Notes under the pieces: model-generated
Told to the model about the DNA's origin: nothing
Seen by the model: only the letters and a program-made list of their open reading frames with translations
Database searches by the model: none
NCBI GenBank assembly: GCA_027364845.1
Contig: DAHXOO010000018.1
Coordinates: forward strand, 1 to 53,999
From: Pseudomonadota bacterium
GTDB lineage: Bacteria > Pseudomonadota > Gammaproteobacteria > Acidiferrobacterales > UBA6901
Direction of reading: 5' to 3'
Length of the DNA: 53,999 nucleotides
Program-made: the position numbers and the translations under genes
In this document: piece after piece, positions 1 through 53,999 of the stretch
Layout: every line of letters begins with the position of its first letter
How positions within the stretch are numbered: position 1 is the first letter of the stretch

Positions 1-1
1 G

Positions 2-985
2 GCCAGTGCCGGTGCTAGCGCAAACTGGTCATCATCATACAGTGCATTGGCCCAGTCGATCAGCCGGCTGGAGACGCTGAGCGAACACGATGCAAGGCTC
101 GGCGCAATCACAACGCTGCTGGGCGAAGCCGCCATTCGGATAGACGAAGCTGCAAGCCAGCTGCATCAGTACGTCGATAACCTAGACCTCGATCCGCAAC
201 GTTTGCATTGGATCGACCAGCGCATCGCCACCGTGCATGATCTTGCGCGTAAGCACAGGGTGCGTCCGGAGGAACTGCCGGGTGTCCTTGAGCGGTTGGC
301 CACGGAGCTCGGAGATATCGAAAACCTGGAGGTCAATCTGGAAACGCTCGAGCGCGAACTGAATGCCGCGCGCGCGGACTATTTCGAGCGTGCCCGCTCC
401 GTGTCGACTGCCCGCTACGCTGCGGCGAAACGCCTGGCGGGCGAAGTGCGTGGACTGATGCAAGGACTCGGCATGCCCGGTGGGGCATTCGAGATAAGAC
501 TGGTTACGCTGGACGATAACCACGCGGCCGGTACTGGCCTCGAGCTTGCGGAATTCCTGGTTAGCGCCAACGCCGGACAGGCCGTAAAGTCACTGAACAA
601 AGTGGCTTCGGGCGGAGAACTGTCGCGCATCAGCCTTGCCCTGCAGGTAGCGACGGCACGTATCGGCCGGATTCCCACACTCATATTCGACGAGGTGGAC
701 GTGGGGATAGGCGGCGCGGTGAGCGAGATCGTTGGCCTGCAGCTGCGGGCATTGGGAGCACAGCGGCAGGTGTTATGCATCACCCATCTGCCCCAGGTCG
801 CGGCACAGGGAAACCACCACATGCGGGTTAGCAAACGTACCCTGGATGGCACGACGGACACATGTATCGCGGCCCTTCCGCAAAAGGAGCGTATCCAAGA
901 GATCGCGCGCATGCTGGGCGGCATGGAAATCACGCGCCAGACCCTGGCGCTCGCTTCGGACATGCTCAGCCGTGCGTCAGCCTGA
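2..985 (+). CDS. recN: DNA repair protein RecN, 3' part
   Basis: This is the C-terminal ~327 codons of RecN, an SMC-like ATPase that acts in double-strand break repair; the reading frame is open to the window edge, so the N-terminal Walker A part lies upstream. A coiled-coil stretch rich in Glu/Arg/Leu is followed by the ABC signature SGGELSRISLALQ and the Walker B segment PTLIFDEVDVGIGG, then a conserved ITHLPQVAAQ switch. These are in the order and spacing of the RecN family (usual length about 550 residues). The gene ends with TGA at 983-985 and may overlap the start of the next gene. No sign of damage. Confidence 0.95.
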   Translation, partial: ASAGASANWSSSYSALAQSISRLETLSEHDARLGAITTLLGEAAIRIDEAASQLHQYVDNLDLDPQRLHWIDQRIATVHDLARKHRVRPEELPGVLERLATELGDIENLEVNLETLERELNAARADYFERARSVSTARYAAAKRLAGEVRGLMQGLGMPGGAFEIRLVTLDDNHAAGTGLELAEFLVSANAGQAVKSLNKVASGGELSRISLALQVATARIGRIPTLIFDEVDVGIGGAVSEIVGLQLRALGAQRQVLCITHLPQVAAQGNHHMRVSKRTLDGTTDTCIAALPQKERIQEIARMLGGMEITRQTLALASDMLSRASA

Positions 986-1496
986 TCCACCCCTCACCCC
1001 GTTCGGCAGCGGTGGGCGCGATCCCGCCGCGACAGAGGTCCCGAACATTCGCGTGGCGGCGATTGCGGACGTACCGACTATTCATCACTTGCTGGAAATC
1101 TATGCGAGCAAGGGAAATCTGCTACCGCGCACAATGAGCGAGCTGTATCGGCACTTGCGCGACTTCTTCGTCATCGAGATTGATCACAAGGTAGTGGCGA
1201 TCGGGGCGCTGGAAATATTCACCGAGGATCTGGGCGAAGTCCGCAGTCTGGTGGTGGATGCAGCCTTCGAGGGCCGCGGCCTCGGGCGTCTCATGGTACA
1301 ACGCATTGTCGCCGAGGCCCGCAAGATCGGCCTGCGACGCATCATGGCTCTGACCTACGTACCAGAATTCTTCCACAAACTCGGCTTTAAGACGGTCTCC
1401 ATGGGGTCGCTGCCAGAAAAGGTGTGGTCGGTCTGCGTCAAATGCTACAAGTACAACAACTGCGACGAAGTGGCGGTGCTGCTCGAACTCAAATAG
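972..1496 (+). CDS. GNAT acetyltransferase, short ArgA-like N-acetylglutamate synthase
   Basis: A GNAT-fold N-acetyltransferase resembling the free-standing acetyltransferase domain of ArgA, which makes N-acetylglutamate, the first intermediate of arginine synthesis. The acetyl-CoA loop reads EGRGLGRLM, preceded by LGEVRSLVVD and followed by ALTYVPEFFHKLGF. The C-terminal KCYKYNNCDEVAVLLEL is typical of this small family. The start is uncertain: GTG 972 overlaps recN by 14 bases and lacks a clear Shine-Dalgarno; GTG 1053 would clip the first beta strand; AGAGG sits 8 bases before an ATT at 1047. ArgJ, which recycles the acetyl group, is encoded further along at 34410. The argA-type function is inferred from family resemblance. 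Confidence 0.75.
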   Translation: MRQPDPPLTPFGSGGRDPAATEVPNIRVAAIADVPTIHHLLEIYASKGNLLPRTMSELYRHLRDFFVIEIDHKVVAIGALEIFTEDLGEVRSLVVDAAFEGRGLGRLMVQRIVAEARKIGLRRIMALTYVPEFFHKLGFKTVSMGSLPEKVWSVCVKCYKYNNCDEVAVLLELK

Positions 1497-1798
1497 CCGG
1501 ACCTGATCGACACGCCGTGCCAGACTGCCGGCTTCTTCCCTAGCCACTTGCGCGAAAGTCGCGGCGTATGAGTCCGGCAAAGGATCGCACAGCACCCGCA
1601 GCAAGCTTGGCGCGCAGTTCTGACCGCAGGCTTTGCCCGAACAGGTACGACTTGCTTTGATCCCCCTGCCGCCAAGAACTCGGAAAAAGCTGCGACCCGA
1701 TGCGATTTCGGACGAGCGGTGACTGTCGGTGCGTCGAATCGTCCGGGCTGCGCCACCATCTCTCTGGGGCGCCGCTGCCGGGGGACAGCCCCCGAACT
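1497..1798. other. Intergenic region between GNAT gene and fur
   Basis: About 300 bases between convergent genes. No coding sequence, tRNA or repeat is recognisable. The only structured element seen is the hairpin at 1779-1794 next to the fur stop codon. Confidence 0.6.
1779..1794 (-). terminator. Hairpin just downstream of fur
   Basis: A perfect 6-bp stem CGGGGG/CCCCCG with loop ACAG lies 5 bases past the fur stop on the minus strand. No T-run follows, so it is at best a weak or factor-assisted terminator. Confidence 0.35.
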
Positions 1799-2254
1799 TC
1801 AGGCCATGCCGGTTGTCTTGGCCTTCTTCGAACAGACACCGTTCTTTTTCATGCCTTCGCAGGTGCCATAGATGTACAAGGAATGCTCTTCCATGACAAA
1901 ACCGCTCTTTTCAGCGATCTTGCGTTGCCGCGCCTCTATGGCCGGATCGAAGAACTCAAAGACCTTGCCGCACTCCACGCAGACCATGTGGTCGTGATGG
2001 TGTCCCTGGTTCAACTCGAAGACTGCTCTTCCACCTTCGAAATTGTGGCGGATAACAAGTCCAGCGGTCTCGAACTGCGTAAGCACACGATAGACGGTCG
2101 CCAGACCCACTTCTTCACCGGATTCGAGCAGGGACTTGTAGATGCCCTCGGCGGACATGTGCGGCTCCTTCGCCTCCTCCATCATGCTGAGGATCTTCAA
2201 CCGCGGGAGAGTGGCCTTGAGTCCTGCCTTCTTGAGATCGGAACTATCCGACAT
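1799..2254 (-). CDS. fur: Ferric uptake regulator Fur
   Basis: Fur is the iron-responsive transcriptional repressor of iron uptake and storage genes. The 151-residue product has the family's usual length, an N-terminal winged helix (about residues 1-85 with GLKATLPRLKIL and TVYRVLTQFE) and the histidine/cysteine metal region H85-H86-H87-D88-H89 with C92-x2-C95. A second cysteine pair is at 132 and 141, wider than the pair in E. coli Fur. It is transcribed divergently from bamE, with only 101 bases between the starts, an arrangement conserved in many gammaproteobacteria. No obvious Fur box was identified by eye in that interval. Confidence 0.97.
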   Translation of the reverse strand: MSDSSDLKKAGLKATLPRLKILSMMEEAKEPHMSAEGIYKSLLESGEEVGLATVYRVLTQFETAGLVIRHNFEGGRAVFELNQGHHHDHMVCVECGKVFEFFDPAIEARQRKIAEKSGFVMEEHSLYIYGTCEGMKKNGVCSKKAKTTGMA

Positions 2255-2355
2255 GATTGGCCTCTGGAAACGCTTTTAGATGTAGCCGCCGATGATTAAA
2301 TCATCCACCTGGGCTATCATGCTCAAAGTGTAAAACACTTGGCCGCAAATCCAAA

Positions 2356-2730
2356 ATGAGAATAGTTATCGTTGGCCTGCTGCTGCTCATGGGCAGCCTG
2401 CTTAGCGGGTGCTTTTCGGAGTTTTATATCGATGTTCCACAGGGAAATGTCGTCACTACGCACGCGATTGCGCAGCTGAAGCTGGGAATGACCGCACGTC
2501 AAGTGAGGTTTGTTATAGGTAACCCGCTTATTCGGGATCCGTTTAACCCCGACCGTTGGGATTACTATAACTCGCTCAGCAAAGCCGGCGGCAAACCGGT
2601 GCGTCACCGTCTTACGCTGTTTTTCAAGGACGGCGTGCTGACAAACGCGAGCGGGGATCTGGCCCCATCGGATCTCAAAGCACCGCGGCAGGCAGTCCCG
2701 CTGCCGGCAGCACACCCGGCTTCATCATAA
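2356..2730 (+). CDS. bamE: Outer membrane assembly lipoprotein BamE
   Basis: BamE (OmlA/SmpA) is the small lipoprotein of the Bam complex that inserts beta-barrel proteins into the outer membrane. The 124-residue product starts with a lipoprotein signal ending in the lipobox LLSG-C19. It carries the family's LKLGMTARQVRFVIGNP segment and DRWDYYNS, followed by a beta strand with LTLFFKDGVL. The C-terminal tail of about 25 residues is rich in Pro and Ala and probably disordered. The gene is divergent from fur and convergent with ratB (18 bases apart), the usual fur-bamE-ratBA neighbourhood. Confidence 0.95.
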   Translation: MRIVIVGLLLLMGSLLSGCFSEFYIDVPQGNVVTTHAIAQLKLGMTARQVRFVIGNPLIRDPFNPDRWDYYNSLSKAGGKPVRHRLTLFFKDGVLTNASGDLAPSDLKAPRQAVPLPAAHPASS

Positions 2731-2748
2731 TATAAAGACCGGCGCGTC

Positions 2749-3057
2749 TCAGTCATTGCGCCGTCTGGCGCTGTGCGGCCTTGCCCGAAGACGCCGGGCC
2801 ATCTTCGGGTCGACCCGCAGCGCACGGTATATTTCAATCCGATCGCCGTCGCGCACCACATCTGTCAGTCGCACGACTTCGCCAAATATGCCCACCGGAT
2901 CGCGTGCCAAATCGATTTCCGGAAAGCGCTGGAGAATACCGCTCTGCCGTATCGCCGCCTGCACGCTCGTTAATGGCGCGACCTCAACCGAAACTACCAA
3001 CTGCTGCGCGGCAGTCGCGTAAGCTACTTCCGCACGCACCGTCTCATCGCTTGCCAT
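2749..3057 (-). CDS. ratB: RnfH-family ubiquitin-like protein RatB
   Basis: A 102-residue protein of the RnfH/RatB family, a beta-grasp ubiquitin-like fold. Recognisable segments are VEVAYATAAQQ at the N-terminus, the central QAAIRQSGILQRFPEIDL, VGIFGEV and DRIEIYRAL, ending in a basic tail. Its function is not settled; it is nearly always found beside ratA, as here, where the two genes overlap by 14 bases on the minus strand and are probably co-translated with the upstream transporter gene. Confidence 0.9.
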   Translation of the reverse strand: MASDETVRAEVAYATAAQQLVVSVEVAPLTSVQAAIRQSGILQRFPEIDLARDPVGIFGEVVRLTDVVRDGDRIEIYRALRVDPKMARRLRARPHSARRRND

Positions 3058-3481
3058 ACAACTGCACCGCGCGCAGGCGGAAGCTCTCGACCATTCCGTT
3101 CGCGATGTGGTGAAACACCGGCCCGATCACCAGCCCCAGCATTTTGCTGGCAAACTCGAAATCCAGATCAAAGGAAACTTTGCATGCGTGTTCGTCCAGT
3201 GGCGTGAAGCGCCAGTAGCCGAGCAGGTGTCTGAAAGGGCCCTCGACGAGACTCATTTCCATGAGCTCCGCAGGGCGTCCGTTATTGCGAGTAGTGAATG
3301 TCTTGTGCACACCGCCATAAGCAATGTCGATGGCCGCTGTAACGCTTTCGTTCTCACGCGACAGGATGCGGGCCCCGCCGCACCATGGCAGGAATTTCGG
3401 ATAGGCCTCGATATCTGCCACGAGCGCATACATTTCTCCGGCGCTGTATGGCAACAGAGCGCTCTTACGAATCGTGGTCAC
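3044..3481 (-). CDS. ratA: RatA, START/Coq10-like polyketide cyclase family protein
   Basis: RatA belongs to the START/SRPBCC (Coq10-like) family. The E. coli homologue was reported as a toxin that interferes with ribosome subunit association, while eukaryotic relatives bind ubiquinone. The 145-residue product reads IRKSALLPYSAGEMYALVAD at the start and has YPKFLPWCGGARIL, EGPFRHLLGYWRF and SFDLDFEFASKML, all typical. The start is the GTG at 3481, which overlaps the stop codon of the upstream transporter gene as GTGA, indicating translational coupling. An upstream in-frame extension is possible but would lie wholly within the transporter gene. Confidence 0.9.
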   Translation of the reverse strand: MTTIRKSALLPYSAGEMYALVADIEAYPKFLPWCGGARILSRENESVTAAIDIAYGGVHKTFTTRNNGRPAELMEMSLVEGPFRHLLGYWRFTPLDEHACKVSFDLDFEFASKMLGLVIGPVFHHIANGMVESFRLRAVQLYGKR

Positions 3482-4860
3482 AGAAATATGCGCATGTTGA
3501 ATGCAACAATCAGCAACCAGGCGGGTACAGCCAGCCGCGTCAGCCACAGCCAGGCATCGTAGGTGCAGCGCGAGCGCACTGCCAATGCTTCGCGTGTCAT
3601 CGCCGTTGACAGCACCCACACCGAAAACACTGCCGACAGAACCCCGATCACCGGCATTATGAAGCTGGAGGTCAGAATCTGCAGGACATCGAACAGCCCG
3701 AACGTTTCAGTGAGACCCAGCAGACGAAAGGAGAACTTCCACTCGCTGAAAGACAATATCGTGATGATCCCGAGAAGCCAGGCACAGATACCGCTGACCA
3801 TACTCGCCCGGAGTCTGGTCATGCCCCGACTCTCGATGAGCCAGGTGACAGCCGACTCGGCCAGCGCAACGCTCGACATCCAGGCTACCAGGGCCAGGAA
3901 TATGAAAAACACTGCCTGCATCAGACCGCCCAGAGGCAACACATCGAACGAAACAGGCAACGCGCGGAACACCAGCGCCGGTCCTTGCGTCGGCGTCCCA
4001 CCGGCAGCATAGAGCACCGGCAAGATGACCATGCCGGCCGTGACGGCGGCGGCGATGTCGACCAGTACCACGATTGTCGCCGCACGCACGATCGAGGTAT
4101 GGCTCGGCAGGTACGCTCCGTACATCATCATGACTCCGGCGCCGAGGCCCAGACTGAAAAAGGCATCGCCGAGGGCGGTAAGTATTCCCCGTCCGGACAG
4201 CTTAAGAAAATCCGGCGTGACAAAAAAGGCCACGGTGTGCACAATATCGCCGGTAATTGCCGCGTAGACGGCGAGCAGCACCAGCAGACCGAGCAGCGCC
4301 GGCACGACGAATCTGGTCACTGCTTCGAGCCCGTGGCGCACGCCGCGCGCCACGACTGTCATAGTCATCACCATAAACAGGCTATGCCAGAACAGCTGCC
4401 TCTCGGGATCACTGACGAAAGCGGAGAATTCGCTAGCCGCGGTGTCAGCGCTGAGATTTCCCAACAAGCCTCCTACCGAGCGCGCGACGTAGGCGAGTAG
4501 CCACCCGGCGATGACGCTGTACCAGGACAGGATCAACAGCCCCACTACCGCGATCAGCACACCCAGCGACAACCAAACGTGGGAACGCCGCGTGCGTCGA
4601 ACTAGATCGCGCATGGCATTGACCGGCGACAGGCGTCCGAGCCGTCCCAACATCAGCTGCGCAACGAGAAGTGGCAACCCAAGCATGAACATAAAAATGA
4701 CGTAAACAGTAATGAAAGCGCCGCCGCCGTATTGAACGACGTGGTAGGGAAACTGCCAGATATTGTTGAGACTGACGGTAAACCCGGATGCGGCAAGGAC
4801 GAACCTTTCGGACGAAGACCATAGGCCGTGCACGGATCTTGCCGTTTTTATTCTTGCCAT
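3478..4860 (-). CDS. Sodium-dependent NSS/SLC6-family transporter with altered substrate site
   Basis: A 460-residue membrane protein with about 11-12 hydrophobic segments, of the neurotransmitter:sodium symporter (LeuT/SLC6) family. The first helix aligns to LeuT through GFTVSLNNIWQFPY (residues 26-39) and the following GGGAF. Compared with LeuT, the unwound GLG that holds the amino-acid carboxylate reads S30-L31-N32, and the external-gate arginine R30 of LeuT is Q36 here. The sodium-site Asn is kept as N33. The substrate is therefore unlikely to be a standard amino acid, or transport may be altered; this is inference. It heads a minus-strand unit with ratA and ratB and is divergent from smpB. 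Confidence 0.85.
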   Translation of the reverse strand: MARIKTARSVHGLWSSSERFVLAASGFTVSLNNIWQFPYHVVQYGGGAFITVYVIFMFMLGLPLLVAQLMLGRLGRLSPVNAMRDLVRRTRRSHVWLSLGVLIAVVGLLILSWYSVIAGWLLAYVARSVGGLLGNLSADTAASEFSAFVSDPERQLFWHSLFMVMTMTVVARGVRHGLEAVTRFVVPALLGLLVLLAVYAAITGDIVHTVAFFVTPDFLKLSGRGILTALGDAFFSLGLGAGVMMMYGAYLPSHTSIVRAATIVVLVDIAAAVTAGMVILPVLYAAGGTPTQGPALVFRALPVSFDVLPLGGLMQAVFFIFLALVAWMSSVALAESAVTWLIESRGMTRLRASMVSGICAWLLGIITILSFSEWKFSFRLLGLTETFGLFDVLQILTSSFIMPVIGVLSAVFSVWVLSTAMTREALAVRSRCTYDAWLWLTRLAVPAWLLIVAFNMRIFL

Positions 4861-4956
4861 TTCGTTCTTGTCCGGTAAGCGGGCATAACGTAATTCCCGT
4901 ATTACTTGTTATTATACGATAGCATCTGGGATTCACAGCGCTCTGAACCATTACCC

Positions 4957-5430
4957 ATGACCAAGAAACCGGACCAATCCGCCTCGCGCGTCATTGCCCA
5001 GAACAAAAAGGCGTGGCATGACTATTTCATTGAGGACAAATACGAAGCCGGGCTTTCACTGGAAGGTTGGGAAGTAAAGAGCCTGCGCGCTGGCCGCGTA
5101 CAACTGAAGGAAAGCTACGTCATAGTCAAGGACGGACAGGTATACCTTTTTGGCGCCCATATCTCCCCGCTTACCTCCGCCTCCACGCACGTGCACCCTG
5201 ACCCAACGCGTACCCGCAAGCTGCTGTTGCACGCAGAGGAAATCAGCCGGCTTATTGGCTCCGTGGAACGAAGGGGCTATACGCTTGTTCCTCTGTCTCT
5301 GTTCTGGAAACGCGGCAAAGCAAAACTCGAAGTCGGCCTCGCCAAGGGCAAGCAGCAACATGACAAACGTGCGGTACTAAAGGAACGCGAATCAAACCGC
5401 GAGGCACAGCGGGCCTTGAAATCGCGCTGA
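4957..5430 (+). CDS. smpB: tmRNA-binding protein SmpB
   Basis: SmpB binds tmRNA and delivers it to stalled ribosomes for trans-translation. The 157-residue product matches the family length and has [38 protein letters not shown], the [12 protein letters not shown] segment and the basic C-terminal tail from [12 protein letters not shown] onward that enters the mRNA channel. The ATG at 4957 gives the usual N-terminus [11 protein letters not shown]. Its RNA partner ssrA follows 115 bases downstream on the same strand. Confidence 0.96.
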
Positions 5431-5545
5431 TCAGCACGCATAGCTTATGGCTGATAGGCTGGCACAATGTGGTGTATACTGATAAATGGATGTTCCGTGG
5501 TGTAAACAGAATTGATTTGTGCCACGATCTATATCTCAGGTTTTT

Positions 5546-5900
5546 GGGGGCGACACGGCTTCGACGTGGGTCGCGAAACCTCCGGGGCATGCCGAGGTGC
5601 AGAGTTCCTCGTAAAACCAGCTGCAAATTAATAGTTGCCAACAACGACAACTACGCCTTAGCGGCTTAATCCCCGCTAACCTCTTACCCTAAGTTTGGCC
5701 TGTGGGCTGGGGCTGAGAGGTCGATCACACAGGATCGCGTGGACCCGTGCCTGTTGGGTTAGCGCTAAATTGAAGCGGGCTAAGCCTGTCGACACCCTGT
5801 CTGTTGGGGAGCGGCAGGTTAAAGCAACAACAGACTAAGCATGTAGAACCGGACGGCGGAGGACTTGCGGACGCGGGTTCGATTCCCGCCGCCTCCACCA
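5546..5900 (+). ncRNA. ssrA: tmRNA (ssrA)
   Basis: A one-piece tmRNA of 355 bases. The 5' end GGGGGCG pairs with CGCCTCC before the encoded ACCA end (one G-T pair), forming the tRNA-like acceptor stem; the 3' part holds the T-arm GGGTTCGATTCCC. The tag reading frame runs from GCC at 5637 to TAA at 5667-5669 and encodes ANNDNYALAA, so the full tag is AANNDNYALAA, matching gammaproteobacterial tags. The gene is intact although foreign DNA starts just after it, as expected for integrases that use the tmRNA 3' end as attachment site. A TATACT at 5475-5480 is a possible -10 but no good -35 accompanies it. Confidence 0.97.
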
Positions 5901-5934
5901 TTTAACTATCCAAGCACATCCAATAACATCCCCT

Positions 5935-5958
5935 AGGCCGCCGAAAAGCGGCCTTTTT
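5935..5958 (+). terminator. Intrinsic terminator downstream of ssrA
   Basis: Perfect 7-bp stem AGGCCGC/GCGGCCT with loop CGAAAA, followed by a T-run to 5958. It lies 35 bases after the tmRNA CCA end and separates ssrA from the integrase region. Confidence 0.85.
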
Positions 5959-5979
5959 CTTGGGTTTTTCGTCCTTCAA

Positions 5980-6063
5980 GGGGCAACAATGTCCATTGAC
6001 ATCCAGCGTTAAACGGGGGCAACATTGGGGGCAACAGGCTTACCTAAATTTTGAGTTGCCCCC
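5980..6063. repeat. Integrase arm-type repeats upstream of int
   Basis: The octamer GGGGCAAC occurs at 5980-5987, and its longer form GGGGGCAAC at 6015-6023 and 6027-6035, exactly 12 bases apart. The inverted copy GTTGCCCCC is at 6055-6063, three bases before the integrase ATG. Such clustered copies beside an integrase gene next to its attachment site are typical of arm-type binding sites, and the last one could let the integrase repress itself. The binding role is inference. Confidence 0.6.
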
Positions 6064-6066
6064 AAA

Positions 6067-7275
6067 ATGCTGACTGATACCGAAATTCGTGCTGCCAAAC
6101 CGCGCCAGAAGGCCGCCAAGCTGTTTGACGAGCGCGGGCTGTATCTGGAAGTCACCCCAACCGGAGGCAAGTGGTGGCGGCTCAAGTACCGATTCAGCGG
6201 CAAAGAAAAGCGGCTATCCCTTGGCGTCTATCCCGACGTGAGCCTGAAGGACGCCCGCGCCCGTCGCGATGCTGCGCGCAAGCTGGTGGCTGATGGCATC
6301 GACCCCAGCGAGAACCGCAAGGCGCAGGCGATAGCGAAACAAGATCGAGCTGCAAACAGTTTCGAGGTCGTGGCCCGTGAGTGGTACGCGAAGCACGCAC
6401 CCAACTGGGCGGAGCATCACGGCGACCGCATCATCCGGCGCTTTGAGCGCGACATCTTCCCTTGGATAGGCGGCAAGCCCATTGCCGACGTGGCCGCTCC
6501 CGAACTGCTGGCCGTAGTGCGCCGCATCGAAAGCCGGGGCGCGCTGGAAACCGCCCACCGCGCCTTGGGCAACTGTGGGCAAGTGTTCCGGTACGCGGTC
6601 GCCACCGGCCGCGCCGAGCGCGACCCGACCAGCGATCTACGCGGCGCGCTGCCGCCGGTAAAAGGCGAACACTTCGCAGCGACCACAGAACCGAAACTGG
6701 TTGCCGAAATCCTGCGGGCGATGGATGGCTATGAAGGCACGCTCACTGTTCGCTGCGCCCTGCGCCTTGCCCCATTGGTCTTCGTGCGCCCCGGCGAACT
6801 GCGCAAGGCCGAATGGGCCGACATCGACCTGGACGCGGCGGAATGGCGCTACACCGTCACCAAGACCAACACGCCGCACATCGTTCCCCTTTCTCGGCAA
6901 GCCGTGGAAATTCTGCGCGAACTGCAACCGCTCACCGGACGCCGGCAATTCGTCTTTTCTGGGGCACGCAGCAACGGGCGACCGATGAGTGATAACGCAA
7001 TTCTCGCCGCCATGCGGCGCATGAGCATCGGCAAAGAAGAAATGAGCACACACGGCTTCCGTGCCGTGGCGCGAACCATCCTCGACGAAGTGCTGGGCGT
7101 GCGTCCCGATTACATCGAACACCAGCTTGCCCACGCCGTGCGCGATCCGAACGGGCGCGCCTACAACCGCACCGCTCACCTGCCCGAGCGGCGCAAGATG
7201 ATGCAGCAATGGGCTGACTACCTTGACAAGCTCAAATCCGGGGCCGAAGTGATCCCGCTGCCGCAACGCGCCTAA
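6067..7275 (+). CDS. Tyrosine-type site-specific integrase (P4-like)
   Basis: A full-length 402-residue integrase of the P4/DUF4102 type. Residues 1-95 form the arm-DNA-binding domain (LTDTEIRAAKPRQKAAKLFD and LSLGVYPDVSLKDARARR). A core-binding domain follows at about 100-185, and the catalytic domain carries R241 (RPGELR), K266, H329 and R332 (HGFRAVAR), H356 (QLAHA) and tyrosine Y366 (AYNRT). All catalytic residues are present. It lies 166 bases after the intact tmRNA 3' end and reads away from it, so ssrA is the likely attachment site. No Shine-Dalgarno is seen before the ATG; an inverted copy of the arm repeat is there instead. No second att copy was found on the right. Confidence 0.92.
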   Translation: MLTDTEIRAAKPRQKAAKLFDERGLYLEVTPTGGKWWRLKYRFSGKEKRLSLGVYPDVSLKDARARRDAARKLVADGIDPSENRKAQAIAKQDRAANSFEVVAREWYAKHAPNWAEHHGDRIIRRFERDIFPWIGGKPIADVAAPELLAVVRRIESRGALETAHRALGNCGQVFRYAVATGRAERDPTSDLRGALPPVKGEHFAATTEPKLVAEILRAMDGYEGTLTVRCALRLAPLVFVRPGELRKAEWADIDLDAAEWRYTVTKTNTPHIVPLSRQAVEILRELQPLTGRRQFVFSGARSNGRPMSDNAILAAMRRMSIGKEEMSTHGFRAVARTILDEVLGVRPDYIEHQLAHAVRDPNGRAYNRTAHLPERRKMMQQWADYLDKLKSGAEVIPLPQRA

Positions 7276-7288
7276 CTGCTTTCAGGGA

Positions 7289-7350
7289 GCCCCTTCGGGG
7301 CGGACGGGAAGCGAGGCGCGAGCACGGAGAGCGGAAGCCGCGTAGCGGCT
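7289..7350 (+). terminator. Two hairpins after the integrase gene
   Basis: GCCCC/GGGGC with loop TTC at 7289-7301 and AGCCGC/GCGGCT with loop GTA at 7336-7350. Neither has a T-run. They are the only structure in the 118 bases between the integrase and the insertion sequence and could end integrase transcription weakly. Confidence 0.3.
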
Positions 7351-7393
7351 GAAGCCCCACGCGCAGCGACACGCTGGGCGGGCGGCACCGAAC

Positions 7394-7417
7394 CTTAGGC
7401 AGTGTTAATAAATAAAC
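7394..7417 (+). repeat. IS left terminal inverted repeat
   Basis: CTTAGGC, three spacer bases, then GTTAATAAATAAAC; mirrored at 8666-8689. Confidence 0.8.
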
Positions 7418-7424
7418 ATGTCAA

Positions 7425-8627
7425 CTATGTGAGTCTCGGTTTAATGACGTAGTTCCATTCGCCATGGAAGTGGTTCGGCTTCAGGTTGATGAGCTTCATC
7501 TCTTCATCGCTCACCTTGCGTCCCGTTGGATACTTCCGATGATCCAATCGACAGGTGACCTTCAACCCCTTGGCCGTTGTGGTCCGGGCGATCAGGTTCA
7601 CAATGGTCTCATAGTCGCGCAGCGGCTCACCGCGCCAGTTCGACGAGATGAAGGAGAACAGCCGGTGCTCGATTTTGTTCCATTTGCTGGTGCCCGGGGG
7701 AAAGTGGCATACCGCAACGTGCAATCCCGTCTCGTCGGCGAACTTCTGCAGCTCCAACTTCCATAGGCGTAGCCGCCAGCCGTTGCTCCCACCCCCGTCG
7801 GCCGTGATCAGAATCCGCTTCGCCTTGGCATAGATGCGCTTGCCCTCCGAGCGCCACCAGCCACGGATGGAGGCGACGGCGAAAGCTCCGGTATCGTGGT
7901 CGGTGCCCACGTTGACGAATCCGGCATTGCGTCCAATGTCGTAGATACCGTATGGATAGGCACGCGGTACATCCGGTCCGGGGAAGTCGTGACCCTGCAC
8001 GGGGATCGGCTCTTTCCGCGGCAGCCATTGCCGGCCCTTGTTTTCGTAGTTCCCGATGAGTTCCTTCTTCTTGGTATCCACCGAGATCACGGGAACCGCC
8101 TGTCTGAGTGCCGCCTTGACCTGGGCGCTGAGGTAGCGAAATTGTGCATCGCGGTCCGGATGATCCGCGCCCTCCTCAGTCTTGCGGTTGCTCTGCAAGC
8201 TGTAGTGTTGATCGTGCAGGATCTGCGCAACCTTCACATGGCTCAGAGGATGCTGTTGTTGCTCAAGCTCCCGAGCAATCGCGCGCGTGCTCTTGCAGAT
8301 CCATCGCAGCGGAGATTCCGGATCCCCCCGCGTGCCTCCCTCGATCATCGCATCCAGCGCCTCCACGAGCTTCGGATCGGTGGCCACGATCGACTTGCGA
8401 CCCGCCCCCGATCGGCGCATGCGGCCAGTCAGCACTTTCCCGTCCTTGATCTCCCGAATTCCGCGAGTGATGGCCTGGCGCGACAATCCACAGGCGCGAT
8501 GAACCAGAGAAACACCCCCAAATCCCAAGCTCATCGCTTCATTCGCCGCAGTGATACGACGGGTCCGTTCATCTAGATGAGGCCAGATGGAACGGAACTT
8601 CCGCGTCAACTCTGCCAGCTCGCTCAT
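7425..8627 (-). CDS. ISAzo13-family DDE transposase
   Basis: A 400-residue transposase resembling the ISAzo13 family. The N-terminal part (about 1-80) has helix-turn-helix character (GVSLVHRACGLSRQAITRGI). The DDE triad is probably D184 (SVDTKKKE), D277 (ITADGGGSNGWRLRLWK) and E320 (GTSKWNKIEHRLFS), all in the contexts usual for this family. The frame is intact, so the element may be active. It lies wholly between the terminal repeats, with its stop codon only 8 bases inside the perfect left repeat, and it faces away from diaA toward the integrase. Confidence 0.9.
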   Translation of the reverse strand: MSELAELTRKFRSIWPHLDERTRRITAANEAMSLGFGGVSLVHRACGLSRQAITRGIREIKDGKVLTGRMRRSGAGRKSIVATDPKLVEALDAMIEGGTRGDPESPLRWICKSTRAIARELEQQQHPLSHVKVAQILHDQHYSLQSNRKTEEGADHPDRDAQFRYLSAQVKAALRQAVPVISVDTKKKELIGNYENKGRQWLPRKEPIPVQGHDFPGPDVPRAYPYGIYDIGRNAGFVNVGTDHDTGAFAVASIRGWWRSEGKRIYAKAKRILITADGGGSNGWRLRLWKLELQKFADETGLHVAVCHFPPGTSKWNKIEHRLFSFISSNWRGEPLRDYETIVNLIARTTTAKGLKVTCRLDHRKYPTGRKVSDEEMKLINLKPNHFHGEWNYVIKPRLT

Positions 8628-8665
8628 ACCGGGCGAGCATAACAGATTGATTCACAGAATGTTAC

Positions 8666-8689
8666 GTTTATTTATTAACGAAGCCTAAG
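8666..8689 (-). repeat. IS right terminal inverted repeat
   Basis: GTTTATTTATTAAC, three spacer bases, then GCCTAAG; complement of the left end. The stop codon of the truncated diaA frame falls inside it. Confidence 0.8.
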
Positions 8690-8989
8690 TGCGATGGCTG
8701 GCAGGCCGGGTCGTTCGTACGTGTAGCGGTTCAGCAGGTGTGAGGAAAAAAGCTGGGCGCAGGCGGCGGAGCCGCCGTTGCCGCACAGCAGAATCTTACG
8801 ACCTGACACCAGCGCCTTGACCATCATCATCGCCACTGCGACGATCAGAGGGGTAAGTGGTTCAAGGGAGCTCTCCACGAGTTCAATATTGTGCGCGAAT
8901 GCGGCCCGCACGCGGCTCTGCAGGTCGTCCGTGGTCGCATTGCGCTTGGTTCGTCCGGTTGTGGTGGCGGCTTTGCGGTTTTGTTTCAT
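8690..8989 (-). pseudogene. diaA: DiaA/GmhA-type SIS-domain protein, 5' fragment cut by IS
   Basis: The first 100 codons of a SIS-domain protein of the DiaA/phosphoheptose-isomerase group; DiaA binds DnaA and promotes timely replication initiation in E. coli. Recognisable parts are [20 protein letters not shown], the sugar-binding [17 protein letters not shown], and [16 protein letters not shown] complete protein is about 195 residues; here the frame meets the insertion sequence after PAIA and reads only four more codons (LRLR) before stopping in the inverted repeat. The Ser/Thr-rich second half of the SIS fold is missing, so the product should be inactive. The 3' half is not found elsewhere in the window. 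Position downstream of lpoA on the same strand supports diaA rather than gmhA. Confidence 0.85.
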
Positions 8990-9092
8990 TGAAGCGTTCT
9001 AGCAGGAAATTCCAGGACCTTGAGCACCGTGGCGGATTTCCGAGCCATAAGTCAGCGACGCGTGCCGGTTTTGCGGAGTCTGAGCCATACCT

Positions 9093-11042
9093 TCATTGTG
9101 CCGGGATCGACGGCGAATCGATTTCGGCGCCATCATCCAAGGCGAATTGTCCCTTGTAATTGAGAAAGGTATCCAGGAGTTGAGGAACGCCTTTCTGGAA
9201 TTGCGCCCAGAGAAGCTGGCGGTGGAACCGTCCATGAGGGCCGATACTCAGGCTGCTGGTTACGCCATCGAAGTGCACCCCCTGTTCTGTGCTGAGACGA
9301 TTCAGTTGCGGGATGACTGCATAGGAGTCGACGCCGAGTGCATAGAGCCTGTCGAGGGCGGTGTGCGCGTATTTCCAGTTGCCGTGCTGCAGCTGGGTGC
9401 GCAATGCCTTGATGCTGCCGTCATGAATCAGCATCCACGGCATGTCACCAAACATGATTCCATCGAGATCGGCATCACGTATGGGGTCCATGTTCCCGGT
9501 GAATATGTGCGAGGTTGCGTATACTGGAATCTGCATCGCACGATAATAATTGAGCTGCGGTTTTATCAAGCGGCCGTTCTGCGCGTCGGCGGCGAGGAAA
9601 ATCATGTCGATGTCCTTGCGTGGCCTGGGGTCAAATTTTAACTTAATCTTCAGCAGCTTCTGCAGACGATCTTCACGCTCGTCGCTTTGGGTGATATTGA
9701 GCAGTTGTTTCACTGGCTGCGAGTAGTCGCCCATCCCGGGCTGATAGGCTACCGATGTCAGCACGATGCCTCCGAGCCGCTGCCAAGCGTTGCTGAATCC
9801 GCTTGCTATGCGCTGCCCCCATGCGGTATCGGGATACAGAATGGCCGCACGCCTATGACCGTCGAGGTAGGCGCGCTCTGCTACTTGCTTGGCCTCTTGC
9901 TCCAGTGGCAGGCCAAACTGGAATACCTGTCGAGATGGGTCAATCTTCTGGTTGGTCCGGCTCAGAAGCAGGGTCGGCACTCGAAGGTCGTCGGCCTTGA
10001 CCAGCTGTCTGACGGCGTCGTGACCCAGTGGACCGACCACCAGCTGGGCCCCGTTTGCTACCGCAGTATCGTAGTATTTCGTTATCTGCGTGGAATCCGC
10101 CCCGGTGTCGTAGACCATGATCGTCGGCTTGTCGGGATCGATGTTGGCTGCATCCATGGCCATGAAGCCATCCTTAACGGCAGCCGCCTGGGTCGAAAAC
10201 CCCGATGTCAGCGGCAGGAGCAGCGCGATTCTGTTGATGCGCCCTATGATGCCGGGAACCGGGCTCGCCAGCGATCTGATGAAACTGGGGGTCGCAGGAT
10301 GTCCGGGGTGGGATTTTTGCCAGACATCGACAGCCATGGCGAGCTGGTTCGGGTCGCCTGCGTTTTCGGCGACTGCGATCGCGAGCTGCAGCCAGCCGAC
10401 AAGAACAGGATTGCGCGCGCTGGACAACGCGAGTTTCAGGTTGGCTCGGCTTAGGGTCTGCAGGATATGCCAGAGCTGCTGTTGGTTCGCTGTAATTTCG
10501 TTGCTATTTACGATGAATCGCTCGCGTGCGATAAGGTCAATGACTGCGTCGATCGGACGGTTGACTTTGATCTCCGTCCGAGCGCGGGCCTGGAGAATTT
10601 CTGCCTGTAGCGAAGGGTCGAGATTGCGCATCCGCGCCGCTAGGTCGAGCAGGGAGATGGAACGCCGGGGGTGTCCTTCAAGTGAGGCGATGCGCGCCTC
10701 CAGAATGCGCTTGCGTGCGAGGAAGGAAGGAGCCAGTCCTGCGGTATCTATGGAGCGGATCTGCTCGCGCGCCTCGCGCACCTGCGCCGCCTTGACGAGC
10801 GCACCCACCGCGTCAAGCTGGAAGCGTTGCCGCTGAGGCGGGCTCGCGAGCTGCGCAAGTTGCTTGTAGTCATGTGCGGCAAGAACGTATTCGCCGGCCC
10901 GCTCAGCATGTTCGGCATCTGCTGCGTTGATTCGCGGCGCGGTGGGCCGCAGCGGCGGTCGGGTCACGCATCCTTGAAGTGCCAGAAAGCCGGCGAGGGC
11001 GAACAACGTTGCCCAGACACGAGCGGTGAAAATCGGTTTCAT
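9093..11042 (-). CDS. lpoA: Penicillin-binding protein activator lipoprotein LpoA
   Basis: LpoA is an outer-membrane lipoprotein that reaches through the periplasm to activate the class A synthase PBP1A. The 649-residue product starts with MKPIFTARVWATLF and has a lipobox ending LQG-C25. An N-terminal helical TPR-like half (about 40-250) is followed by a periplasmic-binding-protein-like half from about 260 (IALLLPLTSGFSTQAAAVKDG, VVGPLGHDAVRQL, DIDMIFLAADAQNGRLIKPQ). A more upstream start at 11093 is possible but would spoil the signal peptide. It is divergent from rsmI with 51 bases between starts. The usual downstream neighbour yraN is not present; diaA follows after 103 bases. Confidence 0.93.
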   Translation of the reverse strand: MKPIFTARVWATLFALAGFLALQGCVTRPPLRPTAPRINAADAEHAERAGEYVLAAHDYKQLAQLASPPQRQRFQLDAVGALVKAAQVREAREQIRSIDTAGLAPSFLARKRILEARIASLEGHPRRSISLLDLAARMRNLDPSLQAEILQARARTEIKVNRPIDAVIDLIARERFIVNSNEITANQQQLWHILQTLSRANLKLALSSARNPVLVGWLQLAIAVAENAGDPNQLAMAVDVWQKSHPGHPATPSFIRSLASPVPGIIGRINRIALLLPLTSGFSTQAAAVKDGFMAMDAANIDPDKPTIMVYDTGADSTQITKYYDTAVANGAQLVVGPLGHDAVRQLVKADDLRVPTLLLSRTNQKIDPSRQVFQFGLPLEQEAKQVAERAYLDGHRRAAILYPDTAWGQRIASGFSNAWQRLGGIVLTSVAYQPGMGDYSQPVKQLLNITQSDEREDRLQKLLKIKLKFDPRPRKDIDMIFLAADAQNGRLIKPQLNYYRAMQIPVYATSHIFTGNMDPIRDADLDGIMFGDMPWMLIHDGSIKALRTQLQHGNWKYAHTALDRLYALGVDSYAVIPQLNRLSTEQGVHFDGVTSSLSIGPHGRFHRQLLWAQFQKGVPQLLDTFLNYKGQFALDDGAEIDSPSIPAQ

Positions 11043-11093
11043 TAGGGGATGTCGTATAAACTGTGGTGACAGTATCTTAAAGTGGAGGCGCAT

Positions 11094-11978
11094 GTGTCAA
11101 ACAAGCCCGGTGCGCTGTATGTGGTGGCAACACCCATCGGAAATCTGGAAGACATGTCGCCGCGTGCGCTCCGGGTGCTGTCCGAGGCGGACTTGGTAGC
11201 CGCCGAGGACACGCGTCATAGCGCGACGTTGCTGCGGCACTTCGGAATTGCCCGGCCGGTTGTTGCAGTCCATGAACACAACGAACGTATGAAAGTGCAT
11301 GAGCTGCTTCGCAAGCTGAGTGCGGGTCAAAGCATCGCCCTGATCAGCGATGCCGGTACGCCCTTGATCAGCGATCCTGGATTCAACCTGGTGCGTGCCG
11401 CGCTTGCCGGAGGAATCCCGGTTGTCCCGATACCGGGTCCCTGTGCCGCAATCGCGGCGTTGTCGGCTTCCGGTCTTCCGTCAGACCGCTTTACCTTCGA
11501 GGGGTTCCCTCCGGCGAAGGCGACAGCGAGACGCGCGAAATTCGAGGATCTGCGTGCCGACCCCCGTACCCTGATTTTTTACGAGTCCGCACACCGCATC
11601 GCCGAAAGTCTCGAAGATATGGCGGCGGTCTTTGGGCGTGATCGGGCCAGCGTGCTCGCGCGTGAACTTACCAAGCAATTCGAAACCCTGCGCAGCACCG
11701 CCCTTGGGGAATTAAGCGACTGGGTGCGTAGCGACCCGAACCAACAGCGCGGGGAAATGGTCGTTTTGGTCCATGGCGCGTCCCAAGAGGCGGCCCAGCA
11801 GGTCGACGCCCATGCAGACAAGGTATTACGCGTTCTGCTTGCTGCGTTGCCGCTCAAGCAGGCTGCGGCGTTGGCAGCGCAGATTACAGGCGTGAAGAAA
11901 AATTTACTTTATTCTCACGGGCTCGGCCTGGCCGAGTCATCAGGTCCCAGGTCCGCGGGGCGCGATCATAAAGAATAA
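11094..11978 (+). CDS. rsmI: 16S rRNA 2'-O-ribose methyltransferase RsmI
   Basis: RsmI methylates the ribose of C1402 in 16S rRNA using SAM. The 294-residue product has the tetrapyrrole-methylase fold marks LYVVATPIGNLEDMSPRAL, AAEDTRHSATLLRHFGI, SLISD-type loop ALISDAGTPLISDPG, VVPIPGPCAAIAALSASGL and FEGFPPAK. GTG 11094 is preferred because GGAGG ends 5 bases before it; an in-frame GTG at 11082 is less well placed. Divergent from lpoA and followed by rnpB, as in other gammaproteobacteria. Confidence 0.95.
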   Translation: MSNKPGALYVVATPIGNLEDMSPRALRVLSEADLVAAEDTRHSATLLRHFGIARPVVAVHEHNERMKVHELLRKLSAGQSIALISDAGTPLISDPGFNLVRAALAGGIPVVPIPGPCAAIAALSASGLPSDRFTFEGFPPAKATARRAKFEDLRADPRTLIFYESAHRIAESLEDMAAVFGRDRASVLARELTKQFETLRSTALGELSDWVRSDPNQQRGEMVVLVHGASQEAAQQVDAHADKVLRVLLAALPLKQAAALAAQITGVKKNLLYSHGLGLAESSGPRSAGRDHKE

Positions 11979-12013
11979 GATGGACGATCCACATTTGCGG
12001 TCGCGATCAGGGG

Positions 12014-12019
12014 TATAAT
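12014..12019 (+). promoter_or_regulatory. rnpB -10 element
   Basis: A perfect TATAAT ends 7 bases before the predicted 5' end of the RNase P RNA. No convincing -35 at standard spacing; TTGCGG at 11995-12000 is only 13 bases upstream. Confidence 0.6.
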
Positions 12020-12026
12020 GCGTTCC

Positions 12027-12380
12027 TGGAGTCGGCCAGACAGCCGCCGCGCATTGCGGAGGAAAGTCCGGGCTCCATAGGACGAGGTGCCAGGTAACGC
12101 CTGGGGGGCGCAAGCCCACGGAAAGTGCCACAGAAAATATACCGCCTAAGTGTCGTTGGCATGCCCAGCGGCGCCGGTAAGGGTGAAATGGTGCGGTAAG
12201 AGCGCACCGCGCGGGTGGTAACACCCGTGGCAGGGAAAACCCCACCTGGAGCAAGACCAAATAGGGGAACTATGGTGTGGTCCGCACCGTTCCCGGGTAG
12301 GTTGCTTGAGGCACGTGGCGACGCGTGTCCTAGAGGAATGGCTGTCCACGACAGAACCCGGCTTATCGGCCGGCTCCACT
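12027..12380 (+). ncRNA. rnpB: RNase P RNA, bacterial class A
   Basis: The catalytic RNA that trims tRNA 5' leaders. Conserved blocks occur in order: GGAGGAAAGTCCGGGCTCC, TGCCAGGTAACGCCTGGGGG, GGTAAGGGTGAAATGGTGCG, GTAAGAGCGCACCGCG, GAGCAAGACCAAATAGGGG and the 3' GACAGAACCCGGCTTATCGG. The 5' TGGAGTCGGCC pairs with 3' GGCCGGCTCCA to close helix P1, which fixes the ends to within a few bases. A T-run follows immediately and probably terminates transcription. Confidence 0.96.
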
Positions 12381-12461
12381 TTTTACTTTAAGTTCGTCAT
12401 CTAATTTTCTGTATTTTCTGTATTTTATATCCTCCTTTTTGACCGACTTACCTCCGCCTGT

Positions 12462-12490
12462 CAGTGGGAAAACCCCACTGTGGGGTGTTT
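12462..12490 (+). terminator. Overlapping hairpins between rnpB and mraZ
   Basis: CAGTGGG (12462-12468) pairs with CCCACTG (12474-12480), while ACCCCA (12472-12477) can instead pair with TGGGGT (12481-12486), which is followed by GTTTT. The second is the more terminator-like. It separates rnpB from the mra promoter. Confidence 0.4.
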
Positions 12491-12568
12491 TGGCACTGAT
12501 TGATCGGATTTGATTCCGTAACATGCTGTCGCCAAAAGGAGAAATCTGTCACCCGGTATGCATTTTTC

Positions 12569-12598
12569 TTGACACTGGTTCCTGGGCCTATCTATAGT
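12569..12598 (+). promoter_or_regulatory. mra (dcw) promoter
   Basis: Consensus -35 TTGACA at 12569-12574, an 18-base spacer and -10 TATAGT at 12593-12598. It lies 68 bases before mraZ and directly before the MraZ-type repeats, as for the Pmra promoter that drives the division cluster. Confidence 0.75.
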
Positions 12599-12610
12599 GA
12601 GTGTGAATTT

Positions 12611-12635
12611 GTGGGAAAATGTGGATAATTGTGGA
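12611..12635 (+). promoter_or_regulatory. MraZ operator repeats
   Basis: Three direct repeats GTGGG, GTGGA and GTGGA begin at 12611, 12621 and 12631, an exact 10-base period. MraZ is known to bind TGGG-type repeats separated by 5 bases in its own promoter region in E. coli, so these are the likely autoregulatory sites. They fall just downstream of the expected transcription start. Confidence 0.7.
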
Positions 12636-12666
12636 ATAGGGCAAGTGAACACAGGAATGGCTACGA

Positions 12667-13119
12667 ATGCTGCGCGGGCTCAACGAACTTAGTCTCGATA
12701 GTAAGGGCAGGCTTGCAATTCCTACCCGCTATCGCGACACGCTTGACCGCCACTGCGAAGGACGCATGGTGGTGACTGTCGACCGCGACCGTTGCCTGCT
12801 GCTTTATCCGCTGCCCGATTGGGAAGAGATCGAACGCAAGCTGGTGAAGCTGCCGAGCTACAACGAATCAGCACGCCGGCTGCAGCGCCTGTTGATTGGC
12901 CATGCGACCGAATGTGAACTGGACGGCAGTGGCCGGATATTGCTGCCACCGCCGCTGCGCGAATTTGCCAGTCTTGAAAAAACTGTCGTACTGATTGGGC
13001 AGGGAAACAAGTTCGAGATCTGGGACGCAGCGGCATGGAACACGCAGCGCGCCGAGTGGCTGGCGGCTGGGGCCGTGGGCGGTGCCTTGCCGCCGGAACT
13101 TGAATCGCTGTCTCTCTGA
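12667..13119 (+). CDS. mraZ: Transcriptional regulator MraZ
   Basis: MraZ is a DNA-binding regulator of the division and cell wall cluster. The 150-residue product holds two AbrB-like half-domains: [23 protein letters not shown] near residues 2-24 (shown in part as [11 protein letters not shown]) and a second with [19 protein letters not shown] near 84-102. The usual C-terminal [13 protein letters not shown] is present. It is the first gene of the cluster behind its own promoter and operator repeats, and rsmH follows 10 bases later. Confidence 0.96.
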
Positions 13120-13129
13120 GGTGGGAGAG

Positions 13130-14065
13130 GTGGATGAACAGTTGCATCGCCCAGTCTTGCTCGAGGAGGCGCTAGCAGCGCTCCAGCTGCGGTCCGAGGG
13201 AATCTATGTTGACGCTACATTTGGTCGCGGGGGACATGCGCGCGGGATACTGGGGAGGCTAGGCCCGTTCGGCCGCCTGCTGGCGCTAGACCGTGACCCG
13301 GAGGCGGTAGAAGCAGCACGTATCCTGTTTGCAGGCGATGCGCGCTTTGAGGTCGTACGGGGGCAGTACTCGATGATGGGACATGCGATAGACGATTGCG
13401 GCTTGACTGGAAAGGTCAACGGCGTCCTCTTGGATCTCGGGGTCTCTTCACCGCAGCTGGACGATCCAAAGCGCGGGTTCAGCTTCCGCCATGACGGGCC
13501 GCTCGACATGCGCATGGATCCTGACAGTGGGGTCTCGGCCGCGCAGTGGCTCAATGGCGCGCCGGAATCGGAGATATTCCGGGTGATTCGCGAATTAGGG
13601 GAAGAACGCTTTGCCCGTCGCATCGCGCGCGCCATATGCGCGGAACGCGTCCGCCAGCCAGTTACCACCACCGGGCGTCTGGCACAGATCGTAGCCGCTG
13701 CGGTACCGACACGCGAACCCGGACAGGATCCCGCAACCCGCACTTTTCAGGCGATCCGCCTGCACGTGAACCACGAGCTCGAAGAACTGAGTGCGGTGTT
13801 GCCGCAGACCATTCAGGTGCTGGCGCCGGGCGGGCGCCTCGTAGTGATCAGTTTCCACTCGCTTGAGGATCGAATCGTCAAGGAGTTTGTGCGCACTGAG
13901 GCCTGTGGCGACCGGTTTCCTCCGGACCTGCCAGTGCCTGCGGCAATGCTCAAGCCACGGCTGCGGGCTGTCGGTAAGCCGGTTCGGCCGGGTGCCGAAG
14001 AGCTTCGACAGAACCCGCGCGCGCGCAGTGCCATAATGCGCGTGGCCGAGACGCTCCATGGATAG
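13130..14065 (+). CDS. rsmH: 16S rRNA m4C1402 methyltransferase RsmH
   Basis: RsmH (MraW) adds the N4-methyl group to C1402 of 16S rRNA, the same residue whose ribose RsmI modifies. The 311-residue product has [13 protein letters not shown], the SAM site [33 protein letters not shown], and [14 protein letters not shown] near the C-terminus. Start choice: GTG 13130 puts the family's HxPVLL motif at residue 6-11; an in-frame GTG at 13121 is also possible. It overlaps ftsL by 8 bases. Confidence 0.95.
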
Positions 14066-14333
14066 GCGCTTCATTGCGCTGATGGTCGCGGTAATGGTTT
14101 CGGCCCTAGCGGTAGTTGACCTGCGTGAGCGTAACCGCATGGATTTTGTCGAGCTTCAGGCGTTGCACAGCGAGCGTGACAACCTCAATGTGGAACGCGG
14201 CAAACTGCTTCTGGAGGAAGGGGTCTGGTCCGAGCACCGGCGCGTAGAGGCATTGGCACGTAAGCAGCTGGGGATGGCGATGCCAGCTCCGAACCAGGTC
14301 GTCATTGTGGATATCGATGGAGGTCATCGGTGA
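14058..14333 (+). CDS. ftsL: Cell division protein FtsL
   Basis: A 91-residue single-pass membrane protein of the FtsQLB division complex. There is a short cytoplasmic tail, one transmembrane segment (about residues 5-22), then a leucine-zipper-like coiled coil (about 30-62) and a C-terminal [12 protein letters not shown] motif typical of FtsL. It sits between rsmH and ftsI with overlaps on both sides, which supports the call despite poor sequence conservation of the family. Confidence 0.92.
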
Positions 14334-16102
14334 GCGCTGCGGCTTCGGGCAGGGCCGGGTCTCGCTACTGGATCGTGCTGTCGATAATGCTCGCCGGGTT
14401 CGGTCTGCTTGCGGTACGCGCGTTTTACCTGCAGATCATTGAAGCAAATTATTTGCAAGACCAGAGCAATGCCACCCATCTTCGCATCATTGAGGATGAC
14501 TCCCATCGCGGCATGATCCTCGATCGTAACGGAGAGCCACTTGCGATCAGCACGCCGGTCGAATCAGTTTGGGCCAATCCGGACGAGCTTGCGCAGGCCC
14601 GTGGAAGCTGGCCGGCCCTTGCCAGACTGCTGGGAATATCCCTTGCTGGACTGGCGCAGGCGGTCAGGCGCAATGCGGGTGGCCACTTCATGTACATTGA
14701 ACGCCAGATCGCTCCGCAGACGGCCAAGCGCGTGATGGGGCTTCATATCCCGGGCGTAGCCTTGCAGCGCGAGTTCCGCCGCTATTATCCCGCTGGTCCG
14801 GTTACCGGTCAGCTGATTGGATTTACCAACGTCGACGACGTGGGACAGGATGTGATCGAGCTCGCTTACAACTACTGGCTGCGTGCTATCCCGGGCAAGG
14901 AACGAGTGCTGCAGGACCGCTACGGCAACATCGTGCAGCCGGTCGAAAGTATCTCTCTGCCGGTGCCTGGGAAAAATCTTACGCTCAGCATCGATCGGCG
15001 CATACAGTTCCTGGTTTACCGCGCGCTCAAGGCGGCGGTCGGGACGTATCACGCTCATGCAGCCAGTGCAGTAGTACTTGACGTCCGTACCGGCGAAGTG
15101 CTGGCCGTGGTAAACGTACCGAGCTTTAATCCAAACAACCGCAATGGTCTGCGCAGCAGTCTGGTTCGTGATCGTGCTGTGACCGATGTGTTTGAACCGG
15201 GCTCCACGCTCAAGCCATTCACCATCGCTGCCGCCCTTGAAACCGGAAGATACCAGCCAAACACGCTCATAAATACCTCGCCTGGCAGTGTCCGTGTTGG
15301 CGGCTACACCATTCGCGACGACGAAGACTCCGGTATTATTTCGGTAGCGCAGATCATCGAAAAATCGAGCAACGTTGGGGCCAGTAAGATCGCTCTGTCG
15401 CTCGATCCCAGAACGATGTGGGACATGTTCCGTCTGGTCGGTTTTGGGGCACCCACCGGGGTAGGTCTACCGGGAGAGGCTTCCGGCTTCGTCAGACCGT
15501 TCCAGCAATGGGTGCCCTCCGAGCAGGCGACTATGTCCTTCGGTTACGGGATTTCGGTCACCGTGATGCAGCTCGCGCAGGCTTATGGCGGCCTTGCCAA
15601 CGACGGTGTGATGATGCCGCTGACGATTCTTCGGCGCGACCAGCCGGTTGCCGGCAGGCGCATCATGTCTGCGACGATGGCGCAGGAAATGCGCGCGATG
15701 CTTGAGCTTGTGGTGAGCAGCGGCGGTACTGCGCCCGGGGCTGCGGTTGCCAACTATCAGGTCGCAGGCAAGACCGGAACCGCCCATAAAGTCGGCGCCG
15801 GCGGCTACGAGCCAAACGGCTACATCGCATCGTTCGCTGGTTTCGTGCCTGCCAGCGACCCGCGCCTGGCGATGGTGATTATGGTGAATGCTCCGGGCGG
15901 CGGTGAATATTATGGCGGTGAGGTTGCAGCTCCGGTTTTCAATCGAGTAATGACGGGCGCTTTGCGTCTGCTCAATATTCCGCCCGACAACCTGCCGCAT
16001 CCGCAGCAGTGGGTTGCACAAGCGCCCGCGCCCGGCGCCACCGGCGGGTTCGTACGCATCGGGCCGCAGGATAGCGCGTCGGGCGCAGGAGGCAGGCTGT
16101 GA
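14330..16102 (+). CDS. ftsI: Peptidoglycan D,D-transpeptidase FtsI (PBP3)
   Basis: The septal class B penicillin-binding protein, 590 residues. One N-terminal transmembrane segment (about 14-34) is followed by the pedestal domain and the transpeptidase domain with the active-site S292-T-L-K295 tetrad, S346-S347-N348 and K481-T-G. Start is GTG 14330, overlapping the ftsL stop as GTGA, so translation is probably coupled. It ends with an overlap to murE. Works with FtsW, encoded downstream, to make septal wall. Confidence 0.96.
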   Translation: MSAAASGRAGSRYWIVLSIMLAGFGLLAVRAFYLQIIEANYLQDQSNATHLRIIEDDSHRGMILDRNGEPLAISTPVESVWANPDELAQARGSWPALARLLGISLAGLAQAVRRNAGGHFMYIERQIAPQTAKRVMGLHIPGVALQREFRRYYPAGPVTGQLIGFTNVDDVGQDVIELAYNYWLRAIPGKERVLQDRYGNIVQPVESISLPVPGKNLTLSIDRRIQFLVYRALKAAVGTYHAHAASAVVLDVRTGEVLAVVNVPSFNPNNRNGLRSSLVRDRAVTDVFEPGSTLKPFTIAAALETGRYQPNTLINTSPGSVRVGGYTIRDDEDSGIISVAQIIEKSSNVGASKIALSLDPRTMWDMFRLVGFGAPTGVGLPGEASGFVRPFQQWVPSEQATMSFGYGISVTVMQLAQAYGGLANDGVMMPLTILRRDQPVAGRRIMSATMAQEMRAMLELVVSSGGTAPGAAVANYQVAGKTGTAHKVGAGGYEPNGYIASFAGFVPASDPRLAMVIMVNAPGGGEYYGGEVAAPVFNRVMTGALRLLNIPPDNLPHPQQWVAQAPAPGATGGFVRIGPQDSASGAGGRL

Positions 16103-17577
16103 CGGAGATGCGCCTGAGCCGGCTCCTCGAAGGCCTGGTTGACCTGGGTTCAGGTTCCGACCCGGAAATTCTGGGAATCAGCAGCGACAGCCGGATTATC
16201 AAGCCAGGCTGGTTATTTCTGGCCGCACCAGGTGTCCGCGGCGACGGACGCGAGTATGTCGGCGGCGCGATTGCCCGCGGTGCTGTGGCCGTGGTATTCG
16301 AGCCGGATGAGTTACTTCCGTCCGGGGCGCGGTTCATACCGACTGGCATCGCGGTGCCAGCCATCCCCGTGTCCGGACTCAGGCAGCGTGTCGGACATAT
16401 TGCCGACCGGTTCTTCGGTTCACCGTCGCAGGGGCTGTTTGTGGTCGGGGTTACCGGCACCAACGGTAAGACGACCTGCGGCCATCTTCTGGCCCAGATC
16501 TTGGACGAGCCGAAGCGACGCTGTGGATTGATCGGGACTCTAGGCGCCGGATTTCCAGACAGGCTCGATTCGACCAGCCACACCACCCCCGATCCGATCA
16601 GCGTGCATAGATTGCTTGCGGGCTTTGCTGAAGCCGGCGCGGCGTGCGCATGCATGGAAGTGTCGTCACATGCTCTTGACCAGGGGCGGGTCGAGGGCGT
16701 CGCTTTCGATGTGGCGGTGTTCACTAATCTCACGCGCGACCATCTGGACTATCACGGCACAATGGAAGTTTATGCGCAGAGCAAGTCTCGCCTGTTCGAC
16801 TTTCAGAGTTTGCAAGCGGCTGTCATCAATCGCGACGATCCGATGGGGCGCCAGCTGGCGCAGACGGCTGCGCGACGCATGAGGGTCATGACCTTCGGTT
16901 TGGGCGAAGCCGATGTCAGTGCATCTGAGGTTAAGCCGATGCCCGATGGCCTGAGCATGCGGGTGGAGACGCCTGAAGGTGCGGCGACGCTGCGCAGTCC
17001 GCTGATCGGACGCTTTAATGCGATGAACTTGCTTGCAGTGCTCGCCGTCCTGCTGGTCGCTGGAATGCCGCTGGCGCGCGCGGTGGAGCGGCTGGCGTTG
17101 GCACGCCCGGTCTCCGGACGCATGGAGCGTTTCGGCGGCGCCGGCGTTCCGCTAGTTGTGGTCGATTATGCGCATACGCCCGATGCCCTGGAAAAGGCGT
17201 TGGCGGCGTTGCGCGAGCATACCCCAGGGAGCCTGTGGTGCGTGTTCGGCTGTGGCGGTGATCGGGATCGAGGCAAACGGCCGCAGATGGGCAGACTCGC
17301 TGAAGAGCTCGCCGACATCGTGATCATTACCGACGACAACCCCCGTCACGAGCTGCCGGAGCAGATCATTGCCGATATTGTCAGCGGCATGCACTCGACC
17401 CCGACCGTCGTGCGCGACCGTGCCCGGGCGATCAGCACCGCCATCGGTGGCGCCAAGGCCGGCGACGCCGTGCTGGTCGCGGGAAAGGGTCATGAGGACT
17501 ATCAGCAGATCGGGAATAGACGCCTGCCGTTCAGTGATAGGGAAGTGGTGATGAAGACTTTGGGGGATGCCGCATGA
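16099..17577 (+). CDS. murE: UDP-MurNAc-tripeptide synthetase MurE (meso-DAP)
   Basis: MurE adds the third residue to the peptidoglycan precursor. The 492-residue product has the ATP loop VVGVTGTNGKTTCGHLL, the HTTPDP stretch, EVSSHALDQGR and the DDNPR motif (TDDNPRHE) that selects meso-diaminopimelate over lysine. GTG start at 16099 overlaps the ftsI stop as GTGA; a 4-base ATGA overlap joins it to murF. Confidence 0.96.
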   Translation: MTEMRLSRLLEGLVDLGSGSDPEILGISSDSRIIKPGWLFLAAPGVRGDGREYVGGAIARGAVAVVFEPDELLPSGARFIPTGIAVPAIPVSGLRQRVGHIADRFFGSPSQGLFVVGVTGTNGKTTCGHLLAQILDEPKRRCGLIGTLGAGFPDRLDSTSHTTPDPISVHRLLAGFAEAGAACACMEVSSHALDQGRVEGVAFDVAVFTNLTRDHLDYHGTMEVYAQSKSRLFDFQSLQAAVINRDDPMGRQLAQTAARRMRVMTFGLGEADVSASEVKPMPDGLSMRVETPEGAATLRSPLIGRFNAMNLLAVLAVLLVAGMPLARAVERLALARPVSGRMERFGGAGVPLVVVDYAHTPDALEKALAALREHTPGSLWCVFGCGGDRDRGKRPQMGRLAEELADIVIITDDNPRHELPEQIIADIVSGMHSTPTVVRDRARAISTAIGGAKAGDAVLVAGKGHEDYQQIGNRRLPFSDREVVMKTLGDAA

Positions 17578-18971
17578 TGACCCTGAGTGCCGCAGCACGC
17601 GTGCTGCACGGTAGCCTGTCTGGCGGTGACACGGAATTCATGGGGGTAGGCAGCGATACCCGCAGGCTCGCGCGTGGTGATCTGTTCGTCGCCCTGATAG
17701 GTCCCAACTTTGATGGTCACGATTTCTTGGCCGACGCGGCACGCGTCGGTGCCGCCGGTGCCCTTGTCAGCCGGGCTGCGGATACCGGGTTGCCGACGGT
17801 CCGGGTGACCGACACGCGCCTGGGGCTCGGAGCGCTCGCGGCGTATTGGCGTGGCGGTTTTGATCTGCCACTGATCGCCGTGACCGGGAGCAATGGGAAA
17901 ACCACGGTCAAAGGGATGCTGGCATCGATCATGGGCCAGACAGGCGTTGGCCTTGCGACCGAGGGCAACCTCAACAACGACATCGGAGTGCCTCTGACCT
18001 TACTCCGGCTGCAAGGGCGCGATCGTTATGCGGTCATTGAGATGGGGATGAACCACCCGGGCGAGATTGAGTATCTTGCGCACCTGGCGCGACCCACCAT
18101 CGCGCTGATCACGAATGCAGCGCAGGCCCACCTCGCGGGACTGGGAAGTGTCGCGGCAATAGCGCGCGCAAAAGGAGAAATCTTTTCCGGTGTAGATGAA
18201 AGCGGCCTCGCCATCATCAATGCCGATGACCCGTATGCGGAGTTATGGCGAAAATTGGCAGGTCAGCGGCGCCAGCTGAGTTTCGGACTGCAGTCCGCAG
18301 CTGACGTAGGCGCCGATTACGAGCTTGATGCACTGGGCAGTGCCGTGCGGTTGAGGACTCCGCAGGGAGAGACAGACTTGCGGTTGACCCTGCTGGGCCG
18401 ACATAACGTCATGAATGCCCTTGCTGCAGTCGCCGCTTCCTTGGCTGCCGGGGCAAGGTTGCACGACATCAAGAACGGGCTTGAAACGCTAAGACCGGCT
18501 CCCGGCAGACTCGAGGTCAAGTACGGTTTCAGGGGCGCGCGCGTGTTGGACGATACATACAACGCAAACCCCGGGTCGCTGGTCGCAGGCATAGAGGTTC
18601 TCGGACACGAAATCGGCGAACGCGTGCTGGTGATCGGCGACATGGCGGAGCTCGGAGACACTGCGGCCGACATTCATCGACACGCCGGCGAGCTTGCGCG
18701 GCAGGCCGGTATCCATCGCCTGTACGCAATCGGTTCACTTACTTGGCCTACCGTCCGGAGTTTCGGGGCTGGCGCCTTCCATTTTGATCAGCATGATGCA
18801 CTTGTAGAAAGCCTGCGCAATGTCATGCATCGGGACATGACCATTCTAGTAAAAGGATCGCGCGTAATGCACATGGAGCGTGTCGTGCGCGGGCTTGTGG
18901 ATGGCGACGATGGCGGCAGGAATGTAGCCCCGGACGCAGGTTCGGACAAAAACAGAGAGAGGACCCATTAG
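17574..18971 (+). CDS. murF: UDP-MurNAc-pentapeptide synthetase MurF
   Basis: MurF ligates D-Ala-D-Ala to the UDP-MurNAc-tripeptide. The 465-residue product shows [17 protein letters not shown], the ATP loop [42 protein letters not shown] and [13 protein letters not shown]-terminal tail of about 25 polar residues ([14 protein letters not shown] onward) extends past the domain. It overlaps mraY by one base. Its D-Ala-D-Ala substrate requires a ddl gene that is not in this cluster. Confidence 0.96.
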
Positions 18972-20053
18972 TGCTGTTTTACCTTTTCAAGCTGTTAGCG
19001 CATGACATTTCGTTCTTCAATGTCTTCCGCTATCTCACGCTGCGCGGCATTCTCGGCGTGCTCACCGCGCTCACGATATGTTTCATTGTCGGTCCGACCA
19101 TGATTCGCAAACTTAGCCAATACCAGATAGGGCAGACGGTGCGCAACGATGGCCCTCAGAGCCATCTCACGAAGGCCGGGACACCGACGATGGGTGGGGC
19201 GCTGATTCTGGTTGCCGTATTCGTGACCACGCTGCTTTGGGCAGACCTGACCAATCGCTTCGTGTGGGTGGTCTTGTTCACCACCTTTGCTTTCGGTGCC
19301 ATAGGTTGGGCGGACGATTACAAAAAACTTGTCAGCAAGAATCCGCGCGGAATTGGCGCCAAAGCGAAATACTTCTGGCAATCCGTGGCAGGGCTCGGTG
19401 CGGCCATGTTCCTTTACTATACGGCCCGCTCTCCGGTCGAGATCGAGCTGATCGTTCCATTCTTCAAGCATGTGGCAATCGGCATGGGCCCGTGGTTCAT
19501 TTTGCTGAGCTACTTCGTCATCGTAGGGTCGAGCAATGCCGTCAATCTTACGGACGGCCTGGATGGGCTAGCCGTCATGCCAACGGTAATGGTGGCGGGT
19601 GCACTCGGAATCTTCGCCTACGTGACCGGGCATTATCAGTTTTCGCAATACCTCGGTATTCCCTACATCGCGGGTGCAGGCGAAGTGCTGGTGTTCTGTT
19701 CCGCGCTGGTCGGTGCTGGTCTCGGCTTCCTTTGGTTTAACACCTACCCGGCGATGGTGTTCATGGGGGACGTCGGAGCGCTGGGGTTGGGTGCGGCATT
19801 GGGGGTGATCGCTGTGGTGGTGCACCAGGAAATCGTGCTGTTCATCATGGGTGGCGTATTCGTTATGGAAACGGTATCGGTAATGCTACAGGTGGTATCG
19901 TTCAAGCTTACTGGGCGCCGCATTTTTCGCATGGCACCTCTGCATCATCACTTCGAACTCAAAGGCTGGCCGGAGCCGCGCGTGATCGTGCGCTTTTGGA
20001 TTATTACCCTGATCCTGGTGTTGATCGGGCTCGCGACATTGAAGATTCGCTGA
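18971..20053 (+). CDS. mraY: Phospho-MurNAc-pentapeptide translocase MraY
   Basis: MraY transfers phospho-MurNAc-pentapeptide to undecaprenyl phosphate, making lipid I in the inner membrane. The 360-residue, ten-helix protein has the active-site loops [36 protein letters not shown] and the histidine loop [18 protein letters not shown] start at 18971. Usual length and position between murF and murD. Confidence 0.96.
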
Positions 20054-20055
20054 CT

Positions 20056-21411
20056 ATGCAGGCGGTAGGCATGGCACGGAACAATCTGCGGACGGCGCTG
20101 GTGCTCGGGCTCGGTACAACAGGCCTTTCCTGTGCGCGGTACCTGAGCGCACATGGCTACCGCGTGCGGGTGGCGGACAGCCGACAGGCACCGCCGATGC
20201 TTACATCGCTGCGTGCTGAGTTTCCCAACATGCCGGTCCATACCGGACCGTGGGACAAAAGCGTTCTTCGCGATGCCGACCTGTTTGTGATCAGCCCCGG
20301 AGTGTCACTGCGCGATCCGGAAATTGCTGCGGTACTGGATGCAGGCGCGACCGTCGTGGGGGATATCGAGTTGTTCGCGCGCGCCGTTACCGCGCCGGTC
20401 ATCGCCATCACCGGAGCCAATGGCAAGAGTACGGTGACAACGCTTGTGGGCGCGATGTGCCGCGAGGCCGGCCTCGATACTGAGGTGGGCGGAAACATTG
20501 GGACACCGGCACTTGATCTGCTACGCAAGCCCGAGCCGGATGTCTACGTTCTGGAACTCTCCAGTTTTCAGCTCGAGACTACCTTCAGTCTCAATGCCCG
20601 CTCGGCAACAGTGCTGAACATAACTGCTGATCACATGGACCGCTACCACAACCTGGAGGAATATACCGCCGCCAAGGAGCGCATTTTTCACGGTGACGGA
20701 GTGATCGTACTCAATCGTGAAGATCCGCGGGTGATGGCCATGGCCCAGGCTGGTCGGCGCACGGTCTGTTTCGGGTTGTCGTTGCCGCGCGATGATGCTG
20801 ACTACGGGCTGATGCTCAAGGGCGACGACGAGTGGCTTGCGCGCGGCGCCCGAGCCCTCATGCCGGTTGCTGAGATCCAGCTCGCGGGGCGTCACAATGT
20901 GGCCAACGCGCTTGCTGCGATGGCGCTGTCCGAGGCGATTAGTGTTCCGTTCGATGCGATGAGACGTGCGCTGGCTAGATTCCGGGGCCTGCGTCACCGC
21001 ACCGAGGTGGTGGGCAAACTCGGTGGGGTGATATGGATAAATGATTCCAAGGGTACGAACGTAGGTGCGACCATTGCGGCCTTGAATGGCATGGATAGGC
21101 CAGTCGTGTTGATCGCCGGTGGGGACGGCAAGGGCGCTGATTTTTCGCAGCTGCGCGATGCGGTCAGAAACCGGGTGCGTGGCATGGTGCTCGTCGGGCG
21201 CGATGCTCCGTTGCTCGAGCAAGCGCTCGGCGATCTCGTGCCTGTGGTGCACGCCACTGACATGCTCGATGCGGTACGGCAGGCCTCCAGTATCGCGCGC
21301 AGCGGTGATGCCGTACTGCTGTCTCCCGCGTGTGCCAGTTTCGACATGTTTCGCAACTATGAGCATCGCGGAGACGTATTTCGCGACGCGGTCGTAAAGG
21401 TTATCGGATGA
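20056..21411 (+). CDS. murD: UDP-MurNAc-L-alanine:D-glutamate ligase MurD
   Basis: MurD adds D-glutamate to UDP-MurNAc-L-Ala. The product (451 residues from this start) has the N-terminal Rossmann stretch LVLGLGTTGLSCARYL, the ATP loop ITGANGKSTVTTL, ELSSFQLETT, NITADHMDRY and INDSKGTNVGAT. Two starts are possible: ATG 20056, 2 bases after mraY, and ATG 20071, which has GGCGG 5 bases upstream and yields a more typical N-terminus. Its stop overlaps a short ATG reading frame that precedes ftsW. Confidence 0.95.
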   Translation: MQAVGMARNNLRTALVLGLGTTGLSCARYLSAHGYRVRVADSRQAPPMLTSLRAEFPNMPVHTGPWDKSVLRDADLFVISPGVSLRDPEIAAVLDAGATVVGDIELFARAVTAPVIAITGANGKSTVTTLVGAMCREAGLDTEVGGNIGTPALDLLRKPEPDVYVLELSSFQLETTFSLNARSATVLNITADHMDRYHNLEEYTAAKERIFHGDGVIVLNREDPRVMAMAQAGRRTVCFGLSLPRDDADYGLMLKGDDEWLARGARALMPVAEIQLAGRHNVANALAAMALSEAISVPFDAMRRALARFRGLRHRTEVVGKLGGVIWINDSKGTNVGATIAALNGMDRPVVLIAGGDGKGADFSQLRDAVRNRVRGMVLVGRDAPLLEQALGDLVPVVHATDMLDAVRQASSIARSGDAVLLSPACASFDMFRNYEHRGDVFRDAVVKVIG

Positions 21412-21500
21412 AAGAGGTCGGGCGCGCGTTTGTGCGATGTTCGGTGTTGGCGGCAGCGTGTCGCAGAGGGCGCGCGCTGTTTCGCCGCAGGGGTTAGACG

Positions 21501-22667
21501 ATGAGCACGGTACTGATCAATAACCGCAATTCCAGGGTTGCCGGCCGGACCCAGCCGCCGTACGACCTGTGGCTGGTCGGCAGTGTGGGGATCCTGCTTG
21601 CGGTCGGCATAGTCATGGTGTACTCGGCTTCGATTCCCACGGCCGAGAGGTTCACGGGTGGCAGCTTTTACTATCTTCTGCGCCACCTGCTCAGCATCGT
21701 GCTCGGTCTGGTCGCGGCCGCCCTGATCATGCGGACCCGAGTACGGATGTGGGAACGCGCCGGACCGTATCTTCTTCTCGTGGGAATAGGGCTGCTTGTC
21801 CTGGTCATGGTTCCGCGCATCGGGGTACATGTAAACGGAAGCTCGCGCTGGCTGCGCTTCGGATTGTTTAAGCTGCAGCCGTCTGAGCTCGTAAAAGATT
21901 TCATGGTTGTCTATGTTGCCGGATACCTGGTTCGCAAGCAGGAGGAGCTGCGATATTTCACTCAGGGCATCCTGATGGTCAGCATCGTCGTGGCTGCGGT
22001 CGGGGCGCTGCTTCTGCAGGAACCCGATCTGGGCGCTGTTGTTGTGATCAGTGTCACGGTTTTCATAATGCTGTTTCTCGGTGGGGTGCGGTTCTGGCAC
22101 TTCATGGGAGTGATTGCGGCGGGCCTGGGCGGAATGATCCTGCTTACGATTTACTCGCCGTATCGCATGGCGCGCATCACCGGGTTTCTCCACCCCTGGG
22201 CCGATCCGCTCAACAAGGGGTTCCAACTGACCCAGGCTCTGATTGCCTTCGGGCGCGGAGGCCTGTTCGGAGTCGGGCTTGGAGCCAGCGTGCAGAAGCT
22301 GTTTTATCTGCCGGCTGCGTATACCGACTTTCTGCTCGCCGTACTGGCGGAGGAATTGGGTCTGATCGGCGTACTCGTGATAATTGCCCTGTTTGCCATC
22401 ATCGTCTGGCGCGCATTCGTGATTTCGAGCGCGGCGGAGAGGTCTGGGCAGATCTACGGCGCGCGCCTGGCTCAGGGCATTGGCGTCCTCATCGGCGGGG
22501 AGGCGATGATCAATATGGGCGTCAATATGGGCGCCCTGCCGACCAAGGGTCTGACCCTTCCATTTGTCAGTTATGGCGGCAGCAGCATGGTTGCCAGCTG
22601 TATTGCGGTGGCGTTGCTGATGCTGGTGGACCGCGAAACGCGCCAACGTCGGACGGCAAAGACATGA
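21501..22667 (+). CDS. ftsW: Septal peptidoglycan glycosyltransferase FtsW
   Basis: FtsW is the SEDS-family polymerase that works with FtsI at the septum. The 388-residue protein has about ten transmembrane segments with DLWLVGSVGILLAVGIVMVY at the start, the catalytic-loop region RITGFLHPWADPLNKGFQ, and LPTKGLTLPFVSYGGSSM near the end, all family hallmarks. An 89-base gap separates it from murD, unusual in this tightly packed cluster. An ATGA overlap joins it to murG. Confidence 0.95.
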   Translation: MSTVLINNRNSRVAGRTQPPYDLWLVGSVGILLAVGIVMVYSASIPTAERFTGGSFYYLLRHLLSIVLGLVAAALIMRTRVRMWERAGPYLLLVGIGLLVLVMVPRIGVHVNGSSRWLRFGLFKLQPSELVKDFMVVYVAGYLVRKQEELRYFTQGILMVSIVVAAVGALLLQEPDLGAVVVISVTVFIMLFLGGVRFWHFMGVIAAGLGGMILLTIYSPYRMARITGFLHPWADPLNKGFQLTQALIAFGRGGLFGVGLGASVQKLFYLPAAYTDFLLAVLAEELGLIGVLVIIALFAIIVWRAFVISSAAERSGQIYGARLAQGIGVLIGGEAMINMGVNMGALPTKGLTLPFVSYGGSSMVASCIAVALLMLVDRETRQRRTAKT

Positions 22668-23740
22668 GTACGGTGATGATCATTGCCGGCGGGACCGGAG
22701 GCCACGTATATCCGGCGCTTGCCGTTGCCCGGGAGTTGCGCGACCAGGGTGTTGTGGTCGTATGGGTCGGAACGCGCAGGGGTCTTGAATCGCGTGTGGT
22801 GCCGGCGGCCGGGTTCGAGATGGAATGGGTCACCATACGCGGCCTGCGGCGCAAGGGCTGGTTGTCGTGGGTACTGTTGCCGCTGCGCATGGGAGTCGCC
22901 ATGTTCCAGTCGTGGCGCATCATGCGGCGCCGGCGACCCGATGCGGTGCTGGCAATGGGCGGTTTCGTAGCTGCACCGAGCGCCGTGATGGCACGCGTGT
23001 TGCGTCGGCCATTGCTGATCCACGAGCAGAATGCGGTCGCCGGACTTACCAACCGCTGGCTCGCCTATATAGCCGACACGGTGATGTGTGGTTTCCCCGA
23101 GGCCTTTGGGATGTTGCCGGGCGCGCGCCACGTGGGCAACCCAGTGCGTGCCGAGATCCTTGCGCTGCCCGCGCCGACCGAGCGCCTGAACGCCCGCCAG
23201 GGGCCATTGCGCATATTGGTAGTTGGTGGCAGCCAGGGTGCGCATGTGTTCAACAAAGTGATGCCCGAGGCGATTGCCAGGCTTGTGCGCCAGATTTCCC
23301 CTCAGGTCTGGCATCAGTCCGGACGCAGTGATCGCGAGTCTACCGAACGCGCCTACCGAGCCTCGATGGCCGAGGCGCGCGTGACCGCGTTCATTGACGA
23401 TATGGCGCAGGCCTATGCATGGGCGGATGTGCTCATATGTCGTGCCGGGGCGATGACGATCGCTGAACTCGCCGCAGCCGGTGTTGCCGCTATCCTTGTT
23501 CCCTACCCATATGCTGTGGACGACCACCAGACTGCAAACGCAAAGTTTCTGTCCGACAGGGACGCGGCAGTTCTGGTTCCACAGGCCGAATTCGACGCCG
23601 TGCGCGTCGCCGAACTGCTCGCCGGCTTTGCCGCAAACCGTGAGCTGCTGCTGAAGATGGCAATCAATGCGCGTGCCTGCGCTGTGTCAGATGCGACCGA
23701 GACGGTCGCGCGCCTGTGCCTGGAGGCGTTCCATGCGTAA
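22664..23740 (+). CDS. murG: Lipid II-forming GlcNAc transferase MurG
   Basis: MurG adds GlcNAc to lipid I on the cytoplasmic membrane face. The 358-residue GT-B enzyme has the N-terminal glycine loop [29 protein letters not shown], a second loop [12 protein letters not shown], and the UDP-sugar site [15 protein letters not shown] followed by [14 protein letters not shown]. It overlaps ftsW by 4 and murC by 8 bases. Confidence 0.96.
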
Positions 23741-25127
23741 CTGGGTCCGGCGTATTCACTTTGTGGGAATAGGCGGAGCGGGAATGAGCGGCATTGCCGA
23801 AGTGCTGCACAACCTGAAGTTCGAGGTCTCCGGGTCCGACGCCCAGCAAGGCGCCAACACGCGCCGGCTGAGCGAGCTCGGTGTGGCAGTGCATGTCGGT
23901 CATGATGCCACGCTGATCCAGGGTGTGGACGTCGTGGTGGTTTCGTCCGCAGTTGATGCGCAGAATCCGGAAGTCATCGCGGCGCACGCAGCCAAGATTC
24001 CCGTCATTCCGCGGGCCGAAATGCTCAGTGAACTCATGCGGCTGCAACACGGGATTGCCGTCGCCGGCACGCATGGCAAGACCACGACCACCAGCCTTGT
24101 AGCGAGTGTGTTGGCACAGGGGGGGCTTGATCCCACGTTCGTTATCGGCGGACGCCTGAACAGCGCCGGAGCGAATGCCCGCTTGGGGCGAGGCGAATAC
24201 CTGGTTGCGGAGGCCGACGAGAGTGATGCCTCATTCCTGCATCTGCAGCCTTACCTGGCCATTGTGACCAACATTGATGCTGATCACATGGGAACCTACG
24301 GCGGCGACTTTTCTCGTCTGAAACAGGCGTTCATCGACTTTTTGCACAATCTGCCATTTTACGGCTTGGCGGTACTGTGCATTGACGATCCGGTGGTGCG
24401 GGACATCATGCCCAAGGTACACAAGCCGATACGTACCTATGGCCTCAGTGCGGACGCAGATGTCCAGGCACGGGACATAGTGCAGCACGGCATGCAGATG
24501 CACTTTACCGTCAACATGCCGGGTGTGCCCGGTGGTATGCAGGTCGTTCTTAACCAGCCCGGCCGTCACAATGTCCTGAACGCGCTTGCCGCGATCGTCG
24601 TATCACACGAATTACATGTTTCCAATAAAGCGATTCTCGAGGGCCTGGCCGGATTCGCTGGCATCGGGCGGCGCTTCCAGGTCAACGGTGTGATTGCACT
24701 GCGCGGCGGGGATGTGATGTTGGTGGACGATTACGGCCATCATCCGACCGAGCTTGCTGCCACCATCGCCGCCGCGCGTGCCGGATGGCCGCAGCGCAGA
24801 CTGGTCGTCGCCTTTCAGCCGCACCGCTACACACGCACACGCGACCTTTTCGATGACTTCTGTGCGGTGCTGGGTGACATGGATCCAGTACTGATCACCG
24901 AGGTGTATGCGGCCGGTGAGACGCCTATCTCCGGCGCCGACGGGCGTGCCCTGTGTCGTGCGATTCGGGCACGCGGGGGCAATCCCATTTTTCTGGAAAA
25001 GGTTGACATGCTTCCCAGCGTTCTGCGGGAGGTACTTGCACCCGGTGACCTGCTGCTGACGTTGGGGGCGGGCAATATCGGACAGGTTGCCGCCAGTCTG
25101 CCCAAGACACTGGTGACCGGGACATGA
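23733..25127 (+). CDS. murC: UDP-MurNAc:L-alanine ligase MurC
   Basis: MurC adds the first amino acid, L-alanine, to UDP-MurNAc. The 464-residue product has [25 protein letters not shown], the ATP loop [27 protein letters not shown] and the [10 protein letters not shown] motif. ATG 23733 follows GGAGG by 6 bases inside the end of murG; a longer in-frame extension to 23667 is less likely. ATGA overlap with murB. Confidence 0.95.
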
Positions 25128-26026
25128 TGCCGCGGGCGCATGCCAGCGTTGATCTGCGTGGCACGCTGCGGCTGGACGAGCCGCTTGCGCGGCATACGAG
25201 CTGGCGGGTCGGCGGTCCGGCGGATCGCTACTACGAGCCCGCTGACCTCGACGATCTGACATGCTTTCTGCGGACTGTGCCTGCGCAGGAGCCGATTCAC
25301 TGGATCGGTCTGGGCAGCAATCTCCTGGTGCGCGACGGCGGGGTGCGCGGCACGGTACTGTGCTTGACTGGTCGGCTGAATGGGCTGGGTCTGGATACCG
25401 ACAATCGGGTCCGGGCGGAAGCCGGTGTTCCGTGCGCAAAGCTTGCGCGTTTTTGCGTGCGGCACGACTTGAGCGGTGCCGAGTTTCTGGCCGGTATCCC
25501 AGGTACTGTCGGCGGGGCTTTGGCGATGAATGCCGGGGCCTCCGGCGGCGAAACGTGGAGGATCGTCGCCGCGGTCGAGACGATCGACCGCCACGGACAG
25601 TTGCGCACGCGGCCTCCGGCGGACTACCAGGTTTCCTACCGCAGCATCGTCGGGCCGACTCATGAATGGTTTGTCGCTGGCCACTTCCAGCTTGCGCCCG
25701 GTGTGGCGGCCGAGGGCAAGGCGTTGATCAAATCGCTGCTGGCGAAGCGCGGTGCGACCCAGCCCACGCAGCTGCCGAACGCCGGATCAGTGTTTCGCAA
25801 CCCCGTGGGCGACCATGCTGCGCGCCTGATAGAGGCGACAGGCCTGAAAGGGCTGTGCGAGGGCGACGCCTGCGTTTCAGAACTGCATGCAAACTTCATC
25901 ATAAATCGTGGCAAGGCCACTGCGGCCCAGATCGAGCGCCTGATAGCCATCGTGCAGGAGCGCGTTCTGGCCGCGCAGCGGGTGAAACTGGAGGCAGAGG
26001 TGCGGATCATAGGAGTGGAATCGTGA
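25124..26026 (+). CDS. murB: UDP-N-acetylenolpyruvoylglucosamine reductase MurB
   Basis: MurB is the flavoenzyme that reduces UDP-GlcNAc-enolpyruvate to UDP-MurNAc. The 300-residue product has [51 protein letters not shown] and [10 protein letters not shown] with the acid-base serine, and ends with [13 protein letters not shown]. The short form and NAGSVF motif fit type II MurB rather than the E. coli type I enzyme. It takes the place between murC and ftsQ where ddl is often found as well. Confidence 0.95.
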
Positions 26027-26092
26027 ACGGCGAGCGTACCGGCATGTGCATGCGGTACCGGCCCCGGCGATGTGGCTGGCAGGAGGCGGGCG

Positions 26093-26863
26093 ATGGTTCC
26101 AGTTGATGACCACGCGACCAACTCCGGGCCGACTGTATTGTCGCAGCGCAACGTGCTTCTGGTGCTGGTGTCGCTGGCGGTGTTCATTCCGGTGCTGTTC
26201 GGCATCAACTACGTGCTGCGTCCGGATACCTTGCCGGTGCGGAGCGTGAGTTTCGAGGGGCCGTTCAAGCATGTCCGGAAAAAGGCCCTCGCACGTGCGG
26301 TTGCGCCGGTGGTATCCGGCAATTTTCTGCTCCTCGATCTGGACGCGATCAAGGCACGCGCTGAATCGGTTCCATGGGTCTATCAGGTTTCTGTACGCCG
26401 CCAATGGCCGGGAGGTGTGCGTATTCGTTTCACCGAACAGACGCTGGCCGCGCAGTGGGACAGTACGCTGTGGATCAACACCGTTGGCGACCTAGTGAAC
26501 CTCCAGGGCGGTAGTGGCCCCTCGGATCTGCCCAGGCTTTTCGGCCCTGATGGCACGCAGACGGAGGTGTTCCAGCAGTTCCAGCGGTTGAATGCACTCC
26601 TGGTCCCTGCGGGCTTGCCGATCGCAAATCTGACACTTACGGCGCGTCACACCTGGCGGACCGTCGTTGACAGCAATCTACTTCTGGTTTTGGGGCGACA
26701 CGCGCTTAAGGCGAAGGTCGGTCGCTTCGTGACGGTGTATACGCAGGCGCTGGCGAACCAGCGCAAATGGATGCGCAGGGTGGACCTGCGTTATACGAAC
26801 GGTTTCGCTGTGCAATGGCGGGACCACGCGGGTGCTGAAATGCCTTCGGGCGCAGAGGGTTGA
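26093..26863 (+). CDS. ftsQ: Cell division protein FtsQ
   Basis: FtsQ is the scaffold of the FtsQLB complex. The 256-residue product has a cytoplasmic tail, one transmembrane helix (about 22-42, LLVLVSLAVFIPVLFGINYV), the POTRA domain starting VRSVSFEGPFKHV, then PWVYQVSVRRQWPGGVRI and the beta domain. ATG 26093 is preferred because AGGAGG at 26081-26086 ends 6 bases before it; an ATG at 26072 lacks such a site. Three bases separate its stop from ftsA. Confidence 0.93.
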   Translation: MVPVDDHATNSGPTVLSQRNVLLVLVSLAVFIPVLFGINYVLRPDTLPVRSVSFEGPFKHVRKKALARAVAPVVSGNFLLLDLDAIKARAESVPWVYQVSVRRQWPGGVRIRFTEQTLAAQWDSTLWINTVGDLVNLQGGSGPSDLPRLFGPDGTQTEVFQQFQRLNALLVPAGLPIANLTLTARHTWRTVVDSNLLLVLGRHALKAKVGRFVTVYTQALANQRKWMRRVDLRYTNGFAVQWRDHAGAEMPSGAEG

Positions 26864-26866
26864 AAC

Positions 26867-28111
26867 ATGTCTAGAAAAGGCGACGAAAATCTGATCGTGG
26901 GCCTTGATATCGGCACCTCCAAGGTGCTGGCAATTGTCGGCGAGGTGTCCCCAACCGGGGAAGTCGAGGTGATTGGTGTTGGTCACCACCCCTCGCGCGG
27001 CATGAAAAAAGGGGTGGTCGTGAACATAGAGTCAACGGTGCAGTCGATCCAGCGCGCCGTCGAGGAGGCGGAACTGATGGCTGGCTGCCAGATCCATTCC
27101 GTGTACGCAGGAATCGCCGGTAGCCACATCAGCAGCTTCAATTCTCACGGCATCGTCGCGATCAAGGACAAGGAAGTTGGCCGCGGTGACGTAGATCGGG
27201 TTATCGAAGCGGCGCGCGCCCTCGCCATTCCTGCTGATCAGAAGGTTCTGCATATCCTGCCCCAGGAATTCATCATTGACAAACAGGAGGGTGTGCGCGA
27301 GCCGATTGGCATGTGCGGGGTGCGACTCGAAGCCAAAGTGCACATCGTTACTGGGGCGGTGAGCGCCGCCCAGAACATTATTAAGTGTGTGCGGCGCTGT
27401 GGTCTGGAGGTGGACGACATTATTCTCGAGCAGCTCGCGTCCAGCTTGTCGGTTCTGACGGAGGACGAGAAGGAACTTGGCGTGTGTCTGGTTGATATTG
27501 GTGGTGGCACCACTGATATCTCGGTGTTCACGGAAGGAGCGATCCGCCATACGGCGGTAATCCCCATTGCCGGAGACCAGGTCACTAATGATATCGCAGT
27601 CGCTTTGCGTACGCCGACCCAGCATGCCGAAGAGATCAAGAAGAAGTACGGTTGTGCACTCACCCAGCTCGCCCGGTCGGACGAGTCGATCGAAGTGCCA
27701 AGTGTCGGTGATCGGGCACCGCGCAAGCTTGCGCGGCAGACCCTGGCCGAAGTAGTTGAGCCGCGCGTGGAGGAACTCTACGGGTTGGTGCTCGCCGACC
27801 TGCGGCGCAGCGGTTTCGAGGACGTAATCGGTTCCGGCATCGTCCTGACCGGAGGAAGCGCCAAGATGGAGGGCATGATCGACCTGGCCGAGGAGGTGTT
27901 TCACATGCCGGTGCGACTGGGTATACCGCAGTACGTGGGTGGCTTGAGCGGTGCAGTTCATAACCCGATCTTTGCGACCGGTGTCGGTTTGGTGTTGTAC
28001 GGAGCGAAAAGCCGCGACGGCAAGCACTACGATCTGCACGCGCGCCGCGAGATCCCGAGCCTGGGCGGGATGCTCCACAAGATGAAGAGTTGGTTTCAGG
28101 GGAATTTTTAG
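26867..28111 (+). CDS. ftsA: Cell division protein FtsA
   Basis: FtsA is the actin-like ATPase that anchors FtsZ filaments to the membrane. The 414-residue product has IVGLDIGTSKVLAIVGEV (phosphate 1), GIAGSHISSFNSHG, LVDIGGGTTDISVF (phosphate 2), and VLTGGSAKMEGM (adenosine). It ends in the amphipathic membrane-targeting helix GMLHKMKSWFQGNF. Same strand between ftsQ and ftsZ. Confidence 0.97.
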   Translation: MSRKGDENLIVGLDIGTSKVLAIVGEVSPTGEVEVIGVGHHPSRGMKKGVVVNIESTVQSIQRAVEEAELMAGCQIHSVYAGIAGSHISSFNSHGIVAIKDKEVGRGDVDRVIEAARALAIPADQKVLHILPQEFIIDKQEGVREPIGMCGVRLEAKVHIVTGAVSAAQNIIKCVRRCGLEVDDIILEQLASSLSVLTEDEKELGVCLVDIGGGTTDISVFTEGAIRHTAVIPIAGDQVTNDIAVALRTPTQHAEEIKKKYGCALTQLARSDESIEVPSVGDRAPRKLARQTLAEVVEPRVEELYGLVLADLRRSGFEDVIGSGIVLTGGSAKMEGMIDLAEEVFHMPVRLGIPQYVGGLSGAVHNPIFATGVGLVLYGAKSRDGKHYDLHARREIPSLGGMLHKMKSWFQGNF

Positions 28112-28170
28112 AGACGCAGCAGCGAAACGGGACATATCGATTCATTTGAATTAGCCACAGGAGACACATC

Positions 28171-29304
28171 ATGTTTGAGCTCATGGATACCTACGGTCAG
28201 CAGGCTGTCATAAAGGTGATAGGAGTTGGCGGCGGAGGTGGCAACGCGGTCGATCACATGGTTGCCGCCAACATCGAAGGTGTGGAGTTCATCATTGCCA
28301 ATACCGACGCACAGGCCCTGAAGCGGTCTGGGGCGCGCACGATCCTTCAGCTTGGAGCAAATTTGACGAAGGGACTTGGTGCCGGTGCCGATCCGACTGT
28401 GGGCCGCCAGGCCGCAGTCGAGGACCGGGAGCGAATAGCTGAAGCGCTTAACGGTGCTGACATGGTTTTCATCACCGCCGGCATGGGTGGCGGAACCGGC
28501 ACCGGTGCCGCGCCGGTGGTGGCGCAGGTGGCGCGCGATCTGAATATCCTGACGGTTGCAGTGATTACCAAGCCGTTTCCTTTTGAGGGCAAGAAGCGCA
28601 TGGCAGTGGCCGACCAGGGAATCAAGGAGCTCAGCGAATTTGTCGACTCGGTGATCACCATTCCCAATGAAAAGCTGCTGTCAGTGGTCGGGAAGGGGGC
28701 TAGCTTGCTCGATGCCTTCAGCAAGGCGAACGAAGTGCTCCAGGGCGCGGTCCAAGGTATTGCCGAACTTATTACGCGGCCGGGCCTGGTCAACGTCGAC
28801 TTTGCTGATGTGCGTACCATCATGTCGGAGATGGGCCAAGCCATGATGGGTTCGGCCAGCGCGCGTGGCGAAAACCGGGCAAGCGAGGCGGCCCGTGCGG
28901 CGGTATCAAGCCCGTTGCTCGAGGATATCAATATCTCCGGTGCGCGGGGCATCCTTGTCAATGTGACCGCTGGCCAGGATCTTTCGATCGGCGAATTCGA
29001 AGAGGTGGGTAACACGGTCAAGGAATTTGCGGCCGAGGATGCCACCGTCATCGTCGGAACCGTGATTGATCCGGCGATGCAGGGTGAGCTGCGGGTCACC
29101 GTTGTGGCCACCGGCCTAGGGTTGAGCCAGAAAAAGAGTACCCCCTACAAGGTCATCAAAACGGGAACCGGAACAACGGATTACGAGCAGCTAGATACGC
29201 CTACCGTCATTCGGAACCGGCGTGTCGTGGAGCCAAAGGTGCTGACTGAGGCGGGTATCGAGTATCTCGATATTCCGGCATTCCTCAGGAAACAGGCGGA
29301 CTGA
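28171..29304 (+). CDS. ftsZ: Cell division GTPase FtsZ
   Basis: FtsZ is the tubulin-like GTPase that forms the Z ring. The 377-residue product has the tubulin signature GGGTGTG at 106-112, NTDAQAL, and the synergy-loop region [12 protein letters not shown] short linker leads to the conserved C-terminal peptide [11 protein letters not shown], the docking site for FtsA and ZipA. AGGAGA precedes the ATG. The 59-base gap after ftsA is typical. Confidence 0.97.
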
Positions 29305-29603
29305 AGAGTATCTGCTATATTTTCTGATTGCCGGATGGAATGTATCTATAGCACGGACCGTTGCCCGTTCGTCGGGGATGGCTTACCGGGGTGCCGATAA
29401 TTCCTGGAAAAGGCTGGACATTGGTCTATGTTTATCTTTAAATTCATGACCAAGGGCACAAAAGACATGCCAGATTGGCAGCAAGCGCCAATTGGTTGTT
29501 CGGCGGTTCAGGATCATTCACCGGCAGATCACCATCTTGCGAGAAACGCGGTGCCGTTTCTTGCATCGTCAGAAACGGCAAGGACAGGCGGCCAGTTAAG
29601 GAA
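29305..29603 (+). promoter_or_regulatory. ftsZ-lpxC intergenic region with promoter and leader
   Basis: About 300 bases without a gene. A candidate lpxC promoter is TGGACA (29415-29420), 17-base spacer, TTAAAT (29438-29443). Downstream, the leader holds two mutually exclusive hairpins, listed separately. Confidence 0.45.
29543..29580 (+). promoter_or_regulatory. Alternative hairpins in the lpxC leader
   Basis: TGCCGTTTC (29552-29560) pairs perfectly with GAAACGGCA (29572-29580). The same left arm can instead pair through CGTTTC (29555-29560) with the upstream GAAACG (29543-29548). The second structure would release the segment just before the lpxC ribosome binding site (TAAGGA), 24 bases ahead of the ATG. 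No T-run follows, so an effect on translation rather than termination is more likely. The role is inference. Confidence 0.4.
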
Positions 29604-30515
29604 ATGATTAAACAGCGTACTCTGAAAAACGTAATCCGCGCTACCGGCGTAGGGCTCCATACTGGCGACAAGGTTTATCTCACATTGAGGCCGGCACCGG
29701 TCGAGACGGGGATAGTCTTTCGAAGGACCGATCTGGCACAGCCAGTTGAGGTGAAGGCCCGTCCCGAAAACGTCAGCGACACCCGCCTTTCCACCACGCT
29801 GGAAAACCGCGGGGTCAAGATATCGACCGTCGAGCATCTGATGTCAGCCTTCGCTGGACTGGGAATCGACAACGCCTATGTCGATGTCACGGCAGCCGAG
29901 GTGCCGATCATGGACGGCAGTGCAGGTCCATTCGTGTTTCTGATCCAGTCGGCTGGCATTGAGGAGCAACCTGCGCCCAAACGCTTCATGCGCATTAAGA
30001 AGACTATTCGCATCGAAGATGGCGACAAATGGGTTTGTTTCGAACCCTGGGACGGGTTCAAGGTTTCATTTTCCATTGACTTTGATCATCCGCTGTTTCG
30101 CAATTCAACTCAGGTCGCCAGCGTGGATTTTTCCACCACCTCTTTCGTCAAGGAGGTCAGTCGTGCCCGCACCTTCGGCTTCATGCGTGACCTTGAAGCC
30201 TTGCGGCAGGCGGGACTGGCGCGGGGCGGTGGACTGGACAACGCCATTGTGATGGACAGTTTCCGGATCCTCAATGACGACGGGTTGCGATACGAGGATG
30301 AATTCGTAAAGCACAAGGTTCTGGATGCCATCGGTGATCTGTATTTGCTAGGACATCCATTGATTGGTGCGTTCAGTGCGTACAAGTCAGGCCACGCGCT
30401 TAACAATCGCCTGTTGCGCGCGTTAGTGGCGGACCAGGATGCTTGGGAGCTTGTGTCCTATGCCGAAACGGACAAGGCGGCCATTTCCTTCATGCGCACC
30501 GTGCCAGCCGTCTGA
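29604..30515 (+). CDS. lpxC: UDP-3-O-acyl-GlcNAc deacetylase LpxC
   Basis: LpxC catalyses the first committed step of lipid A synthesis. The 303-residue product has the family start [20 protein letters not shown] and zinc ligands H78 ([10 protein letters not shown]), H237 and D241 ([15 protein letters not shown]). ATG 29604 with TAAGGA just upstream gives the standard N-terminus; longer in-frame extensions are not homologous. It follows ftsZ, as in most gammaproteobacterial dcw clusters. Confidence 0.96.
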
Positions 30516-30587
30516 TATCAGGCGTCTGTTCGCGGTACGGTCAGCAAAGCGAATCGCAGGATTATTAGGAAATTTCAAAGAGCGGCA

Positions 30588-31511
30588 ATGAATGTAATTC
30601 TCGTTCCGAAGAGCGTCGGTAAAGGGCGGAACATCAGCCTGAGCCGGCATCAGACCCTGGCATTTGCGCTGGCGGTGCTGGTGGCGTTGCCTATCCTGAT
30701 CGGTGTCGCTGCGTTCCATGTCGACGCCATACTCAGCGGGCCCGGCGATTCCGGGTACCTCGCGCATCAGGCCAAGCAACTTGCCAGGCAGCGGCGGGAG
30801 ATCGCCGACGCGCGCCGCAACGCGGAATTGCATCTCGACGCCCTGGCCCAACGCCTGGGTCTTATGCAAGCGCAGATTACGCGGCTCGACGCCTTAGGCG
30901 CGCGCCTGACGAGCATGGCAGGACTGGACAAGAGCGAATTCAACTTTTCGGAAGATCCGCCGGTAGGCGGCCCGGAGACTGACCTGTCATCCAGGGTCTC
31001 AATTCCGGATTTCATGAAAACCCTGGACAACCTGGAAAAACAGCTGGACAAGAAAGGGCCGCGCCTGCATGCGCTGGAGAGCCTGATGATGGACCGCCAA
31101 CTGCAGGCCGAGGTGTCGCCGGCAGGATGGCCCACGCGTGGCGGCTGGATTTCTTCAGGATTCGGTCCGCGCCTGGATCCCTTCACCGGCCATCCGGAGT
31201 TCCACGAAGGAGTCGATATTGCGGCTCCGGCGGGCACGCCTATCTATGCCATGGCTGCCGGCGTGGTGAGCTACGCCGGTCTTGATGGCGGCTATGGCTT
31301 GATGATCCAGATCAACGATGGCAATGGTTTGTCCACGCGCTATGGCCACACTAGCAAGGTTCTGGTCAGGGTCGGTGAGCGGGTCAATAAGGGTCAGGAA
31401 ATCGCGCTCGTGGGGTCCACTGGCTATTCCACTGGCCCGCACGTGCATTTCGAGGTGCTCCGGCATGACCAAGAGGTGAATCCCATGCCCTACCTGCACT
31501 CCTCCTCCTAG
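30588..31511 (+). CDS. M23-family zinc metallopeptidase (LytM domain)
   Basis: A 307-residue inner-membrane-anchored protein. A transmembrane segment (about 23-44) is followed by a coiled coil (about 62-110, ARQRREIADARRNAELHLD) and a C-terminal M23/LytM domain from about 185. The zinc ligands are in HEGVDIAAPAGTP and GPHVHFEV with RYGH between. All metal residues are kept, so it is probably an active endopeptidase or an activator of amidases in cell separation. It sits between lpxC and secA, a common position for such M23 proteins. No standard gene name is assigned. Confidence 0.9.
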   Translation: MNVILVPKSVGKGRNISLSRHQTLAFALAVLVALPILIGVAAFHVDAILSGPGDSGYLAHQAKQLARQRREIADARRNAELHLDALAQRLGLMQAQITRLDALGARLTSMAGLDKSEFNFSEDPPVGGPETDLSSRVSIPDFMKTLDNLEKQLDKKGPRLHALESLMMDRQLQAEVSPAGWPTRGGWISSGFGPRLDPFTGHPEFHEGVDIAAPAGTPIYAMAAGVVSYAGLDGGYGLMIQINDGNGLSTRYGHTSKVLVRVGERVNKGQEIALVGSTGYSTGPHVHFEVLRHDQEVNPMPYLHSSS

Positions 31512-31602
31512 AGTCCTGACCCAGGATCCGACAGCAGTTTTCCGCAGTGGCCTGTCCTTCGTATTTAAGTTCCGGCGTTTTTCCTCCATAATCCCGCTTT
31601 CT

Positions 31603-31619
31603 CCACCGCCCCGTGGTGG
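31603..31619 (+). promoter_or_regulatory. Hairpin before secA
   Basis: CCACC/GGTGG with a 7-base loop, 17 bases before the secA ATG. It may affect secA translation or mark the end of the M23 transcript; no T-run follows. CATAAT at 31587-31592 is a possible -10 without a good -35. Confidence 0.3.
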
Positions 31620-31636
31620 CCTTCGGGAATTGATTG

Positions 31637-34330
<2,694 letters not shown>

Positions 34331-34409
34331 CTGGAGGTGCCAGGCTTGTGTATCCTGAGATTCCTCCTGCAGCGCGCTATTCGAATTGAAGCTGTGATTT
34401 CCATGAGCC

Positions 34410-35630
34410 ATGGCCGTCAATCTTCCGCCACTGCCTGACCTGCAGCGTGTGCCGGGAATCCGGCTTGGCACCGCAATGGCTGGCATCCGCAAGCAAGATC
34501 GCCGTGATCTCGTCGTCATCGAATGCGCTCCCGGAACACGCGCGGCGGCAGTATTCACACAGAACCGGTTTTGCGCGGCTCCGGTGCTGGTTGCGCGCGA
34601 GCATCTTGGGCTGGTGCGTCCACGCGCCCTGGTGATCAATACCGGCTATGCCAACGCGGGCACTGGCGAACCCGGCCGGCGCGATGCGATTGCTTGCTGC
34701 GAGGAACTGGCGCGGCGGATCGGCGTTGGCACTACGGAAATTCTGCCGTTTTCCACCGGTGTGATCGGCGAACGGCTCCCTGTCGAACGCGTTGCTGCGG
34801 GACTTGATTCCTGTGTCGCAACGCTGGACGAGTCCGGATGGGCCGCCGCCGCCGCCGGAATCATGACGACTGATACCTTGCCTAAGGGAAGCTCCGCGCG
34901 CGTCGAGATTGCCGGTGCCAGTATCACGGTCACTGGAATTGCCAAGGGATCCGGCATGATCTGCCCGAATATGGCGACAATGCTCAGTTTTGTCACGACC
35001 GACGCATCGGTAGGGCAAACTGCTCTGGACGCGCTTGTTCGTAGCGCCGCACGGGTATCCTTCAACCGTATCACGGTCGATGGCGATACTTCGACCAACG
35101 ACGCATGCATTCTGCTTGCCACCGGACGCGCCGGAAATGGGACGATAGAGCGGCCAGAAGGTGCGGCATACGAGGCTTTGCGGGACGTTGTCACGGGCGT
35201 CTTCACCCAGCTTGCCCAGGCGGTCATACGCGACGCCGAGGGAGCAACGAAGTTCATCACCATCGAAGTGAGCGGGGGGCACGACGAGGGCGAGTGCCTG
35301 GAAGTTGCCCAGACAATCGCGCACTCGCCGCTGGTGAAGACCGCATTCTTTGCGAGCGATCCAAACTGGGGCCGAATTCTGGCCGCAGTAGGCCGCGCCC
35401 GGATCGAACGGCTCGACGTCGCATCCGTGTCCATTTATCTCAACGGCGTGTGCATCGCACGTGAAGGTGCGCGCTCCCCGGAGTACACCGAGGCGCAGGG
35501 CAGGAAAGCGATGGCTGAGGCCGAGATAACACTGCGGGTCGATCTCGGCGCCGGATCCGCAGCCGCGCGGATGTGGACCAGTGACCTGTCACACGAGTAT
35601 ATACGGATCAATGCCGAGTACCGGACATGA
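34410..35630 (+). CDS. argJ: Bifunctional ornithine acetyltransferase/NAGS ArgJ
   Basis: ArgJ transfers the acetyl group from N-acetylornithine to glutamate, and in the bifunctional form also acetylates glutamate from acetyl-CoA. The 406-residue precursor has the self-cleavage motif PNMATML, with T190 the expected new N-terminal nucleophile, preceded by GIAKGSGMI. Other hallmarks are TGVIGERLP, GIMTTDTLPK and SDPNWGRILAAVGRA. The gene overlaps the next one by 20 bases. The ArgA-like protein near position 1000 fits with an acetyl-recycling arginine pathway. Confidence 0.95.
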   Translation: MAVNLPPLPDLQRVPGIRLGTAMAGIRKQDRRDLVVIECAPGTRAAAVFTQNRFCAAPVLVAREHLGLVRPRALVINTGYANAGTGEPGRRDAIACCEELARRIGVGTTEILPFSTGVIGERLPVERVAAGLDSCVATLDESGWAAAAAGIMTTDTLPKGSSARVEIAGASITVTGIAKGSGMICPNMATMLSFVTTDASVGQTALDALVRSAARVSFNRITVDGDTSTNDACILLATGRAGNGTIERPEGAAYEALRDVVTGVFTQLAQAVIRDAEGATKFITIEVSGGHDEGECLEVAQTIAHSPLVKTAFFASDPNWGRILAAVGRARIERLDVASVSIYLNGVCIAREGARSPEYTEAQGRKAMAEAEITLRVDLGAGSAAARMWTSDLSHEYIRINAEYRT

Positions 35631-36606
35631 TGGCGACGACGTGGCCGTCGCTGCCGGAGTCGTGGTCGACTCCGCCGGCCGGGTGCTGATCGCGCGCCGC
35701 CATACTGGCAGTCATCAGGGCGGAAAGTGGGAGTTTCCCGGGGGCAAGAAGCAGCCGGGGGAGAGTACGTTCGACGCGCTGGTGCGCGAACTGGCGGAGG
35801 AACTCGGCATTACCGTCGTAACCGCGCATCCACTGATCAATATCCGGCATGTTTATCCCGACAAAACGGTCCAACTCGACGTATGGCGGGTGACCGGTTT
35901 CCGCGGGAACGCACATGGTCGCGAAGGCCAGCCCATCCGTTGGGTTGCGGTGAAAGACCTCGGCAGATTTGAGTTTCCCGATGCCGACCGACCTGTACTG
36001 CGGGCGCTGGAGTTACCGGCGTTGTATCTTCTCACAGACTCGCGCCGTTTCGGACCAGAGGCATTCCTTCGGCACCTGGAGCGCGTATTGCGCGCGGGAG
36101 CGAGGTTGATCCAGATGCGCGAGCCTCAGCTTTCCCCGCAGGACTTCCGTGCCTACGCGCCAGAAGTGGTCGAGCTCTGTCATCGCTACCAGGCACGGGT
36201 GTTGTTGAATGCCCCCGTCGAATGCGTGCTCGAATGTGGCGCCGACGGCATCCACCTCAACAGCCGGCGGCTGGAACAGTTTGCGACACGGCCGTTGGAC
36301 GCCGATCACTGGGTAGCCGCCTCCTGCCACGATTCCATGCAGGTCGAGCGCGCGCACAAACTCGGCGCAGACTTCATCGTCTTGTCGCCGGTGCATCCGA
36401 CCCCGTCCCATCCGCAGGGTACACCCCTGGGTTGGGACAGGTTTGGCGTTTTGTGTGCTGCGGCCCGCCTGCCGGTCTATGCCCTGGGCGGGATGCGCGC
36501 GCAGGATCTCGGCAGCGCACGGCTCGCCGGTGCTCAGGGAGTTGCAATGCTAAGTGGTGTATGGAGCGCGCCCGAACCGGAATCCGTTGTCGCCTCACTC
36601 GCTTGA
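35611..36606 (+). CDS. Nudix hydrolase fused to a degenerate ThiE/TenI-like domain
   Basis: A two-domain protein of 331 residues. The N-terminal MutT-like domain has a complete Nudix box at 44-67 (GGKKQPGESTFDALVRELAEE then LGI, here split) and fits 8-oxo-dGTP clean-up. The C-terminal domain (about 130-331) is a thiamine-phosphate-synthase-like TIM barrel with LYLLTDSRRFGPEAF, CGADGIHL and LSPVHPTPSHP. Several ThiE catalytic positions differ: the QxRxK motif reads QMREP and the TPTK loop reads TPSH. Thiamine phosphate synthesis is therefore doubtful. Such fusions are common in gammaproteobacteria. Start at ATG 35611 lies inside argJ; GTG 35641 is an alternative. Confidence 0.88.
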   Translation: MPSTGHDGDDVAVAAGVVVDSAGRVLIARRHTGSHQGGKWEFPGGKKQPGESTFDALVRELAEELGITVVTAHPLINIRHVYPDKTVQLDVWRVTGFRGNAHGREGQPIRWVAVKDLGRFEFPDADRPVLRALELPALYLLTDSRRFGPEAFLRHLERVLRAGARLIQMREPQLSPQDFRAYAPEVVELCHRYQARVLLNAPVECVLECGADGIHLNSRRLEQFATRPLDADHWVAASCHDSMQVERAHKLGADFIVLSPVHPTPSHPQGTPLGWDRFGVLCAAARLPVYALGGMRAQDLGSARLAGAQGVAMLSGVWSAPEPESVVASLA

Positions 36607-36627
36607 AGCTGAGGCGAACGTCAGCGT

Positions 36628-37248
36628 CTATCGGGTCGCCGGCGGTCGTGGCATCGCGTCGGATAGCGCGCGATAATGTTCGTCCAGCCGATCTACCTGG
36701 GCCCGTACATGAGCCAGATCGGCGTCATTGATGATCAGGTCATCTGCCAGGCGCCTGCGCTCGGATAGGTTTACCTGCGCTGCCATGATACGGCGGATCT
36801 GATCCTCGCTCCAGCCACTGCGCGCACGCACCCGCTCAATCTGCTGGTTCTCGCTGCATTCGACCACAAGTATCCGGTCGGTGAGGTCCTGCATGCCTGC
36901 TTCGATGAGGAGCGGCACGACTATGATGCAGTAGGGCGATTCTAGAACCAGAACTTGGTCGACGATCTCGCGCCGGACCCGGGGGTGGATGATGCCCTCG
37001 AGGCGCATGCGCTCGTCGGCGCAGTCGAAAATGCGCTCGCCCAGCCGTTGTCGGTCGATCTCGCCGTCCGCGCCAAGGATTTCCGCACCGAAAGCACCGA
37101 CAATTTCCCTGTAGGCAGGATGATTGCGTCGGATTAGGCGGTGGGCGATCTCGTCGGCGTCGATGATCGGCGCCCCATGCGCTGCGAACATGCCGGCAAC
37201 CGTGGATTTCCCGCTTCCGATTCCACCGGTCAGCCCGATGCGCAGCAT
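36628..37248 (-). CDS. coaE: Dephospho-CoA kinase CoaE
   Basis: CoaE phosphorylates dephospho-CoA in the last step of coenzyme A synthesis. The 206-residue product starts with the P-loop LRIGLTGGIGSGKSTVAGMF and has DADEIAHRL, HPRVRREI, VPLLIEAGM and the lid-region QIRRIMAAQ. It is the last gene of the minus-strand pilBCD-coaE unit, 12 bases after pilD. The yacG gene that often follows coaE is not seen; the Nudix-ThiE gene converges on it instead. Confidence 0.95.
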   Translation of the reverse strand: MLRIGLTGGIGSGKSTVAGMFAAHGAPIIDADEIAHRLIRRNHPAYREIVGAFGAEILGADGEIDRQRLGERIFDCADERMRLEGIIHPRVRREIVDQVLVLESPYCIIVVPLLIEAGMQDLTDRILVVECSENQQIERVRARSGWSEDQIRRIMAAQVNLSERRRLADDLIINDADLAHVRAQVDRLDEHYRALSDAMPRPPATR

Positions 37249-37260
37249 GGTGTCCCAGCT

Positions 37261-38148
37261 TTAGCCCGTGAGATGCGTCAGTTGCAGGTAGTAGCTAGTG
37301 AGGACGCCGCCCCATACGAGGCCGATCCAGCCCGCGACACACAAAAAAGGTCCGAAAGGCATTGGCTGTGTGCGGTCCCGACCTCGGAACAGAATCAGAC
37401 CCAACCCGGTCAGGGCACCGGCGGCCGACGCCAGCAAAATGATCAGCGGCAGCTTCTGCCAGCCGAGCCATGCTCCCAGCATGGCGAGCAACTTGAAGTC
37501 TCCGTGCCCCATGCCGTCCTTGCCGGTGACCAGGCGGAAACCGTGGAATACCAGCCACAGCGAAAGATAACCGGCCACGGCACCTGCAACCGCCGCGTGC
37601 AGCGAAGCAAATATGTGAAAGCTATTGACAATGAGCCCCAACCACAGCAGTGGCAGGGTGATGGCATCGGGCAGAAGCTGATGATCGAAATCGATGTACG
37701 CGAGTGCGACCAGCGCCCACGACAGCGTCCACGCCACCGCAGCGGCCGTACTGACCCCGAAATGGAAGGCGACCACTGCCGTCAAACCGCCCGCGGTCAG
37801 CTCCACAGCCGGATAGCGTAGCGAGATGCGCTCGCCGCAGGCGGAGCAGCGGCCACGCAGCCAGAGGTAACTCAAGATCGGGATGTTTTCCCAGGCACGT
37901 ATGGCGTGGCTGCAATGGGGGCAACGTGAGCTCGGAAGAACCAAGTTGTAGGACGTATCGTTCTCCGTGTTCGTCGCCGTTCCGAGGAGATCCCGGCATT
38001 CACGCCGCCAGCCGCGGGTGAGCATGATCGGTAAACGGTGTATCACCACGTTGAGGAAGCTTCCGACGACCAGGCCAAGCACGCCTGCGAAAGTGACCCA
38101 CATTGCGAGATGTGTCCGAAGGTACGGTTCCAGATATATGCGAAACAT
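37261..38148 (-). CDS. pilD: Prepilin peptidase/N-methyltransferase PilD
   Basis: PilD cleaves and N-methylates type IV prepilins and type II secretion pseudopilins. The 295-residue inner-membrane protein has the zinc cysteines C76-x2-C79 and C101-x2-C104, the first catalytic aspartate region YIDFDHQLLPD (D153/D155/D161) and the second in GMGHGDFKLLAMLGAWLG. About eight membrane segments are present. It follows pilC by 31 bases on the minus strand. Confidence 0.95.
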   Translation of the reverse strand: MFRIYLEPYLRTHLAMWVTFAGVLGLVVGSFLNVVIHRLPIMLTRGWRRECRDLLGTATNTENDTSYNLVLPSSRCPHCSHAIRAWENIPILSYLWLRGRCSACGERISLRYPAVELTAGGLTAVVAFHFGVSTAAAVAWTLSWALVALAYIDFDHQLLPDAITLPLLWLGLIVNSFHIFASLHAAVAGAVAGYLSLWLVFHGFRLVTGKDGMGHGDFKLLAMLGAWLGWQKLPLIILLASAAGALTGLGLILFRGRDRTQPMPFGPFLCVAGWIGLVWGGVLTSYYLQLTHLTG

Positions 38149-38179
38149 AGTATCACCCGACCTGGTGGCTGGTGGCGTC

Positions 38180-39412
38180 TTATACCACGGAGGCGAGCTT
38201 GAATATGGGCAGGTACATGGCGATCACGAGCGTGCCTACTATAACGCCCAGCACCACCATTATCACGGGTTCCATCAGACTGCTGAGGGAGTCGACGGCA
38301 TTGTCGACCTCTTCTTCGTAGAAATCGGCAACCTTGCTAAGCATGGTGTCGAGTTCGCCGGATTCCTCGCCAATGGCGACCATCTGGATCACCATATTGG
38401 GGAACAGGCCGGTTTTTTCCATGGATGACTGCAACTGACTGCCGGTGCTGACCTCGGCCTTGATGTCCATGATGCCATCATAATACACGCGATTACCGGC
38501 CGCGCCTGCTACTGCGTCGAGACTTTCCACAAGCGGCACGCCCGCTGCGAACATGGTCGCAAGGGTGCGCGCGTAGCGGGCGATGGTCGCCTTCTTCACG
38601 ATCAGCCCGATCACCGGAGCGCGCAGAATCACGCGGTCGAGGGTTTCCTGCATCTTGATTGAGCGCTTGTAGGAATATCCCAAGAAAAATACTGTTCCGC
38701 CCAGGCCGCCGAAGATCGCCCACCAATAGTGCCGGAAGATATTAGAGACATGGACAACGCCCAGGGTCAGGGCGGGTAGCTCGGCGCCGAAGCTCTTGAA
38801 CAGACTGCTGAACTCCGGAATCACGAATATCATCAATATCGCCGTGATAATGAACGCAACGGTAATCACTGCAGACGGGTAGAAAAGGGCGGATTTTATT
38901 TTGCCCTTGATCGCTTCGACCTTCTCCTTGTACGTCGCGACCTTCTCCAGGATTGTGTCCAGGATGCCGGCCTGTTCGCCAGCGGAGACCAGGTTGCAGT
39001 AAAGGGAGTCGAAATAAAGCGGGTGTTTGCCGAGGGCAGTGCTCAGATTCGTGCCGGACTCAATGTCCTGCCTGACGGACGCGAGCAGGTCCTGCATGCT
39101 CGGATTGTCATGGCCCTTGCCGACGATCTCGAATGCCTGCACGATCGGGATGCCAGCCTCGATCATGGTCGCGAACTGGCGCGTGAATATGGCCACATCC
39201 TTCGCGCTGATCTTTCGTTTGTGCTTGAACAGCGCCGTCGCCTGTTTGCGTACCTTCAGGGGGTTGATTCCCTGGCGGCGCAGAACCGCGTTTACATAGG
39301 CCACGCTGATGCCCTGAGTCTCGCCCTTGAGACGCCGGCCTTTCTTGTCGACGCCCTCCCAGCTGAAGGTGCTGAGCTTCGCTTTGACAGTCTGTGCTGC
39401 GGGTTGTGCCAT
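38180..39412 (-). CDS. pilC: Type IV pilus inner membrane platform protein PilC
   Basis: PilC is the inner-membrane platform that works with the PilB motor in pilus assembly. The 410-residue product has two GspF domains, each with a characteristic FTRQFATMIEAGIPI or YARTLATMFAAGVPL motif, and three long hydrophobic segments (about 175-210, 225-245 and 380-405). The N-terminal FSWEGVDKKGRRLKGE is typical. Five bases separate it from pilB. Confidence 0.95.
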   Translation of the reverse strand: MAQPAAQTVKAKLSTFSWEGVDKKGRRLKGETQGISVAYVNAVLRRQGINPLKVRKQATALFKHKRKISAKDVAIFTRQFATMIEAGIPIVQAFEIVGKGHDNPSMQDLLASVRQDIESGTNLSTALGKHPLYFDSLYCNLVSAGEQAGILDTILEKVATYKEKVEAIKGKIKSALFYPSAVITVAFIITAILMIFVIPEFSSLFKSFGAELPALTLGVVHVSNIFRHYWWAIFGGLGGTVFFLGYSYKRSIKMQETLDRVILRAPVIGLIVKKATIARYARTLATMFAAGVPLVESLDAVAGAAGNRVYYDGIMDIKAEVSTGSQLQSSMEKTGLFPNMVIQMVAIGEESGELDTMLSKVADFYEEEVDNAVDSLSSLMEPVIMVVLGVIVGTLVIAMYLPIFKLASVV

Positions 39413-39417
39413 GATAG

Positions 39418-41139
39418 TTACTGGTTGGTCACGCGTTCGATTTCCGCAAGGCTGGTGACGCCGTCGCGGATTTTATTAAGGGCCGACATGCGCAGGTCCG
39501 GGATACCGTCCTGCTGCGCCTGGATTCCGATGTCGAGCGCGTTCCCGCCGCGCATGATGATCGCACCGATGGCCTCGGATATTGGCATGACTTGGTATAT
39601 GCCGACGCGTCCCTTGTAGCCGTCGGTGCACTGGTCACAGCCTACCGGCTCATACAGTTTCAGATCCGAAATCTCGCTTTCCTTGAAGCCTGCCTTGAGT
39701 AGCGCTGGCTTCGGGATGTCCTGGGGCTTTTTGCATGCCTGGCACAGGCGCCGCGCAAGACGCTGGGCCACGATCAGGTTAACCGCTGACGCGATGTTGA
39801 ACGGCGCTACGCCCATGTTGACCAGCCGGCCCAGGGTTGCTGGCGCATCATTCGTGTGCAGGGTCGACAGCACCATGTGACCCGTCTGTGCCGCCTTGAT
39901 GGCGATCTCCGCTGTTTCAAGGTCGCGTATTTCGCCTACCAGAATCACGTCCGGATCCTGCCGCAAGAACGCGCGTAGCGCGGTTGAAAACATGAGCCCA
40001 GCTTTCTCGTTGACATTGACCTGGTTGATGCCAGGAAGGTTTATTTCCACGGGATCTTCAGCGGTGGAAATGTTGCGGTCGGGCGTGTTCAGTATGTTGA
40101 CGGCGGTATACAGGCTGACTGTTTTGCCGCTTCCGGTCGGCCCCGTCACCAGCACCATGCCGTAGGGGCGCTCGATGGCATCAAGGAATAGGCGCCTCTG
40201 TTCCGGATCGAATCCGAGTTTTTCGACCCCGAGGGTGGCGGATGCCGGGTCCAGGATACGCATCACTATCTTTTCACCGAACAGCGTCGGCAGTGTGCTT
40301 ACCCGGAAATCGATGGCGCGATTCTTGGAAATCCGAAGCTTCATGCGCCCATCCTGGGGGACGCGGCGCTCTGCGATGTCGAGTCTCGACAGGATCTTGA
40401 TGCGCGCTGCGATGCGGCCCGCAAGCGCCAGGGGTGGGTTGGCCACCTCGTGCAGCATGCCGTCCTGGCGAAAGCGAACGCGATAGGATTTTTCGTAGGG
40501 CTCGATGTGGATGTCAGAGGCGCCGTGATTGATCGCGTCCATCAGCACCTTATTCACAAACTTGACTATCGGTGCATCGTTGACGTCGTTCTCTTCGCCG
40601 GCTGAGCCCTTGGCCTTGGTGTCGTCATCAGAGGAGATCTCCAACCCGTCCAGATCATCGCCGCCGGCGAGGTCCATGAGGGTCGTGTCCACCGCTTCCA
40701 GGCACTTTTCGATGGCAACTCCGAGCTTGGTTTCCTCCACCAGGACCGGTTCCGCTCCGAGGCCGGTGTGAAACTTGATTTCGTCCAGAGCCTGGAGGTT
40801 GGTGGGGTCGGCGATCGCCACGAACAGCTTGGTGCCGCGCTTGTAGATCGGAAGTACGCGGTGACGACGGATGATTTTTTCATCCACCAGTTTTACCGGC
40901 GCCGTTTCCAGGTCAAGAGCATTGATTTCAAACAGAGGAATGCCAAATTCCTCGGATGCCGCGCGGGCGATGACCGCGCTGCTGAGCTTCTTGCTTTCCA
41001 CGAGTTGGGAAACGAACGGAACCTTCCTGGCAACCGCCTCGTTTTGCAGGCGCTCGGCATCGCCGGCGCTTAACAGTCCATCGCGTACCAGCCTCAGCGC
41101 CAAGCCGCTTAAGCTGTTTGCCGGATTCGGAGTTGCCAT
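39418..41139 (-). CDS. pilB: Type IV pilus assembly ATPase PilB
   Basis: PilB is the hexameric ATPase that drives pilus extension. The 573-residue product has an N-terminal GspE-N domain (about 10-150), the ASDIHIEPYE stretch, Walker A GPTGSGKT at 333-340, an Asp-box and Walker B around RQDPDVILVGEIRDLETAEI, the His-box LSTLHTNDAPATLGRL, and the tetracysteine zinc site formed by CQAC and CDQC. It heads the pilBCD-coaE unit. No pilin gene lies upstream of it in this window. Confidence 0.96.
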   Translation of the reverse strand: MATPNPANSLSGLALRLVRDGLLSAGDAERLQNEAVARKVPFVSQLVESKKLSSAVIARAASEEFGIPLFEINALDLETAPVKLVDEKIIRRHRVLPIYKRGTKLFVAIADPTNLQALDEIKFHTGLGAEPVLVEETKLGVAIEKCLEAVDTTLMDLAGGDDLDGLEISSDDDTKAKGSAGEENDVNDAPIVKFVNKVLMDAINHGASDIHIEPYEKSYRVRFRQDGMLHEVANPPLALAGRIAARIKILSRLDIAERRVPQDGRMKLRISKNRAIDFRVSTLPTLFGEKIVMRILDPASATLGVEKLGFDPEQRRLFLDAIERPYGMVLVTGPTGSGKTVSLYTAVNILNTPDRNISTAEDPVEINLPGINQVNVNEKAGLMFSTALRAFLRQDPDVILVGEIRDLETAEIAIKAAQTGHMVLSTLHTNDAPATLGRLVNMGVAPFNIASAVNLIVAQRLARRLCQACKKPQDIPKPALLKAGFKESEISDLKLYEPVGCDQCTDGYKGRVGIYQVMPISEAIGAIIMRGGNALDIGIQAQQDGIPDLRMSALNKIRDGVTSLAEIERVTNQ

Positions 41140-41862
41140 ATCCCTTTGATCAGTAATAGAAAATATTTCGATGGGGTGAGATATCTGTGTCTTCTAACCA
41201 ATATTAGTTGAGATAATCCGGTTCGCCAATCCTTTATTTCGGACATCACGACCGGCTGTTCTCGTAAAGACTTTCTCGGGCCGAGTGGAGAATATCATAT
41301 GCGCTCTGCGATCAGGGCAGATGCCGTCCGCCGGCATTTATGCCACCTGTGTCGGTTTGACGACCGGCGATCTTGGCGGATCGCGGAATGCGGAATGGCG
41401 CCACCTTGACGCATCGCGGCGGGTAGGCCACCATCATCTGGCGCGTGCTTTCCCAGTCAGAGCCTGCAAATTTCCTGATTTCGGGTCCAACCCCGGGTGA
41501 GCCTGGTTCCTGCCCGGTTTTTGCGGATACCGGTTGCGACGATATCAGCCCTCGGCCGCAGGAAGAGGCCAGATCTTCGTCGCTGAGCCGCTGACCAGCG
41601 AAGGTCGTCCGACATGGCCGGTGACACGTTGCCTGATCATGCGACTGGCAGGGCACGCCGAGCGCTGACTCCCCGCCGAGAGCCATTAGTGTTCCATACC
41701 AAACTGCGCGCCCCGGACAAGTCCTAATTCGGGCAGCGCCGCGCTCGGTTGCCAAAGGAGTATCGGGAAACTGAGGGTCGGGCACCCAATGGAATGTTGG
41801 CACGGAGTGCGATAGTTGACTCAAGTCATAGTTCGTCGTGTGTACAACTCCTATGTTTCCCA

Positions 41863-41892
41863 TTGACAGATTTGCTAGGAAAAACTTAGACT
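41863..41892 (+). promoter_or_regulatory. Candidate promoter of the rubrerythrin cluster
   Basis: Perfect -35 TTGACA at 41863-41868, 18-base spacer and TTAGAC at 41887-41892 (TAGACT one base on is an alternative). Transcription would start near 41899, at the foot of the leader hairpin. Confidence 0.55.
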
Positions 41893-41899
41893 GATTCTA

Positions 41900-41926
41900 A
41901 ATAAGCGGTCTCGCTTATTTTCTTTA
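41900..41926 (+). promoter_or_regulatory. Leader hairpin with T-rich tail before the rubrerythrin gene
   Basis: A perfect 9-bp stem AAATAAGCG/CGCTTATTT with loop GTCT (41900-41921), followed by TCTTT. If transcription starts near 41899 the hairpin forms the very 5' end of the message and may protect it; as a terminator it would act as an attenuator. GGAG at 41942-41945 lies 8 bases before the ATG. Confidence 0.5.
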
Positions 41927-41953
41927 AGAATCTGACAACATGGAGACCTGAAC

Positions 41954-42376
41954 ATGAAAAGCTTGAAAGGCAGCAAGACCCACGAGAACCTCAAGTACGC
42001 TTTTGCCGGAGAATCCCAGGCCAACCGCCGCTACCTGTATTTCGCCTCCAAGGCGGATGTGGAGGGCTTCAATGATGTTTCGGCAGTATTCCGCTCGACC
42101 GCCGAAGGCGAAACTGGTCATGCACACGGGCACCTCGAGTACATGGAAGCTGTAGGCGATCCGGCTACCGACCTTCCAATCGGAAGCACCAGCGACAATC
42201 TGAAATCCGCCATTGCGGGCGAGACTCACGAGTATACGGATATGTATCCCGGCATGGCGAAAGCCGCGCGCGAAGAGGGGTTTAGCGAAATTGCGGACTG
42301 GTTCGAGACTTTGGCCAAAGCCGAACGCTCACATGCCAACCGGTTTCAGAAGGCCCTCGATAGCCTCGGCAAGTAA
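41954..42376 (+). CDS. Rubrerythrin without rubredoxin domain
   Basis: A 140-residue di-iron protein of the rubrerythrin family, which reduces peroxide. Two ferritin-like helix pairs supply the ligands: E20 ([15 protein letters not shown]), E53 and H56 ([10 protein letters not shown]), E90 and E93 ([11 protein letters not shown]), E124 and H127 ([10 protein letters not shown]). The C-terminal rubredoxin domain of classical rubrerythrin is absent, so electrons must come from a separate partner; the Fe-S protein encoded next is a candidate. First gene of a four-gene plus-strand set. A strong promoter and leader hairpin precede it. Confidence 0.92.
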
Positions 42377-42383
42377 TTGAAAG

Positions 42384-42415
42384 CGCCGCGGGGCGGGTTA
42401 CCCTTGCCCGCGGCG
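42384..42415 (+). terminator. Hairpin between rubrerythrin and Fe-S protein genes
   Basis: Perfect 9-bp GC stem CGCCGCGGG/CCCGCGGCG with a 14-base loop, 8 bases past the rubrerythrin stop. No T-run follows. It could be a partial terminator or a 3'-end stabiliser, giving more rubrerythrin than downstream products. Confidence 0.45.
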
Positions 42416-42505
42416 TGATGTTGGCCGGACTGTCCGAGGGCGCCGGGCAGGCCATGTGTCAGCTTGGGTTGTCTGAGCCATCTCAACCATGGGCGGGAGT
42501 GAACT

Positions 42506-43852
42506 ATGGCTGTAACCTCTCACGGTAGCCACGAAGGGGGAGTTGAAGCGCCGATGCGCCATCCTCTGGATTGGAAGAATCCGCAATTCAATGACGAGAC
42601 CGTTCTGATCAAGGAAATGGAACGTGTCTTCGACATCTGCCATGGTTGCCGCCGTTGTTTCAGCTTGTGTCAGGCATTTCCGACGCTGTTCGATGCCATC
42701 GATGCTTCCGAGACGCTGGAGCTGGATGGCGTGCCGAAGTCCATTTTTTGGCAGGTGGTGGACCACTGTTATCTGTGCGACATGTGCTACATGACCAAGT
42801 GTCCTTACGTGCCGCCGCATCCGTGGAACTTGGACTTTCCCCATCTGATGTTGCGCGCCAAGGCGGTAAAATACCGCAAAGGCGAAACCAAGGTGCGCGA
42901 CCGCATCCTAACGAGTACAGATACCGTCGGGCGTCTGGCCGGCTTTCCCATGGTCGTGCAGTTCGTCAACGCCGCGAATCGAAACAAGTTGTTCCGCAAG
43001 GCGCTCGACAAAACTATGCATGTCCATCCGCATGCATCAGTGCCGGAGTATCACAGCGACACCTTCCTCAAGCAATGGCGCGACGACGGTGCCACTGCAT
43101 CGCAGGCTCAGCCCACCAGCACCACACGCGGGCGCGTGGCGCTGTTTGCAACCTGTTACGGCAATTACAACGAGCCGCAGCTGAACGACGACCTGGTTGC
43201 GGTGTTTCGCCACAACGGCATTCCGGTCACTGTTGCCGAGAAGGAGCGCTGCTGCGGCATGCCCAAGCTTGAGCTTGGAGACCTCGACGCGGTGGAACGT
43301 GCCAAACAGGCCAACATTCCGGTGTTGGCGCGCTTGGTGGACGAGGGATGGGATATTGTCGCACCCGTGCCTTCCTGCGTGCTGATGTTCAAGCAGGAGC
43401 TGCCTTTGATGTTTCCGGATGATCCGGATGTCGCCAAGGTGCAGGCCGCGATCTTCGATCCGTTCGAGTACCTGATGCTGCGCCACAAGGACGGCAAGCT
43501 GCGCACCGATTTCAAGCATTCGCTAGGCAGGGTCTCTTATCATGTTGCCTGTCATCTGCGGGTGCAGAATATCGGCATGAAGACGCGCGAACTTTTGCAG
43601 CTGGTGCCACAGACAGAGGTCGAGGCGATTGAGCGCTGCTCGGGCCATAATGGAACTTATGCGGTCAAGAGTGAGTTCCATGAAAGTTCGATGAAGATCG
43701 CTGGGCCGGTCGTCGATCGCGTGCGGCAGGCGGCAGCGGATCATTACAGTAGCGACTGTCCCATGGCGGGGCATCAGATCGAAAACGGCCTGGCCTCCGG
43801 GAAGGCACCGGAACACCCGCTGTCCTTGCTGCGCGCAGCTTATGGGATCTGA
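42506..43852 (+). CDS. CCG-domain iron-sulfur protein (GlpC/HdrD-like)
   Basis: A 448-residue protein with two ferredoxin-type cysteine clusters, C45-C48-C51-C55 and C88-C91-C94-C99, then two cysteine-rich CCG domains. The first CCG domain has C217, C249-C250 (ERCCGMP) and C291; the second has C349 and a variant CSG (378-380, ERCSGHNGTY) in place of CCG, with a later cysteine in SSDCPMA. It resembles heterodisulfide reductase subunit D and GlpC and probably transfers electrons, perhaps to the neighbouring rubrerythrin. The substrate is unknown. It commonly neighbours rubrerythrin and DUF3501 genes in proteobacteria. Confidence 0.88.
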   Translation: MAVTSHGSHEGGVEAPMRHPLDWKNPQFNDETVLIKEMERVFDICHGCRRCFSLCQAFPTLFDAIDASETLELDGVPKSIFWQVVDHCYLCDMCYMTKCPYVPPHPWNLDFPHLMLRAKAVKYRKGETKVRDRILTSTDTVGRLAGFPMVVQFVNAANRNKLFRKALDKTMHVHPHASVPEYHSDTFLKQWRDDGATASQAQPTSTTRGRVALFATCYGNYNEPQLNDDLVAVFRHNGIPVTVAEKERCCGMPKLELGDLDAVERAKQANIPVLARLVDEGWDIVAPVPSCVLMFKQELPLMFPDDPDVAKVQAAIFDPFEYLMLRHKDGKLRTDFKHSLGRVSYHVACHLRVQNIGMKTRELLQLVPQTEVEAIERCSGHNGTYAVKSEFHESSMKIAGPVVDRVRQAAADHYSSDCPMAGHQIENGLASGKAPEHPLSLLRAAYGI

Positions 43853-43926
43853 ACGCTGCAAGCGCCGGGAACAGCCATTCAGTGCTGCCACGGCGCACGA
43901 TTCACATTACTGACCGAGGAATTGAT

Positions 43927-44226
43927 ATGGCAAGCGATGGCTACCACGAAACCGAATTGCGTGAGGAAACCCGGGACATGCATCGGGCGATCGTTTCCCT
44001 GATGGAGGAACTGGAAGCCGTCGACTGGTACAACCAGCGTGTTGATGCGTGCAAGGACAAGGAGCTGCGGGCGATACTCGCGCACAATCGTGACGAGGAG
44101 AAGGAGCATGCAGCCATGGTTCTGGAGTGGATCCGCCGGCACGATCCGGCCTTTGACAAAGAGCTTCATGACTACGTCTTCACAGAAAAGCCCATTGTTG
44201 CCCTGGAAGGAAAGCACAAGTCGTAA
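43927..44226 (+). CDS. Encapsulated-ferritin-like (EncFtn) protein lacking cargo tail
   Basis: A 99-residue, two-helix ferritin-like protein. It closely resembles, as I recall it, Rhodospirillum rubrum EncFtn, an iron-oxidising protein normally packed inside an encapsulin shell. The core motif spans SLMEELEAVDWYNQRVDA and ILAHNRDEEKEHAAM. The ferroxidase residues E32, E62 and H65 and tryptophan W38 of the R. rubrum protein correspond to E28, E58, H61 and W34 here. The chain ends shortly after FTEKPIVALEG, without the C-terminal encapsulation peptide, and no encapsulin gene lies nearby. GAGGA ends 6 bases before ATG 43927. It sits between the CCG protein and DUF3501 genes. Role as a free ferroxidase is inference. 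Confidence 0.85.
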   Translation: MASDGYHETELREETRDMHRAIVSLMEELEAVDWYNQRVDACKDKELRAILAHNRDEEKEHAAMVLEWIRRHDPAFDKELHDYVFTEKPIVALEGKHKS

Positions 44227-44238
44227 AGGAAAACGTCC

Positions 44239-44850
44239 ATGACCGAAGCGGACACCGTTGCCACGCACAAGCTTACCCGCGAGGGGCTCATGTCCCTCGA
44301 GCAGTACGACCGGGTACGCAACGACTTCCGCGCTACTGTGATGGCGCACAAGATGAACCGCAGGGTCCAGATCGGGCCGCACGCGACCCTTTACTTCGAG
44401 GACGCACTGACGATGCGCTACCAGGTGCAGGAGATGCTGCGTGCCGAGCGGATCTTCGAGGCGCAGGGTATCGACGAGGAGATCGCGACCTACAACCCGC
44501 TCATTCCGGACGGCCACAACTGGAAAGCCACCCTTATGATCGAATATGTGGAAGAACCGGAGCGTCAGGCGGCGCTGGCGCGCATGGTCGGCGTAGAGAG
44601 CAAAGTCTGGGTGCGTGTGGCAGGGTTTGACCGCATTTGGGGGATCGCAGACGAGGATCTGGACCGCACTACCGCGGAGAAGACATCGTCTGTCCACTTT
44701 CTGCGCTTCGAGCTCGGTCCTGCCATGGCGCGGGTGGTGAAATCCGGTGCGGTGCTGGCAATGGGCATCGACCATCCTGCGTATTCCCATACTTTGGAGA
44801 AGTTGCCGGACACGATACGTGCGGCGCTTGCGCTCGACCTCAGCGGTTGA
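44239..44850 (+). CDS. DUF3501 family protein
   Basis: A 203-residue soluble protein of the uncharacterised DUF3501 family. Typical stretches are LMSLEQYDRVRNDFRATVMA near the N-terminus, QIGPHATLYFEDALTMRYQ, ERIFEAQGIDEEIATYNPLI and HFLRFELGPAMA near the C-terminus. No cysteine cluster, transmembrane segment or signal is visible. It follows the EncFtn-like gene by 12 bases and is probably co-transcribed. The family's recurring link to rubrerythrin and CCG proteins suggests a role in the same redox or iron process, but its activity is unknown. Confidence 0.88.
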   Translation: MTEADTVATHKLTREGLMSLEQYDRVRNDFRATVMAHKMNRRVQIGPHATLYFEDALTMRYQVQEMLRAERIFEAQGIDEEIATYNPLIPDGHNWKATLMIEYVEEPERQAALARMVGVESKVWVRVAGFDRIWGIADEDLDRTTAEKTSSVHFLRFELGPAMARVVKSGAVLAMGIDHPAYSHTLEKLPDTIRAALALDLSG

Positions 44851-44855
44851 TGCCT

Positions 44856-44884
44856 TTCACGCGGCGCGCGCAGCGCGCTATAAT
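44856..44884 (+). promoter_or_regulatory. Promoter upstream of parE
   Basis: TTCACG at 44856-44861, a 17-base GC-rich spacer and a perfect TATAAT at 44879-44884. It begins 6 bases after the DUF3501 stop. Expected start near 44891, 140 bases before parE. Confidence 0.6.
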
Positions 44885-44972
44885 GCGCCGCCAATGACAG
44901 GAACCCATCTGTTTTTCACGTTACCCGGAGCATGCAGGCGGCATGTTCAGCCGCGCGCGCATCTGTCCCTTT

Positions 44973-45007
44973 CCGTCCAATACCGCGGTGCGACGGACGG
45001 GTTTTTT
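44973..45007 (+). terminator. Terminator-like hairpin in the parE leader
   Basis: CCGTCC (44973-44978) pairs with GGACGG (44995-45000), followed by G and six T residues to 45007. It lies between the promoter at 44856 and the parE start at 45031. A smaller hairpin CATGC/GCATG is at 44931-44945. Attenuation of parE, or a ~115-base small RNA, are both possible. Confidence 0.5.
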
Positions 45008-45030
45008 CCTGTTGCACTTCTTCCGATCCC

Positions 45031-46923
45031 ATGAGACAGGTGTACGATGCGTCCGCAATCGAGGTGCTCACTGGTCTCGAGCCGGTACGCAAGCGCCCGG
45101 GGATGTACACCGATACGCAGCGCCCGAACCACCTTGCGCAGGAAGTCATCGACAACTCGGTGGATGAGGCGATCGCGGGCCACGCGAAGCGCATAGACGT
45201 GGTGCTGCACAACGACGGTTCGATTGCCGTGTCGGACGATGGCCGCGGCATGCCGGTGGACCGGCACAAGGGTGAGGGTGTTTCGGGTGTGGAAGTGATC
45301 CTCACGCGACTGCATGCCGGCGGAAAGTTCTCGAACAAGAACTACGATTTTTCCGGCGGTTTGCACGGTGTCGGAGTGTCGGTGGTCAATGCTCTGTCCA
45401 AGAAGCTTGAGGTGTACGTCCGGCGCGCAGGCAAGGAACACAGGATGACGTTTGCCGACGGCCAGAAGACCACGGAGCTGAAGGTGATCGGGTCGGTGGG
45501 CGCACGCACGACTGGCACCACCGTGCGTTTCTGGCCGGACGAGAGATTTTTCGACAGTCCGAAGTTCCACGTGCCGAAGCTCAAGCACGTGTTGCGCGCC
45601 AAGGCAGTGCTGTGTCCGGGACTGAGGATCACGTTTTCCGACGAGTCCGATCCCAAGAACAGCGAGGAATGGTATTACGAAGACGGACTGAGGGATTATC
45701 TGCTCAGCGAGTTAGGCGGGCATGAGCTCATTCCAGCCGATCCGTTCGTCGGCCGCTTCAAAGGCGACGATGCAGAGATCGACTGGGCGCTCGTTTGGGC
45801 TCCGGAAAGTGATGGGCCTTTGATGGAGAGCTATGTCAATCTGATTCCGACCCCGCAGGACGGAACACATGTGAACGGCTTCCGCCAGGGGCTGACCGAC
45901 GCGTTGCGCGAATTCTGTGAATTCCGCAACCTTTTACCGCGTGGTGTCAGACTGGCGCCCGAGGACGTCTGGGGACGGACCGCCTACGTGTTTGCGTGCA
46001 AGATACGCGACCCGCAATTCTCCGGACAGACCAAGGAGCGCTTGACCTCGCGCGAGGCGGCGGCCATCGTCGGCACCGTCGTCAAGGATGCCTTCGCCCA
46101 GTGGCTCATGCAGCACGTCGCCGACGCTCAGCGCATTGCCAACCTCGCGATTGATTCGGCGCAGGAGCGGCAGCGCACCGCAAAGAGGGTCGAACGCAAG
46201 AAAATTGGCAGCGGTCCGGCGCTGCCCGGGAAGCTCGCCGACTGCCTGTCCACGGACTTGGCCATGACCGAGCTTTTTCTCGTGGAGGGTGATTCTGCCG
46301 GAGGGTCAGCCAAACAGGCACGCGACAGATATTTTCAGGCGATCATGCCGCTGCGTGGCAAGATACTTAACACTTGGGAGGTGGACCCGGCGCAGGTTCT
46401 TGGTTCGCAGGAAGTGCACGATATCGCGGTGGCTCTCGGTGTGGATCCGGGGTCGAGTGACCTCGGCAGCCTGCGCTACGGCAAGGTTTGCATCCTGGCG
46501 GATGCTGACAGCGATGGAGCGCATATTGCGACGCTGCTGTGCGCGCTGTTCGTACGGCACTTCAAGCCTCTGGTGGCCGCCGGTCACGTGCACGTAGCCA
46601 TGCCGCCACTGTTCCGCGTCGATGTGGGTCAGTCAGTGTACTACGCGCTGGACGCGGACGAGCAGCGGCAGATTCTCGAACGCATCCAGAAGGAGAACCC
46701 GCGTGCGCGTCCCACCATCACGCGTTTCAAGGGCCTCGGTGAAATGAATCCTTCACAGCTGCGCGAGACGGTCATGGATCCGAACACCCGCAGGTTGGTG
46801 CAGCTGGAAATTAAAGCCGGCGACGATACCAACCGCATCATGGACATGATGCTCGCCAAGAAGCGTGCAGCCGACCGCAAGGAATGGCTGGAGAAGAACG
46901 GTAACAAAGCCGAAGTGACCTGA
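45031..46923 (+). CDS. parE: DNA topoisomerase IV subunit B ParE
   Basis: ParE is the ATPase subunit of topoisomerase IV, which unlinks daughter chromosomes. The 630-residue product equals the E. coli length and has RKRPGMYTDT, EVIDNSVDEAIAGHA, the ATP loop DDGRGMPVD, GGLHGVGVSVVNALS, the TOPRIM motif FLVEGDSAGGSAKQARDR and DADSDGAHIATLL. ATG 45031 gives MRQVYDASAIEVLTGLEPV; upstream in-frame codons are not homologous. A 46-codon frame from 44894 overlaps this start as ATGA. Confidence 0.96.
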   Translation: MRQVYDASAIEVLTGLEPVRKRPGMYTDTQRPNHLAQEVIDNSVDEAIAGHAKRIDVVLHNDGSIAVSDDGRGMPVDRHKGEGVSGVEVILTRLHAGGKFSNKNYDFSGGLHGVGVSVVNALSKKLEVYVRRAGKEHRMTFADGQKTTELKVIGSVGARTTGTTVRFWPDERFFDSPKFHVPKLKHVLRAKAVLCPGLRITFSDESDPKNSEEWYYEDGLRDYLLSELGGHELIPADPFVGRFKGDDAEIDWALVWAPESDGPLMESYVNLIPTPQDGTHVNGFRQGLTDALREFCEFRNLLPRGVRLAPEDVWGRTAYVFACKIRDPQFSGQTKERLTSREAAAIVGTVVKDAFAQWLMQHVADAQRIANLAIDSAQERQRTAKRVERKKIGSGPALPGKLADCLSTDLAMTELFLVEGDSAGGSAKQARDRYFQAIMPLRGKILNTWEVDPAQVLGSQEVHDIAVALGVDPGSSDLGSLRYGKVCILADADSDGAHIATLLCALFVRHFKPLVAAGHVHVAMPPLFRVDVGQSVYYALDADEQRQILERIQKENPRARPTITRFKGLGEMNPSQLRETVMDPNTRRLVQLEIKAGDDTNRIMDMMLAKKRAADRKEWLEKNGNKAEVT

Positions 46924-47077
46924 GCGGCAAGCCGGCTTCCCATCGTCGCATGCGGGCCACACATAGCGGACGCGGACCGCGCCGGGTGTGTTGCATGCGC
47001 TTGCGCCAGGCCAGGTAACGGCACGGTTGCGGCGAAACTACTGTTTCCGACAATACCCAAACATGGCCAGGTAACGC

Positions 47078-49402
47078 ATGACCAAGAAAACATCCGGAAC
47101 GCCGCGCTCGCCGGAGAAACTTCGCCACAGGCGCGCTAAGGCCACCGCAATTGAAGCTCGGCCGCATATCGCGCCAGTGGAGCGGTTGCCGCTGGCCACA
47201 TTCACCGAGAAGGCCTATCTCGACTACTCGATGTATGTGGTGCTGGACCGGGCGTTGCCGAATATCGCCGAGGGACTGAAGCCGGTGCAGCGGCGAATAG
47301 TGTATGCGATGTCCGAGCTCGGCCTGTCGGCAGCCGCCAAGTACAAGAAGTCGGCGCGTACCGTCGGGGATGTTCTCGGCAAGTATCACCCGCACGGCGA
47401 CACCGCCTGCTATGAGGCAATGGTGCTCATGGCGCAGCCATTCAGCTACCGCTATCCGCTCATTGATGGCCAGGGAAACTGGGGCTCTCCGGACGATCCG
47501 AAGTCGTTTGCCGCCATGCGCTATACGGAGTCGCGTCTGACACCGTTTGCCCAGGTCCTGCTGTCTGAGCTGGAGCAGGGCACAGTCGAGTGGCAGCCGA
47601 ACTTCGACGGCACGCTGGAAGAGCCCAGGATCATGCCCGCGCGCCTGCCGCACGTACTGCTTAATGGCACGACCGGCATCGCTGTCGGCATGGCCACAGA
47701 CATTCCGCCACACAATGTCCGTGAAGTGGCGGCCGCCTGCGTTCGACTGCTGGAGAAGCCGGATTCGACCACGGGCGAGCTGATGAAGCATATCCAGGGT
47801 CCGGACTATCCTACTGAAGCCGAGATCATCACGCCGAAAGCCGAGATCCGGGCCATGTACAACAGTGGCGGCGGCTCGATTAGAGCGCGAGCCAAGTGGC
47901 AGCGCGAAGACGGCGATATTGTCATCAGCACCCTGCCGTACCAGGTTTCTCCGGCCAAGGTCCTGGAACAGATTGCGCAGCAGATGCAGCAGAAGAAGTT
48001 GCCCATGGTCGAAGACCTGCGGGACGAGTCCGACCATGAAAATCCCACGCGGCTCGTGATTGTGCCGCGCAGCGGGCGGGTGGACCCGGTTGAGCTGATG
48101 GACCACCTGTTCGCCACCACCGATCTGGAGCGCTCGTACCGCGTGAACCTCAACATGATCGGTCTCGATGGCCGGCCGCGCGTGTTCAGTCTCAAGGATC
48201 TGCTGAGCGAGTGGCTGACGTTCCGCATCGGGACCGTGCGTCGCCGCCTGCAGCACCGCCTGGACAAGGTAACAGCCCGCCTTCACATTCTGGACGGCCT
48301 ACTGGTCGCCTACCTCAATATCGACGAGGTCATCCGCATCATCCGTGCCGAAGACGAGCCCAGGCCGGTGTTGATGAAGCGTTTCAGACTATCGGAAATC
48401 CAAGCTGAGGCCATCCTCGAGACCCGGCTGCGCCACCTCGCCAAGCTCGAAGAGATGAAGATCCGTGGCGAGCAAAAGGAGCTCAAGAAGGAGCGCGAGG
48501 AGATCGAGTCGTTTCTCAAGTCGAATCAAAAGCTCAGGGACAAGGTGCGGGATGAGATCATCGCCGACGCCGAGGAGTTCGGCGACCCGCGTCGCTCGCC
48601 GCTGGTCGAGCGCAGCGAGGCCAAGGCCATCGATGTGGCACAGCTGTTGCCGACCGAACTCATCACCGTGGTGTTTTCCGAAAAGGGATGGGTGCGAGCT
48701 GCCAAGGGTCACGAGGTCGATGCCCGTGCGCTCGACTACAAGACCGGGGACCGCTTCCTGCAGGCAGCGCGTGGCAAGAGTAATCAGATTGTGGTGTTTC
48801 TCGATTCGACCGGACGCTCGTACACGCTTCCAGCGCACAAGCTGCCGTCGGCGCGTGGCCACGGAGAGCCTCTGGCATCGAGTCTGAATCCCCCGCCGGG
48901 CGTCACTTGGGCGGGTGTAATGATGGGAGCGCTGGAGGATCCTTATCTGATCGCATCGGATGCTGGCTACGGCTTCGTCTGCAAGCTAGGTGATCTGGTC
49001 ACCGACCGCCGTGCCGGCAAGGCGGTACTCCGGGTACCCAAGGGGTCAAGGGCGTTGCCGCCGCAGCGTGTCGTCGATGCGGAAAACGACTGGCTCGCGG
49101 CAGTCACCAACAAGGGAAATATTCTGGTGTTTCTGGTGGCCGAGTTGCCGCGAATGGAGAAGGGTAAGGGCGAGAAGATACTCCACATCCCTGGACCGCG
49201 AGTTGCCAAACGCGAGGAGTATCTCGCAGGCATCGCCGTATTTCAGGAAGGTCAGGCGCTGGTATTGCGTACTGGCAAGGGAGAACTGGTGCTGCGCCCT
49301 GGCAAGGACATCGATCAATATGTCGGCGAACGCGCGTTGCGTGGGAGTCGGCTGCCGCGCGGACACCAGGAAGTCACGGAGATCGAAACCCAGGCCGTTT
49401 GA
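47078..49402 (+). CDS. parC: DNA topoisomerase IV subunit A ParC
   Basis: ParC is the DNA-cleaving subunit of topoisomerase IV. The 774-residue product has [15 protein letters not shown], the quinolone-resistance region [15 protein letters not shown], and the catalytic tyrosine Y149 in [10 protein letters not shown]. The position equal to E. coli S80 is T109, while the E84 equivalent is kept (E113). A coiled-coil gate segment lies near 440-500 and a beta-pinwheel C-terminal domain from about 520. The N-terminal extension of about 30 basic residues is longer than in E. coli. It follows parE by 154 bases. Confidence 0.96.
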
Positions 49403-49586
49403 GGTATTTTTCGGCCGCGCCGTCGCGGATGCGTCGAAATCCGCGAACTGTCCGGACTGAGAGTGACTGTCACATGCGCCAGGATGAGATTGCGCTTGCG
49501 CCCGGATGGCCACTACTGCAGTTGCACGTGGAAGCTAGGCTGCATTGTCCGGGTACGGCGAAGAATGCGTGTAAAATACGTCGCCT

Positions 49587-50366
49587 ATGCGAATAGCAGC
49601 GATCATTGAATACGACGGCTCAGGTTTTTGCGGCTGGCAGCGGCAGGAAGGCGCACGCACCGTCCAGGGATGCATGGAAGAGGCGCTTGGGAGAGTTGCG
49701 AACGAAACGGTTCGCGCAACCGTCGCCGGGCGCACAGATGCCGGTGTCCATGCCTGCGCGCAGGTGGTTCACTTCGATTCAAACGCGGTGCGTGCCGGCT
49801 ACGCGTGGCTGCGCGGGACCAACAGCAATCTACCCCCGGAAATCGCGCTCCTTTGGGCCGGGGAGGTTGCGCCAGATTTCAATGCGCGCTTCTCCGCAAC
49901 CGGGCGCGAATACCGGTATGTGATACTAAACCGCGGCATTCGGCCGAGCTTTCTCGCCCGGCGCGTGACTCACGAATATCGGCCGCTCGACGTGGCGTGC
50001 ATGCGGGCAGCTGCGCAGCAGCTCATCGGCACCCACGATTTTTCTTCTTACCGGGCTGTCCAGTGCCAGGCAAAGAGTCCGGTGCGGGAACTGCGGCGTC
50101 TCGACATCGAGCGCCGCGACGATCTCGTGATCATGACTGTGGCGGCGAACGCCTTTCTTCACCATATGGTACGAAATATTGCCGGCGTGCTCATGGCCAT
50201 AGGTGCCGGCGAGAGGCCCATGCAATGGGCGCGCGCAGTGCTCGATGCGCGCGACCGCACCGTCGGCGGCATTACCGCCTCCGCCGATGGCCTATACCTG
50301 ACGGCAGTAGAATATCCGGTACACTTCGGAATCCCCCGGCTTCCGCCGGTCTCTGGCCTCTGGTAA
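49587..50366 (+). CDS. truA: tRNA pseudouridine(38-40) synthase TruA
   Basis: TruA makes pseudouridine at positions 38-40 of many tRNAs. The 259-residue product has IIEYDGSGFCGWQRQ, the catalytic D51 in AGRTDAGVHACAQVVHF, and FLHHMVRNIAGVLMAIG near the C-terminus. It is the first gene of a truA-trpF-trpB-trpA-accD-folC run typical of gammaproteobacteria; the 184 bases before it hold no recognisable gene. A TAAAAT at 49572-49577 is a possible -10. Confidence 0.96.
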   Translation: MRIAAIIEYDGSGFCGWQRQEGARTVQGCMEEALGRVANETVRATVAGRTDAGVHACAQVVHFDSNAVRAGYAWLRGTNSNLPPEIALLWAGEVAPDFNARFSATGREYRYVILNRGIRPSFLARRVTHEYRPLDVACMRAAAQQLIGTHDFSSYRAVQCQAKSPVRELRRLDIERRDDLVIMTVAANAFLHHMVRNIAGVLMAIGAGERPMQWARAVLDARDRTVGGITASADGLYLTAVEYPVHFGIPRLPPVSGLW

Positions 50367-50391
50367 GCTGATTTGTCCAGTCTGGATAAGC

Positions 50392-51024
50392 ATGCGTACA
50401 CGCGTAAAGATCTGTGGGATCACCCGTATCGAGGACGCCTTAGCGGCGGCTGATGCCGGCGCGGACGCGATCGGATTCGTCTTCGAGGAACGGAGCCCGA
50501 GATTTATTGAGCCGCAGCGGGCGCGAGCCATTGCGCTTGCCCTGCCCCCGTTTCTGAGCATCGTTGGATTGTTCGTGGATGCGTCGGCGGAGCGTATCCG
50601 CCAGGTGCTCACGGCGGTGCCCTTGGACTTGCTACAATTTCACGGCCAGGAGGATCCGGAGCAGTGTCGGCAGTACGGGCGGCCATATCTCAAGGCGGTC
50701 CATATGCGAGACGGTTCGGAGCCGCAACGCGCGCTGCGGCTCTACCAAGATGCAGCGGGGCTAGTCTTTGACGCCTACAGCCCGGAAGTGGCTGGCGGTG
50801 GTGGTCGCCGCTTCGACTGGCGGTGGTTGCCGCAAGGGGTCGGCCGGCGCCTGATTCTGGCCGGTGGTCTGACCCCGGAGAATGTCGCCGAGGCCATCCT
50901 GGAGGTCCGGCCGTTCGCTGTGGACGTGAGCAGCGGGGTGGAACGCAGCAAGGGTGTCAAGGATGCGACCAGGATCGACGCATTCATGCGCAGTGTCACG
51001 ATAGCCTCAGGTGGAGCACATTAA
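50392..51024 (+). CDS. trpF: Phosphoribosylanthranilate isomerase TrpF
   Basis: TrpF converts phosphoribosylanthranilate to CdRP in tryptophan synthesis. The 210-residue TIM barrel begins [17 protein letters not shown] with the catalytic cysteine and ends with [14 protein letters not shown], where the aspartate is the acid partner; [10 protein letters not shown] is the phosphate loop. It starts 25 bases after truA and is followed at once by trpB. No trp attenuator was recognised upstream. Confidence 0.96.
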
Positions 51025-51025
51025 C

Positions 51026-52222
51026 ATGGGTTATGCATTGCCCGACGAAGGTGGGCACTTTGGAAGGTACGGTGGACGGTTCGTATCGGAAACGTTGATG
51101 CGGCCTTTGCTCGAACTTCAAGCCGCCTATGAGCGTTTGCGTCAGGACAGCGCGTTCCAGGAGGAATTCAGTGAAGACCTGCGCCTCTACGTCGGACGCC
51201 CGTCGCCGCTGTATCCGGCGCGGCGTCTTACGGAGAGATTCGGCGGAGCACGCGTATACTTGAAACGCGAAGACCTCAATCACACCGGTGCGCATAAGAT
51301 CAACAACACTGTGGGTCAGGCGCTGCTGGCCAAGCGCATGGGCAAGACGCGCGTCATTGCCGAGACCGGCGCCGGACAGCATGGCGTTGCCACGGCCTCC
51401 GTTGCTGCGCGGCTTGGCCTTGATTGTGTCGTCTACATGGGTTCCGAGGATATTCAACGCCAGGCCATCAATGTGTACCGCATGAAGTTGCTCGGCGCGA
51501 AGGTCGTGCCGGTGACTTCGGGTTCCCGCACCCTTAAGGACGCGTTGAACGAAGCGATGCGGGACTGGGTCACGAATATCGAGGATACGTTCTACATAAT
51601 TGGAACCGTTGCCGGTCCTCATCCTTATCCGGCCATGGTGCGTGATTTCCAGGCTGTGATCGGAAAAGAGGTGCGTTACCAGATCATGGAATTCGAGGGG
51701 CGATTGCCGGACGCCCTGGTCGCCTGTGTTGGCGGTGGGTCTAACGCCATGGGCCTGTTCTATCCATTCCTCGACGACCCAGCAGTTGCGCTGATTGGTG
51801 TCGAGGCCGCGGGCAAGGGACTCGCCACCGGGCGACATGCGGCACCGCTGTCCGCCGGGCGACCTGGAGTCCTGCACGGCAATCGTACCTATCTGATGGA
51901 AACGGACGATGGCCAGATCATTGAGACCCATTCGATTTCCGCTGGCCTCGATTATCCCGGGGTCGGCCCGGAACATGCCTGGCTCAAGGATTCAGGGCGC
52001 GCACGATACGTGGCGGTGACCGATGACGAAGCCATAGAGGCATTCCACCTGCTCACACGTGTGGAGGGCATCATGCCGGCCCTGGAATCGAGCCATGCCA
52101 TCGCCTATTCCGGCAGACTCGCGCGCGAGCTGGGTCGGGATGCGTGCATAGTCGTCAACCTGTCCGGGCGCGGTGACAAAGATGTGCACACGATTGCTGC
52201 GCGCGAGGGCATCTCCCTGTGA
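51026..52222 (+). CDS. trpB: Tryptophan synthase beta subunit TrpB
   Basis: TrpB condenses indole with serine using PLP. The 398-residue product has [17 protein letters not shown], the PLP lysine K91 in [25 protein letters not shown] and the phosphate loop [13 protein letters not shown] 51026 has GGAG 9 bases upstream, inside the end of trpF; an in-frame GTG at 51011 is less likely. A GTGA overlap joins it to trpA, matching the need for equal amounts of the two subunits. Confidence 0.96.
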
Positions 52223-53061
52223 CAAGCCGGCTGGCAGATCGGTTCAAGGCTCTGAAGACCCAAGGTCGGACGGCTCTTATCCCTTTTATTACCGCTGGCG
52301 ATCCGGAGCCGAGAATTACAGTGCCGCTTATGCATGCCCTGGTGGAGGCCGGCGCCGACGTAATCGAGCTCGGTGTTCCGTTTTCCGATCCCATGGCCGA
52401 TGGCCCGGTGATCCAGAAGGCGAGCGAGCGTGCTCTGGCGCATCACGTGAGTCTGACGGGTGTTCTGGCCATGGTGCGCGATTTTCGTGCCCAAGACCCG
52501 CACACCCCGGTGGTGCTGATGGGCTATCTCAACCCGGTCGAGGTCATGGGCTACGATCGCTTCGCAGCCAGCGCCCATGAGGTCGGGGTGGATGGGGCTG
52601 TAACCGTGGACCTTCCGCCGGAAGAGGGTCAGGAACTGATTGCTGCACTCAGATCGCATGCCATCGATCCGGTATTTCTCCTGGCGCCAACAAGCGATAG
52701 CGAGCGCATACGGCGGATTGTGCAGTCAGCGGGCGGGTTCGTCTATTACGTCTCACTGCGCGGTGTTACCGGGGCGGCCAATTTCGACCTGACCGAGGTC
52801 GTGCAAAAGCTGCGGCTGATCCGTGCGCAGACACATCTGCCGGTTGGTGTGGGGTTTGGTATTAACAGCGCCGAAATGGCTGCGAAAGTCGCCAATGTCG
52901 CCGATGCCGTGATTGTCGGCAGTGCCTTGGTAGGGCGCATCGCCGCGCTTGCATCGCAGCCGCAGCGCATTGTGGCAGAGGCGGCGGCGTTTATCGGGCA
53001 GTTGCGTGCAGCGATGGACAACGCGACCGCTTCCGCAACGGTATCGGGGGTGCGGCGATGA
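52219..53061 (+). CDS. trpA: Tryptophan synthase alpha subunit TrpA
   Basis: TrpA releases indole from indole-3-glycerol phosphate and passes it to TrpB. The 280-residue TIM barrel has the catalytic E50 and D61 in [38 protein letters not shown] and the phosphate loop [13 protein letters not shown] start at 52219 overlaps trpB; the stop overlaps accD as ATGA. Confidence 0.96.
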
Positions 53062-53936
53062 GCTGGTTCGACAAGCTACTGCCGCCCAAGATAAAAAGTC
53101 GCAGCGTCGGTAAGAAGGCCGTGCCCGAGGGCCTGTGGCGCAAATGCCCTGGCTGCAATGGGGTGCTTTACGGTGCCGAGATCGAGAGCAACATGGACGT
53201 TTGTCCGAAGTGCGATTATCACATGCGTATCGGCGCGCGCCGAAGGCTCGATCTGATCCTGGACAAGGATCCACGCATTGAAATCGGGACGAACCTGCAT
53301 CCTGTCGATGCGCTGAAGTTCAAGGACAGCAGGCGTTACAGAGATCGTCTGGACGAGGCGCAGAACGCAACTGGCGAGCAGGATGCTCTGGTGGTGATGC
53401 AAGGTCGGCTGCTAGGCGCACCGCTTGTGGTGGCTGCATTCGAATTCAGTTTCATGGGTGGTTCCATGGGTTCGGTGGTCGGCGAACGCTTCGTACGGGG
53501 CGTCAATGCCTGCGTTGAACACGGCATTCCGTTGGTCTGTTTCTCGTCAAGCGGCGGCGCGCGCATGCAGGAGGCGCTGCTTTCGCTCATGCAGATGGCC
53601 AAGACTAGCGCGGCGCTCACCCGTATGGGTGCGCACGGACTGCCCTATATATCGGTGCTGACCGACCCGACCATGGGTGGAGTCTCCGCGAGCTTCGCAA
53701 TGCTGGGGGACATCATTATTGCCGAACCCAAGGCGCTGATCGGGTTTGCTGGGCCGCGCGTGATCGAACAGACTGTGCGCGAGACGTTGCCGGCGGGATT
53801 TCAGCGCTCCGAGTTTTTGCTCGACCACGGTGCCATTGACATGATCGTCGACCGGCGTGAAATGCGCGACAGGCTCTCTCTACTTTTGTCGCTGTTCATG
53901 GACGCGAGGTCGAAGAGCCAGTCCACGGCGGCGTGA
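53058..53936 (+). CDS. accD: Acetyl-CoA carboxylase carboxyltransferase beta subunit AccD
   Basis: AccD, with AccA, transfers the carboxyl group from biotin to acetyl-CoA in the first step of fatty acid synthesis. The 292-residue product has an N-terminal zinc ribbon with C30, C33, C49 and C52, then the crotonase-like core with [50 protein letters not shown] and [13 protein letters not shown]. Overlaps trpA and folC by 4 bases each. Confidence 0.97.
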
Positions 53937-53999
53937 ATCCCGGTTCCCGGTCACCGGATTCCTTGGCCCACTGGCTTGCGTGGATGGAGACGCTCCATC
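53933..53999 (+). CDS. folC: Folylpolyglutamate/dihydrofolate synthase FolC, 5' end
   Basis: Only the first 22 codons are in the window. GTG 53933 overlaps the accD stop as GTGA, and the peptide contains [13 protein letters not shown], matching the usual FolC start (a tryptophan-rich first helix). FolC follows accD in most gammaproteobacteria, which supports the call. Confidence 0.7.

Follow-up and report, generated by a model that had tools for sequence, protein, structure and literature searches.

We analyzed a 53,999-nucleotide stretch of DNA from a member of the Pseudomonadota, referred to here as the window. Within it, four genes lie on the forward strand in the order rubrerythrin, RFO, EncFtn and DUF3501, so that the EncFtn gene is the third of the four (Table 1). 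The RFO gene ends 74 bp before EncFtn, and the DUF3501 gene starts 12 bp past the EncFtn stop codon, in agreement with the initial annotation, which had named DUF3501 as the gene that follows. As read in the window, the EncFtn open reading frame is intact from its ATG to its TAA codon, and a plausible ribosome-binding site (GAGG) is situated just 5′ of the start codon. Model NF045767 matched the rubrerythrin only over positions 1 to 144 of 194, and the RFO protein scored below the cut-off of the GlpC models. In the region from 41863 to 41940, ahead of the rubrerythrin gene, the TTGACA box is followed downstream by an AT-rich, partly dyad stretch (ATTCTAAATAAG); it is common to two congeners and could be an operator.

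Table 1. Features of the rubrerythrin-RFO-EncFtn-DUF3501 locus, in window coordinates
Feature	Position	Strand	Basis
Putative promoter TTGACA-18-TAGACT, upstream of operon	41863..41892	+	Consensus match; roughly conserved in two congeners
Aerobic-type rubrerythrin, 140 aa, without rubredoxin domain	41954..42376	+	PF02915, E=1.3e-31
RFO	42506..43852	+	PF02754, E=2.6e-14, in two stretches; RFO definition from PMC5114695
Tailless EncFtn (s-FLP), 99 aa	43927..44226	+	Complete ferroxidase center; no targeting peptide; profile matches
DUF3501 protein, 203 aa	44239..44850	+	PF12007, E=1.3e-70

The product of the third gene is almost certainly an EncFtn, as the initial annotation had proposed: it matched PF22277 (EncFtn-like) with an E value of 4.9e-42 and 142 bits (cut-off, 27) and TIGR04535 (encapsulin-associated ferritin-like protein) with 130.5 bits (cut-off, 125), both above the curated cut-offs. 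That annotation had also held that ferroxidase residues E28, E58 and H61 and residue W34 were kept, and all of them are present in the intact reading frame. E28, Y35, E58 and H61 correspond to E32, Y39, E62 and H65 of the Rhodospirillum rubrum protein and form a complete ferroxidase center, and the entry residues E27 and E30 and the exit residues H53, E57 and E60 are kept as well (R. rubrum numbering for these three groups of residues follows PMC5012862). W34 corresponds to R. rubrum W38, which was placed by alignment only. All ten positions (E27, E28, E30, W34, Y35, H53, E57, E58, E60 and H61) were invariant in an alignment of 123 rows.

The protein stops 8 residues past the conserved domain, and neither reading of its sequence nor a pattern search revealed a C-terminal targeting peptide, which bears out the earlier observation that it ends without an encapsulation peptide. 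The pattern [LF]x[VI]xx[LI] was likewise absent from the C terminus of all 119 tailless proteins tested. In having about 95 to 100 residues, no disordered tail and no apparent targeting peptide, the protein matches the tailless EncFtn proteins that a 2024 review named s-FLPs (PMC11202242); in the portion of that review concerned with their history, which cites Giessen and Silver 2017, s-FLPs are said to have first been classified as non-encapsulated. A search of genome contigs found tailless EncFtn encoded by at least 570 confirmed stretches in Proteobacteria, so the s-FLP class is large. The tailless EncFtn pointed out by the initial annotation is no surprise: the class is already described and common in Proteobacteria, and the best PDB match of the window protein, 3k6c (NE0167 of Nitrosomonas europaea; 95 residues), is tailless too. 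The class itself is therefore not new, and the window protein is one more s-FLP.

The genes around EncFtn belong to a known arrangement. A rubrerythrin-RFO-DUF3501 cluster has been described (PMC5114695), and in the window a rubredoxin-less rubrerythrin is co-located with RFO and DUF3501, as is characteristic of the aerobic rubrerythrin cluster. We considered DUF3501 as an odd stand-in for encapsulin and rejected the idea, since DUF3501 belongs to this known cluster. A predicted model of the DUF3501 protein (pLDDT, 90.7) matched the solved DUF3501 structure 3fjv with a Z score of 26.7; nothing convincing was found for it beyond 3fjv (Z of 6.5 or less), and the model gave no functional hint. 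EncFtn, encapsulin and ferritin-like protein are nowhere mentioned in the text of PMC5114695, and a limited search of the openly licensed literature found no description of the four-gene rubrerythrin/RFO/EncFtn/DUF3501 arrangement.

Coordinates placed EncFtn directly before DUF3501 in 26 of 60 relatives. Cultivable relatives that carry the operon include Thioalkalivibrio denitrificans (L041) and Sedimenticola selenatireducens (L093). The fetched set held 34 distinct operonic EncFtn proteins, while 85 of the 119 tailless ones were not seen beside DUF3501, a figure that is an upper bound for stand-alone genes because some of these loci were short. The only neighbors that recurred around tailless EncFtn were RFO, rubrerythrin and DUF3501; for the stand-alone forms, no conserved partner was found in more than 5 of 70 loci. 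The two kinds also differ at their C termini, the extra approximately 8 residues of the window protein being common to 25 of the 34 operonic forms, whereas stand-alone forms end in KPIAHx and 70 of the 85 reach 2 residues past the domain.

We built a tree from 127 EncFtn sequences trimmed to the domain. Most of its deep forks were weak because only 93 columns were available. The four tailed rows nevertheless formed one group (SH-aLRT, 88) with the window protein outside it, so that the separation of EncFtn with tails from EncFtn without them, on which the initial annotation had wanted a tree, places the window protein apart from the tailed rows. The operonic tailless forms, the window protein among them, clustered, requiring 9 changes versus 30 in shuffles. 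A distant EncFtn-like group (family f52, 84 to 86 bits) was also encountered at loci L131, L132 and L133 of genomes G130, G110 and G182, respectively; its members have an 11-residue tail without a targeting peptide, and G110 and G130 carry encapsulin, but on another contig or about 2 Mb from the EncFtn-like gene.

A second rubrerythrin-DUF3501 pair was found on contig C88 of the same genome (locus L142, C88:19000-33000, positions 6935 to 10780, minus strand). This pair adjoins a catalase gene and a gene for an OxyR-like LysR regulator, and its DUF3501 protein is 61% identical to that of the window; neither RFO nor EncFtn was seen in the C88 copy. H2O2 up-regulates rubrerythrin in Sulfolobus solfataricus, and the authors of that study singled out a glpC-like gene adjacent to the rubrerythrin gene (PMC2739297). 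By way of gene neighborhood only, these observations make it likely that EncFtn is part of a peroxide-stress operon.

The initial annotation had noted that no encapsulin lay beside EncFtn, and for classical encapsulin the same was seen in the genome at large, as a PF04454 search found no Linocin_M18 encapsulin in the 3.15-Mb, 96% complete assembly, with positive controls detected. A search of the same genome for family-2 encapsulin (PF19307) gave no match, but neither did its positive controls, and it was not counted as a negative. An encapsulin gene in the missing part of the assembly is conceivable, although the relatives also lack one. Among the 60 relatives, 39 had EncFtn, and encapsulin above 290 bits occurred only in two (G017 and G038), in both of which it adjoins an EncFtn ending in SLGIGSL. 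Two further EncFtn carriers (G051 and G058) contain fragments and were left out of the count of tailless forms; the EncFtn of every other relative whose C terminus was read was tailless (35 of 35), and none of these 35 relatives had a convincing encapsulin. The only PF04454 match among the 35, a weak one of 23.8 bits in G040, corresponded to no Pfam family on scanning and was discarded.

We also looked farther afield. Among 249 genomes sampled from the phylum, encapsulin was above the cut-off in 3; in G198, which has two encapsulins, one is adjoined by a tailed EncFtn. Encapsulin sequence was found in 3 of 50 further genomes reached via tailless EncFtn loci. In a Thiogranum genome (G357) and a Thiohalocapsa genome (G340), encapsulin adjoins a separate tailed EncFtn, and G315 carries a decayed locus (L162, positions 3935 to 4503, minus strand), in which a tailed-type EncFtn with in-frame stops is followed by a C-terminal encapsulin remnant, together with an intact tailless EncFtn elsewhere (L043). 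Thus, in genomes with both an encapsulin and a tailless EncFtn, the shell comes with a tailed cargo protein of its own. We conclude that tailless EncFtn, including that of the window, is very probably not encapsulin cargo and that the independence of the window protein from a shell is well supported.

What the protein would do without a shell can be approached through the R. rubrum protein. Purified R. rubrum EncFtn without its shell is an active ferroxidase, binds only 10 to 15 Fe in each decamer and precipitates when more iron is supplied (PMC5012862). This small capacity and the precipitation imply that something must accept the iron from a free form, and no such acceptor was found in this analysis. 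The view of the initial annotation that a free EncFtn would have to deal with Fe3+ in the absence of a shell is supported. With respect to other ferritins, the sole match to PF00210 in the genome was the window rubrerythrin; because this search missed the C88 rubrerythrin, which hmmscan matched, it does not prove the absence of ferritin, Bfr or Dps. Many EncFtn-carrying relatives have another ferritin-family protein, so the two are not mutually exclusive. Two congeners have another PF00210-type protein (G004, locus L158, positions 611 to 1444; G002, locus L159, positions 2 to 975) whose gene, as judged by eye, adjoins that for an apparent bacterial-microcompartment/carboxysome shell protein, and at L158 a ParA-like gene is also present beside it. 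This suggests that the PF00210-type protein of these congeners is a carboxysome-associated bacterioferritin-like protein.

Taken together, these results lead us to favor, with a probability of about 0.6, the interpretation that the window protein is a free cytosolic s-FLP ferroxidase that, under peroxide stress, clears Fe2+ able to drive Fenton chemistry. By analogy with the related crystal decamer 3k6c, EncFtn would most likely assemble in the cytosol into an open ring of ten subunits. Fe2+ would enter at E27 and E30 and be oxidized by O2 or H2O2 at the center formed by E28, E58 and H61, and iron would leave via H53, E57 and E60. Fenton-active Fe2+ would thereby be lowered while rubrerythrin, with electrons from RFO, destroys peroxide, and the resulting Fe3+ may stay bound in small quantity or be passed on to an acceptor. 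We infer the ferroxidase activity, the role in peroxide stress and the fate of Fe3+ from the protein and its setting; that EncFtn acts by oxidizing Fe2+ seems somewhat the better bet. More tentatively, and at slightly less than even odds, the tailless EncFtn might be a dedicated shell-free Fe2+-clearing partner of an aerobic rubrerythrin/RFO/DUF3501 peroxide-defense module, the four genes forming a unit without a storage compartment.

It is very improbable that the protein is still encapsulin cargo that docks via a short uncharacterized peptide, even though the 2024 review leaves open a hidden binding sequence in the short s-FLP C terminus, with LFTD(E/N)KPIAHE as the putative one (PMC11202242), and even though the type protein 3k6c is decameric like true cargo. 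The 35 relatives with verified tailless EncFtn would offer such a peptide no convincing encapsulin on which to dock, and encapsulin, where present, comes with a tailed EncFtn of its own, a pattern of genome content that argues against the hidden targeting peptide. Moreover, the conserved domain itself ends in LFTD(E/N)KPIAHE, and a related form occurs in tailed proteins (YLFIDKSV, YLFTEGQV) before their real tail.

Two other explanations dispense with the shell. A diiron oxidase or peroxidase that turned over with RFO electrons, its iron being a fixed cofactor as in rubrerythrin, would suit a gene placed between RFO and DUF3501, the unavailability of mineral storage without a shell and the few irons held by the decamer (PMC5012862); such a closed-cofactor enzyme would not, however, need the iron-flux entry and exit residues, all of which are kept and invariant, and we regard this explanation as unlikely. 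Less likely again is a role in sensing or buffering iron or redox state, in which partner proteins would respond to the Fe2+-dependent change of EncFtn from dimer to decamer. The operon contains no DNA-binding or signaling neighbor, and the full retention of catalytic residues would be left unexplained, so that, although EncFtn assembly is metal dependent (PMC5012862), the redox sensing entertained by the initial annotation received no specific support. We therefore retain the free ferroxidase as the preferred interpretation.

In the usual description, EncFtn depends on an encapsulin shell for iron storage. Most EncFtn in the Proteobacteria sampled here is encoded in genomes without encapsulin, implying that EncFtn of this group most commonly has a role outside a shell. 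The 2024 review had left it unsettled whether the short C termini conceal a targeting peptide; genome content thus answers that point, and the operon provides a concrete setting in which to study a ferroxidase that has no store. Our additions to what was known are two: the comparison of genomes speaks against a concealed targeting peptide, and the arrangement of four genes recurs.

Compared with the cluster of PMC5114695, the window has all three genes in order, including a rubrerythrin that lacks rubredoxin, but with EncFtn inserted between RFO and DUF3501. The window protein is 71% identical over 82 residues to Rru_A0973 of R. rubrum (5da5), with which it shares the full ferroxidase center and the entry and exit sites; Rru_A0973, in contrast, carries a targeting peptide at the end of a long tail and acts inside encapsulin (PMC5012862), neither of which applies to the window protein. 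The closest counterpart is NE0167, whose structure 3k6c is listed in the PDB with 10 chains and is described as a decamer (PMC11202242). The two proteins are 83% identical over 90 residues, have the same ferroxidase residues and lack both a long tail and a targeting peptide. They differ in that the 3k6c sequence has Leu where the window protein has W34, that the window protein has about 8 more C-terminal residues (VALEGKHKS-like) and that its gene sits inside a rubrerythrin operon.
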